From contig NZ_JAODIX010000055.1 of the NCBI RefSeq assembly GCF_026586675.1, positions 1-38,299 of the forward strand: a stretch of DNA of 38,299 nucleotides, read 5' to 3'. This document shows positions 1 through 38,299 of the stretch, one piece after another; position 1 is the first letter of the stretch; every line of letters begins with the position of its first letter. This stretch comes from Halorubrum yunnanense. Its GTDB lineage: Archaea > Halobacteriota > Halobacteria > Halobacteriales > Haloferacaceae. A program made the translations under genes and the position numbers. The notes below the pieces were generated by a model that searched no databases, was not told where the DNA came from, and was given only the letters and a program-made list of their open reading frames with translations.

Positions 1-139
1 AGTTTCCCGAGGGTATGATGGTCCGAAGGGTAGTTTGGCCACGTGTTACTGAGCTATTCGCCACGAGTCTAAGCTCGTGCGACTAGCATGGCTAAATCGA
101 ATCCCAATAGCAATGGCCTCCGGCAGGATCAACCGGAAT
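1..139 (-). rRNA. rrs: 16S ribosomal RNA, 5' end only (partial)
   Basis: Read on the minus strand, the sequence begins ATTCCGGTTGATCCTGCCGG, the universal archaeal 16S 5' end, and continues through the conserved helix containing GGCGAATAGCTCAGTAACAC. The gene runs off the left edge, so only about the first 139 nt are present. The 5' end is placed by comparison with known archaeal 16S genes; the mature end could differ by a few nt. It is transcribed leftward, away from the oriC1 region near 21.5 kb and so co-directional with a fork from that origin. Confidence 0.97.
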
Positions 140-184
140 GTATTCCTCAGTGCCTGATTCCCGGCGCTGAGGGGGTGTTGGCGG

Positions 185-209
185 GTTTTGACTCGCGATG
201 AGTCAAAAC
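185..209. repeat. Perfect inverted repeat in 16S leader
   Basis: The arms 185-194 (GTTTTGACTC) and 200-209 (GAGTCAAAAC) pair perfectly around a 5-nt loop. It sits about 46 nt upstream of the 16S 5' end and could be part of pre-rRNA folding, a processing signal, or a short terminator/antiterminator hairpin. Confidence 0.7.
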
Positions 210-342
210 ACCATTGCATGGTCTATGTGGTGTCCGAGTCAGCCAGCGACCTGGATGACACCGAACGACCACGGCTCACATCAGATTTCCTCTTACGCCG
301 GAGCGCAGGGGGCGAAATCCTCATCTTCGCGGACTTGATTGT

Positions 343-376
343 ACCCTTCGAGGGGTCATAAACCCATCGAAGCGTG
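343..376 (-). promoter_or_regulatory. rRNA promoter, downstream of two
   Basis: On the minus strand this reads GCTTCGATGGGTTTATGACC, with the TATA-like TTTATG at 357-362. It matches the lead-in of the promoter at 451-480 in content and spacing, so the two look like duplicated units firing into the same leader. Confidence 0.7.
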
Positions 377-450
377 TCAGGTCCAGCGAAACCGGGCCGA
401 CTTGAACGGCCCGAGTTCGCGGGTGCGTTCTTCGCATTAGTCACAATGCC

Positions 451-480
451 CGGGTTGTATTTAACCCCGTCGAAGCATCG
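451..480 (-). promoter_or_regulatory. rRNA promoter, upstream of two
   Basis: On the minus strand this reads GCTTCGACGGGGTTAAATAC. The TTAAATA box is at 458-464 with a purine/GC-rich BRE-like element just before it. Its GCTTCGAYGGG lead-in is shared with the second promoter about 100 nt downstream, as in known tandem haloarchaeal rRNA promoters. Transcription should start near 432-436. This is called from sequence pattern only. Confidence 0.75.
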
Positions 481-571
481 ACGCCACGTCATGCGGTTTC
501 ATGGCGAGGAACTGTGAACGAACACACAGATGCGCGGGGAAGGCGACAAAAAGGACCGACGACCCCGACAA

Positions 572-901
572 CTACTCCTCGTCGATATACTCAATTCCCT
601 GCTTCGACACGTTGGCCTTCGTGATGTCGTTGAGATCGTTGAGCCAGAAGTCCTCGTCCGCCTCGTCGACTTCGGGGGCGCTGTCCTTCCAAGCCCAGCC
701 CTCGTACTCGTGGACTTTCTTCGTTCCTTTCTCGCGGAGCCGAAGCGTGGTCCGGTTCGCCTCCTCTTCGGAGGGGGCCGGCTCGAGCGTGCGAGCCGCT
801 TTGAGCGCGGCCTGACGGGGCATGTTGCCGGAGAACTCACTCGGTTCCGATCCGTCCGCTTCTCGAAGGGCGAAGTTTCGCTTACCGTCTTCACGTACCA
901 T
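572..901 (-). CDS. MC1-type non-histone chromosomal protein
   Basis: This 109-residue protein is a member of the archaeal MC1 family of small DNA-bending chromosomal proteins, which bind DNA as monomers and compact or kink it. The family signature is visible: RNFALREADG at 8-17, MPRQAALKAAR at 27-37 and LRLREKGTKKVHEYEGW at 53-69, matching the Methanosarcina MC1 core. The haloarchaeal form has an acidic C-terminal tail (residues 77-109). It lies upstream of the rRNA operon on the same strand. An AT-rich box (about 935-947, ATATTTATTACAT on the minus strand) upstream of the ATG is the likely promoter. The family is clear; its genomic role in this organism is inferred from homologues. Confidence 0.93.
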   Translation of the reverse strand: MVREDGKRNFALREADGSEPSEFSGNMPRQAALKAARTLEPAPSEEEANRTTLRLREKGTKKVHEYEGWAWKDSAPEVDEADEDFWLNDLNDITKANVSKQGIEYIDEE

Positions 902-1160
902 GGTTTATGCTCCATGCGAACCCAGCACACAATATGTAATAAATATATCGGGAAAATGAAAGCTGCTCGGCAAAACATTTATATATCGACTCCATCCCGG
1001 CTAGCGGTTTTGCCCGATCGAGGCGGACGGTGTAGAGGAACGGAGCGACACACGGAGCGGAGTGACTGATCGGTACGTCACGCGCGGGCAGAAACAGCAG
1101 AAACGGAGACCGGATATCGCAGATTGAAGGCGGAACGGTCGGTGGGTCCGAAGAGTGCGG
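902..1160. other. Intergenic region between MC1 and the 382-bp element
   Basis: No gene is visible. Two AT-rich TATA-like clusters occur (about 930-950 and 971-988), the first probably serving MC1. The stretch 1036-1075 has the alternating GAACGGAGCGAC / GGAGCGGAGTGAC wording common in haloarchaeal spacer DNA. Nothing else is recognised. Confidence 0.6.
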
Positions 1161-1542
1161 GTACGGTTGACATCCTCTCCACGCTGAAGGGCGAAGATTC
1201 CCACGGCACCGCACCGCTGGGTTGGGATGTTGAAGGGTTGTAGACGCCTCGGTGACGGCTACTGGCTGTGCCAACCAGCTGTTACTCCTATCCCGGCATG
1301 GGATTCGGGGGTCCCTCTGACTGGCTACACCCTATTTCGGCACGGAAGAGAGTGTCTTCCGTTTGAAATGAGGGAATCCCGATACTGTCCGATTAGTGGG
1401 GCGGAGAGACCGCCCCGGTCAGTTTTAATTGTGTCTCAGATTAATTAAAACATTCTTTCGGCACGTCGAACGTGGTTTGTGCAGGATTTGTCGGATTCAT
1501 CCCCGCGGTGAACGGCTGGGCTTTCTCCTCAATTCTCCGTAA
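1161..1542. mobile_element. 382-bp non-coding element, copy 1 (IS200/IS605-like ends)
   Basis: This stretch aligns without gaps to 18560-18941 with 33 mismatches by hand count (about 91% identity). Each end carries a hairpin of the CGCCC-TGAA-GGGCG type that borders IS200/IS605 elements, both hairpins in the same orientation. On the minus strand the copy starts TTAC and ends TCAA (then CCGTAC), the tetranucleotides that serve as left and right cleavage sites in IS608. In this copy both end hairpins are damaged by mismatches. Internal stems are at 1263-1273, 1290-1304, 1343-1361, 1398-1416 and 1422-1451. There is no transposase. It ends just upstream of the promoter of the AbrB-like gene. It may be a non-autonomous element or a guide-RNA-type relic. 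Confidence 0.65.
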
Positions 1543-1590
1543 ACAACACTTATGTGTCTGCTATAGGGAAGTGCGACCAGTACAACCGCG

Positions 1591-1794
1591 ATGGTCCGCA
1601 AAAAGAAGCTCAGTCCCAGTGGCGCCAAGGACGACGAGGGGGAGTACCACAACGTCCACGTGAACCTCCACGAGGACGAACTCGCAGTCGCCGGCATGGA
1701 GATCGGCGACGAGGTGTTTGTTCGGGTGCGGGACGGGAAGATAATCATCCAGAAGGCGGACTCCAACCCCGAACAGCTCGAGCACGATTTCTGA
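1591..1794 (+). CDS. Small AbrB/SpoVT-like swapped-hairpin protein
   Basis: This 67-residue protein contains one AbrB/MazE-like swapped-hairpin motif at about 20-56 (VHVNLHEDELAVAGMEIGDE then VFVRVRDGKIIIQKA). The fold usually forms a DNA-binding dimer in transcription regulators and antitoxins. A basic N-terminus (VRKKKLS) is followed by an acidic linker. No toxin gene is adjacent, so a toxin-antitoxin role is not supported; a small haloarchaeal regulator is more likely. A TATA-like CTATAG at 1561-1566 lies 25-30 nt before the ATG. The next gene is pyrD on the same strand, 139 nt downstream. Confidence 0.8.
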   Translation: MVRKKKLSPSGAKDDEGEYHNVHVNLHEDELAVAGMEIGDEVFVRVRDGKIIIQKADSNPEQLEHDF

Positions 1795-1933
1795 AGCGGT
1801 CTCGTTTCTGCCCGCCCTCCGCTCCGCCGGCTCACCGTCGTGAGCGACGGCGACGACCAGCCCGCGCGTGCGACACGGGGTCTGGTCTCCGTCGGTCGGC
1901 GGATTGATGCCCGCTCGCGACGAGTCCGAAACG

Positions 1934-2989
1934 ATGGGCCCGTACGATCTGTTGAAGCCGGCGTTGTTCGGCCTCCCCCCGGAGGCCGCACACGGGATGA
2001 CACACCGGCTGTTGCGAGCCGTACAGGGGAGCCCGGTCGAGACTGCGCTGCGCGAGCGGTACGTCGTCGACGACCCGCGGTTGCGGGTCGAGGCGTTCGG
2101 GAACGCGTTCCCGAACCCGATCGGCGTGGCCGCCGGCTTCGACAAGAACGCGGAGGTGCCGCGTGCGCTCGCGTCGCTCGGGTTCGGGCACGTCGAGGTC
2201 GGCGGTGTGACGGCCGAGCGACAGCCGGGGAATCCGCGACCGCGACTGTTCCGGCTCCGGGAAGACGAGGCGCTGATCAACCGATTGGGATTCAACAACG
2301 AGGGCGCAGACGCCGTAGGCGCCCGGCTCGACCGCGAGCCGCTGCCCGACGTACCGGTCGGGATCAACATCGGCAAGTCGAAGTCGACGCCGCTCGCGGA
2401 GGCGCCGGGCGATTACCAGTACACCTACGAGCGCGTGGCGGACGCCGGCGACTACTTCGTCGTCAACGTCTCGAGCCCGAACACGCCGGGGCTTCGGGAG
2501 CTCCAGAACCGCGAGGCGTTAGAGGAGATACTCGGCGGCCTCGCCGACGCCGGCGCGAGTCCCCTGCTCGTGAAGCTCTCGCCGGACCTCCCGAAGCCGG
2601 CGGTCGCGGACGCGCTCGGCGTCGTCGACGATCTGGCCCTCGACGGCGTCATCGCGACCAACACCACGACCTCCCGCCCGGAGTCGCTGGAGAGCCCGAA
2701 CCGCGCCGAGCGCGGCGGCCTCTCCGGGAAGCCCATCGAGGGGATCGCCACCGATGGGGTTCGATTCGTCGCCGAGCGCACGGATGTCCCGGTGATCGGC
2801 GTCGGTGGAGTCACCGACGCGGCGGGCGCCTACGAGAAGATACGCGCGGGGGCCTCGCTCGTCCAGCTGTACACGGGGCTCGTGTACGAGGGGCCGAACC
2901 TCGCGCGCGACATCAACGAGGGGCTCCTCGAACTGCTCGAGCGAGACGGGTTCGACTCCGTCACCGACGCGGTCGGCGCGGATCTGTAG
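1934..2989 (+). CDS. pyrD: Dihydroorotate dehydrogenase (quinone), class 2
   Basis: The enzyme oxidises dihydroorotate to orotate in pyrimidine synthesis, passing electrons through FMN to the membrane quinone pool. The 351-residue protein begins with the class 2 helical membrane-association region (LLKPALFGLPPEAAHGMTHR). It continues with IGVAAGFDKN (63-72), GGVTAERQPGNPRPRLFRL (90-108), INRLGFNNEG (115-124), the catalytic-serine loop NVSSPNTPGLRELQ (178-191) and the FMN-phosphate segment VIGVGGVTDA (287-296). I chose ATG 1934 because conservation begins at MGPYDLLKPALFGL; an in-frame ATG at 1868 would add 22 atypical residues. It ends 29 nt before the convergent valS stop. Confidence 0.95.
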   Translation: MGPYDLLKPALFGLPPEAAHGMTHRLLRAVQGSPVETALRERYVVDDPRLRVEAFGNAFPNPIGVAAGFDKNAEVPRALASLGFGHVEVGGVTAERQPGNPRPRLFRLREDEALINRLGFNNEGADAVGARLDREPLPDVPVGINIGKSKSTPLAEAPGDYQYTYERVADAGDYFVVNVSSPNTPGLRELQNREALEEILGGLADAGASPLLVKLSPDLPKPAVADALGVVDDLALDGVIATNTTTSRPESLESPNRAERGGLSGKPIEGIATDGVRFVAERTDVPVIGVGGVTDAAGAYEKIRAGASLVQLYTGLVYEGPNLARDINEGLLELLERDGFDSVTDAVGADL

Positions 2990-3018
2990 TCGGCGCAGTC
3001 CACGGGCAGCCCCGGCTT

Positions 3019-5715
3019 CTACGACTCCCTAACGATGACGACGACGTCGTCGGCCTCCAGCAGCTCTCCGTCGCCCTGATACTGCCGTTCCTCCTCGATC
3101 GAGAACTCGTCGCCGACCAGGGTGACGCCGGACATGCGAAGCTCGTCACCGTCGATCTCGTACTCCTCCTTGGCGATCGCAGCCTCGATGTCGCCGACCC
3201 GGTTCCCGTACTTCGGACCGATGGTCGCGTAGTCGAGGTCGATCCCGGTGATCACAGTTTCGACGGGGGCGTCGGCGTCGGGATGGACCGCGAGGTCCGC
3301 GACGTGCATCACGCCCGTGATGTCGTCCTCGAAGCCGCGGACGTCGGCGTACACCTCGACGGCGTCCAGCTCGGCGTTCAGCGCGAGCTGGTTCTCGCTC
3401 TTGTACTTCCGGAGGGCGCCGACGACGGCGGTGGCGGCGGCGCCGGCCTCGTGGTCGGCCTCCAGCCCGAGCGGTTCGGGCCAGTCGGCGAGGTGGACCG
3501 AGTCGCCCGCGCCGTCGGTGACCGGGGTGTCGACCGCGTCGGGGTCGCTCGCTCCGTCCGCGTACATGTCGTGCCAGAGCTCCTCGGTCACGTGCGCGAG
3601 CAGGGGCGCGAACAGCTTCAGGAACCGGCGGTGCGCCGTTCGGAGCGTGTACGCCGCAGCGTCGTCCTCGCGCTGCTTTGCGATCTCGAGGTAGTCGTCG
3701 CAGAACGTGTTCCAGAAGAAGCTCCGGAGCTCGTCGCGGGCCTTCGAGAACGCGCGATCCTCGAACAGCTCGGTGAGCCGCTCGACCCGGTCGTCGAGCT
3801 CGGCGAGCAGCCAGCGGTCGAGCTCGCCGAGCTCCCCGTGGGCCGGCGCGTCCGGGTACGGCTCCGGCGCCAGCGACTCGACGAGCTTGGAGGCGTTCCA
3901 CAGCTTGCGGATCAGCTTCTCGCCCGCGCGGAGGTCCTTCTCTTTGAACGGGAAGTCGTCGCCGACGGCGGTGCCGGCGGCCCAGTAGCGCGTGGCGTCG
4001 ACCGGGAACTCCTCGAGCACGGCCTGGGGCTCGACGACGTTCCCGACGGATTTGGACATCTTCTCGCGGTTCTCGTCGAGGACGTGCCCGTTGATCATCG
4101 TCTCCTCGAACGGGACCTCGCCGGTGTGCTCGTAACACTTCACCAGCGTGTGGAACAGCCAGAAGCTGATGATGTCGTGACCCTGCGGCCGGAGGTCGAA
4201 CCGGTACAGCTCCGGGTGCTCCATTGTGAACGCCTCGGCCTCCTCGTCCCAGTCCCAGCCGGCGTTGATGAGGGGAGTGAGACTCGAGGTGGCCCACGTG
4301 TCGAGCACGTCGTCTTCCGGCTCGAACTCGTCGTGGCCGCATTCGGGGCACGCGTCGACGGGCGGGTCGTCGGAGAGGGGGTCGACGGGCAGGTCGGCCT
4401 TCTCGGCGACAACGACCTCGCCGCAGTCCTCGCAGTACCACACGGGGAACGGGATGCCGGAGGAGCGTTGACGGGAGATGAGCCAGTCCCACTGGAGCCC
4501 CTCCACCCAGTGTTCGTAGCGGGTGAACATCTTCTCGGGCGACCACTCCATCTCCCGGCCGACCTCGAGGTACTCGTCCGTCTTGTCGAGCATCTCGACG
4601 TACCACTGCTCGGTGACGAGGAACTCGACGCTCGTCTCGCAGCGCTCGTGGACGTTGACGGTGTGGGTGATCCCACGCCGGTCGAGCAGCGCGCCCGCCT
4701 CGTCGAGGTCCTCCACGATGGCCTCGCCGGCCTCGTCGGAGTGTAGTCCCTCGTACCCCTCGGCGACGTCGGTCATGTGGCCGGACTCGTCGATGGCGAC
4801 GCGGAGGTCCAGGTCGTGGACCTGGTACCACTCGATGTCGTTCTGGTCGCCGAACGTACAGCACATCACGATACCCGAGCCGGTCTCCATGTCGACACGC
4901 TCGTCGGCGATGATCGGGACCTCGTGTCCGAACAGCGGGACCTCCGCGAACTCGCCGACGAGGTCCTGGTTCTCATCGTCGTCGGGGTGGACGAAGACGG
5001 CGACGCACGCGGGGAGGAGTTCCGGGCGCGTCGTGGAGATGACGAACTCGTCAGGGGCGTCGGCGTCGTCAGCACCGCCGGCCTGGCCCTCGCCGCTTTC
5101 CGCGACCGGGAAGGCGATGTCGTGGAAGTGGCTGCCCTGCTGGTCGTCCTCAGTCTCAACTTGGGAGATGGCAGTCTCGCACTCGGGACACCAGATCGCG
5201 GGCGCCTTCTCGCGGTACTCGCGGCCCTGGTCGTATAGGTCGACGAACGACAGCTGAGAGACGCGCTGGACGCGCGGCTCGATGGTCTGGTAGGTGTGGT
5301 CCCAGTCGACGGAGACCCCGAGCGATTGGACGTTCTCGGTGAACTGCTCTTCGTAGTTCGCACAGACCTCCCGGCACTTCGCCTGGAACTTCCGGCGCTC
5401 GAACTCCTGGTGGCGGATGTCGAGCTCGTCCTCGGTCAGGCGCTCGGAGGCGATCCCGTTGTCGTCGTAGCCGAACGGGAAGAACGTCGCCTCGCCGTTC
5501 ATGCGCTCGAAACGCGCGACGAAGTCTTGGAGGGTAAACCCGTACAGGTGGCCCATGTGGAGGCTCCCCGATACCGTCGGCGGGGGCGTGTCGATAGAGA
5601 AGACGGTGTTCGGATCGACCGGGTCGTCGTCGGGGTAGGCGTACGTCTCCTCGTCGACCCATCGCCGCTGCCACCGGGGCTCGACGGCGTCGGGGTCGTA
5701 CTCACCACTGGGCAT
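3019..5715 (-). CDS. valS: Valyl-tRNA synthetase
   Basis: This class I synthetase charges tRNA-Val and edits mischarged threonine. The 898-residue length is typical. The HIGH motif appears as HMGH at 53-56 within PPTVSGSLHMGHLYGFTLQD, and KMSKS at 552-556 within ENREKMSKSVGN. Between them lies the CP1 editing domain (FVISTTRPELLPACVAVFVHP) and a zinc-binding stretch (VWYCEDCGEV and DACPECGHDEFEP). The C-terminal anticodon-binding domain ends in ADDVVVIVRES. A TATA-like CCGTTAAGGG (5741-5750 on the plus strand) lies 26-35 nt before ATG 5715. It is a single-gene unit. Confidence 0.97.
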   Translation of the reverse strand: MPSGEYDPDAVEPRWQRRWVDEETYAYPDDDPVDPNTVFSIDTPPPTVSGSLHMGHLYGFTLQDFVARFERMNGEATFFPFGYDDNGIASERLTEDELDIRHQEFERRKFQAKCREVCANYEEQFTENVQSLGVSVDWDHTYQTIEPRVQRVSQLSFVDLYDQGREYREKAPAIWCPECETAISQVETEDDQQGSHFHDIAFPVAESGEGQAGGADDADAPDEFVISTTRPELLPACVAVFVHPDDDENQDLVGEFAEVPLFGHEVPIIADERVDMETGSGIVMCCTFGDQNDIEWYQVHDLDLRVAIDESGHMTDVAEGYEGLHSDEAGEAIVEDLDEAGALLDRRGITHTVNVHERCETSVEFLVTEQWYVEMLDKTDEYLEVGREMEWSPEKMFTRYEHWVEGLQWDWLISRQRSSGIPFPVWYCEDCGEVVVAEKADLPVDPLSDDPPVDACPECGHDEFEPEDDVLDTWATSSLTPLINAGWDWDEEAEAFTMEHPELYRFDLRPQGHDIISFWLFHTLVKCYEHTGEVPFEETMINGHVLDENREKMSKSVGNVVEPQAVLEEFPVDATRYWAAGTAVGDDFPFKEKDLRAGEKLIRKLWNASKLVESLAPEPYPDAPAHGELGELDRWLLAELDDRVERLTELFEDRAFSKARDELRSFFWNTFCDDYLEIAKQREDDAAAYTLRTAHRRFLKLFAPLLAHVTEELWHDMYADGASDPDAVDTPVTDGAGDSVHLADWPEPLGLEADHEAGAAATAVVGALRKYKSENQLALNAELDAVEVYADVRGFEDDITGVMHVADLAVHPDADAPVETVITGIDLDYATIGPKYGNRVGDIEAAIAKEEYEIDGDELRMSGVTLVGDEFSIEEERQYQGDGELLEADDVVVIVRES

Positions 5716-5740
5716 TTCACGCCCATCTTCCGGCGGTTCC

Positions 5741-5750
5741 CCCTTAACGG
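5741..5750 (-). promoter_or_regulatory. TATA-like box of valS
   Basis: The minus strand reads CCGTTAAGGG, placed 26-35 nt before the valS ATG, which suggests a very short or absent leader. Confidence 0.55.
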
Positions 5751-5794
5751 CCTCGGTTGTGGGGGCGCGCTCTACGTCGCGCCGTCCGCGAGGC

Positions 5795-6049
5795 TCACAC
5801 CACGTCGTCGAGGTCGTGTTCGGCGGCCATCTCCGACGCCTCCGACGCGAACCGTTCGATCTCGTCGGCCGGGCTCTCGCCGAGCGCGGTCTCCTGGACC
5901 TCGCGGCCCGCGGTGACCCCGTCGCCGGTGACGAGCCGCTGTTCGGCCAGCTCTTTCGTGTGCATCCGCCTTCCGTCCTCGGTGGCGTAGGTGAGCCGCA
6001 CGAGCCCCTTCGAGTCGAACTGCCGGTCGACGAGCCAAACCGTAGTCAT
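5795..6049 (-). CDS. Small conserved haloarchaeal protein, function unknown
   Basis: This 84-residue protein begins MTTVWLVDRQFDSKGLVRLT. The first half looks like a three-strand beta sheet; the second half is a charged helix (ADEIERFASEASEMAAEHDLDDVV). No catalytic motif or membrane segment is seen. I chose the ATG at 6049 because a clear TATA-like CTTTTTAAGC lies 24-33 nt upstream; a longer reading frame to 6250 would run through that promoter and a dispersed repeat. It follows the valS promoter in the same orientation but has its own promoter. I recognise it only as a haloarchaeal hypothetical. Confidence 0.75.
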   Translation of the reverse strand: MTTVWLVDRQFDSKGLVRLTYATEDGRRMHTKELAEQRLVTGDGVTAGREVQETALGESPADEIERFASEASEMAAEHDLDDVV

Positions 6050-6072
6050 ACCCGGCGATGGGTGCCTGCGAC

Positions 6073-6082
6073 GCTTAAAAAG
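6073..6082 (-). promoter_or_regulatory. TATA-like box of the 84-residue protein gene
   Basis: The minus strand reads CTTTTTAAGC, 24-33 nt before the ATG at 6049. It decides the start over the longer open frame. Confidence 0.6.
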
Positions 6083-6119
6083 GGCGGTCGGGCTGTGGGA
6101 CGGGCGGTCAGCCGAGAGG

Positions 6120-6272
6120 CTCGATCTCGAACACCGATGCGGCCGGCGCGCGACGTAAGGACCGCAAGGAGCGAGCAACGGGAGCGGCTGAGGACCGCAA
6201 CGAGCGCACCGAGCCGTCGCGACTGGGGCTTTGGCGGTGCTCGCCGTCAATCTGCTGTCAGCGACTTATAAA
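6120..6272 (-). repeat. Dispersed TTTATA-headed repeat, copy A
   Basis: On the minus strand this starts TTTATAAGTCGC near 6272 and continues to CACCGCCAAAGCCCCAGTCG and CGACGG at 6214. It then runs into GC-rich arms with wording like CGCTCCCGTTGCTCGCTCC. The stretch 6214-6238 matches copy B (6722-6747) exactly in inverted orientation over about 26 nt. It fills most of the 370-nt gap before the ferredoxin gene. No gene is visible in it. Confidence 0.75.
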
Positions 6273-6419
6273 CGAGCAGCCGCGGTGTTGAAGATGACCG
6301 TCTCCAGGGCGATTCCGTATCCGCGTCTGTGTCGATCCGCGACCGGTTCGGTACGGGATAGAGACAATCCGGCGTACGGCGTCGCCAGCGCTTTGTACCG
6401 CCTCGTCGAACCAGAGGGT

Positions 6420-6662
6420 ATGCGCGTGAAGTTCGACCGCGACACCTGCGTCGGGATGTACCAGTGCGTCGCCGAGTGGGACGCCTTCGAGAAGAACCTG
6501 AACGACGGGAAGGCCGACCTGCGGGGGAGCGAGGAGGAAGACGACGACGTGTTCGTGGTCGAGGTGCCCGACGGCGAGGAGTTCGACGCGAAGTTCGCGG
6601 CGCGGGTCTGCCCGGTCGACGCCATCGAGGTGTACGACGACGACGGCGAACAGCTGGTGTAG
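6420..6662 (+). CDS. Single-cluster ferredoxin, three-cysteine type
   Basis: This 80-residue acidic ferredoxin resembles the [3Fe-4S]/[4Fe-4S] single-cluster ferredoxins that feed electrons to P450s and other redox partners. Cysteines are at 10 and 16 (DTCVGMYQC, a C-x5-C spacing) with a third in ARVCPVDAIEVYDDDG near residue 62. The usual second Cys of C-x2-C-x2-C is replaced, so a [3Fe-4S] cluster, or a [4Fe-4S] cluster with a non-Cys ligand, is expected. The middle is a long acidic insert (RGSEEEDDDVFVVEVPDGEEF). I chose ATG 6420 because MRVKFDRDTC matches family N-termini; the open frame to 6231 crosses a repeat. It is flanked by inverted copies of a dispersed repeat, and no partner gene is adjacent. 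Confidence 0.9.
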   Translation: MRVKFDRDTCVGMYQCVAEWDAFEKNLNDGKADLRGSEEEDDDVFVVEVPDGEEFDAKFAARVCPVDAIEVYDDDGEQLV

Positions 6663-6688
6663 TAGGACTCCAAATTTTCGCTCGGCCG

Positions 6689-6943
6689 CTTATAGGTCGT
6701 TACTGGCGGATCGACGGTGAACACCGCCAAAGCCCCAGTCGCGACGGCCCCTTTGAATCCCACCCGGCCGCACCGCAACCGCGGCCTCACACCTCCCCAG
6801 CCTCGCGGTTCGCGCTCTTCGAGCGCTCACCGCGTCCAGCGAGGGACCTCCGGTCCCTCTGGCAGCCGGCGCGTAGCGCCGGCGACCTCGCACGCTCCTC
6901 GCGCCCTTATCAGGGCGCTCGGAGGCGCGCGCCGAGATAAACA
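6689..6943 (+). repeat. Dispersed TTTATA-headed repeat, copy B, with a row of hairpins
   Basis: The copy starts with TTATAGGTCG (6690), then CACCGCCAAAGCCCCAGTCG (6722-6741), CCCCTTTGAATCCCACC and CCTCCCCAGCCTCG. It then holds four perfect or near-perfect hairpins (6812-6826, 6842-6858, 6865-6883, 6901-6918) and ends GGAGGCGCGCGCC near 6933. The order of blocks matches copy D at 30317-30610. It fills the gap between the ferredoxin and hemB genes; no coding sequence is supported. Confidence 0.8.
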
Positions 6944-6976
6944 ATCAGCAAGAGCGTCAGTGTTCACTGCTTCGGT

Positions 6977-7957
6977 TTATAAGCGCTTGGCCAGGTCCTC
7001 GGCGAAGTACGTGACGATCAGGTCCGCACCCGCGCGCTTGAGCGACAGCAGCGACTCGTGGGCGGTGTCTTCGAGATCGAGCCACCCCTTCTCTGCGGCC
7101 GCGTGCAGCATCGCGTACTCCCCGGAGACGTTGTACGCAGCGATCGGGCGGTCGAACTCCCGTCGGAGGTCGCCGACGATATCGAGGTAGGGGAGGCCGG
7201 GCTTCACCATCAGCACGTCCGCGCCCTCCTCGGCGTCGATCCGCGCCTCGCGGAGCGCTTCGCGGCGGTTCGCGGGGTCCATCTGGTAGTGGCGCCGGTC
7301 GCCGAAGGCGGGGGCACCGTCGGCCGCGTCGCGGAAGGGGCCGTAGAAGGCGGACTCGTACTTGGCCGCGTAGCTCATCAGCGCCACCTCCTCGTGGCCG
7401 GCCTCGTCGAGCGCCTCGCGGATCGCCCGGACCTGACCGTCCGTCATCGCCGACGGCGCGACCATGTCCGCGCCAGCCTCCGCCTGCGAGACGGCTGTCT
7501 CCGCGAGCAGGGCCAGCGTCTCGTCGTTCCTCACGGTGAGGGTGGGATCCGTCTCGGCCGACTCCTCGATCACGCCGCAGTGACCGTGATCGGTGTACTC
7601 GCAGAGGCAGACGTCGCCGATCACGTACGCGTCGGTCTCGGCGGTGATCCGTCGGATCGCGCGCTGAACGACCCCGTCCTCGGCGTACGCGCGGGACCCC
7701 TCGGCGTCCTTCGACTCGGGGATCCCGAAGAGGATCACGGCCTCGACGCCGGTCTCGCGGACCTCTTCGACGCGGGCGACCGCCTCGCTCACGGGAACGC
7801 GCTCGTGGCCCGGCATCGTCTCGATCGGGACGCGCTCGTCGGTCGTCGCGTCCACGAAGACGGGCGCGACGAGGTCCGACGCCGACAGCGAGGTCTCGCT
7901 GACGAGCGGGCGGACGCCGTCGGTCCGGAGCCGTCGCGGCCGGTCGGTGGGGTGCAT
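6977..7957 (-). CDS. hemB: Delta-aminolevulinate dehydratase (porphobilinogen synthase)
   Basis: The enzyme condenses two 5-aminolevulinate molecules to porphobilinogen in heme and cobalamin synthesis. The 326-residue length is standard. Visible features are the metal site Cys117, Cys119 and Cys127 (DVCLCEYTDHGHCG), the Schiff-base lysines K199 (YAAKYESAFYGPFR) and K252 (MVKPGLPYLD), and the motif AYNVSGEYAM (274-283). The three-Cys site indicates a zinc-dependent enzyme. The start at 7957 is supported by a TATA-like ATCATAAAAG at 7982-7991. A perfect 7-bp inverted repeat (7959-7976) lies between the box and the ATG and could be an operator. It is a single-gene unit; other heme genes are not in the window. 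Confidence 0.96.
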   Translation of the reverse strand: MHPTDRPRRLRTDGVRPLVSETSLSASDLVAPVFVDATTDERVPIETMPGHERVPVSEAVARVEEVRETGVEAVILFGIPESKDAEGSRAYAEDGVVQRAIRRITAETDAYVIGDVCLCEYTDHGHCGVIEESAETDPTLTVRNDETLALLAETAVSQAEAGADMVAPSAMTDGQVRAIREALDEAGHEEVALMSYAAKYESAFYGPFRDAADGAPAFGDRRHYQMDPANRREALREARIDAEEGADVLMVKPGLPYLDIVGDLRREFDRPIAAYNVSGEYAMLHAAAEKGWLDLEDTAHESLLSLKRAGADLIVTYFAEDLAKRL

Positions 7958-7958
7958 G

Positions 7959-7976
7959 CCGGAGCGTTGGCTCCGG
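7959..7976. promoter_or_regulatory. Inverted repeat over the hemB transcription start, operator candidate
   Basis: The sequence CCGGAGC-GTTG-GCTCCGG is a perfect 7-bp dyad with a 4-nt centre. It falls between the TATA-like box (7982-7991) and the hemB ATG (7955-7957), so it would overlap the expected start of transcription. A repressor site or a leader hairpin are both possible. Confidence 0.5.
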
Positions 7977-7981
7977 GCGGC

Positions 7982-7991
7982 CTTTTATGAT
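7982..7991 (-). promoter_or_regulatory. TATA-like box of hemB
   Basis: The minus strand reads ATCATAAAAG, 25-34 nt before the hemB ATG. Confidence 0.6.
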
Positions 7992-8058
7992 CCGTCCGCG
8001 GCGAGCCGGCGCGGTCCGGGGAGCGCGCACGGAAGCGGCGAGATCGGAGACCGAGAGC

Positions 8059-8223
8059 CTACTCCGACGATTCGACGTCGATCCGGTCGCGGAGCGACGC
8101 GAGCTCGTCCGACTCGGCGAGCTCCTCGACGCGTTGCTTGAAGTGCTCCTCGCAGAGGCCGACGACCACGCCGCTCTGCTCGGCCTCGTACGTGGCCTCC
8201 CGCTCGCAGTAGTGACACCGCAT
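8059..8223 (-). CDS. 54-residue zinc-binding mini-protein
   Basis: This small gene encodes a protein starting MRCHYCEREATYEAEQSG, with a second metal pair GLCEEHFKQR at 22-31. The C-x2-C and C-x2-H pairs form a treble-clef or zinc-ribbon-like knuckle. A charged helix follows (RVEELAESDELASLRDRIDV). I recognise it as a haloarchaea-specific small protein (DUF6757-like from memory). Its partner is unknown. A TATA-like GGATTAAGC at 8247-8255 lies 24-32 nt before the ATG, which fixes the start and gives it a promoter of its own after the PHP gene. Confidence 0.85.
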   Translation of the reverse strand: MRCHYCEREATYEAEQSGVVVGLCEEHFKQRVEELAESDELASLRDRIDVESSE

Positions 8224-8246
8224 GATCGGCACTCTGTCGGCGGCGG

Positions 8247-8255
8247 GCTTAATCC
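8247..8255 (-). promoter_or_regulatory. TATA-like box of the zinc mini-protein gene
   Basis: The minus strand reads GGATTAAGC and lies in the 42-nt gap after the PHP gene stop, 24-32 nt before the ATG at 8223. Confidence 0.55.
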
Positions 8256-8265
8256 TGTTCGTCGA

Positions 8266-9063
8266 TCAGGAGGAATCCGGCAGCCGGTCCCGAACGGGCG
8301 CGAACGCCTCGGCGGTCAGCCCGGCCTCCGCGAGGGTCCGCTCGTGGGCGTCGCTCCCGCCCGTCAGGAGGAGGTCGCTCTCGACGGCGACCCGCTCGAC
8401 TCTGGCGTCGTCGACCCCGCGGCCGTACGGGTAGAACCGCTCGACCGCGTCCAGCTCCCGGGCGACGTCGAGGGCGGCGTCGACGTCGTCGTACCGGAAC
8501 GGATGCGCGAGCCCGACGACCGCGCAGGCGTCTCGAAGCAGTTCGACGCCGCGCTCCAGCTCCGTCACCTCGCGCGCGACGTAGCAGGGCCCGTGGTTCC
8601 CGATCAGCTCGTCGAAGGCGCCCGCGTAGTCGTGCGGCGCCTCCGATTCGTCGATCGCGCGGGCGATGTGGGGGCGGCCGAGGCCGGGTCGGGGCTCGAC
8701 GCCGAGGTCGACGCCGAGGCGCTCCTCTACCGCGTCGAGGATCGCGGCGCCGCGGCGCTGGCGGTCCGCCTGGAGCCGGGCGGTCTCCTCGTCCAGCGCC
8801 GCGGTGCGTTCGACCGCGTAGCCGAGCAGGTCGAGCCGCTCGAAGCCGGCGTCGACACGCAGTTCGATCCCGCGGACAACCCGGACGCCCTCGCGCTCGA
8901 CGACGGGGGCGTCGAGATCGGGGTGGATCCGGTCGTGGTCGGTGACGGCGACCCAGTCGAGCCCCGCGTCGGCGGCGGTCGCCGCGAGCTCGTCGGCCGT
9001 CATGGTGCCGTCAGAGACGGTCGTGTGCGCGTGGAGATCGGCGACGATCCGGTCCGTACTCAT
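8266..9063 (-). CDS. PHP-domain metal-dependent phosphoesterase
   Basis: The 265-residue protein is a stand-alone PHP (polymerase and histidinol phosphatase) domain, a trinuclear-metal hydrolase of phosphate esters. The motifs are in order: DLHAHTTVSDG (9-19), AVTDHDRIHPDL (39-50), RGIELRVD (66-73), GLAHPFRYDD and GGSDAHERTLAEAGL near the C-terminus. Bacterial relatives act on 3',5'-nucleotide bisphosphates or short RNA, but substrate cannot be set from sequence. The start MSTDRIVADLHAH fits the family. A weak TATA-like GCTTAGTACG lies about 25-32 nt upstream. Confidence 0.9.
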   Translation of the reverse strand: MSTDRIVADLHAHTTVSDGTMTADELAATAADAGLDWVAVTDHDRIHPDLDAPVVEREGVRVVRGIELRVDAGFERLDLLGYAVERTAALDEETARLQADRQRRGAAILDAVEERLGVDLGVEPRPGLGRPHIARAIDESEAPHDYAGAFDELIGNHGPCYVAREVTELERGVELLRDACAVVGLAHPFRYDDVDAALDVARELDAVERFYPYGRGVDDARVERVAVESDLLLTGGSDAHERTLAEAGLTAEAFAPVRDRLPDSS

Positions 9064-9109
9064 GCGACGAGTTCGGCGACCCCCGTACTAAGCGCCGACG
9101 ATAGTCCCG

Positions 9110-9181
9110 TGCGAACGAACACCAATATAAGGAAATATAATTCAATATCTCGGATTAAGGTTGTGCATGGACAATCATTAA
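9110..9181. other. AT-rich divergent spacer
   Basis: The stretch about 9119-9180 is unusually AT-rich for this chromosome (runs such as AATATAAGGAAATATAATTC). It separates the divergent PHP and DUF5789-like genes. It holds at least one TATA-like element (CATTAAGA near 9176), probably for the gene at 9208. Confidence 0.5.
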
Positions 9182-9207
9182 GAACTGTCGGCGATTTGCG
9201 TCTGTTG

Positions 9208-9492
9208 ATGCGCTTGAACGGCGTCGACGACCGACTCGAACGGCACCAATATCCGACGACCTCGGAGGAACTGATCGCGGCTCACGGGAACGCGACCGTA
9301 GAGCTCGCGGAGGGCTCCGAGCGTCTCGGAGACGTGCTGGAACGGTTCGGTGAGCAGACGTTCGACGACGCGGAGGACGTGTTCACGACCCTCCGCGCGG
9401 GCGTCTGTCACCGCGGAGTCGGTCGCCGGTTCTACTCGGACCGCGATCCGACGACCGACGGCGAGGACGGGCCCTCGCCGGTCTCGTTCTGA
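9208..9492 (+). CDS. DUF5789-like conserved haloarchaeal protein
   Basis: The 94-residue acidic protein carries the pattern YPTTSEELIAAHGNATVELA, followed by LGDVLERFGEQTFDDAEDV and the end GRRFYSDRDPTTDGEDGPSPVSF. I recognise the whole as the DUF5789 family of haloarchaea, function unknown. ATG 9208 was chosen because the conserved block begins soon after; a much longer upstream open frame is only the shadow of the PHP gene. A TATA-like CATTAAGA about 30 nt upstream suggests a leaderless message. No operon partner. Confidence 0.82.
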   Translation: MRLNGVDDRLERHQYPTTSEELIAAHGNATVELAEGSERLGDVLERFGEQTFDDAEDVFTTLRAGVCHRGVGRRFYSDRDPTTDGEDGPSPVSF

Positions 9493-9624
9493 ACTGAACC
9501 GAGAGTCGACCGCTTTTTCCGCGAACTCACCGCGTTGTCAGCGTCGCTTAGCCGATCGGGGTTGTTCCGGTCACCGGCGCCGCTCGCACGTTCTCTACTT
9601 CGAGAAGTGACGCGGCGACGGGGC

Positions 9625-10671
9625 CTACACCCAGTCGATCGCCGGCGACAGGTCGATCGGCACCGAGCCCTTCCGGTACCCCTCCACGTGTCCGTCCGGG
9701 CGCGCGCGGAGGACGACCGACGGCCGGTGCCGGACGTCGGGCTTGGCGCCTCGAACCGCGGCCCAGTCGTCCGCGGGGAACGAGGTGCAGTCGACGAGGA
9801 GAGTGACGCCGCCGCCGTGCGCCTCCAGCTGGCCGCTCGTCTTCGTCTCCGCGGTGTCGCGGACCGCGGCGACGGGGTCGCTCGCGGATCGATTCGAGGC
9901 GGGCTGGGGGCGGGTCACCTCGACGAGGGACGCGCGGCCGGTGTCCGGGTCGGTGGCCCGGAAGTCGAGCGAGTGGCCCGTCGTCACCTCGATCTCCGGG
10001 GTCACGGCGTAGCCGGAGTCGGTGAGGATCCGCGCCGCGGTGAACTCCGCGATCGTCGCGCTCATCCGCACGAGGTCAAGCGACGCCGACGTGCCCAACT
10101 TCCCCGCCATCGTCGCCCTGTAGTCGTCGAGCGTTCCCGGCCGAAGGGCCTCCTCGACGAACCCCGTCCCCTCCTCGCGGGTCGCCCCCGGGAACCCGGC
10201 GGCGTGGTCGCGGAAGAACGCCCGCGTCGTCTCCGCGCCGTCCTTCGAGCAGAACACGGGGAGGAAGTACCACGAGACGTGCGGGTACGCCGCGAGCCAC
10301 GGCTCGTCGTCGTGGAGGCCGGCGAGCAGCTCCCGCTGGACCCACCGAGAGATCGGGTAGGCCACCTCGTCGAAGCCGTACTTCTCCGTGCGCCAGAGCT
10401 CGCTCGGGGTCTCCGTGTTCCCGATCCAGTAGCCGGCCGGCCCGCCGCTCGCCCCGGCTGGGGGGTCGGCGTCCCCCTCGGTCCAGCAGAACAGGGCGAA
10501 CGAGCCGTCGTCCATGTCGAACCGCCGTGCGTCGTACCCCGGCGGGGGACTGAACCAGGAGTCGGCCGCGGTCGCCCCGAGGTTGTCGTCGAGCGGCCGT
10601 TCGAGCTGCGAGCGGACGCGGTCGAGGCTCCACCGATCGGGAGCGCGCCTGAATCGGAGGGGTTGTGCCAC
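9625..10671 (-). CDS. Conserved haloarchaeal protein with a PD-(D/E)XK-like segment (DUF5784-like)
   Basis: The 348-residue protein is known to me only as a haloarchaeal family (DUF5784 from memory). The N-terminal half is rich in aromatic residues (GSFALFCWTEGD, GYWIGNTETPSELWRTEKYGF, HVSWYFLPVFCSKDGAETTR). The C-terminal part resembles a restriction-endonuclease-like fold: helix TIAEFTAARILTDSGY, strand with LDFRATDPDTG, then ASLVEVTRPQP, where a D-xn-E-x-T pattern stands in for D-xn-E-x-K. Catalysis is therefore doubtful. I chose GTG 10671 because family members start near AQPLRFRRAPD; an in-frame ATG at 10833 would overlap the next gene and its promoter. Confidence 0.72.
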   Translation of the reverse strand: MAQPLRFRRAPDRWSLDRVRSQLERPLDDNLGATAADSWFSPPPGYDARRFDMDDGSFALFCWTEGDADPPAGASGGPAGYWIGNTETPSELWRTEKYGFDEVAYPISRWVQRELLAGLHDDEPWLAAYPHVSWYFLPVFCSKDGAETTRAFFRDHAAGFPGATREEGTGFVEEALRPGTLDDYRATMAGKLGTSASLDLVRMSATIAEFTAARILTDSGYAVTPEIEVTTGHSLDFRATDPDTGRASLVEVTRPQPASNRSASDPVAAVRDTAETKTSGQLEAHGGGVTLLVDCTSFPADDWAAVRGAKPDVRHRPSVVLRARPDGHVEGYRKGSVPIDLSPAIDWV

Positions 10672-10831
10672 GACGGTGATACCGGGCGCCGGGTCTAATC
10701 GGTTCCGGTGACTCGGACGCGGTTTTGGTGACTCAGACGCGACGCGCCCGACCGCGCCGACGAGGTCGTTTCGACGAACGAACAGTTTACCGACAGGTAT
10801 ATCCCGGATTGTTTCTAAGTGAACTTGTACC

Positions 10832-11005
10832 ATGTCAATGGGTGCCTATGACGAGGCCGAACACGAGCGTCGGGAGAAGAAGACCAGCGAAGTCGACGCC
10901 GACTTCGATGCCGAGCGACCGGAGTACTCGGGGTCGCTCACGTACGACTCCGGGGACTCCACGGAGGCACTCCTCGACAAGTTCCAAGAGCTGCAGGGCG
11001 AGTGA
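10832..11005 (+). CDS. Small acidic DUF5786-like protein
   Basis: The gene encodes 57 residues starting MSMGAYDEAEHERREKKTSE and ending in STEALLDKFQELQGE. This highly charged protein matches the haloarchaeal DUF5786 family, whose members usually start at the second Met (position 10838, 55 residues). No fold or function is known to me. The N-terminal charged helix and C-terminal amphipathic helix suggest a small helical partner protein. It is divergent from the DUF5784-like gene, with a TATA-like TTTCTAAG near 10812-10819. Confidence 0.85.
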   Translation: MSMGAYDEAEHERREKKTSEVDADFDAERPEYSGSLTYDSGDSTEALLDKFQELQGE

Positions 11006-11100
11006 GCGGGCGAGTTCGAACCCTTTTCGCCGAATCCATCGGCTTCCTCTCAAACCGCTGACCGAAGGCTCCGATCGGTGCAGCGTGACCGCTGGCGAAC

Positions 11101-11769
11101 TCAGGTCAGCGCGATCGCCGCCGAGCAGACGATCGCGACCGCGAGGACGTGGCCGACGACGGCGCCGAGGAGGATCGGCTCCTCGATCAGGAAGGGGACG
11201 AGCACCAGCTGGAGCGCCGAGAAGCCGATGTTCTCCGCGTCGAGTCGCCTGACGCTGGCCGCCTCGGTCGGGCCGAGTTCGACGTTTATCGCGCGCCACA
11301 GCGCGACGACCGCGCTCCACCACGAAGTGCCGATCCGGTAGGTGAGGTCCCAGAGGATCAGTAGGGTGAGGTACACCACCGGGACCGGCGGAGTGGGGCC
11401 GAACAGGCGCTCGATCAGGGTGCCGTCCCACGCGATCATGTACGTGAGCAGCGCGATGAACGCGAGCACGCCGAGGACGATCTCGATGCTCGACCCGAAC
11501 AGCAGCCGCTTGTGCTCCGGGGGCGTCGAGAGCCGTCGGTTCGCGGCGCCGAGCCGGTGCATCTCGACGCTGCCGATCGCCGCGACGAGGACGGCGACCG
11601 TCCCGGCGACGACCGCGTCCCACAGGCCGTAGTACCAGCCGAGCGCGAGCACGCCGACCTGGAACAGCAGGAACTGGATCGCGACCGCGATCCCGCGGGA
11701 GATCCCGAGACCGGGGATCCCGCCGACGAGGCTCTCGTACACCCACGTCTCGCCGTAGTTCCGGCTCAC
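11101..11769 (-). CDS. Multi-span membrane protein, haloarchaeal
   Basis: The 222-residue protein has about six hydrophobic segments (for example GIAVAIQFLLFQVGVLAL, AVVAGTVAVLVAAIG, IVLGVLAFIALLTYMI, PVVYLTLLILWDLTY, FSALQLVLVPFLI, HVLAVAIVCSAAIA). I do not recognise a transporter or enzyme signature. It begins with GTG at 11769 (VSRNYGETWVYESL), which overlaps the TGA of the upstream NAD(P)-binding gene as GTGA, so the two are translationally coupled and likely act in the same process. The longer frame upstream of 11769 lies inside the neighbour and is rejected. Confidence 0.8.
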   Translation of the reverse strand: MSRNYGETWVYESLVGGIPGLGISRGIAVAIQFLLFQVGVLALGWYYGLWDAVVAGTVAVLVAAIGSVEMHRLGAANRRLSTPPEHKRLLFGSSIEIVLGVLAFIALLTYMIAWDGTLIERLFGPTPPVPVVYLTLLILWDLTYRIGTSWWSAVVALWRAINVELGPTEAASVRRLDAENIGFSALQLVLVPFLIEEPILLGAVVGHVLAVAIVCSAAIALT

Positions 11770-12716
11770 GACTCCGCCCCTGAGTCCGCGATCGGGACCT
11801 CGTCGGTCGGGTCGTCGCGGCCGGGGCGGTCGATCGCTCTGGCGACGGCGACCTCGAAGGGAGTCTGTTCGATCGGGACGAGGTCGCGGAGCCGGTCGTC
11901 CTCGACGATCACGGTGTTGCGGAGCCCCTCGACGAGCGACCGGGCGAGGTACGGGTTCACGTCGGTCACCAGTCGGAGCCACTTCGCCGACAGCTCCGGG
12001 CTCAACACCGGGACTCGGACGATCCACAGCCTGTGTCCGAGCTGGCGACGGGTCTGGCGGAGGATCTCGGCGTACGTCAGCACGTCCGGTCCACCGATCT
12101 CGAAGGTGTCATCCCGGGTCTGGGGAGCTTCGAGGACGCCAGTGAGGTACCCGACGACGTCGTCGATCGCGATTGGCTGACAGAGCGTGTCGACCCACTT
12201 CGGGGTCGTCATCACCGGGAGCCGGCTCGCGAGGCCGTGGATAACCTCGAAGCTCGCGCTCCCGGCACCGATGATGATCGCCGCCCGCAGCGTGGTCAGC
12301 GCCGGACCGCCGGTCGACAGGATGCGTTCGACCTCGCGGCGGGACCGGAGGTGTTCGGAGAGCTCCTCGCGGTCCTCCCCGAGGCCGCCGAGGTAGATCA
12401 CGCGGTCGACGCCGGCGGCCGACGCCGCCTCGACGAAGTTGGTCGCACAGTTGCGGTCCCGCTCCTCGTAGCCGGGGCCGCCGTCCATGGAGTGGACGAG
12501 GTAGTACGCCGCGTCGATCGGGTCGCCGTCGATCTCGAACGCCGGCGAGAGGGTGTCGGGCTCTAAGAGGTCGCCCTCAACGACACGGACCCCTGCAGGC
12601 GGGGCGTAGCCGTCGGCGTCGCGGACCAGGGCGACGACCTCGTGGCCGCGATCGAGGAGCGTCGGAACGAGTCGGCTCCCGACGAACCCCGTGGCGCCGG
12701 TGACGAGTACGCGCAT
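11766..12716 (-). CDS. NAD(P)-binding atypical SDR / epimerase-like protein
   Basis: The 316-residue protein has a Rossmann start MRVLVTGATGFVGSRLVPTL with the G-x2-G-x2-G pattern at 7-13. Next come the acidic VVEGDLLEPDTL, the YLVHSMDGG segment and AIDDVVGYLTGVLE. This fits atypical short-chain dehydrogenases of the NmrA / complex I NDUFA9-like type, often NAD(P) sensors or modifiers of isoprenoid or quinone pathways. No canonical Y-x3-K catalytic pair is evident, so catalysis is uncertain. ATG 12716 lies 22-31 nt downstream of a TATA-like CGCTTATGGT. Its stop overlaps the membrane protein start by 4 nt. Confidence 0.88.
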   Translation of the reverse strand: MRVLVTGATGFVGSRLVPTLLDRGHEVVALVRDADGYAPPAGVRVVEGDLLEPDTLSPAFEIDGDPIDAAYYLVHSMDGGPGYEERDRNCATNFVEAASAAGVDRVIYLGGLGEDREELSEHLRSRREVERILSTGGPALTTLRAAIIIGAGSASFEVIHGLASRLPVMTTPKWVDTLCQPIAIDDVVGYLTGVLEAPQTRDDTFEIGGPDVLTYAEILRQTRRQLGHRLWIVRVPVLSPELSAKWLRLVTDVNPYLARSLVEGLRNTVIVEDDRLRDLVPIEQTPFEVAVARAIDRPGRDDPTDEVPIADSGAES

Positions 12717-12737
12717 ACCGACCCCTCGTGTGGGACG

Positions 12738-12747
12738 ACCATAAGCG
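12738..12747 (-). promoter_or_regulatory. TATA-like box of the NAD(P)-binding / membrane protein pair
   Basis: The minus strand reads CGCTTATGGT, 22-31 nt before ATG 12716. The divergent MBL gene has its own box at 12811-12820. Confidence 0.5.
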
Positions 12748-12810
12748 TCCGCCACGACGGCTCGGGTCCGCGTCGGGAGACGGCGAACCCTCCCGTCGCC
12801 GGGACCGATC

Positions 12811-12820
12811 AGTAAAAGGG
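12811..12820 (+). promoter_or_regulatory. TATA-like box of the MBL-fold gene
   Basis: AGTAAAAGGG lies 23-32 nt before ATG 12843, consistent with a leaderless message. Confidence 0.5.
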
Positions 12821-12842
12821 GTCGGGCGGCGCTCGTTGGGAC

Positions 12843-13766
12843 ATGCACGCAGGCGAGTACGAGCCGGTCCGGGGGGTGCCGGACCTGTACGTCCACGACA
12901 CCGGGATGTTCGACACCGACGAGTACGGGGCCGTGTACGTGTACGACGCCGAACGCCCCGTCGTGATCGACACCGGCACCGGCGCGAATCGGGAGGCGCT
13001 GTTCGAGACCATCGAGGCGGTCGGGATCGGTCGCGAGGAGTTGGCGTGGATCCTGGCGACCCACGCTCACCTCGACCACGCGGGCGGGGCGGGCCACCTC
13101 GCCGAGCGCTACCCGAACGCGGAGGTCGTCGTCCCCGAGAAGGGGGTGCGACACCTCGTCGACCCGGAGGCGCTCGTCGCCGGGACCAAGTCCGCGGTGG
13201 AAGAGCAGTGGGAGTACTACGACGATCCCGAGCCGATCCCCGAAGACCGGACCTCGGGGCTCGCGGAGGGTGACCGGGTCGACCTCGGCGACCGGGAGCT
13301 GGTCATGTACGAGGCGCCGGGCCACGCGCCCCACCACGCGATTTACCACGACCCCGGGGCCGACGCTGTCTTCGCGGCGGACGCGGCCGGGATCTACGTC
13401 CCCGCGGTCGACGGGATCGAGCCGACGACGCCGCCGCCGCAGTTCAATCTCGATCAGTGTCTCGCCGACGTCCGGACGATCGAGGAGCTCGACCCGGACT
13501 ACCTCTGTTTCGGTCACTTCGGGCCCCGCGAGTACGAGCCGGAGCTGGCCGGCGAGGTCAAGCGCGCGTACGTGGAGTGGGTGGAGGCGATCCGCGAGAA
13601 GCGCGCGGAGCTCGGCGACGACGACGCGGTCGTCGAGCACTTCGAGGCGGCGGCGGAGCGGGACGTCGAGTTCTGGAACCCGGAGCGCGCCCGCGCCAAC
13701 GCGAGCCTGAACGTCCGGGGCGTCCTCGCGTACCTCGACTACGTCGCGGAGAACCGGGAAGAATGA
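12843..13766 (+). CDS. MBL-fold metallo-hydrolase
   Basis: The 307-residue protein has the metallo-beta-lactamase fold. Motif 1, THAHLDHAGGAGHLAERYP (about 76-94), supplies four metal ligands. GHAPHHAIYHDPGADAVFAADAAGI gives motifs 3 and 4 (His and Asp), and CFGHFGPREYEP carries the final His. This is a hydrolase of the broad glyoxalase II / lactonase group; the substrate cannot be read. A C-terminal helical part (about 235-307) is typical of longer archaeal members. The start fits a TATA-like box at 12811-12820. Confidence 0.92.
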   Translation: MHAGEYEPVRGVPDLYVHDTGMFDTDEYGAVYVYDAERPVVIDTGTGANREALFETIEAVGIGREELAWILATHAHLDHAGGAGHLAERYPNAEVVVPEKGVRHLVDPEALVAGTKSAVEEQWEYYDDPEPIPEDRTSGLAEGDRVDLGDRELVMYEAPGHAPHHAIYHDPGADAVFAADAAGIYVPAVDGIEPTTPPPQFNLDQCLADVRTIEELDPDYLCFGHFGPREYEPELAGEVKRAYVEWVEAIREKRAELGDDDAVVEHFEAAAERDVEFWNPERARANASLNVRGVLAYLDYVAENREE

Positions 13767-13835
13767 CGCTCGTCGCCGGTCGACGCCGCCGACGCAAACC
13801 TCCTAAACCCCGCGTCGCTTAGGATCTACGTATAA

Positions 13836-14441
13836 ATGGGTATCTTCGACACGATTCGCGCCGTGCTCGGGACGAGCGCGGAGGCGGACGCGACCCGCGA
13901 GGCCGACCCCGAGGACCTCTTCGGGATGTCGACCGCGTACATGACGATGGAGGCCGACCTCGGCTACGACCACTGCGGGGAAGCCGCGCTCTGTTTCTCC
14001 GGGGTGGACAGCACCCGATTCGACGACGCCGTCGAGACCGTCGAGGCCATCCTGGAGGCCGGCGAGATAGAGACCGGCACGGGCTTCCACCGCCACGAGG
14101 ACGACCACGGCTACCAGTGGTTCGTCCTCGAGGACGACGACCCCGAGGACCTCGTGACGAGCGTCCACTTTGCGGCCGACCAGTTCATCGAGGAGGGGTT
14201 CGGCTCCCGGCTGCTCGCGGCCGTCTTCGGGTTCGAGCGCGACGAGGCCGACGCCTACTGGATCTACTCGTTCCGGCGCGGGGCGTACTACCCGTTCTCC
14301 CCGAAGGGGGCGAGCGACCGGAACCAACAGGTCGAGTTCAAGCTCCAGTCCGTGTTAGACGGGGAGCTCGGCCTCGAGGACGACGAGTCGTACTGGTATC
14401 CGCTGTGGCCGGACGCGCCCGGGAACCATCCGTGGGAGTGA
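13836..14441 (+). CDS. pspAB: PspA-associated protein PspAB
   Basis: This 201-residue acidic protein matches the haloarchaeal PspAB family: MGIFDTIRAVLGTSAEADAT, then EDLFGMSTAYMTMEADLGYD and the end YWYPLWPDAPGNHPWE. The name comes from association with the PspA membrane-stress protein; its biochemical role is unknown. No pspA or htpX gene lies in the window. It is followed at 4 nt by a membrane-protein gene and then by the YigZ-family gene, giving an apparent three-gene operon. A TATA-like CCTAAACC or CGCTTAGG lies about 20-35 nt before the ATG. Confidence 0.85.
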   Translation: MGIFDTIRAVLGTSAEADATREADPEDLFGMSTAYMTMEADLGYDHCGEAALCFSGVDSTRFDDAVETVEAILEAGEIETGTGFHRHEDDHGYQWFVLEDDDPEDLVTSVHFAADQFIEEGFGSRLLAAVFGFERDEADAYWIYSFRRGAYYPFSPKGASDRNQQVEFKLQSVLDGELGLEDDESYWYPLWPDAPGNHPWE

Positions 14442-14445
14442 GTCG

Positions 14446-14976
14446 ATGAGCGCGTCGGCGTCGGGAGGAGAGACAGAGAGCGGGTACGCCGGCCGCGACG
14501 CGCCGAGGAAACGAGTGCTTCGGATGGTCGCGGTCCAGGCGGCCGGGCTGAGCGCCGCCGTCCACCTGCTGTGGGCGTGGCCGCGACTGGGCGATCCGGC
14601 CGACGTGCGCCCCTACGCGTTCTTGCTCGGGGGCGCGTTCACGGTCGCCGTCGCGGTCGCGACGCTGCGCGCGCCCGAGTACCGGCGCCTCTACGCGCTC
14701 GGCGCCGGGACCCTCGGGGCGTTCCTCCTCGGCTACGTCGGCTGGTACGGGGCCGAAGTCGCGTCGACGCTCGCGGCCGATCCGCTGGCGATCGTCGCGA
14801 AGGGAGCGGAGGTCGTCGGCGTCGCCGCGTTCCTCGGGCTGTACCGGCTCGCACCGCCGACGAAGGCGGTGCTCGAACGGGGTGAAGGCTCGACTGCCGG
14901 GGGCGGGGAGCCCGTCGATAGCGACGGTCCTGCCGGGAGCGACGCCGAACCCGCCGACAGACGGTCCGACGCATGA
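14446..14976 (+). CDS. Small membrane protein, four predicted spans
   Basis: The 176-residue protein has an N-terminal charged segment, four hydrophobic spans (AVQAAGLSAAVHLLWAW, FLLGGAFTVAVAVATL, LGAGTLGAFLLGYVGWYG, AEVVGVAAFLGLYRLA) and an acidic, Gly/Ser-rich C-terminal tail of about 35 residues. I do not recognise a family. It begins 4 nt after pspAB and its TGA overlaps the ATG of the YigZ-family gene (ATGA), so co-expression is strongly indicated. Confidence 0.82.
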   Translation: MSASASGGETESGYAGRDAPRKRVLRMVAVQAAGLSAAVHLLWAWPRLGDPADVRPYAFLLGGAFTVAVAVATLRAPEYRRLYALGAGTLGAFLLGYVGWYGAEVASTLAADPLAIVAKGAEVVGVAAFLGLYRLAPPTKAVLERGEGSTAGGGEPVDSDGPAGSDAEPADRRSDA

Positions 14977-15608
14977 CGGACGGTACCTACCGGACGGTCG
15001 TCGAGCCCGCGACGGCGACGTTCGAGGTCCGGGGCTCGGAGTTCCTCGGGCACGTCGCCCCGGTCGACACGGTCGGAGAGGCCGAGGGGCTCGTCGAGCG
15101 CGTCAGCGACGAGTACGGCGACGCGAGCCACAACGTGCCCGCGTACCGGGTGCCCGCCGGCGCCGCGTCCGAGCGAACGGCCGGGAGCGACCCCATGCTC
15201 CGGGAGTACTCCTCCGACGACGGCGAGCCATCTGGCTCGGCCGGGAAGCCCGCACTCAACGTCCTCCAGCAGCGCGAGATCCGGAACGTCGTCGCGGTGG
15301 TCACGCGCTACTACGGGGGGACGAACCTCGGTGTCGGGGGGCTCGCGCGCGCCTACTCGCGAGCGGTGAAAGACGGGGTCGACGAGGCCGGGGTGACCGA
15401 GGAGCGGCCGCACCGGCGGCTGGTCGTCGAGACCGGGTACGACGACTCGGGGACCGTCCGAGGCGTGATCGAGTCCGCGGGCGTCGAGTTCGACGCCGAC
15501 TACGACGAGCGCGTGCGGTTCGTGCTCCGGGTACCCGTGGCCGAGGCCGAGGAGCTGGTCGAGCGGCTCAACAGCGCGACGAGCGGGCGAGTCGAGATCG
15601 ACCGGTAG
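14973..15608 (+). CDS. YigZ/IMPACT family protein
   Basis: The 211-residue protein belongs to the YigZ/IMPACT (UPF0029) family. The N-terminal ribosomal-S5-like domain shows FEVRGSEFLGHVAP, DASHNVPAYRV, SSDDGEPSGSAGKP, and VVTRYYGGTNLGVGGLARAYSRAV. The C-terminal domain (about 140-211) has the ferredoxin-like DUF1949 pattern. Eukaryotic IMPACT controls GCN2 kinase; the prokaryotic role is not settled and nucleic-acid binding is suspected. It is the last gene of the pspAB unit and converges on DP1 with a 37-nt gap. Confidence 0.92.
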   Translation: MTDGTYRTVVEPATATFEVRGSEFLGHVAPVDTVGEAEGLVERVSDEYGDASHNVPAYRVPAGAASERTAGSDPMLREYSSDDGEPSGSAGKPALNVLQQREIRNVVAVVTRYYGGTNLGVGGLARAYSRAVKDGVDEAGVTEERPHRRLVVETGYDDSGTVRGVIESAGVEFDADYDERVRFVLRVPVAEAEELVERLNSATSGRVEIDR

Positions 15609-15645
15609 CGCGACGGTGTCAGGTGGTGACGAGAACTTCGAGGGG

Positions 15646-17286
15646 TCACGAGAACTTCCGCACGGTCATCTCCAGCGTGTCGAGGTCGAGGATAGGGGCG
15701 TACCCGGCGTCGGGGTCGATGTTGACGGACTTCTGGAAGTCGGTCTGGGCCTGCCAGCAGCCGGAGTTGACCGCGAGGACGTTGTGGTACTTCCCCCAGC
15801 CGAGCTTGTGGACGTGGCCGGTGTGGAACACGTCGGGGACGTCGTCGATGACGAGGTAGTCGCGCTCCTCCGGGGCGACTCGGGTGTGCCCCCCAAACTG
15901 CGGGGCCACGTGGCGCTTTTTTAAGAGCTGGTACATCGCCTTGTGGGGCTCGTCGTAGCTCGCCTTCTCCTCGGGGAGTTCCGCGATCACCTCGTCGAGC
16001 GAGACGCCGTGGTACATCAGGACGTCGACGCCCTCGACGCTGACGGTGGCCGGGTTCGAGACGATCTGTGCGTCGTGGACGTCCATGATAGAGCGGATCT
16101 CGTCGTTAAACCCGGGCTGGGGCTCCGCGAGCCGGACCGCGTCGTGGTTGCCGGGGATCATCACGATCTCGGTGTCCCCCGGCACCTCCTTGAGGTGCTC
16201 CGCGAACGCCTCGTACTGGTCGTAGATGTCGACGATCTCCAGCTCCTCGTCCTGATCGGGGTAGACGCCGACCCCTTCGACCATGTCGCCGGCGAGCAGG
16301 AGGTACTCGACCGGGTCGGCCTCGGGCGTGTGGAGCCAGTCGGTGAACCGGCTCCAGGCGTCGGCCATGAACTCGTCGCTCCCGACGTGGACGTCCGAGA
16401 TCAGCGCGGCCTGGACGTGACGGTCGGCCGCGCCGGTCCGGTGCGTCCGAGGGACGTCGGGGAAGTGCAGCGAGTCGGCGAACAGGATTCCGGAGTCGTC
16501 GGCGAGGGTCCCCTCGACGGCGACGCACTCGTCCATCAGGATCTCGTCGACGAGGTCGGCGAGCCCCTTGTCTTTCATCACCAGCGCGGGGAAGGTCCCG
16601 GTCGTGTCCTCTAGCTCAACGAGCCAGTGGCCTGACTTCGTCGAGCGGACGTCGTTGACGAGCCCGATCATCGCGGCGTCGCTGCCGCCGGGCATGTCGG
16701 CGATCGCCTCTGCCGGCCGGTGGTTGACGCGGCCTCGGAGGACCTTCGAGAGGCGTTCGTAGCGGTCGCGGAACGTCCGGACGAAGTCGGCGTACTCGCC
16801 GGTCCCGGTGCTCCGGCCGGTCATGTCGTTGCCGACCTCGAGCTCTCGGCGGTCGGGGCTCCCGCCGGTTTCGCCGTCGGTGACGGTGGACTCGGGGTTG
16901 ACGTCGGAGTCCGGGGCGACGCGGTCCGCGCCCCCGTCCGTCGAGTCGACGCGAACGGCACCTCCAGACCCCTCTGTTTCGACTGGAGATCGGTCCGTTT
17001 CAGGGGGTGTGTCGGGGGTTGAGGCCGTCGAGGTCGGGGAGTCGGGATCGGGTTCCGGACCGGAATCGGTCGCGGTCTCGGGGTCCGCCGCGTCGTCCGG
17101 ACCGACCGCCGCGCGGACGTGGTCGACCGTGATACGGAGGGCGTCGTCCGGGGTGCGATCGACGGTTGATTCGAGGGCTGCCGCGGAGTCCGGCGCGCTC
17201 GCCAGGAGGGTGATCGCCTCCCGCTCCGCGTTGTATCCCCGCCTGGCGAGCTCCTTGACGATCCGAGCGTTCGACTCCAGCGGCAC
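15646..17286 (-). CDS. polB: DNA polymerase II (PolD) small subunit DP1, 3'-5' exonuclease
   Basis: DP1 is the proofreading subunit of the archaeal D-family replicative polymerase. The C-terminal calcineurin-like phosphoesterase motifs are all present: ALISDVHVGSDEFM, LLLAGDMVEGVGVYPDQD, VMIPGNHDAVR, LMYHGVSLDE and VFHTGHVHKLGWG. An OB-fold region precedes them, and an acidic linker (about 75-155) joins it to an N-terminal helical domain. I place the start at GTG 17286 (PLESNARIVKELARRGYN) because a TATA-like CCGTTTTGAG lies 23-32 nt upstream. A TTG at 17313 is in frame but would fall in that promoter. It is divergent from the signal peptidase and 1.7 kb from orc1, a synteny expected at haloarchaeal oriC1. 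Confidence 0.94.
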   Translation of the reverse strand: MPLESNARIVKELARRGYNAEREAITLLASAPDSAAALESTVDRTPDDALRITVDHVRAAVGPDDAADPETATDSGPEPDPDSPTSTASTPDTPPETDRSPVETEGSGGAVRVDSTDGGADRVAPDSDVNPESTVTDGETGGSPDRRELEVGNDMTGRSTGTGEYADFVRTFRDRYERLSKVLRGRVNHRPAEAIADMPGGSDAAMIGLVNDVRSTKSGHWLVELEDTTGTFPALVMKDKGLADLVDEILMDECVAVEGTLADDSGILFADSLHFPDVPRTHRTGAADRHVQAALISDVHVGSDEFMADAWSRFTDWLHTPEADPVEYLLLAGDMVEGVGVYPDQDEELEIVDIYDQYEAFAEHLKEVPGDTEIVMIPGNHDAVRLAEPQPGFNDEIRSIMDVHDAQIVSNPATVSVEGVDVLMYHGVSLDEVIAELPEEKASYDEPHKAMYQLLKKRHVAPQFGGHTRVAPEERDYLVIDDVPDVFHTGHVHKLGWGKYHNVLAVNSGCWQAQTDFQKSVNIDPDAGYAPILDLDTLEMTVRKFS

Positions 17287-17308
17287 GACAGTCGAGAGGG
17301 GGGTGCGA

Positions 17309-17318
17309 CTCAAAACGG
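17309..17318 (-). promoter_or_regulatory. TATA-like box of DP1
   Basis: The minus strand reads CCGTTTTGAG, 23-32 nt before GTG 17286. This favours GTG 17286 over TTG 17313 as the start. Confidence 0.5.
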
Positions 17319-17390
17319 TTCCGGAGGGGGCCGCGGTGCCGTAGCGGGGGGCCGCCGTCCCGCGGCTCGGTGAGAGCGGGGACCCGGAAG

Positions 17391-17399
17391 CTTATAACC
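17391..17399 (+). promoter_or_regulatory. TATA-like box of the signal peptidase gene
   Basis: CTTATAACC lies 23-31 nt before ATG 17422, a strong haloarchaeal box for a leaderless message. Confidence 0.65.
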
Positions 17400-17421
17400 G
17401 AAACCCATCAAGCCGGACGTA

Positions 17422-18522
17422 ATGGACGAAGGGGATCGGCCGGGAACCGACCGTGATCCGGCCGAGCGAAGCGAGGGCTCGGACGAGGACGGGGGCGAGG
17501 GCGACGAGCCGGAGTCGACCGAGTCGACCGGTCGGACCGAAGCCTCCGAATCGGCTGACGCGCCCGAGTCCACTGACCCGACCGAGGCGTCCGAACCGAC
17601 CGAGCCCACTGACCCGACCGAGGCGTCCGAACCGACCGAGCCCACTGATACCGTTGAGACGGTCGACCCGAGCGGAAGAGAGGATTTCTCCGGAGGGAAC
17701 GGTCGCGAAAGCGAGCGAACGGTACGGGGGGGCGGCGGAACCGACTCGAAGGAATCGGAGAGCCTCGTCTATCGGTTCCGCCACGACAGGGAGGGCGCGT
17801 TGATGTGGATCCGGGAGATGCTCTCGAGCGTCGCCATCGTGCTGGCGATCGGGCTGATCCTGTTCGGTGTCAGCGGGGTGTGGCCGCCGATGGTCGCCGT
17901 CGAGTCCGGGAGTATGGAACCCAACATGGAGGTCGGCGACCTCGTCTTCGTGACGGAGCCCGGACGGCTCGCGCCCGACGCGGCGGACAACGACGTCGGC
18001 GTGGTGACGTACGAGGAGGGGCGGGCGACCGACTACCGGACGTTCGACTCGTACGGGTCCGTGGTGATATACCGGCCGCCAGGACGCACGGCCTCGCCGA
18101 TCATCCACCGGGCGATGTTCCACGTCGAGGAGGGGGAAAACTGGTACGACCGCGCCGAGGGGGAGTACCACAGCGCGGGGGGGTGCGCCGAGCTCCGCCA
18201 CTGTCCCGCGCCCCACGACGGGTTCATTACGCTCGGTGACAACAACGGGGCGTACGACCAAGCGAACGGGCTCGCGCCCCCCGTCAGGGCGGAGTGGGTG
18301 ACCGGCGTTGCGCGGGTGCGCGTCCCGTACCTCGGCTACGTGCGGCTGATCGCGAGCGGGCAGGCAGAGCTCAGCGACGTGCTCACGACGACCGCGGGGA
18401 CACATTTCAGCCCGGTCGACGGGGAGGAGGGAACTGCCGCGTTCGCTGCGGTCGGGAGGGGAGAGACGGTCGGCGAGCCCCTGGTTTCGGGTGGAGGTTC
18501 GGTCGCGAGCGCGGCGGGGTGA
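17422..18522 (+). CDS. Type I signal peptidase (S26 family), Sec11-like
   Basis: The membrane enzyme cleaves signal peptides from secreted proteins. The 366 residues begin with a long acidic, Glu/Pro/Thr-rich cytoplasmic region (about 1-125). A membrane span follows (SVAIVLAIGLILFGVSGVW, 134-152), then the catalytic VESGSMEPNMEVGDLVF with the nucleophile Ser. Instead of a lysine, the archaeal/ER type uses a His, consistent with SPIIHRAMFHVE. GFITLGDNNGAYDQ is the third conserved box, and a Gly/Ala-rich tail ends the protein. The acidic head contains a 36-bp tandem repeat. It lies between DP1 and orc1 and has its own TATA box. Confidence 0.92.
   Translation: MDEGDRPGTDRDPAERSEGSDEDGGEGDEPESTESTGRTEASESADAPESTDPTEASEPTEPTDPTEASEPTEPTDTVETVDPSGREDFSGGNGRESERTVRGGGGTDSKESESLVYRFRHDREGALMWIREMLSSVAIVLAIGLILFGVSGVWPPMVAVESGSMEPNMEVGDLVFVTEPGRLAPDAADNDVGVVTYEEGRATDYRTFDSYGSVVIYRPPGRTASPIIHRAMFHVEEGENWYDRAEGEYHSAGGCAELRHCPAPHDGFITLGDNNGAYDQANGLAPPVRAEWVTGVARVRVPYLGYVRLIASGQAELSDVLTTTAGTHFSPVDGEEGTAAFAAVGRGETVGEPLVSGGGSVASAAG
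17571..17650 (+). repeat. 36-bp tandem repeat in the signal peptidase head
   Basis: Two identical 36-bp units at 17571-17606 and 17607-17642, plus the start of a third, encode the 12-residue repeat TDPTEASEPTEP. The period is a multiple of three, so copy changes would keep the frame and only lengthen an acidic linker. Confidence 0.85.
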
Positions 18523-18559
18523 GGGGAGATAGACGGGAGTACACGGGTTCGACGGGAGT

Positions 18560-18941
18560 GTACGGTTGACATCCTCTCCGCCCTGAAGGGCGAAGATTCC
18601 CACGGCACCGCACCGCTGGGTTGGGATGTTGAAGGTTTGTAGACGCCTCGATGACGGCTACTGGCTGTGCCAACCAGCCGTTACTCCTATCCCGGCATGG
18701 GATTCGGAGGTACTTCTGACTGCCTACACCCTATTTCGACACGGAAGAGGGTGTCTTCCGCTTGAAATGAGGGAATCCCGATATTGTCCGATTAGTGGGG
18801 CGGAGAGACCGCCTCGGTTGCCATTAAATACGTCTCAGGTTACTTGAAACATCCTTTCGGCACGCCGAACGTGGTTCGTGGAGGGTTTGTCGGATTCATC
18901 CCCGCCGTGAACGGCGAGGCTTTCTCCTCAATTCTCCGTAA
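18560..18941. mobile_element. 382-bp non-coding element, copy 2 (IS200/IS605-like ends)
   Basis: This is a gap-free partner of 1161-1542, same orientation, about 91% identical. Here both end hairpins are intact: CGCCC-TGAA-GGGCG near 18579-18592 and CGCCG-TGAA-CGGCG near 18902-18915, both with TGAA loops. On the minus strand the unit starts TTAC (18938-18941) and ends TCAA (18566-18569) before CCGTAC. Internal stems match copy 1 (about 18662-18672, 18689-18703, 18742-18760, 18797-18815). It sits between the convergent signal peptidase and orc1 genes, 22 nt beyond the orc1 stop. It has no transposase and no supported protein. It could be a MITE-like derivative moved by a TnpA elsewhere, or a structured RNA gene. 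Confidence 0.68.
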
Positions 18942-18963
18942 TCGCGGCCGGAGCCGACGCGAG

Positions 18964-20664
18964 TCAGTTGTCGAACCGGGCCTGGACGAACGGCTGCGCG
19001 TTCTCGATGTCGCCGAGGCGGGAGTCGGACAGCAGCACCGCTTCGGTCTCCTCGACGGGGACCGAGAGCCCCATCTCCTTCGTGCGGCCGTAGCGCCCCT
19101 TGGAGACGACGACCGCGTTGACGATCCCGAGCATATCGAGCTCGCTGATGAGGTCGGTGACGCGGCGCTGCGTGAGCACGTCCGCGTCGATCTCCTCGCA
19201 CAGCCGCTTGTAGATGTTGAACACCTCGCCGGTGTTGATGTTGTGAACACCGTTCTTTTCGAGGAGAATGACGGCGAACAGGACGATCTTGCTCTGGGTT
19301 GGGAGCGTTCGGACGACTTCCACGACGCGGTCGAGTTCGATCTTGTCCTGCGCCTGCCGGACGTGTTTCTCGGCGACGATCTCGGCCTGCGAGCGCTCGG
19401 CGAGCTCCCCCGCGGTCCGGAGGAGGTCGAGTGCGCGGCGAGCGTCGCCGTGCTCCTGGGCGGCGAACGCCGCACAGAGGGGGATGACGTCGTCGGTGAG
19501 CGCCTCCTGCTTGAACGCGATGTCGGCGCGGTGCTGGAGGATGTCCCGGAGCTGGTTGGCGTCGTAGGGGGGGAAGACGATCTCCTCCTCGCCGAGGCTG
19601 GACTTGACGCGGGGGTCGAGGAAGTCGGTGAACTTCAGGTCGTTCGAGATCCCCATGATAGAGATCCGAGACCGGTTGAGCTCCGAGTTCATCCGCGAGA
19701 GGTTATACAGGGTGTCGTCGCCGCTCTTCTCGACGAGCTTGTCGATCTCGTCGAGCATGATCACGACCACGCGCTCGTGGTAGTCGACCGCCTCGAAGAA
19801 CGTCGAATACACCCGGTCGGTCGGCCAGCCGGTCATCGGGACTTCCTCCATCTCATCGGCGTCGGTCTCGAGCTCGTCGATCCGCGCGTCGAGGTCGTCG
19901 AGCGTCGGGAACTCGGTCCCGGCAAGCACCCCGGGGTCGTCGGCCGCCTCGGACCTGAGCTCTCGGTAGTTATCGAGACGACCCGCGATGACCTGCTGGT
20001 TCTTCTCGATGAAGGTGTTGGCGAGCTGGGCGAGGACGCGGTACTGCGTGTCGGTCACCTCGCAGTTGATGTACTCGACCTCGCAGGGGACGTCGTACTT
20101 CTGGGAGGTCGACTCGAGCTCCTGGGAGACGAACTTCGCCGACGCCGTCTTGCCGGTGCCGGTCTTGCCGTAAATGAGGATGTTGGAGGGGGTCTCCCCG
20201 CGGAGCGCGGAAACGAGGATCGTCGCCATCCGGTTTATCTGGTCGTTCCGGTGCGGGAGCTCGTGCGGGGTGTACGAGGGACGGAGGACCTCCTTGTTCT
20301 CGAAGATCGGCTCGCCGGAGAGGAGGTCGTCGAAGAGGCCCTGGTTGTCGTCGCCGTCGTCAAGGACGACGCCGTCGAAGTCGACGTCGGGAGAGGAGCG
20401 GTCGCGGCCGCCGCTTCCGGCGTCGACTCGGGCGTCGGCGGTGACGTCGACATCGGCAGTCGCGTCAGTATCGGAGTGGGATCGTCGAGTGTCGGCTGCG
20501 TCCTCGGTGTGACCGCCGGATTTCTCGGGAGAACCCTCCGTCGCTGGGTCGGTGGGATTCGAAGACGGATCGTCAATTTCCTCGTCCGTCGCGGTCGATC
20601 TACCGGTTTCCCCGTCGCTATCCTCCGATTCGCCCGGCTGTGATGTGTGCTCTCCTTCGTCCAT
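18964..20664 (-). CDS. orc1: Orc1/Cdc6 replication initiator
   Basis: This AAA+ protein binds origin recognition boxes and loads the MCM helicase. The 566 residues include an unusually long acidic, Ser/Thr/Asp-rich head (1-115). Walker A is GKTGTGKT (166-173) and Walker B LDEID (304-308). Sensor 1 shows ISIMGISNDLKF. Next is the initiator-specific region FLDPRVKSSLGEEEIVFPPYDANQL, and sensor 2 appears as HGDARRALDLLRTAG. A C-terminal winged helix follows (GEVFNIYKRLCEEIDADVLT, QRRVTDLISELDMLGIV). ATG 20664 is directly preceded by an origin recognition box (20666-20690), suggesting self-regulation. Position next to the origin and the oap genes marks it as the main oriC1-type initiator. Confidence 0.96.
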   Translation of the reverse strand: MDEGEHTSQPGESEDSDGETGRSTATDEEIDDPSSNPTDPATEGSPEKSGGHTEDAADTRRSHSDTDATADVDVTADARVDAGSGGRDRSSPDVDFDGVVLDDGDDNQGLFDDLLSGEPIFENKEVLRPSYTPHELPHRNDQINRMATILVSALRGETPSNILIYGKTGTGKTASAKFVSQELESTSQKYDVPCEVEYINCEVTDTQYRVLAQLANTFIEKNQQVIAGRLDNYRELRSEAADDPGVLAGTEFPTLDDLDARIDELETDADEMEEVPMTGWPTDRVYSTFFEAVDYHERVVVIMLDEIDKLVEKSGDDTLYNLSRMNSELNRSRISIMGISNDLKFTDFLDPRVKSSLGEEEIVFPPYDANQLRDILQHRADIAFKQEALTDDVIPLCAAFAAQEHGDARRALDLLRTAGELAERSQAEIVAEKHVRQAQDKIELDRVVEVVRTLPTQSKIVLFAVILLEKNGVHNINTGEVFNIYKRLCEEIDADVLTQRRVTDLISELDMLGIVNAVVVSKGRYGRTKEMGLSVPVEETEAVLLSDSRLGDIENAQPFVQARFDN

Positions 20665-20665
20665 G

Positions 20666-20690
20666 TGAACCCCCCTGTTTCAGGTGGAAA
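20666..20690 (-). promoter_or_regulatory. Origin recognition box at the orc1 start
   Basis: The minus strand reads TTTCCACCTGAAACAGGGGG then GTT, a very close match to the haloarchaeal ORB. It ends only 2-3 nt before the orc1 ATG, so Orc1 bound here would cover its own translation and transcription start. Confidence 0.88.
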
Positions 20691-21145
20691 TACCTCACGT
20701 GGAGGCGAGGTGTGTCGCGTTCCGGCCTGAAACGGTGACATACAGAACATTTCGTGTTCCGCGATGTCCAGTTGATGCAGTCGAACCAGATGAAGAGGCG
20801 GTACTAAAGTGTTGCTCTCCGGACTCGAAACGGTCGTCCGGGAGTGAACAAAGGAAGGGCTGCGGCCGCGCCGGAGGACACAGTCCGTCGACGATCCGGA
20901 GCGTGAGAGTACGGGTCGAGACGAGAGAGGGGGAGGCGGAACCCAGAGGAGTACCGGGAGATCCGAATCACGAGAGGCTCCGAGTCGGTATTGGGAGATT
21001 CCATACGGGAGGTTCGATATGGGAGATTCCATGCAGGAAAATTGACGTAGACGGGCATCGGAACCGACGGCGATCCGGCGAAACTCCCTGTCACGAATAG
21101 TCTCGATCGCGGACGAGGAGTCATCCCCTACGCACGGGAAGCGGT

Positions 21146-21197
21146 GGTTGTTCCCGATGGTTCGGTGGTCTGGTTGTTCCCGATGGTCCGGTGGTCT
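21146..21197 (+). repeat. 26-bp direct duplication in the origin region
   Basis: GGTTGTTCCCGATGG plus TCGGTGGTCT at 21146-21171 is followed at once by a second copy with one change at 21172-21197. Shorter echoes (GGTAGCACGGT) follow near 21214 and 21261. Confidence 0.8.
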
Positions 21198-21383
21198 GAC
21201 AGCACGGTGGCCTGGTAGCACGGTCCCGTGATAGCGTAGCGCTCTGAGATCACGGTATCCGGTAGCACGGTTGTACTCGTGGCGGTATCGCTCGTCTGAT
21301 ACGGGATTGTCTATCGAACGCTATGACACACCGAACCGAGGCAGCATGCTCGCCCGTGTTTGATAGGGAGTATTTCTCGGGTA

Positions 21384-21413
21384 CCCCCACACCCCTTCGT
21401 TTCGTGTGGAACG
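21384..21413 (-). promoter_or_regulatory. Origin recognition box, left of the AT-rich tract
   Basis: The minus strand reads GTTCCACACGAAACGAAGGG followed by a G-rich tail (GTGTGGGGG). It matches the mini-ORB core TTCCA-n3-GAAAC-GAAGGGG and is inverted relative to the box at 21616-21646. Confidence 0.88.
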
Positions 21414-21449
21414 GGAATATGGTGGGTGGGGGGTGTCGGTAGGGGCTAA

Positions 21450-21600
21450 TAGAATGAAAGACTTTATATTATAAAGAGTACAACAGTACCCTCGACAAAG
21501 GGCTCTATATACTTGTTATCAGAACATATTTATTTGATTGTGGTCTGATTAATGTTTTATATGCATCTAACAGCGAATTAAAATCTCCAGTACACCCCGA
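21450..21600. other. AT-rich duplex unwinding region
   Basis: This tract has wording such as ACTTTATATTATAAAGAG, TCTATATACTTGTTATC and CATATTTATTTGATTG, far below the local GC content. It lies between two inward-facing origin boxes, where melting for replication would be expected. The segment CTTTATATTATAAAG at about 21461-21476 is itself a near-perfect palindrome. Confidence 0.82.
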
Positions 21601-21615
21601 CCCACCCAACCGACC

Positions 21616-21646
21616 CTCTCCAGTCGAAACGAAGGGGTGGGGGAGG
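21616..21646 (+). promoter_or_regulatory. Origin recognition box, right of the AT-rich tract
   Basis: The plus strand reads CTCTCCAGTCGAAACGAAGG followed by GGTGGGGGAGG. Core and G-rich tail match the box at 21384-21413 in the opposite orientation. Just inside both boxes lie complementary GGTGGGTGGG / CCCACCCAACC tracts. Confidence 0.87.
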
Positions 21647-22025
21647 AGAACCATCGACAACTTCTGCCATATTGGAGTATCCGAGAGGACGTCCCACCGA
21701 GAAGACAGATAGACGCACAGCGACTGCTCGGCGCTCGACCCAGTCAGATCCGATGCATCCCGAGAAAAAATCTCGTTACCGAACGACACGCTGGGTGGGG
21801 ATCTCGACTCCAGCCGGTATATTTCTGACATCCGAAACGAACTGGATATCGAGCGGCTCGAATCCAGACGCGCCCAATATCGACCGATCTGAGCGTCTGA
21901 CGCAGTTCTTAAGTGAGAGGGGCGTGGATTCTACTGTAATTCCCCGAACGAACCCCAGGCGCGGCCGGATCGGGCGGTAGCACGCGACGCGGCTGGTTCG
22001 GGAGAAACCAGGATTGGAGGTCAGG

Positions 22026-22667
22026 ATGGGACTGCTCACGAATCTCAAAGACAGCATATCACGGGTCACCGACGGGCTGTTCGCGGCCGACGAACCCAAG
22101 CGGATCGGGATCTACGGACCGCCGAACGCCGGAAAGACGACCCTCGCAAATCGGATCGCACGCGACTGGACGGGCGACGCCGTCGGGCCCGAGAGCCACA
22201 TCCCGCACGAGACCCGACGCGCTCGCCGCAAAGAGAACGTCGAGATCGAGCGGAACGGTCGGACGGTCACGATCGACATCGTCGACACCCCGGGAGTGAC
22301 GACGAAGGTCGACTACAAGGAGTTCCTCGACCACGACATGGAGAAGGACGACGCGGTGCGTCGCTCCCGCGAGGCGACCGAGGGCGTCGCCGAGGCGATG
22401 CACTGGCTCCGCGAGGACGTCGATGGCGTCATCTACGTGCTCGACTCGACCGACGATCCGTTCACGCAGGTAAACACGATGCTCATCGGGATCATCGAGT
22501 CGCAGGACCTCCCGGCGCTGATCCTCGCGAACAAGACGGACCTTCCCGGAGCGGACGTCCAGCAGATCGCCAACGCCTTCCCCCAGCACGAGACGATCCC
22601 CCTCTCGGCGCTTGAAGGCGACAATATGGACGAAGTGTACACCAAGATAGCGGAGTACTTCGGCTGA
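22026..22667 (+). CDS. oapA: Origin-associated GTPase OapA (Era/Ras-like)
   Basis: This 213-residue P-loop GTPase is encoded beside oriC1 in haloarchaea. G1 is GPPNAGKTTL (31-40), G3 DTPG (87-90), and G4 NKTD (169-172). A G5-like PLSALEGDN follows. The spacing fits the TRAFAC class. The name origin-associated protein reflects location; its exact job in replication or cell surface function is unsettled. I chose ATG 22026 because a Shine-Dalgarno-like GGAGG (22016-22020) precedes it. A TTG at 22014 would only add MEVR. It overlaps oapB by 1 nt (TGATG). Confidence 0.92.
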   Translation: MGLLTNLKDSISRVTDGLFAADEPKRIGIYGPPNAGKTTLANRIARDWTGDAVGPESHIPHETRRARRKENVEIERNGRTVTIDIVDTPGVTTKVDYKEFLDHDMEKDDAVRRSREATEGVAEAMHWLREDVDGVIYVLDSTDDPFTQVNTMLIGIIESQDLPALILANKTDLPGADVQQIANAFPQHETIPLSALEGDNMDEVYTKIAEYFG

Positions 22668-23083
22668 TGCCCGGACCGACCCCTAACGCCGACGGCGACG
22701 CCTCCTCTAACGCCCCCGAGGATGACGGCGTCCGAATCGACATGATAAGCGGCGCCCGGATGGAGGGGCTCACCGGTATGGAGAAGATCCGCCTCATCCT
22801 CGACGGCGTCCGCGACGGCAACATCGTAATCTTAGAGGAGGGCCTCTCCCCCGACGAGGAGTCGAAGCTGATCGAGGTGACGATGACCGAGATCAGCCCG
22901 GACGACTTCACCGGAATCGAGATCGAGACGTACCCGAAGGCCGAGACGAGCGACCAGAGCTTCCTCGACAAGCTGATGGGGCGGAAGTCCGCCCAGAAGC
23001 TCACCGTCATCGGCCCGGCCAACCGGATCGAGACGCTGCACAAAGACGAGAACCTCATCAGCACGCTCGTCTCCCGAAAATAA
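22667..23083 (+). CDS. oapB: Origin-associated protein OapB (DUF2073)
   Basis: The 138-residue protein has an acidic N-terminal stretch and then the conserved core IDMISGARMEGLTGMEKIRL (24-43), VRDGNIVILEEGLSPDEESKLIEVTM, IEIETYPKAE and KLTVIGPANRIETLHKDENLISTLV. This is the DUF2073 family, always paired with the OapA GTPase in euryarchaea. It may be a structural or effector partner of that GTPase. Its ATG overlaps the oapA TGA and its TAA abuts the oapC ATG (TAAATG), so the three genes form one tight operon. Confidence 0.9.
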   Translation: MPGPTPNADGDASSNAPEDDGVRIDMISGARMEGLTGMEKIRLILDGVRDGNIVILEEGLSPDEESKLIEVTMTEISPDDFTGIEIETYPKAETSDQSFLDKLMGRKSAQKLTVIGPANRIETLHKDENLISTLVSRK

Positions 23084-23848
23084 ATGCCCCACCAGTGTAC
23101 CACCTGCGGCCGGACGTTCCCCGACGGCTCAAAGGAGATGCTCTCGGGCTGCCCGGACTGCGGTGGGAACAAGTTCCAGTTCAAACCCGCGGGCGCGACG
23201 GCCGACGAAGGATCGACCCCGGCCGAGCAGTCGTCACCGACTTCGGACAACAGATCCGATCAGAGCGATGACTTCCCCTCGACCGATTTCCCATCGACTG
23301 ACTCTCAATCGACCGATTCCCCATCGACTGACCCTCAATCGACCGATTCCCCATCGACTAACCCTGCGGAAGCCGCTGCGACGGACGACTCCGCCCCTTC
23401 GGACTCGACTCCCGCCGACGCCGGCCCGGCAGATTCCGACACCGAACGTGCCGCGCGAACCGATCCCGCCGACTCGACTTCGACTCCCCCCGACGAGTCG
23501 ACCGGCACCGAACATGTCAACGAACGCAGCGAGGAAGACGTCGCGCAGGCGAGCACCCGTTCCGACGTCGTCTCGCCCGACGAGCTCGACCGGGCGAGCC
23601 GACCCGTCGACTCCGAATCCGGCGCGGACCGCCAGGGCTCCGCCGACCCGGACGCCCCCCGTCCCGACATCGGTAAGCTCCGAGACGAGCTCAACGAGCA
23701 GTTCGAGAGCATCCGGATCGTGAGCCCCGGGAAGTACGAGCTCAACCTGATGGAGCTGTACGACCGGCAGGAGTACATCATCTCCCTGCAGGAGGACGGC
23801 CGATACGTCATCGAGATGCCCGACGCGTGGGGCATTCAGGACGAGTGA
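23084..23848 (+). CDS. oapC: Zinc-ribbon protein OapC
   Basis: The 254-residue protein has an N-terminal zinc ribbon with Cys5, Cys8, Cys23 and Cys26 (HQCTTCGRTFPDG, LSGCPDCGGNKFQF). A long disordered Ser/Thr/Asp/Pro linker (about 36-200) includes a 30-bp tandem repeat. The C-terminal domain (about 200-254) is conserved: IRIVSPGKYELNLMELYDRQ, then YVIEMPDAWGIQDE. It matches the OapC family that follows OapA and OapB. The role of the trio is not established from sequence. The start is set by the abutting oapB stop. Confidence 0.9.
   Translation: MPHQCTTCGRTFPDGSKEMLSGCPDCGGNKFQFKPAGATADEGSTPAEQSSPTSDNRSDQSDDFPSTDFPSTDSQSTDSPSTDPQSTDSPSTNPAEAAATDDSAPSDSTPADAGPADSDTERAARTDPADSTSTPPDESTGTEHVNERSEEDVAQASTRSDVVSPDELDRASRPVDSESGADRQGSADPDAPRPDIGKLRDELNEQFESIRIVSPGKYELNLMELYDRQEYIISLQEDGRYVIEMPDAWGIQDE
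23281..23370 (+). repeat. 30-bp tandem repeat in the OapC linker
   Basis: Three 30-bp units (GACCGATTCCCCATCGACTG plus ACCCTCAATC, with small changes) begin at 23281, 23311 and 23341. They encode TDxPSTDPQS-like decapeptides in the disordered linker. Confidence 0.85.
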
Positions 23849-24225
23849 CGACGGTCGGAATTCCCCGCCCCACCCCGCTACGGGCCGAACCTCAGAGCCG
23901 CCGCTCCCGCCCGACCGCACGTTCGGGCGACCCTTGTCGAAGTGGACACAGTTATGCGGCTTCCTCCGTTACGGCCGCTCATGCCTGCTGACCACGCTTT
24001 CACCTCGGGATCTCAGGCGTTCAGTCCGGGATCTCGAACCGCCTCCCGTCCGATCCGAGACGACGACCCGTCCCGACCGCTCGGTGGTCGCTCTCTCCTC
24101 ACCGCCGGCGAAGCCGACCGGAACCCTCGTAACGACGAAGCCGACCGGAACCCTCGTAGCGACGAAGCCGACCGGAACTCCCGTAGTGACGGAGCCGACC
24201 GGAATCTCTCCAACGAGGTGGACGT
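23849..24225 (+). promoter_or_regulatory. Long leader of the aspartate kinase gene, with minisatellite
   Basis: This 377-nt gap has no supported gene. A TATA-like CAGTTATGC lies at 23949-23957, while no box is seen 22-34 nt before lysC. A Shine-Dalgarno-like GAGGTG (24215-24220) sits 5 nt before the lysC ATG. Together these suggest a transcript with a leader of roughly 250 nt, unusual among the leaderless genes here. Four 27-bp repeats occupy 24111-24218. An open frame at 23942-24235 (97 codons) has low third-position GC and is not supported as a gene. Confidence 0.5.
24111..24218 (+). repeat. 27-bp minisatellite before lysC
   Basis: Four units starting AAGCCGACCGGAACCCTCGT begin at 24111, 24138, 24165 and 24192, with increasing divergence toward lysC. 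The last unit runs into the Shine-Dalgarno-like site. Confidence 0.87.
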
Positions 24226-25407
24226 ATGCGCGTAGTCGCCAAGTTCGGCGGCACGAGTCTCGGCAGCGGCGACCGGATCGAACGCGCCGCGGACTCCGTC
24301 GCGAACGCTGTCGGGGCGGGCCACGAGATCGCCGTGGTCGCGAGCGCGATGGGATCGACCACCGACGACCTCCTCGACGACATCACCTTCGAGACGGACG
24401 ACCCCGACCGCGCCGAGATCGTCTCGATGGGCGAGCGAACCAGCGTCAGGATGCTCAAGGCGGCCCTCTCAGTCCGCGACATCGACGCCGTCTTCTTGGA
24501 ACCGGGTCACCCCGACTGGCCGGTGATCACGGACGAGCTCGGCGAGGTCGACATCGAGGAGACCAAGAAGCGCGCGCACGCCATCGCGGAGCGGCTCGAC
24601 GGCGTTGTCCCGATCATCACCGGCTTCCTCGCGGAGGACCACGACGGCAACGTCACGACGCTCGGCCGGGGGGGCTCCGACACGACTGCGGTCATGCTCG
24701 GCAACTACATGAACGCCGACGAGGTCGTGATCGTCACCGACGTCGAGGGCGTCATGACCGGCGACCCCCGCGTCGTTGAGGGAGCGCGGAACGTTGGTCG
24801 GATCACCGTCGACGAGCTTCGGAACCTCTCTTTCCGCGGCGCCGAGGTTGTCGCGCCGTCAGCGCTCTCGTACAAGGACGAGGACCTCTCGGTCCGGGTC
24901 GTCCACTACCAACACGGTGACCTCCTCAGGGGCGGGACCCGAATCGAGGGGCAGTTCGAGAGCCTGATCGACATGCGCGAGGAGCCGCTCGCGTGTCTCA
25001 CCATCGCCGGCCGCGCGATCCGGAACCGGGCCGGTATCCTCTCGCAGCTCGCGAGCGCCCTCCGCGAGGAGGAGATCAACATCGACGCGGTCGCCTCCGG
25101 CATGGACTCGGTCACGTTCTACGTCGACGTCGACGTCGCGGAGACCGCCGAGGCGCTGCTCCACGAGGCCGTCGTCGACGATGAGGCGCTCTCCTCGGTG
25201 AGCGTCGCCGACCCCATCGCCGTCGTCCGGGTGACCGGCGGCGAGCTCCCGAACCAGCCCGGCGTCATCCAGGAGATTATCGCGCCGCTGGCCGAAGACG
25301 GGATCAACATCATCGACCTCATCACGAGCGCCACGTCCGTCGCGGTGTTCGTCGACTGGGACGACAGGGAAGCGGCGCTTGAGATCGTTCAACGGCGATT
25401 CGACTGA
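24226..25407 (+). CDS. lysC: Aspartate kinase
   Basis: The enzyme phosphorylates aspartate, the first step to threonine, methionine and (where made) lysine. The 393 residues start MRVVAKFGGTSLGSGDRIER with the nucleotide-binding KFGGTS. They continue with the amino-acid-kinase features VVASAMGSTTDDLLD, SMGERTSVRML, TLGRGGSDTTAVMLG and VTDVEGVMTGDPR. Two C-terminal ACT domains (about 250-320 and 325-393, with AGRAIRNRAGILSQLASAL and TGGELPNQPGVIQEIIAPLA) mark the feedback-controlled type. It is a single gene ending 31 nt before a convergent GNAT gene. Confidence 0.95.
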   Translation: MRVVAKFGGTSLGSGDRIERAADSVANAVGAGHEIAVVASAMGSTTDDLLDDITFETDDPDRAEIVSMGERTSVRMLKAALSVRDIDAVFLEPGHPDWPVITDELGEVDIEETKKRAHAIAERLDGVVPIITGFLAEDHDGNVTTLGRGGSDTTAVMLGNYMNADEVVIVTDVEGVMTGDPRVVEGARNVGRITVDELRNLSFRGAEVVAPSALSYKDEDLSVRVVHYQHGDLLRGGTRIEGQFESLIDMREEPLACLTIAGRAIRNRAGILSQLASALREEEINIDAVASGMDSVTFYVDVDVAETAEALLHEAVVDDEALSSVSVADPIAVVRVTGGELPNQPGVIQEIIAPLAEDGINIIDLITSATSVAVFVDWDDREAALEIVQRRFD

Positions 25408-25438
25408 CGGTCCGATCAGATCCGATCGATCGGTCTCC

Positions 25439-25999
25439 TCACCTCCCGTTCCGCTCGTCCAACTCCTCGAAGTCGATCCGGTACCGGGTGGTCCGTCGCC
25501 CCTCGAACCGCGGGCCTCTCCCCGTGGCCGCGAACCCCGACGCCTCGATGACCTCGCTGCTCGCCTCGTCGTTCGGGACGACGACCTCGACGCCCATCTC
25601 CTCGCGGCGCGCGAACCGCCGCGGCTCCTCGAACAGCCGCTCGATCGTCGATCCGCTCCCGTCGAAATCGGTCACGTGAACCGTCCCGCCGCGGACGTCG
25701 AACGAAACGAAGCCGAGTACCTCGTCTTCCCTCTCGTCGGCTTCGTCGTCGTTGTCCCCTTCGTCGTCGCTGCCGCGTTCGTTCCCGTATCGGTCCTCCC
25801 CATCGCTATCGCCGTCGTCCCCATCGCTATCGCCGTCGTCCCCATCGCTATCGCCGTCGTCCCCATCGCCGTCGCTACCGCCTCCCACCGCGACACGAAC
25901 CGAGCGGTCGTGGATCATGTTCCTCACGACATCTTCCGGGCGGCCGATCACCGCTGCCAGCGCCTCGGCGTCGGACTCGAGTGCGTCACGGATCCGCAT
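25439..25999 (-). CDS. GNAT-like acetyltransferase with a repeat-coded acidic loop
   Basis: The 186-residue protein begins MRIRDALESDAEALAAVIGR, a GNAT N-terminus. Strand RVAV (35-38) and strand EVLGFVSFDVRGG (93-105) are separated by a 54-residue Asp/Gly/Ser loop. The rest (VHVTDFDGSGSTIERLFEEP, VEVVVPNDEASSEVIEASGF) covers the later sheet and helix. The acetyl-CoA loop R-x2-G-x-G/A is not obvious, so activity is uncertain; it may be a haloarchaeal GNAT-fold family. Without the loop it would be about 132 residues, nearer the family norm. The loop DNA is a 21-bp tandem repeat. Confidence 0.75.
   Translation of the reverse strand: MRIRDALESDAEALAAVIGRPEDVVRNMIHDRSVRVAVGGGSDGDGDDGDSDGDDGDSDGDDGDSDGEDRYGNERGSDDEGDNDDEADEREDEVLGFVSFDVRGGTVHVTDFDGSGSTIERLFEEPRRFARREEMGVEVVVPNDEASSEVIEASGFAATGRGPRFEGRRTTRYRIDFEELDERNGR
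25801..25870 (-). repeat. 21-bp minisatellite in a GNAT gene
   Basis: CATCGCTATCGCCGTCGTCC repeats with a 21-bp period from 25801, 25822 and 25843, with a partial fourth at 25864. On the coding strand it gives the heptapeptide DGDDGDS. Confidence 0.88.
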
Positions 26000-26106
26000 A
26001 TCTCGGCTATCGGGCGGATCCGTATAAACCCGCTGACGATCGCTCCCTCGCTCTCTCGGAACCGGCCCTTCTCCACCCGAACTGCCTCCCTCCGCCGAAG
26101 TAATAT

Positions 26107-26116
26107 AGTTTTAAAC
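26107..26116 (+). promoter_or_regulatory. TATA-like box of the mini membrane protein gene
   Basis: AGTTTTAAAC lies 24-33 nt before ATG 26140, a strong haloarchaeal promoter box. It is too far from the next ATG at 26229 for a leaderless start there, which supports the 29-codon gene. Confidence 0.65.
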
Positions 26117-26139
26117 GACCGGCGTCCCCAGAGACCGAC

Positions 26140-26229
26140 ATGAGCAAATCCACCACGATCGTACTCGGAACGATCGGCGTCTCGGCGGCCCTGTCCGTAC
26201 TCATCATCCTCTCGTACGTGCTCGCCTGA
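26140..26229 (+). CDS. 29-residue single-span membrane peptide
   Basis: The reading frame encodes a short polar start (MSKSTT) and one hydrophobic span (IVLGTIGVSAALSVLIILSY) ending VLA. It has a well-placed TATA box 24-33 nt upstream, and its TGA overlaps the ATG of the next gene by one nt (TGATG). These support a real, translated peptide coupled to its neighbour. No family is recognised with certainty; a small regulatory or anchoring membrane peptide is possible. Confidence 0.7.
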   Translation: MSKSTTIVLGTIGVSAALSVLIILSYVLA

Positions 26230-27098
26230 TGTTCACCTCCCGACCGCTCGACGACGACCTCGATGCCGTCCGCGAGGACCACGCCCCCGGAGCGCCCGTC
26301 CTCGACGTCGACGCGGACTTCGAGACCCTCCCGCCCGCATCGGCCGAGGATCTCGGACTATTCGTCGACGACCTCTCGCCAGCCGCCTTCCCGACCGAGT
26401 GGCTCGCAGACGAAGTCCCCGAGCTCCTCCGGCGGTACGCCGGCCCCGCGTTCACCGTCGGCCTCCCCGGGGACGGCACCGTCGTCCGGACGACCCAGAC
26501 CGACCCGCAGACCGTCCTCGTCAAGAAGCGGGCGGAGGGAACCCCCGACGACTTCCTCGCGTTCCTGATCGCCGACCGGCTGGTACAGGTCGGCGCCTCG
26601 CCGTCCCCCGGATCGGTCCCGGAAGAGACTCTCTCGGACCGCCTCCCTGAGAGCTTTCTCCCCTTCTTCGGCAAACGCTACTCCGACCTCGACGCCGCGG
26701 TCCGCCGGCCCGACCCCGACACCGGCGCCTCGACCACGGGGCACGGCCCGACCGACGTCTTCCAGGTCGCGGCCGCGCTGTTCGACGCCTGGGTCGGGCT
26801 GTACACCCGAGACGTCTTCGCGTCGTGGGAGGGACGCCGTCCGCGGCTGTTCGACGCGTGGCTCGACGCCGGCGACCGCTTGGAGGGACGCCTGGGCGGG
26901 CTCCCGGGCGAGGTCGCCCGCGGCGAGACCGAGTTCGCGGGCGCGACGGAGTACGCCTGCTCGGCCGTCCGCCACGGGCTCGACCTCCCCGCGCCGTTCG
27001 CCGCGCTCGACACCGCCGCCTACCGCGACCGCGGCGCCCCCTACGCGGTGAAGTGGGCGGAAAAAACGTTCCAGTCGATGGCCGAGGACGACTCCTGA
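26229..27098 (+). CDS. Conserved haloarchaeal protein, function unknown
   Basis: The 289-residue protein is acidic and mostly soluble, with blocks FPTEWLADEVPELLRRYAGP, FTVGLPGDGTVVRTTQTDPQ, VLVKKRAEGTPDDFLAFLIA and QVAAALFDAWVGLYTRDVFA. I recognise it only as a haloarchaeal hypothetical. No catalytic motif, metal site or membrane span is visible. Coupling to the upstream 29-residue membrane peptide hints that the pair may act at the membrane. It ends 24 nt before the convergent HTR-like gene. Confidence 0.8.
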   Translation: MFTSRPLDDDLDAVREDHAPGAPVLDVDADFETLPPASAEDLGLFVDDLSPAAFPTEWLADEVPELLRRYAGPAFTVGLPGDGTVVRTTQTDPQTVLVKKRAEGTPDDFLAFLIADRLVQVGASPSPGSVPEETLSDRLPESFLPFFGKRYSDLDAAVRRPDPDTGASTTGHGPTDVFQVAAALFDAWVGLYTRDVFASWEGRRPRLFDAWLDAGDRLEGRLGGLPGEVARGETEFAGATEYACSAVRHGLDLPAPFAALDTAAYRDRGAPYAVKWAEKTFQSMAEDDS

Positions 27099-27122
27099 CC
27101 GGTTCCTGTCGCTCCGTTTCTC

Positions 27123-27701
27123 CTACACGTCGACGGTGACGTTCCCGTCGCCGTCGAGCCCGATGACGCCCTCGAACAGGTCCCGGAACCGGTCGAGCGT
27201 CGCGACCTCGTGGACCTCCTCGGAGAGGTGGAAGATCCCGACCGCGTCGTGTTCGTCGAGGAGCTCGAGGATCTCCGCGGCGGCCTCATACACCGCGTCG
27301 TCGTCGGCGTAGTACGCCATCTCGGTGAGCGAGTCGACCGACACCCGCCGCTTCCCCTCGTTCTCCGTGAGGAACCGCTCCACCCGGTCGACGACCCCGT
27401 CGAGGTCGTCGGGGGCGGAGACGTAGAACACGTCGTCGCTGGAGCGCCGCGAGTACCCGCGCTCGACGGAGAGCGTGTCGAGGATCGTCGCCTTCGTCTC
27501 GTCGACGTCGTAGTACTCCAGCTTCTGTTCGACCTCGCGCGCGGTCGTCCGTGTGGAGACGACGAGGAACGCGTCGGTGTCGGTTTTTAAAAAGTCCGTG
27601 TCGATCCGGTCGGTCTCGCCGATGCTCGGGTGGACGAGCAGAAGTCCCGTACCGCCCGGGATCGTTTCCGGCCCGTTCTCGACGGCGAGCGAGTAGTCCA
27701 T
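27123..27701 (-). CDS. HTR/KaiC-like RecA-fold protein lacking Walker A
   Basis: The 192 residues resemble the RecA/KaiC-fold HTR-like proteins of haloarchaea. The N-terminus is IPGGTGLLLVHPSIGETDRI where a Walker A would normally be. Next come FLVVSTRTTAREVEQKLEYY, ATILDTLSVERGYSRR, RRVSVDSLTEMAYYADD and GIFHLSEEVHEVATLDRFRD. GGTGLLLVHP lacks the GKT/GKS, so ATP hydrolysis is unlikely; a regulatory role is inferred. A TATA-like TGGTTAAGTC at 27723-27732 fixes ATG 27701. Confidence 0.78.
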   Translation of the reverse strand: MDYSLAVENGPETIPGGTGLLLVHPSIGETDRIDTDFLKTDTDAFLVVSTRTTAREVEQKLEYYDVDETKATILDTLSVERGYSRRSSDDVFYVSAPDDLDGVVDRVERFLTENEGKRRVSVDSLTEMAYYADDDAVYEAAAEILELLDEHDAVGIFHLSEEVHEVATLDRFRDLFEGVIGLDGDGNVTVDV

Positions 27702-27722
27702 GGGATCGAAACCCGCCCGACC

Positions 27723-27732
27723 GACTTAACCA
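27723..27732 (-). promoter_or_regulatory. TATA-like box of the HTR-like gene
   Basis: The minus strand reads TGGTTAAGTC, 22-31 nt before ATG 27701. Confidence 0.5.
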
Positions 27733-27811
27733 TGCGGGCCGCGTCCCCCGAACGGTCTCCGACACCGCCACGCCGACCGGTTTTTGAGTCTCCCTCGCGT
27801 CGGCACGCACG

Positions 27812-28384
27812 ATGGCCGGTCACGACACCGCGCGCGATGTCTACCGACAGGCGCTGCCGGTGATCCTCGTCAGCCTCGTCGCCGGGCTGTTCGCCGGCAC
27901 CATCCTCGGGTCCGAGACGATGCGCGCCGGCATCGCGGAGGTCCCCGGTCTCCTCCTCCTGCTCCCCGCGTTCCTCGCGACCCGCGGCGGGGTGTACGGC
28001 TCGCTCGGCGCCCGCCTCTCGACCGGGCTCCACCAGGGGCTCATCGAGCCCCAGTTTCGCCTCGACCGGCGGCTCAGGAACGCGATACTCGCCTCCTTTA
28101 TCAACGGAATGACTGTCTCCGTCTTCATCGCCGTGGTCACCTACCTCTGGCTGACGTTCTTGGGGACTGAAGGGAGTCTCCTCGAACTGGTCGGGATCAT
28201 GGTCGTGGCGGGGTTCCTCTCGGCGATACTCATGATCTCGGTGCTGATCGCCGTCATCTTCGTCGGCTACCGCCGGGGGCTCGACCCCGACAACGTGATC
28301 GGGCCGGTCGTAACGACGCTCGGGGACGTGTTCGGGGTCTTCTTCCTCCTCGTCGGGATCTACATCGTGGGGGCCGTGCTGTGA
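27812..28384 (+). CDS. MgtE-type divalent cation transporter, membrane half 1
   Basis: The 190-residue protein is one MgtE/SLC41 C-terminal membrane domain with five likely spans. LLLLPAFLATRGGVYGSLGARLS is the pore-region equivalent of the P-x6-GNxG motif, and DPDNVIGPVVTTLGDVFGVF matches the conserved PVVTTxGD segment. It lacks the cytoplasmic N and CBS domains that gate bacterial MgtE. The downstream gene encodes a second such half and overlaps by 4 nt (GTGA). The two halves probably assemble as one SLC41-like transporter of Mg2+ or a similar ion. A TATA-like GGTTTTTGAG is at 27779-27788. Confidence 0.88.
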   Translation: MAGHDTARDVYRQALPVILVSLVAGLFAGTILGSETMRAGIAEVPGLLLLLPAFLATRGGVYGSLGARLSTGLHQGLIEPQFRLDRRLRNAILASFINGMTVSVFIAVVTYLWLTFLGTEGSLLELVGIMVVAGFLSAILMISVLIAVIFVGYRRGLDPDNVIGPVVTTLGDVFGVFFLLVGIYIVGAVL

Positions 28385-28989
28385 CCGACTCCGGCGGCGC
28401 GGAGACCCGCTCGACGTCCTCCTCGGAGACGACGATGACGGACGAGTGGTCGATCCGCCGGATCGTCCGGACGATGATCCCGCTGCTCGCCGCGCTGTCG
28501 GTGCTCCAGCTCGTCTCCGGGACGGTCCTCCAGACGTACGAGGCGGTGCTCGTCAGCAACCCGGCGCTGCTGGTGCTGGTGCCGGTCCAGATCGGCACGG
28601 CCGGCAACCTCGCGTCGATCACCTGCTCGCGGCTCACCACCCAGCTCTACCTCGGGACCTACGAGCTCGACCCGTCGAACCCCGACCTCAGGGCGAACGC
28701 CGGGGCCGTGTTCGCGCTCGCCGGAACCGTCTTCGGGATCGTCGGCGTCGCCGCGTGGGCCATCGGCGTCGCGCTCGGCGGGACGCTCGGGCTCGGCCGG
28801 GTGCTCCTCGTCTCGCTCGTCTCCGGGATGCTCCTCGCCGTCCTCGTCGTCGTCACGAGCGTCGCTGCCGTCGAGCTCTCCTACCGAATGGGGTTCAACC
28901 CCGACGACACGACCATCCCGGTCGTCACCAACGTCTGCGACATCGCCGGCGTGCTGATCCTCTTTGCGGTCGTCTCGGTGGTCGTCTGA
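28381..28989 (+). CDS. MgtE-type divalent cation transporter, membrane half 2
   Basis: The 202-residue protein is the partner of the preceding gene. NPALLVLVPVQIGTAGNLASITCSRL is the pore-region motif with a true G-N, and FNPDDTTIPVVTNVCDIAGVL matches the end motif, giving five likely spans. It starts with GTG 28381 overlapping the upstream TGA. An internal ATG at 28435 (MTDEWSIRRIV) is a possible alternative that would trim 18 polar residues. As in its partner, no CBS or N domain is present. Confidence 0.87.
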   Translation: MTDSGGAETRSTSSSETTMTDEWSIRRIVRTMIPLLAALSVLQLVSGTVLQTYEAVLVSNPALLVLVPVQIGTAGNLASITCSRLTTQLYLGTYELDPSNPDLRANAGAVFALAGTVFGIVGVAAWAIGVALGGTLGLGRVLLVSLVSGMLLAVLVVVTSVAAVELSYRMGFNPDDTTIPVVTNVCDIAGVLILFAVVSVVV

Positions 28990-29017
28990 CCGGCGAGAGT
29001 GGAAAAGGGTCCGACCC

Positions 29018-29461
29018 TCAGAACACGCTGTCGGCGGTCGCGGCGCCGACGACGCTAAACACCGCGCTGACTGCGACGGCCTTGGCCGTGGTCGCCCACA
29101 GCTCGATCCCCGTCACGCCCTGCCGGACGAGGAAGGTGTCCGGCGCGTCGAACAGCACCACGAGGACGATGACGGAGCCGAACGCGACGGCCATCAGCGA
29201 AACGAACCGAGCGGGGATCCCCCCGATCTCCTTTTCCGACTCGGGGTCGCGACCGGTGTCGGCCCGGTAGAGCGCGGCGTACCCGATCAGCCCGACGAGC
29301 CCGGCGGTCAGCCCCCCTTGCACCGCGTTCATGCCCGCGGCCAGGTCCCACACCTCTCCGGTGACGACGAACGGCCCCGCGAGGAGGAAGCCGCCGACCG
29401 CCTGCTGCGCGGAGTCCGCGATCCGGAACTTCGGTCGACGGAGGCTCTGCGGGCGCTTCAC
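29018..29461 (-). CDS. DUF2391-type integral membrane protein
   Basis: The 147-residue protein has four spans and opens with RRPKFRIADSAQQAVGGFLL, AGPFVVTGEVWDLAAGMNAV. This matches a haloarchaeal/bacterial membrane family I know as DUF2391, function unknown. I place the start at GTG 29461 because a TATA-like CGTTTTATCC (29483-29492 on plus) is 22-31 nt upstream; the open frame upstream of it is antisense to the methyltransferase. It is convergent with the transporter pair. Confidence 0.82.
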   Translation of the reverse strand: MKRPQSLRRPKFRIADSAQQAVGGFLLAGPFVVTGEVWDLAAGMNAVQGGLTAGLVGLIGYAALYRADTGRDPESEKEIGGIPARFVSLMAVAFGSVIVLVVLFDAPDTFLVRQGVTGIELWATTAKAVAVSAVFSVVGAATADSVF

Positions 29462-29482
29462 ACTCCCTGAAGGGTCGGCAGC

Positions 29483-29492
29483 GGATAAAACG
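29483..29492 (-). promoter_or_regulatory. TATA-like box of the DUF2391-type gene
   Basis: The minus strand reads CGTTTTATCC, 22-31 nt before GTG 29461, and decides that start. Confidence 0.6.
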
Positions 29493-29572
29493 GCGACGCT
29501 TTCGACCGGGATCGCACCGGGTGGATCGTTCCCCGCCGAACCGGTTTTCACCCGTCCCCCCGTCGTACCCCC

Positions 29573-30250
29573 ATGAGCGTTCGCGAGGAGTTCGACCAGT
29601 GGGCGACGTCGGGGAAGGACCGCGGAATGGAAGACAGACACTGGCACACCGCGAAACACGTGCTCGCGCGGCTGCCGATTGAGCCGGACGACGCCGTCCT
29701 CGATCTCGGCACCGGTTCCGGCTACGCGCTCCGCGCGCTCCGCGAGCGCGGCATCGGTCGCGGGTACGGCCTCGACGGCGCGCCGGAGATGGCGCGCAAC
29801 GCCCGGCGCTACACCGACGACGACGCGGTCGGCTTCCTCGTCGGCGACTTCGACGCGCTCCCCTTCGCCGACGACTCGCTCGACCACGTCTTCTCGATGG
29901 AGGCGTTCTACTACGCGGCCGACCCGCACAACACGCTCCGGGAGATCCGGCGCGTGCTGAAGCCCGGCGGCACCTTCTACTGCGCGGTCAACTACTACGC
30001 TGAGAGCGAGGCGACCCACGCGTGGCAGGAGAACATCGCGGTGGAGATGACGCTGTGGAGCCGCGAGGAGTATCGCGAGGCGTTCCGCGAGGCGGGCCTG
30101 TACGTCGCCGAACAAGACACCGTCCCCGACCGCGAGATCGAGATTCCGGACGCCGAAGCGTTCCCGACCGACGACTGGGACTCCCGCGAGGCGATGGTCG
30201 ACCGCTACCGCACGTGGGGGACGCTGCTGACGGTCGGTATCGCGCCCTGA
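29573..30250 (+). CDS. SAM-dependent methyltransferase, class I
   Basis: The 225-residue protein has the class I fold: motif I VLDLGTGSGYALRALRERG (about 42-60), the acidic turn GYGLDGAPEMARNARR, DFDALPFADDSLDHVFSMEA (motif for the second acid and helix), and HNTLREIRRVLKPGGTFYCAVNYY. It resembles the UbiE/ubiquinone-menaquinone type group, but substrate cannot be assigned. A TATA-like CGGTTTTCAC at 29542-29551 precedes ATG 29573. No operon partner is evident. Confidence 0.88.
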   Translation: MSVREEFDQWATSGKDRGMEDRHWHTAKHVLARLPIEPDDAVLDLGTGSGYALRALRERGIGRGYGLDGAPEMARNARRYTDDDAVGFLVGDFDALPFADDSLDHVFSMEAFYYAADPHNTLREIRRVLKPGGTFYCAVNYYAESEATHAWQENIAVEMTLWSREEYREAFREAGLYVAEQDTVPDREIEIPDAEAFPTDDWDSREAMVDRYRTWGTLLTVGIAP

Positions 30251-30258
30251 CTCGTACG

Positions 30259-30315
30259 TTTATTTATATATCGTCGGTGGTGCCGCGGTGAACGCTTCGA
30301 AAGCCCTAGCCGCTC
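30259..30315 (+). repeat. Dispersed TTTATA-headed repeat, copy C (short)
   Basis: It starts TTTATTTATATATCG, then GCGGTGAACGCTTCGAAAGC and CCTAGCCG. It is directly followed by the head of copy D, giving a tandem pair of heads. Confidence 0.65.
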
Positions 30316-30316
30316 G

Positions 30317-30610
30317 TTTATAAACGGTCGAGTAGGGATCGCCGGTGAAGCCCTCCAAAGCCCCAGCCGCGCTCGGCTCCCACAGCTCGCTGCGCTCCTC
30401 GTCACTCGCTCCGCTCGTTCCTGCGGTGCTTGCGTCGCTGGGGTTCGCCGAGCGCGACTGCCCCTTTGAGTCCCACCCCGCACGGCACCGCGCCACACGC
30501 CTCCCCAACCTCGGCGGACGGCCCGGCGCGGGCAGAGCCGCGCCGGCCCGCCGCCTCCCTCGCACGCGCTCCTCATGGCCGCCAAGGGCGGCCACTCGGA
30601 GGCGCGCGCC
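30317..30610 (+). repeat. Dispersed TTTATA-headed repeat, copy D (long)
   Basis: It starts TTTATAAACGG, then GGTGAAGCCCTCCAAAGCCC, CAGCCGCG, CCCCTTTGAGTCCCACCCCG and CCTCCCCAACCTCGG. A GGCGCGG/CCGCGCC hairpin follows near 30530, then the hairpin TGGCCGCC-AAG-GGCGGCCA and the end GGAGGCGCGCGCC. The block order equals copy B (6689-6933). It and copy C fill the 442-nt gap between the methyltransferase and the Cys-cluster gene; no gene is supported. Confidence 0.78.
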
Positions 30611-30692
30611 GACCGGCGTCTGTATATAAATGCAGATTCGAAATCCGGCGATCCCTTTTAAGTGTGTAAACCGTTCGCACAGTTGATCTCCC

Positions 30693-31580
30693 ATGGAACT
30701 CCGCTGCGAGGGCTGTGCCGGCTGCTGCGTCGACTGGCGGCCCCTCGCGCCGGACGCCGCGGGCTCCGACCGCACCGGCGACCGCCCGCCCCTCGACGAC
30801 GCGTACGACTTGGTCCCGCTCACCCGCGACGAGATCGCCGCCTTCCTCGACGACGGGCTCGCCGACGCTCTCGTCCCCCGGCTGTTCGAGCCCGCCGAGC
30901 GCGACGCGACGGTCTCGATCGACGGGGTCGAGGTCGCCGCCGCCCGCGGTCGCCCCGTTTTCGTGGTCGGCCTCCGGAACCCCCCGAAGCCGGTCGCGCC
31001 GATCGGCACCGACGAGCCTCGCTGGCTCGACGCCTGCGTCTTCCTCGACCCGACGACGCTCCAGTGCCGGATCCACGGCGACGACCGCTACCCCCGGACC
31101 TGCGCGACGTACCCGGGTCACAACCTCGAACTCGACGCGGAGACGGAGTGCGAGCGCGTCGAGGCTGCCGACGGCGGCGACCGCCTCCTCGACGACGAGC
31201 CGCCAGACGACCTCCCCGCGCCCCCGTTCGGCCCCCAGGCGCTCGGGTCGACCGTCTTCGCGTACCCCGATCCCGACGCCCTCGACGGGGTGGTCGACCG
31301 GGTCCGGACCGACTCGCTCACCGCCGACGACCGCGCCCGGTTCGTCGGCGCCGCCGTTGGCTCGCGGCCGGGGTCGCTGTCGGTCGACCCCGACCGCATG
31401 GCCGAGGCCCGCGCTCGGGCTCGCGACGCGGACTCGTGGGCGGGACGCGCGATCCGCGAGTGGACAGAGCGCGCCGACGGCGACGGCGACCGATCCGACC
31501 TCGATCCCGGGTCCTGCGACCGCCTCGCTCGCGAGTTGGAGGACGACGCCGGCGCGCCCGGCACGCCGGGCTGGGACTGA
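30693..31580 (+). CDS. YkgJ-type cysteine-cluster protein
   Basis: The 295-residue protein has the zinc- or iron-cluster-binding CxxCxxCC pattern ELRCEGCAGCCVDW (Cys5, 8, 11, 12). Later come DACVFLDPTTLQCRIHGDDR and TCATYPGHNLEL with further Cys. These match the YkgJ/CxxCxxCC family (UPF0153). An acidic C-terminal region follows (about 170-295). The family is often near metal or redox genes, but its role is unknown. A TATA-like CCTTTTAAGTG near 30653-30663 lies 30-40 nt before the ATG. Confidence 0.88.
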   Translation: MELRCEGCAGCCVDWRPLAPDAAGSDRTGDRPPLDDAYDLVPLTRDEIAAFLDDGLADALVPRLFEPAERDATVSIDGVEVAAARGRPVFVVGLRNPPKPVAPIGTDEPRWLDACVFLDPTTLQCRIHGDDRYPRTCATYPGHNLELDAETECERVEAADGGDRLLDDEPPDDLPAPPFGPQALGSTVFAYPDPDALDGVVDRVRTDSLTADDRARFVGAAVGSRPGSLSVDPDRMAEARARARDADSWAGRAIREWTERADGDGDRSDLDPGSCDRLARELEDDAGAPGTPGWD

Positions 31581-31650
31581 CGCGACCGCCGCACCCTGTC
31601 GGCCCGATCGAAACGCGGTCTCTCCCGGCCAGAAATTCGGGTCTGCCTCT

Positions 31651-31670
31651 CGCACACGCGCACGCGCGCG
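31651..31670. other. 20-bp alternating pyrimidine-purine tract
   Basis: CGCACACGCGCACGCGCGCG is a perfect alternating run immediately before the TATA-like box of the flavoprotein gene. Such DNA can adopt the Z form, which high salt favours. Confidence 0.6.
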
Positions 31671-31673
31671 AGG

Positions 31674-31683
31674 GTCTTATCAG
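31674..31683 (+). promoter_or_regulatory. TATA-like box of the flavoprotein gene
   Basis: GTCTTATCAG lies 22-31 nt before ATG 31705, consistent with a leaderless start. Confidence 0.55.
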
Positions 31684-31704
31684 GCTCGAGACCGTACTGT
31701 TGGC

Positions 31705-33495
31705 ATGAGCGAACGACGAGCAACTGACTCCGAGATGTCGGTCGAGTACGACCGCGTGGACGTCTCCGTCCTCGTTATCGGCGCCGGTGCCGCGGGCGCC
31801 CGGACCGCGATCGAACTCGCCGAGCGCGGGGTCGACGACGCCTTAGTCCTCGGCAAGCGAGGGCACGGCGACGCGCACACCACCTGGGCCCGTGGCGGAA
31901 TCAACGGCGCGCTCGGCACCCACGACCCCGAGGACTCACCGCCGATTCACGCCGCCGACACTCTCAACGAGGGCCACTTCCTCAACGACCCGGCGAAGGT
32001 CGAGACCGTGACCGAGCAGATGCCGGAGCGACTCCGCGAGCTCGACGAGTGGGGGATGGAGTACTCGCGCACCGAGGACGGTGAGATCGACCAGCGCTTC
32101 TTCGGCGCCCAGTCGTTCCGCCGGACCGCCTTCGCCGGCGACCACACCGGCGAGTCGCTGCTGAACGCGCTCGTCGACCGGGCTCAGGGCCTGTCTGTCC
32201 CGTACCGCGAGAACGTGATGATCACCAAGCTCGTCTCCGACGGCGACGCGGTGCACGGCGCCGTCGGGTTCGACATGGATGACGGCGAGTTTGTCCTCTT
32301 CAACGCCGGCACGGTCGTCCTCGCGGCCGGCGGCCACGCCGCCATCTACAACCGTCACACCTCCCGCGACGACGAGAACAACGGCGACGGGGCGGCGCTG
32401 GCGTACGATGCCGGCGCGTCGCTGATGGACATGGAGTTCATGCAGTTCCACCCGACCGGGATGGCCGTCGACGAGAGCGACCCCGACTGGGAGCCGTGGA
32501 GCGGCCGGCTCGTGACCGAGGCGGTCCGCGGCGAGGGCGGTCGCCTGTTCAACGCCGAGGGCGAGCGCTTCATGGAGCGGTACTCGCCCGACCAGATGGA
32601 GCTCGACGCCCGCGACGTTGTCGCCCGGGCGATCGCGCGGGAGGTCGCCGAGGGCCGCGGCACCGAGAACGGCGGCGTCTACCTCGACATCTCCCACCGC
32701 GACGCCGAGTTCATTCAGGAGCGGCTCCCCCGGATGTACGAGCGATTCGACGACCTCGGCGTGGACATGGCCGAGGCGCCCGTCGAGGTGGCGCCGACCT
32801 CCCACTACGGGATGGGCGGCGTCGCCGTCGACGACGACGGCGAGACCGACGTTGACGGCCTGTTCGCCATCGGCGAGACGATGGCGGGGGTCCACGGCGC
32901 CAACCGGCTCGGCGGCAACTCGCTGGCCGAGACCGTCGCGTACGGCGTCGTCGCCGGCGAGCGGATCGCCGACCGCGCCGACGGCCCGGGCGAGGTCCCG
33001 GACGACCTCCGCGCCGAGCTCGTCGAACCGCACGTGCGCGACCTGAACGCGATGGCGAGCCACGACGGCGACCACGACGTGGACGCGGTGCTCGCCGACC
33101 TGCGGGAGCTGATGTGGGACCACGCCGGGATCCTCCGCGACGAGTCGTCGCTCCGGGAGGGGCTCGACCGCCTCGAAGCCGTCCGCGAACGGGCCGCCGA
33201 CATGCGCGTCGGCCCGGTCACGAGCGAGTCGTTCGAGCTCGCCGTCGACGCCGGGTTCATGTTCGTCGCCGCCGAGGCGGTACTCCGCGGCGCGCTCGAG
33301 CGCGAGGAGTCCCGTGGCGCCCACTACCGCACCGACCACCCCGACGTCGATCCCGACTGGCTGCGGAACGTCTACTTCGACGCGGCCGACGTCGGTGGGA
33401 TGTCCCTCCGGACCGAACCGGTCAACGAGCCGAGCGAGGCCGTCCAGGCCGCGCTCGACGAGGGCCACGAGCTGGACTACCACCAGCTGGAGTGA
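31705..33495 (+). CDS. FrdA/SdhA/NadB-family flavoprotein
   Basis: The 596-residue protein belongs to the fumarate reductase / succinate dehydrogenase / L-aspartate oxidase flavoprotein family. The FAD site is VLVIGAGAAGARTAIELAER (about 17-36). HTTWARGGINGALG holds the flavin-attachment region; the His used for covalent FAD in SdhA is not clearly aligned. Active-site blocks are FMQFHPTGM, TEAVRGEGGRLFN, VAPTSHYGMGGVAVDDD and GVHGANRLGGNSLAETVAYG. No SdhB, SdhC/D, NadA or NadC gene is adjacent, so the electron partner and reaction cannot be fixed. The start at 31705 fits the TATA box; an open frame from 30715 is a shadow. Confidence 0.88.
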   Translation: MSERRATDSEMSVEYDRVDVSVLVIGAGAAGARTAIELAERGVDDALVLGKRGHGDAHTTWARGGINGALGTHDPEDSPPIHAADTLNEGHFLNDPAKVETVTEQMPERLRELDEWGMEYSRTEDGEIDQRFFGAQSFRRTAFAGDHTGESLLNALVDRAQGLSVPYRENVMITKLVSDGDAVHGAVGFDMDDGEFVLFNAGTVVLAAGGHAAIYNRHTSRDDENNGDGAALAYDAGASLMDMEFMQFHPTGMAVDESDPDWEPWSGRLVTEAVRGEGGRLFNAEGERFMERYSPDQMELDARDVVARAIAREVAEGRGTENGGVYLDISHRDAEFIQERLPRMYERFDDLGVDMAEAPVEVAPTSHYGMGGVAVDDDGETDVDGLFAIGETMAGVHGANRLGGNSLAETVAYGVVAGERIADRADGPGEVPDDLRAELVEPHVRDLNAMASHDGDHDVDAVLADLRELMWDHAGILRDESSLREGLDRLEAVRERAADMRVGPVTSESFELAVDAGFMFVAAEAVLRGALEREESRGAHYRTDHPDVDPDWLRNVYFDAADVGGMSLRTEPVNEPSEAVQAALDEGHELDYHQLE

Positions 33496-33589
33496 GCGCC
33501 CGACCGTTCGAACCCGACCCGACCCCGGAACCCCGCTGACCGCGTCGGTGTCGCCCGTTCCGCGGGTATAAACTACTTATATCGCGTCC

Positions 33590-33874
33590 TCACCCGCCCC
33601 GCCTCCGATACCACGCGCGCTCGCCGACCGGCGACTCGCCCTCGTCGACGGGAAGTCGCCCCACGAACAGGTCCCTGACGGCGAGCGTGATCACGAGTTC
33701 CACGGGGGCGTCGCCGTCGTCTCCGGTTCCGCTCCCCTCGTCGCCATTCGACCCGACCGGCCGGACCGTCACGACGGCGTGCCCGTCGCGCTCGTCGATC
33801 GACTCGATCACTCCGACCGACCACCGGTCGACGTGGTGCGACGGCTCCCGGGCGTGGACGCGGTCGTGGTTCAC
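33590..33874 (-). CDS. Small conserved haloarchaeal protein, function unknown
   Basis: The 94-residue protein begins VNHDRVHAREPSHHVDRWSV and looks all-beta: SVGVIESIDERDGHAVVTVRP, an acidic Gly/Asp loop, VELVITLAVRDLFVGRLPVD. It starts with GTG 33874, overlapping the TGA of the GNAT gene (GTGA), so it is translationally coupled to it. A longer frame to 33946 would overlap the GNAT gene further. I recognise no function. It converges on the flavoprotein gene. Confidence 0.75.
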   Translation of the reverse strand: MNHDRVHAREPSHHVDRWSVGVIESIDERDGHAVVTVRPVGSNGDEGSGTGDDGDAPVELVITLAVRDLFVGRLPVDEGESPVGERAWYRRRGG

Positions 33875-34569
33875 TGCGCTCCCTCCTCGGCGCGCCGCAC
33901 CGCGAGCGCTCCCTCGCAGGTGCATTCGCCCTCGCACTTCGGGCACTCCGCGGCCGGCCGGTCGATCGGCTCGCGGTGGACCGTCTCGTAGCCGTGTTTG
34001 TCGAACAACCCCTCTGGGGAGTCGTCGCCGCCGTGGTACCAGGAGTCCGCGAGGAACAGGTCCACGCCGCGCTCCGCCCCGATAGCGTGGAGGCGACCGA
34101 GCAGCCGGCTCCCGATCCCCCGCCCCGTCGCGCCGTCCCGGACGTAGCCCATCTCGAGGTGGCCGTACAGCTCCGCGGCGGGGAGCAGGTCGGGGTCGTC
34201 GAAGAAGTACATCTCCTCGGCGACGGCGGTCGGGGCCTCGAACTCGCGGAGCGCCATCACGCCGAGGATCGGGCCGTCGCCTCCGGGGTTACCGTCCTCG
34301 CCGTTGCCTCCGGGGTTACCGTCCTCGCCGTCGCCTCCGGGGTTACCGTCCTCGCCGTCGCCTCCGGGGTTACCGTCCTCGCCGTCGCCTCCGGCGTCAC
34401 CGCCCTCGCCGTCGCCTCCGGCCTCCACCGCGACCAGCACGCGGTACGTCGGGTCGTTCACGCCGAGGTCGACGCCGTAAGCGCTCCCCTCGCTGAAGTG
34501 CGACGTGATGAGCGCCTCCACCTCGTCGGCATCGCCCGGCCGCGGGTCGCGGATCGCGATCTCGTCCAT
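33871..34569 (-). CDS. GNAT N-acetyltransferase with repeat-coded loop and Cys tail
   Basis: The 232-residue protein starts MDEIAIRDPRPGDADEVEAL. Strand TYRVLVAVE (41-49) and strand ILGVMALREF (101-110) are separated by about 50 Gly/Asp/Glu/Asn-rich residues (GEDGNPGGD repeats). The acetyl-CoA loop is RDGATGRGIGSRLL (144-157), giving a good GNAT signature, followed by VDLFLADSWYHG and GLFDKHGYETVHREP. The end carries C209-P-K-C212-E-G-E-C216-T-C218, a possible metal site. I chose ATG 34569; the frame to 34683 adds an Arg-rich, unlikely head. It follows brp by 58 nt on the same strand. Confidence 0.85.
   Translation of the reverse strand: MDEIAIRDPRPGDADEVEALITSHFSEGSAYGVDLGVNDPTYRVLVAVEAGGDGEGGDAGGDGEDGNPGGDGEDGNPGGDGEDGNPGGNGEDGNPGGDGPILGVMALREFEAPTAVAEEMYFFDDPDLLPAAELYGHLEMGYVRDGATGRGIGSRLLGRLHAIGAERGVDLFLADSWYHGGDDSPEGLFDKHGYETVHREPIDRPAAECPKCEGECTCEGALAVRRAEEGAQ
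34281..34430 (-). repeat. 27-bp minisatellite in a GNAT gene
   Basis: CTCCGGGGTTACCGTCCTCG repeats with a 27-bp period from 34281, 34308, 34335, 34362, 34389 and 34416. The last two units diverge. On the coding strand it gives the nonapeptide GEDGNPGGD. Confidence 0.9.
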
Positions 34570-34627
34570 CCCTCGGGCGTACGCTTTCCGGAGCCAAGAG
34601 AGGCGCGGTGGCCGACCCCTCTCCTCC

Positions 34628-35728
34628 TCATCCCCCGACGCCCGGCCGCCAGACTCCCTGTTTCCGGTCGAGCCACGCGACAACGACCACGTGGGGGAGC
34701 GTCATCGCCGCGATGGCGACGAGCGACACGCCGAGCAGGTCGCCGGCCGCCGCGACCCCGGCGGGGACCGAGAGCCCGACCGCGCCGACGACGAGGAACC
34801 CGCCGAGGGTGAGCGGCGCGGCGTCGCGCCCGAACCGCGAGAGGGAACCGAGCAGGTCGCCGTCGCCGAGCGCCGCGGACGCCCGGTCGTCGACGAGGAC
34901 GAGCCGGCCGACGTGCCGGAGCGCGTGCCAGAGCGCGAAGTACACCCCGATCGCGAACACCGGCGCGGCGAGCAGGAACCACGCCCACAGCGCCGCCACC
35001 TCGCCAGCGTCCCGGAGCCAGCCCCGTCGCGAGGCACCCGCCCGGACCCGCCGGTAGCCCAGCCCGACCGACAGCGCCGTCGCCCCGATCATGAACGCGC
35101 CGACGGCCAGCCGCGTCGCCGGGACGAAGACGGGGTCGACCGCGGCGGCCGCGGCGCTCGCGTCGACGACGAACAGGCCGACGATCCACTCGGCGACCAG
35201 CCGGTACTCGCCGGGGTGCGCGAGCAGCGGGACGCCCATCGGGAGCCCGCCCCGGACCACGAGGCTCAGCCAGCGCTCGGCCGCGGTCGGCAGGTGGTCG
35301 ACGCCGGCGACGACGAGCGCCGCGACGTCGCCCTGCCCCCAGTGGAGCCACGTGAGGGCGATGAACCCGACGAACGCGCCCACGGGCGCGAGGAAGAACG
35401 CCGCGACGACGGCCCCGCCGAGGACCGCGTAGGCGACGGAGACGACTCCGATCGACCGCCGGAGCGAGACGTCGGTCGCCGCCCGGAGGGGGACCAGGTG
35501 GTCGACCGCGCCGTGGGCCATGCCGACGACGAGCGTCCCGAGCGCGAACGTCGCCACGCCGACCTCGACCGGAAACAGGGGGGTCACGGCGCCCACCGGC
35601 AGCAGCGCCGCGAGCGCCAGCGCGGGGTACAGCGCGAACCACCGGTCGACCGCCGACCGGGCGCGGTCGTCGCCCTCGATAGGCGCCGCCTCGCGCCGCC
35701 CCGCCGAGCGCGTCGCGGCCTCAGTCAT
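34628..35728 (-). CDS. brp: Brp/Blh-type beta-carotene 15,15'-dioxygenase
   Basis: This membrane oxygenase splits beta-carotene into two retinal molecules, the chromophore of rhodopsins. The 366 residues hold the family blocks GMAHGAVDHLVPLRA, TWLHWGQGDVAAL, VYFALWHALRHVGRLVLVDD and TLPHVVVVAWLDRKQGVW, whose His residues bind iron, within about eight spans. Its ATG lies inside the end of the lycopene cyclase gene (8-nt overlap), so substrate maker and cleaver are coupled. No opsin gene is in the window. Bacteriorhodopsin-related protein (Brp) and Blh cannot be told apart by sequence alone. Confidence 0.93.
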   Translation of the reverse strand: MTEAATRSAGRREAAPIEGDDRARSAVDRWFALYPALALAALLPVGAVTPLFPVEVGVATFALGTLVVGMAHGAVDHLVPLRAATDVSLRRSIGVVSVAYAVLGGAVVAAFFLAPVGAFVGFIALTWLHWGQGDVAALVVAGVDHLPTAAERWLSLVVRGGLPMGVPLLAHPGEYRLVAEWIVGLFVVDASAAAAAVDPVFVPATRLAVGAFMIGATALSVGLGYRRVRAGASRRGWLRDAGEVAALWAWFLLAAPVFAIGVYFALWHALRHVGRLVLVDDRASAALGDGDLLGSLSRFGRDAAPLTLGGFLVVGAVGLSVPAGVAAAGDLLGVSLVAIAAMTLPHVVVVAWLDRKQGVWRPGVGG

Positions 35729-36563
35729 CGACGGGGTCGGGGGATCCCCGCTTCGGCTCGGCCGGGTCGGGCTCCGGTTCGGTCTCCGACTCCCGATCGA
35801 ACGCGTCGGCCGGCGACTCGGTCGGGCGCCCGCGCCGGTCGTTCCAGTCGAGCACCCACTCGAACAGCACGAGCCCGTTCACCGTCATCACCCCGGCCGA
35901 GGCGAAGAACAGCATCTCCTCGATCGGGAGCCCTAGGACGGCGATCCCGCTCGTGAGTTCGGGCGAGAGCCCCCAGGTCCCCATCCCGATCGCGATCCGG
36001 TCGGCGACCCAGAAGTACGCGGCCGGGATCAGCGTCGCCGCGAGCCACATCCGCGGCGTCCGGATCAGGTAGCCGCCCCCCACCGCCCACTGGAGCGCGA
36101 AGACCGGGCCGACCCACGCGATCAGCCCCCCGAGGTAGAGGTACGACGGGTCGAGCGTCACGAGCCAGAGCCCGCCGCCGACCATCGCGAGGCCGGCGAC
36201 GACGCCGGCGATCCGGGGCGCCCGGTCGAAGTCGCCCTCGCGGAACGTCGGGTCGAACCCGATCAGGTGGAGCGCGAAGCCGGTGACGACCGTCTGGATG
36301 GTGAAGAAGAGGTACTCGCCGAGCGGGATCGACAGCGCGCGGACGAGCACCGCCCCGTCTGCGTACGACCACGCCCCGCGTCGGATCATGTAGCTGATCC
36401 ACGGGGTCGTGTACACGTACGCGATGGCGACGAGGATCGCGATCCCGGCCGTCGCGCGTCGCCGGCGCACGATGTCGTACCGCGGCGCGAGGTACCACAG
36501 CGCCGCGACCACGGGGAGACTGAAGACGAGATGGAACTGGAGATACGTCAGCGTCGGAAGCAT
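35721..36563 (-). CDS. crtY: Lycopene cyclase (CrtYc/CrtYd-fused, membrane type)
   Basis: The enzyme turns lycopene into beta-carotene. The 280-residue membrane protein has two homologous halves fused in one chain, each of about three spans. The repeated signatures are IPLGEYLFFTIQTVVTG (first half) and LPIEEMLFFASAGVMTV (second half), the P(E/L)xEE/GEYxFF pattern of CrtYc/d and archaeal cyclases. An acidic tail ends the protein. TATA-like CCTTAATAAG at 36611-36620 lies about 48-57 nt before the ATG, leaving a short leader. It is the first gene of a unit with brp, a GNAT and a small protein. Confidence 0.92.
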   Translation of the reverse strand: MLPTLTYLQFHLVFSLPVVAALWYLAPRYDIVRRRRATAGIAILVAIAYVYTTPWISYMIRRGAWSYADGAVLVRALSIPLGEYLFFTIQTVVTGFALHLIGFDPTFREGDFDRAPRIAGVVAGLAMVGGGLWLVTLDPSYLYLGGLIAWVGPVFALQWAVGGGYLIRTPRMWLAATLIPAAYFWVADRIAIGMGTWGLSPELTSGIAVLGLPIEEMLFFASAGVMTVNGLVLFEWVLDWNDRRGRPTESPADAFDRESETEPEPDPAEPKRGSPDPVDD

Positions 36564-36610
36564 CTGATCACCCCGGCAACGCCGTTCATGCTTCCGCGTT
36601 CGCTCCCCCG

Positions 36611-36620
36611 CTTATTAAGG
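36611..36620 (-). promoter_or_regulatory. TATA-like box of the lycopene cyclase unit
   Basis: The minus strand reads CCTTAATAAG. The distance to ATG 36563 predicts a leader of about 20-25 nt, unlike most genes here. Confidence 0.55.
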
Positions 36621-36683
36621 CCCAGTCCAAACAGTGTGGTCGGACTCGGCGGTCGTCGCGTGCGGGCCCGACGATCGACCATC

Positions 36684-37331
36684 CTACGCCTCGGTCGACA
36701 GCACGCCGCGGCCTTCCAGCACCTCCCCGAGCCGGAACATGGAGGCGACGACGTCGTCGCAGACGGGCCGGACCGCGTCCTTCGGGTCGAACCCCACCGC
36801 GAGCCCGGCCACCTCCAGCATCGGGAGGTCGTTCGCGCCGTCGCCGATCGCGACGGTCTCGCTCATCGGGACGCCGAGGTCGCCGGCGAGCTCGGCCAGC
36901 GCGTCGTCCTTCGTCCCCTCGATGAGCGGCCCCTCGGCGTCGCCGGCGAGCTTCCCGCCGGCCGTCGGCAGGCGGTTGGCGACGACCGTGTCGGCCTCGA
37001 CGCCCGCCGTCGCGAGCGCGCGCTCGACGCCGCGCTCGAAGCCGCCCGTGAGCACCGCGACGTGGTGGCCGTCGGCCTGGAGGCGCCCGATCAGGTCGCC
37101 GGCGTCCGGCCGGAGCGCCACCTCGTCGAACGCGGCCGCGACGTCGTCCTCGTCGAGCCCGCCGAGCAGCTCCGCCCGCTGGTAGAGGCTCTCGGCGTAG
37201 CTGAGCTCGTCGTTCATCGCCCGCTCCGTGATCGCCGCCACCTCGTCGGCGACGCCCGCGCGCTCGGCGAGCAGGACCGTCATCTCGGAGTCGGAGAGCG
37301 TGCCGTCGAAGTCGAACGCGATGAGGCTCAT
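36684..37331 (-). CDS. serB: Phosphoserine phosphatase (HAD family)
   Basis: The enzyme makes L-serine from phosphoserine. The 215 residues start MSLIAFDFDGTLSDSEMTVL with the HAD nucleophile D6 and acid D8. The cap contains YAESLYQRAELLGGL. Motif II is VAVLTGGFERGVE, and the Mg-binding motif IV VAIGDGANDLPMLEVAGLAV, followed by GFDPKDAVRPVCDDVV. All are typical of SerB. A TATA-like ATTTAAAAAC at 37354-37363 lies 23-32 nt before the ATG. Confidence 0.92.
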   Translation of the reverse strand: MSLIAFDFDGTLSDSEMTVLLAERAGVADEVAAITERAMNDELSYAESLYQRAELLGGLDEDDVAAAFDEVALRPDAGDLIGRLQADGHHVAVLTGGFERGVERALATAGVEADTVVANRLPTAGGKLAGDAEGPLIEGTKDDALAELAGDLGVPMSETVAIGDGANDLPMLEVAGLAVGFDPKDAVRPVCDDVVASMFRLGEVLEGRGVLSTEA

Positions 37332-37353
37332 GGCTTCCGTTGGGTACGGCGGG

Positions 37354-37363
37354 GTTTTTAAAT
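37354..37363 (-). promoter_or_regulatory. TATA-like box of serB
   Basis: The minus strand reads ATTTAAAAAC, 23-32 nt before ATG 37331. The weaker CTTTTTGCC at 37424-37432 may serve the divergent gene at 37455. Confidence 0.6.
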
Positions 37364-37454
37364 GTCTGATCGCGAGACGGGCCCTCCGCCGGGAAGCCGT
37401 TCCGCGGGCGGCGTCTCGGTGGCCTTTTTGCCGATCCGCGACGTTCCCTCCGCC

Positions 37455-37658
37455 ATGGACAGCACGGGCGCGGACCGCGCCGATATCGACGTCGACGACC
37501 TCCTGAAAGTGATCTTGGGGCTCGCTATCGTGTGGCTTCTCCTGGAGATCCTCGGAACGGTGCTGGACATCACATTCGCGCTGATCGAGGCGCTCCCGAC
37601 GCTGATCGCCGTCGCCATCGTCGTCCTGATCGCCTTACGGCTCACCGACCGGCTCTGA
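37455..37658 (+). CDS. Small membrane protein, two spans
   Basis: The 67-residue protein begins MDSTGADRADIDVDDLLKVI and then has two hydrophobic spans (LGLAIVWLLLEILGTVLDI, LIEALPTLIAVAIVVLIALR). I know this layout from haloarchaeal hypotheticals only. ATG 37455 was chosen over an in-frame ATG at 37362, which lies in the divergent serB promoter. It sits 3 nt before the GTG of the next gene, so the two are probably co-transcribed. Confidence 0.78.
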   Translation: MDSTGADRADIDVDDLLKVILGLAIVWLLLEILGTVLDITFALIEALPTLIAVAIVVLIALRLTDRL

Positions 37659-37661
37659 GAC

Positions 37662-38210
37662 GTGTTCAGCCTGAACGTCCCGCTCCCGCCCGCGATAGCC
37701 GACCTCGCGACCGATCTCCACCCGAAACCATCGGGGTTCGAGCGGGTGCGCGACCGCCACACCCTCGTCTGCAAGCGGCTCGGGGTCGACGACGTCCCGG
37801 ACCGCGTCGCTGGCGGCGAACCGACCCCGTCTAAGCCCGACGCGCTCGAGGCCCTGCGCGAGGACCCCCGACCCGTTCTCTCGGGGATCGGCCCGTTCGA
37901 CGTCGCGGTGACCGGACTCGACGTCTTCGACGCGCCCGCGTCCGGCTCGCGGCCGGTGGTGTACCTCGCGGTCGAGAGCGAGAGGCTCGTCCGGCTTCAC
38001 CGTCGGCTTTGTGGCCTCTACGGGCCGATCGAGGGGATCGAAGGCGACGAGTTCACGCCGCACGTCACCGTGGCACGCGGTGGCGATCCGAAACCCGGCG
38101 TCGTCGCCGACCTCGTCGCCGCCGAGTTCGACCCGATCCGGTGGCGCGTCCACGCGCTGGAGGTGTACGACCCCGAGTTCCGGGAGGTCGCCGCGAGTAT
38201 CGACTTATAA
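37662..38210 (+). CDS. 2'-5' RNA ligase-like 2H phosphoesterase
   Basis: The 182-residue protein belongs to the 2H family (two His-x-Thr-like motifs) that includes LigT/ThpR and cyclic phosphodiesterases. The second motif is clear, FTPHVTVARGGD. The first appears as RDRHTLVCKRL, a shifted H-T variant, so activity may differ from classical LigT. Strand GPFDVAVTGLDVFDAPASGS lies between them. The start is GTG 37662 (VFSLNVPLPPAIADLATDLH), 3 nt after the preceding stop. Confidence 0.82.
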   Translation: MFSLNVPLPPAIADLATDLHPKPSGFERVRDRHTLVCKRLGVDDVPDRVAGGEPTPSKPDALEALREDPRPVLSGIGPFDVAVTGLDVFDAPASGSRPVVYLAVESERLVRLHRRLCGLYGPIEGIEGDEFTPHVTVARGGDPKPGVVADLVAAEFDPIRWRVHALEVYDPEFREVAASIDL

Positions 38211-38235
38211 ACAGACGGTGGTAGATCGTTGCATC

Positions 38236-38248
38236 GCGTTAATTTAGA
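38236..38248 (+). promoter_or_regulatory. TATA-like box of the right-edge gene
   Basis: GCGTTAATTTAGA lies about 29-41 nt before ATG 38277. Confidence 0.5.
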
Positions 38249-38276
38249 GGATGAGGCGGACGAGTTCTGAGTGTCT

Positions 38277-38299
38277 ATGGCAGAATTCGACCGCCTCAG
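38277..38299 (+). CDS. Start of a gene cut by the right edge
   Basis: Only MAEFDRL plus part of a codon is present. The TATA-like box upstream makes a real start likely. The product cannot be named from seven residues. Confidence 0.5.

Follow-up and report, generated by a model that had tools for sequence, protein, structure and literature searches.

Enterobacterial ERIC sequences are imperfect palindromes of ∼130 bp, intergenic and non-coding, which are present in tens to more than 100 copies. REPIN and REP sequences are extragenic hairpins of 20–40 nt, which also occur as inverted pairs and are long-lived at their sites. ERIC, or the intergenic repeat units of enterobacteria (PMC2759123), and REPIN/REP with its RAYT transposase (PMC3116915) are among the closest known systems to the element described here. 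In Haloquadratum walsbyi, the PATE and SMR elements are short, contain palindromes and encode no transposase; the palindromes of PATE lie near the termini and are IS605-like (one is a 22-bp repeat), whilst SMR-A inserts into other repeats with no target duplication (PMC3119063).

In its behaviour the present element is most like the ERIC or REPIN repeats, and it has some habits in common with PATE and SMR. It differs from ERIC in its haloarchaeal host, a preferred strand, invariant internal loops, a polar array of 57-bp units and the extra hairpins attached to it. Unlike REPIN and REP sequences, its central hairpin, P3, is 134 nt long, and several high-copy genomes have no match to a Y1 transposase; inverted doublets occur (all 19 close pairs in G026), as do many single copies. 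Membership of the REPIN/RAYT class by way of a Y1/HUH transposase was rejected, as 15 of the 42 genomes had no Y1_Tnp (PF01797), among them G026, G104 and G008 with 86, 69 and 53 copies. It differs from PATE in that no IS605 gene was seen to recur beside P3, the comparison being with the published description of PATE (PMC3119063). Membership of IS605 is not supported. As regards the terminal inverted repeats and target-site duplications of MITEs, inverted P3 pairs occur in some families. Like the structured RNA families of Rfam, the element combines covarying stems with invariant loops; its complete copy D gave no match in Rfam 15, even at E ≤ 1, and the only Rfam match in the window was to 16S rRNA. 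A literature search, judged by titles and abstract openings, returned no description of the element, with PMC12306157, PMC2841640 and PMC3119063 in scope.

We propose that this is a dispersed, non-coding, intergenic family of haloarchaea organised around P3, in which the fold of one strand is under selection, most likely as RNA; we put the probability of this reading at about one half. A haloarchaeal hairpin element that conserves its shape whilst changing its letters may represent an overlooked family of RNA or of mobile DNA.

Copies of the element in the window

The window, that is, the whole 38,299-nt stretch analysed, is one contig (C68) of a 3.17-Mb assembly of 116 contigs. The initial annotation had listed four copies, A–D, of a repeat with shared blocks. 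All of the blocks were found at their positions, but C is not a separate copy, being the distal 57-bp unit of the array that belongs to D. A covariance model of P3 (R1) matched the window at three places, which correspond to D, A and B (Table 1). In a blastn search of its own genome, B gave 100 matching pieces in about 40 places, and 37 further own-genome stretches were compared with the copies on both strands.

In the orientation of the initial annotation, the element consists of one to five 57-bp units (TTTATAA ... GGTGAACACC ... CCAAAGCCCCAGCCG), followed by P3, a C-rich linker, the hairpins P2 and P1 and often an AT-rich box. The initial annotation described the repeats as TTTATA-headed. 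The defining part is instead P3, an imperfect hairpin that B and D carry on their minus strand, and the head lies at the 3′ side of this selected strand. D is a complete element with two 57-bp units; A, which runs opposite to B and D, is truncated. In B, the inner part of P3 is missing and a 50-bp double-hairpin insert is present; P3 at this site is full-length in four orthologues (L147, L151, L152 and L154).

Table 1. Positions of the elements and their parts in the window
Feature	Coordinates	Strand	Basis
Element A: truncated P3 (6119–6245) and one 57-bp unit remnant	6119–6272	+	R1 match, 71 bits
B, single 57-bp unit	6689–6745		Sequence; array walk
B, P3 with inner hairpin deleted	6716–6764	-	R1 match, 43 bits
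B, linker	6765–6803	-	Alignment of copies
B, hairpin P2	6804–6834	-	Sequence; by-eye comparison with other copies
B, 50-bp double-hairpin insert	6837–6886		Sequence comparison; pattern search of own-genome loci
B, hairpin P1	6894–6933	-	TATA/P1 scan
D, distal 57-bp tandem unit (copy C of the initial annotation)	30259–30315		Sequence; unit arrays
D, P3-proximal 57-bp unit (TTTATAA ... CCAAAGCCCCAGCCG)	30316–30372		Sequence; array walk gives two units
D, P3, 134-nt core hairpin, overlapping the proximal unit	30344–30477	-	R1, 131 bits; covariation
D, linker, with conserved GAGG(C/T)TGGGGAGG on the minus strand	30478–30512	-	Alignment of copies
D, hairpin P2, sequence variable	30513–30555	-	Sequence; by-eye comparison with other copies
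D, hairpin P1 with tandem GA/GA internal loop	30558–30610	-	Alignment A4; pair counts
D, TATA-like box upstream of P1, candidate promoter	30623–30630	-	Strict box ≤45 nt upstream of P1 in 28/66 copies

Many elements contain a double-hairpin insert of 49–50 bp, which occurs in either orientation and at more than one position (window 6837–6886; L009–L015, L027, L029, L030 and L036). When the own-genome loci were searched with the insert pattern, all 14 matches fell within the element, and no target duplication was seen. The insert recalls the habit of SMR of inserting into PATEs (PMC3119063). A small ferredoxin-like gene lies between A and B, whose 57-bp sides both face it (window 6119–6764).

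Conservation of the P3 fold

Alignment A1 was restricted to complete P3 hairpins, so that 30 of the 37 own-genome body matches were kept and copies without a complete P3 were dropped. On the minus strand, 95.4% of its cells are paired and both-sided change occurs at 21 of the 38 pairs; the number of both-sided cells is 127, compared with 36.5 after shuffling and at most 15 when the alignment was slid. A further alignment, A3, was made from 91 loci outside the Halorubrum sets, which yielded 110 matches at E ≤ 1e-6, none of them used for building the model. Here 96.8% of cells are paired, a figure raised by the fitting of this alignment to the model. Both-sided change is found at 32 of the 38 pairs of A3, with 957 both-sided cells against 274 shuffled, the counts for both alignments being taken over related sequences and not over independent events.

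When the outermost pair is excluded, G·U exceeds A·C on the minus strand by 47:7 in A1 and 113:21 in A3. Folding of P3 on the plus strand is disfavoured, since the G·U pairs of the minus strand would there become A·C. The internal loops are close to constant: the GA/GA loops are present in 28/30 and 29/30 copies, and the GGG/GGG loop in 30/30 copies of A1 and 103/110 of A3. Taken together, the covariation, the excess of G·U and the near-invariant loops indicate that one strand has been selected to fold.

Two loci (L183 and L176) hold short variants with the base motif of P3 only (GGTGGGA...GGGGC ... GGGGC), the inner stem being shorter and unrelated. The sequence GTGGGAnTGAAA, which stands at the 5′ end of P3 in all families, has what we take to be a likeness to the 3′ part of haloarchaeal CRISPR repeats.

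P1 and a candidate promoter

For P1, 32 of 66 copies were chosen as complete-looking (alignment A4). Both-sided change occurs at 10 of its 17 pairs, and the GA/GA loop is kept in 30 of the 32 copies. A kink-turn was considered and rejected: the columns before the GA (11–13) pair with 39, 41 and 42 and show both-sided changes, which leaves no 3-nt bulge.

In 28 of the 66 copies, a strict TATA box lies no more than 45 nt upstream of P1, compared with 308 of 12433 background 45-mers (2.5%), the latter being drawn from all positions, coding included, so that the intergenic background may be higher. Most of these boxes lie 17–28 nt ahead of P1. The majority of P1 copies, including those of loci A and B, have no strict box. 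As a result of this promoter spacing before P1, RNA is favoured for Halorubrum. No conserved upstream motif was found in 49 loci outside the family. A promoter-like box had originally been placed in the head, and TTTATAA may indeed be a promoter; however, a better candidate in some copies is the TATA box that precedes P1, on the minus strand and at the opposite end of the element.

Distribution and copy number

The description of the repeats as a dispersed, hairpin-rich family was borne out by at least 116 matches to the P3 model (E ≤ 0.01) in their own genome, the best 150 first-look candidates having been scored; this clearly excludes that only the copies in the window exist, or that their blocks align as background GC-rich DNA. 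A relative assembled as one contig (G120) gave at least 136 matches, likewise among the best 150 candidates, and copies per genome range from 1 to at least 136. With stricter filters, an order-wide scan matched P3 in 218 of 293 genomes; the 75 genomes of the order that gave no match under these filters point to a patchy presence. In a sample of the phylum, 45 of 294 genomes matched, all of them within the order (45 of the 53 there), and none of the 241 genomes outside it did, order membership being read from a kinship-sorted list. Scanning of named genomes by pattern listed 80 loci, haloarchaeal without exception, in genera that include Halorubrum, Natronococcus, Haloterrigena, Natrinema, Haloarcula, Haloglomus, Halobaculum, Halorussus and Halovivax. 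The copies in the window resemble those of the named Halorubrum genomes, which suggests that genus for the window as well. Haloarchaeal plasmids hold few P3 places (34 in 26 records). Viral contigs gave no exact match to the P3 pattern and phages gave no blastn match, and a viral origin was rejected for want of such matches.

Genomic context

In 98 fetched sources the P3 model gave 116 matches, all of them outside the genes predicted by a codon-score caller. B sits between convergent genes, which is the commonest setting in its own genome (13 of the 37 places with both sides known). Among named genera the orientation of the genes flanking P3 is even (++19, --21, +-18, -+17), and a link to flanking gene orientation was rejected for this reason. 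Nor is there a replication-strand bias in G120, where 64 of 136 copies are on the plus strand and the strand switches 69 times, 67.8 being expected. When 416 neighbour proteins were clustered and the largest clusters judged by sequence, no transposase was seen among them, and they consisted of orthologous loci or ordinary genes; clusters of neighbour genes recur between genera. That no transposase family was seen to recur beside the element agrees with the earlier remark that it does not resemble a known insertion sequence. In low-copy genomes, the idea of a protein dedicated to the element and encoded beside it was likewise rejected, only ordinary genes being seen there. Two loci (L014 and L036) have ends directly adjoining the element that we take to be IS605-type-like.

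Outside Halorubrum, P3 also occurs alone or as inverted pairs 22–31 bp apart. All 19 close pairs in G026 are inverted, in ‘-+’ order with their 3′ sides outward, and in most of the 11 of these pairs that were read a sequence resembling P1–P2–linker lies between both P3s. In G120, 8 of the 10 pairs less than 2.5 kb apart have the ‘+-’ order, the same as that of A and B around the ferredoxin-like gene.

Persistence and turnover at orthologous sites

Ten loci were compared for site D: the element is present in seven, degenerate in one and absent from one, and the tenth (L149) has no anchor. Of the twelve loci for site B, nine are filled and three are empty; the empty sites have only a few bases between the two stop codons, and the exact boundaries of the element could not be set. 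The likeness of P3 at the same site is 0.77 for D, 0.69 for A and 0.78 for B, compared with 0.76 for own-genome paralogues. Orthologous P3s thus resemble one another no more than paralogues do: the sites last whilst what they contain is replaced, in line with gene conversion or repeated replacement. By the same token, a change observed at a site is not necessarily a compensation that took place there. This pattern of fixed sites and changing content offers a natural archaeal system for concerted evolution. In two congeners (L150 and L153, at sites B and D), the base of P3 encloses an inverted inner part, and inversion of the hairpin thus occurs.

Interpretation and alternative explanations

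What the sequences show is the wide distribution, the intergenic placement, the compensatory change, the strand asymmetry, the invariant loops, the fixed sites and the polar growth of the units beside P3. If the fold is that of an RNA, the Halorubrum unit of P1, P2, linker, P3 and 57-bp units would form a small RNA gene, transcribed in part from the TATA box ahead of P1; its folded hairpins would bind a protein, and recombination between sites would homogenise its copies. The family would then be an abundant haloarchaeal structured RNA missing from Rfam 15, with more than 100 loci in some genomes. We consider unlikely a more far-reaching version, in which a multi-copy structured RNA common to all haloarchaea (up to ∼136 loci per genome) joins a common ribonucleoprotein through its GA-hairpins, and the hairpin drives growth of the 57-bp array in one direction as a CRISPR-like record of duplication.

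G·T pairs in single-stranded DNA would produce an equal strand asymmetry, which is thus compatible as well with P3 being the recognition hairpin of a non-autonomous element of REPIN or PATE type, mobilised in trans by a strand-specific endonuclease and with the inverted P3 pairs as its ends. The inverted pairs themselves (all 19 close pairs in G026, and those 22–31 bp apart in other families), the range of 1 to at least 136 copies, the empty sites and the even orientation would all suit such an element, which would be a new one whose usual Y1 partner is missing in several high-copy genomes. However, G026, G104 and G008 have no Y1_Tnp match in spite of their 86, 69 and 53 copies, no enzyme family was seen to recur beside P3, neither a target duplication nor a clean boundary could be shown, sites are common to several species, and matches were lacking in viral contigs (exact pattern) and phages. 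We regard mobility through single-stranded DNA as possible, if somewhat on the unlikely side.

It is improbable that P3 is a cis-acting RNA hairpin at messenger ends, serving as terminator or 3′ stabiliser as some REP sequences do. Its invariably intergenic location, the position of B between convergent genes and the prevalence of that setting in the same genome (13/37) would accord with such a role, but in named genera the orientation is even, with 17 of 75 P3s between divergent gene starts, and no T-run was noticed after P3 in the copies viewed. It would also be conceivable for P3 to be palindromic DNA with no folded function, its complementarity arising from arm-to-arm mutational correction together with gene conversion; orthologous P3s are as different as paralogues, and hairpin inversions occur. 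Such correction would erase the GA/GA and GGG/GGG mismatches, yet these are nearly invariant, and it would give no preference for G·U over A·C. The constant mismatches and the G·U bias thus speak against mere palindrome correction and for one folded strand, and correction without a folded function is disfavoured as very improbable.

Growth of the 57-bp arrays

We walked 59 Halorubrum arrays, 20 of them with at least three units, by a procedure that required a recognisable motif and so missed strongly decayed distal units. In 16 of the 20 arrays, the two units adjacent to P3 resemble each other more closely than the next pair do; in four the likeness is equal and in none is it lower, which indicates that new units arise beside P3. 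The P3 hairpin may cause the duplication of the adjoining unit, for example by replication slippage. Whether the fold is one of RNA or of DNA, the polar arrays make hairpin-driven tandem duplication directly testable. The 57-bp units (e.g. window 6700–6735) contain CACCTCC, preceded in many copies by GGATC and corresponding to GGAGGTG on the opposite strand; the combination of GGATC and CACCTCC resembles the 3′ end of 16S rRNA.

Follow-up and report, generated by a model that had tools for sequence, protein, structure and literature searches.

A mobile non-coding IS200/IS605-family element of Halorubrum yunnanense that probably encodes a guide RNA and no protein

The DNA analysed here, called the window, is a 38,299-nucleotide stretch of the Halorubrum yunnanense genome (contig NZ_JAODIX010000055.1), which carries two copies, A and B, of a non-coding element on its minus strand (Table 1). 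The initial annotation had described these as two gap-free copies of 382 bp, about 91% identical. Pairwise alignment over 382 bp confirmed the identity (91.4%) and the absence of gaps (0), but not the length: matches of other copies begin at base 7 of the 382-bp unit, the first 6 bp of which (GTACGG) are flanking DNA that is the same in copies A and B, and the true unit is 376 bp. This identical 6-nt right flank (CCGTAC on the minus strand, window 1161-1166 and 18560-18565) is probably due to chance. At the corrected ends, both copies start with TTAC and end with TCAA on the minus strand, and hairpins were found near both ends, as had been reported. No open tnpA or tnpB was found inside the 376-bp element, which is too short for a transposase; it holds only a short remnant of a tnpB 3′ end, and the earlier description of a unit without transposase was thus correct. 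An ORF that starts near 1590 lies about 50 bp downstream of the copy A insertion. A minus-strand archaeal 16S rRNA gene has its 5′ end in window positions 1-139; about 1 kb separates it from copy A, which lies upstream.

Table 1. Features of the element in the window. For copy B, a minus-strand position p equals 18942 minus the window coordinate.
Feature	Window position	Strand	Details
Element, copy B	18566-18941	-	376 bp including the TTAC target; ends set by 33 copies with unrelated flanks
Element, copy A	1167-1542	-	376 bp; identity to copy B 91%; congeners with an exact empty site
C_L target/cleavage tetranucleotide	18938-18941	-	TTAC (GTAA on +); kept in 8 congener empty sites; covaries with G_L
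Left end	18900-18923	-	G_L AAAG 18923-18920; subterminal hairpin CCTCGCCGTTCACGGCGGGG 18919-18900
Promoter-like block	18829-18849	-	TATA-like TTTCAA 18849-18844 (consensus TTTTAA); CGTA 18832-18829 at about -10
Extra 5′ structured domain (R1), copy B	18705-18817	-	R1 126.7 bits
Extra 5′ structured domain (R1), copy A	1306-1418	-	R1 113.7 bits
Relic of tnpB 3′ coding end, non-functional	18662-18692	-	GWLAQP codons; 31 bp identical to tnpB at C1 and C90
omegaRNA-like scaffold, copy B	18575-18715	-	Rfam RF02656 sot0042 model 1-174, 75.5 bits (curated gathering score 88), E 6.7e-18
omegaRNA-like scaffold, copy A	1176-1316	-	sot0042 44.9 bits, E 8e-9
Right end	18566-18599	-	G_R GAAT 18599-18596; hairpin 18595-18576; C_R TCAA 18569-18566
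Right flank, expected guide segment if used as omegaRNA (inferred)	18546-18565	-	Placed by its position relative to the right end; differs per copy

The H. yunnanense genome holds at least 13 near-full copies, and the flanks differ from copy to copy. The 11 further near-full-length copies located elsewhere in the genome were 78-99% identical, a recurrence far beyond chance, and five of the genome's copies were 97-99% identical to copy B. The ends of the element also gave many partial matches across the same genome.

The flanks of 33 copies, taken from this genome and from relatives, were unrelated to each other, and the left TTAC and the right TCAA were common to all save a few decayed or truncated copies. 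The two flanks of copy A were joined in silico and compared with congeners. In eight of them the site was uninterrupted, and GTAA, which reads TTAC on the opposite strand, was preserved precisely at the junction. At the site of copy B, the insert was absent in all 9 congeners examined, the intergenic stretch there being too variable for a base-by-base alignment. Unrelated flanks and exact empty sites mean that the element is mobile. Insertion is precise, into TTAC, and without target duplication. Homologues fixed at the same syntenic loci, with no empty sites, had been named as the pattern that would speak against mobility; this is not what was seen, and a fixed RNA or regulatory locus is ruled out by the differing flanks and the empty sites. 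A classical MITE is ruled out as well, as the TTAC and TCAA ends are not inverted repeats and no duplication is present at the empty site. One congener (G029:C2) contained five near-identical copies, and the two that were inspected (L055 1501-1846 and L069 1501-1846) carried a deletion of about 30 bp between the left end and the promoter-like box, with the TTTAA box retained. As these copies have spread despite the deletion, the deleted spacer is dispensable for spread.

In the scheme established for IS608, Watson-Crick contacts form between the cleavage site and a guide tetranucleotide, the cleavage/guide combinations being TTAC/AAAG and TCAA/GAAT. The present element has these same tetranucleotides 5′ of its hairpins, and differs from the Helicobacter pylori IS608 in being non-coding, with neither tnpA nor tnpB. 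Over 83 copies, the left C_L/G_L combination was TTAC/AAAG in 54 and CTAT/AGAA in 21, and the right C_R/G_R combination was TCAA/GAAT in 55 and TCAC/GAAG in 23. Cleavage and guide tetranucleotides placed 5′ of hairpins, the arrangement of IS200/IS605 elements, thus covary at both ends. That the changes match the Watson-Crick prediction argues that a Y1 transposase reads the element ends. The tetranucleotide guide rule is stated in PMC7290912. Double changes were also present in the pairs of the left-end hairpin, and the C_L TTAC occupies the position at which a TAM would be expected for a TnpB. Differing flanks, exact empty sites and this covarying recognition code together bear out the initial annotation's view of a mobile element with IS200/IS605-type ends. 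Relatives of the CTAT/TCAC lineage were also found in the H. yunnanense genome (C62, C70, C25), so that one cell appears to harbour both target specificities.

An autonomous member would carry its own Y1 TnpA. Four tnpA matches were found, all elsewhere in the genome, and TnpA supplied in trans presumably moves the element. A search of the same genome for full-length relatives carrying tnpA or tnpB, as had been advised, yielded three elements with matching ends, C1, C90 and C38. The left 54-58 nt and the right 66-70 nt match the tnpB elements C1:108261-109763 and C90. The left end is 88-89% identical over 54-57 bp to the C38, C1 and C90 elements, and the right end is 91-92% identical over 66 bp to C1 and C90. 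An open TnpB of 433 aa is encoded at C1:108339-109637, within the element C1:108261-109763, and C38:114980-116818, which matches the left end (88%), is a complete element in which both the TnpA and the TnpB reading frame are intact. The suggestion of a distinct family was only partly right, since the ends match those of TnpB-bearing elements and, at the left, of one with both TnpA and TnpB, and since the class is known under the name of PATEs (PMC3119063). The near-terminal palindromes resemble those of IS605-type elements and terminal inverted repeats are absent; no transposase gene is present, and congener empty sites with TTAC kept attest to mobility, precise insertion and the absence of target duplication. 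The element is a PATE, a known class of transposase-free IS200/IS605 derivatives, described in Haloquadratum walsbyi (PMC3119063) and Halanaerobium (PMC7290912).

The DNA between the ends, described earlier as hairpin-rich, is indeed structured, but consists mostly of two parts that had gone unrecognised, an omegaRNA-like scaffold and a covarying extra domain. The scaffold was found with the Rfam model of sot0042, a haloarchaeal tnpB-associated RNA now identified with omegaRNA (PMC12558985). The alignment of copy B spans the model from end to end and takes in the right-end hairpin; its score is below the gathering score, as is that of copy A, and the tnpB elements at C1 and C90 score 164-168. 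Contrary to the position of sot0042 at tnpB 3′ ends, there is no tnpB in the element, and none was found at 53 loci that have the extra domain. Double changes were present in the scaffold and end helices, and few parts of the element are as conserved as the 5′ half of the scaffold, about 100-150 nt away from the right end. The right end and scaffold also gave sub-threshold yet significant matches to Rfam HgcC (RF00062), with E values of about 1e-4 (L166 1488-1618; L001 1495-1623). HgcC, an archaeal RNA family, might itself be related to IS200/IS605 elements.

Next to the scaffold, on its 5′ side, lies an extra structured domain (R1) of about 110 nt, whose fold is constant across differing sequences. 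Its main hairpin exists in several versions, CGGAAGA/TCTTCCG, CAGAAAG/CTTTCTG and GTTCGAGA/TCTCGAAC, all of which gave the same fold when sequences were folded one by one. When 35 copies of the TTAC lineage were aligned, 93.5% of the cells paired, against 38-57% with the partners slid. With 42 copies from both lineages, in an alignment made with the covariance model and hence fitted to it, 94.1% of the cells paired (at most 53% in slid controls), and double, compensatory changes were seen in 17 of the 26 pairs. RNAalifold applied to a MAFFT alignment of 83 copies missed the main hairpin, which MAFFT had shifted between lineages; per-sequence folding and the covariance model were used instead. 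We conclude that the extra 5′ domain is under selection for base pairing. Read on the minus strand, the ratio of G.T to A.C was 49:21 in the extra domain, 91:15 in the scaffold and 53:9 in the left end. This excess of G.T means that the minus strand is the structured one. As the left end, which acts as DNA, has the same bias, the bias alone cannot separate RNA from single-stranded DNA, and the conservation of base pairs could come in part from single-stranded DNA hairpins used in transposition rather than from RNA.

R1 was absent from the stretches of own-genome tnpB elements tested, the only match being a weak one (C92) in an adjacent, separate non-coding element. A simple internal deletion of such a tnpB element is therefore insufficient to produce the present one. 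A second non-coding family of about 520 bp (C44, C46, C38, C97, C92, C22; L249 1278-1795) was also observed. Its members match R1 and sot0042 weakly and contain no tnpB, and they may form a sister family whose RNA is larger.

A strongly conserved block, ATGTTTTAAGTAA, lies between the left end and the extra domain, with CGTA about 17 nt further on. The domain opens with the motif CCGAGG. Of the 76 copies where this motif and the box could both be placed, 64 have the box starting 31-32 nt ahead of the motif. A TATA box is centred near -27 relative to the start of transcription, and from this spacing the RNA is predicted to start at about 18819-18820 on the minus strand, just before the extra domain and, for a start near 18820, 3-5 nt 5′ of CCGAGGCGG. 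The arrangement resembles haloarchaeal promoters, which according to PMC4983044 combine a box of TATA type with a WW element at -10.

The search of haloarchaeal genomes that the initial annotation had called for was carried out, and gave DNA matches (E ≤ 1e-15), some of them to shared ends only. Of 391 genomes of the class, 106 had such matches, as did 44 of the 86 genera. Near-full-length copies, mostly of 369-381 bp, occur in several families. A copy on plasmid pNRC200 of Halobacterium salinarum NRC-1, at 267908-268286, is 84.8% identical, and the gene table of the plasmid has no gene over the match. Of 145 genomes, 52 had an R1 match, and the model matched at 24 places in the H. yunnanense genome. 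The right end and the adjoining flank, the would-be guide, were intact in nearly all copies. Short matches to the element (E ≤ 1e-3) were also found in 828 Klebsiella records of a plasmid collection; these are probably the conserved right-end motif of bacterial IS200/IS605 elements.

With respect to the distribution of the element and its INDEPENDENCE from tnpB, no tnpB lay within the element at any of the 53 R1 loci (an opposite-strand tnpB was nearby in two), as searched with eight own-genome TnpB proteins, by which distant TnpBs could be missed. R1 appears to mark a lineage that is constitutively devoid of tnpB. The cognate TnpB clade was present in 46 of 51 R1 genomes and in 49 of 90 others (odds ratio 7.7, Fisher p 1e-5), and TnpA in 44 of 51 and 52 of 90, respectively (p 6e-4). 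These values are not corrected for phylogeny, and the counts omit one R1-positive genome absent from the other draws. At the threshold used, the cognate TnpB clade was absent from at least five element-bearing genomes.

Concerning expression, the sot RNAs, or omegaRNAs, of haloarchaea are reported to be expressed (PMC12558985), and a 489-bp PATE shared by the Halorubrum tailed virus DL1 and Halorubrum lacusprofundi is described as strongly transcribed at one end, in one direction (PMC10544981). Transcription of a Halorubrum virus PATE makes expression of the present element plausible. Identity between the two is unsupported: no R1 match was found within positions 1-8000 and 14848-66249 of the virus, and the only match to the element was one of 44 bp resembling the left end, between annotated genes (OP630575.1 16048-16091).

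Our preferred reading, which we consider probable, is that of a non-autonomous IS200/IS605-family element, a PATE, that encodes a guide RNA and no protein, and that uses TnpA and probably TnpB in trans. TnpA from IS605-type elements would excise and insert it. Transcription would begin near 18820 on the minus strand, from a TATA-type promoter that the element itself carries, and the transcript would run through the 5′ domain, the scaffold and the right end into the flank, which would serve as the guide segment. A TnpB provided in trans by an IS1341 or IS605 relative may then bind this RNA. As TTAC stands immediately 5′ of the flank in the empty site, TnpB loaded with this RNA would cut the empty allele, TTAC plus flank. 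Recombination following the cut would restore a lost element and spread it to empty alleles, in the way proposed for tnpB transposons, in which cutting drives the restoration of the element. The extra domain would give the RNA stability or an advantage in the competition for TnpB, or else stand in for features that went missing with the tnpB message. The wider proposal, that of a class-wide lineage of guide-RNA-only transposons in which a promoter-driven omegaRNA with an extra domain hijacks TnpB and TnpA in trans, and which switched from TTAC to CTAT at least once with compensating ends, is put forward more tentatively; it could well be right, without our calling it probable.

Alternatively, the element may be no more than an ordinary PATE that arose from a tnpB element by deletion and is moved passively by TnpA in trans, with an omegaRNA relic retained on account of its overlap with the right end and hairpins that function as DNA only. 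PATEs with a 3′ tnpB remnant are known (HqIRS71, PMC3119063; Halanaerobium, PMC7290912), and the ends are common to autonomous elements. The extra domain nevertheless lies far from either end, does not occur in the tnpB elements that were tested, and still pairs despite complete sequence turnover; of the rival explanations, it is the passive relic that such a domain argues against most. Strong conservation of the 5′ half of the scaffold, at its distance from the right end, and the persistence of an identical layout throughout the class also speak against a relic, and we regard this explanation as unlikely.

It has also to be considered that the RNA acts as a decoy or inhibitor, an omegaRNA-like molecule that occupies or mis-targets TnpB and so shields the element or its host from tnpB transposons. 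A shared scaffold to which a domain has been added, the lack of tnpB, and the association of the element with the TnpB clade would fit such a role, which we nevertheless judge improbable, because a decoy needs neither the right end nor the flank and both are maintained. Use by the host as a regulatory RNA or DNA that resides on a mobile element, for instance with a nuclease-dead TnpB-like protein or as a promoter or terminator cassette, seems very improbable indeed in view of scattered insertion sites, unrelated flanks and empty sites in congeners, even if the promoter-like block and the location of copy A just upstream of an ORF could be taken in its favour.

Returning to the guide-RNA element that we favour, its relation to known systems is the following. 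The Haloquadratum walsbyi PATEs resemble it in being transposase-free, with subterminal palindromes, IS605-type ends, no target duplication and strain-specific insertions, and one of them, HqIRS71, contains a portion of the sequence that codes for the TnpB C-terminus (PMC3119063). In the descriptions given there, they are treated as degenerate or core-deleted elements and no guide RNA is named (PMC3119063). Going by these descriptions, the present element differs by a covarying, RNA-like extra domain and by its class-wide distribution. Compared to sot0042 RNAs, it lacks tnpB, has a shorter apical helix and the 5′ domain in addition, and possesses a putative promoter of its own. The C38, C1 and C90 elements, unlike it, carry tnpA and tnpB, or tnpB, and do not have the extra domain. 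What is new here is the presence of a complete omegaRNA-like scaffold, an extra structured domain and a promoter-like box inside a PATE. A keyword search of the open-access literature returned no description of a tnpB-less element with an omegaRNA, with or without an extra covarying domain; this result supports novelty weakly.

Cas12 descends from TnpB, and omegaRNAs have been studied as by-products of tnpB messages. If our reading is true, a guide RNA can itself be the selfish unit, parasitising nucleases in trans. The element offers a ready test of the use of omegaRNA in trans in tractable haloarchaea, and a natural extended scaffold, which may bind TnpB differently. Its covarying code, with two specificities in one lineage, is natural evidence on how target choice evolves in the IS200/IS605 family.
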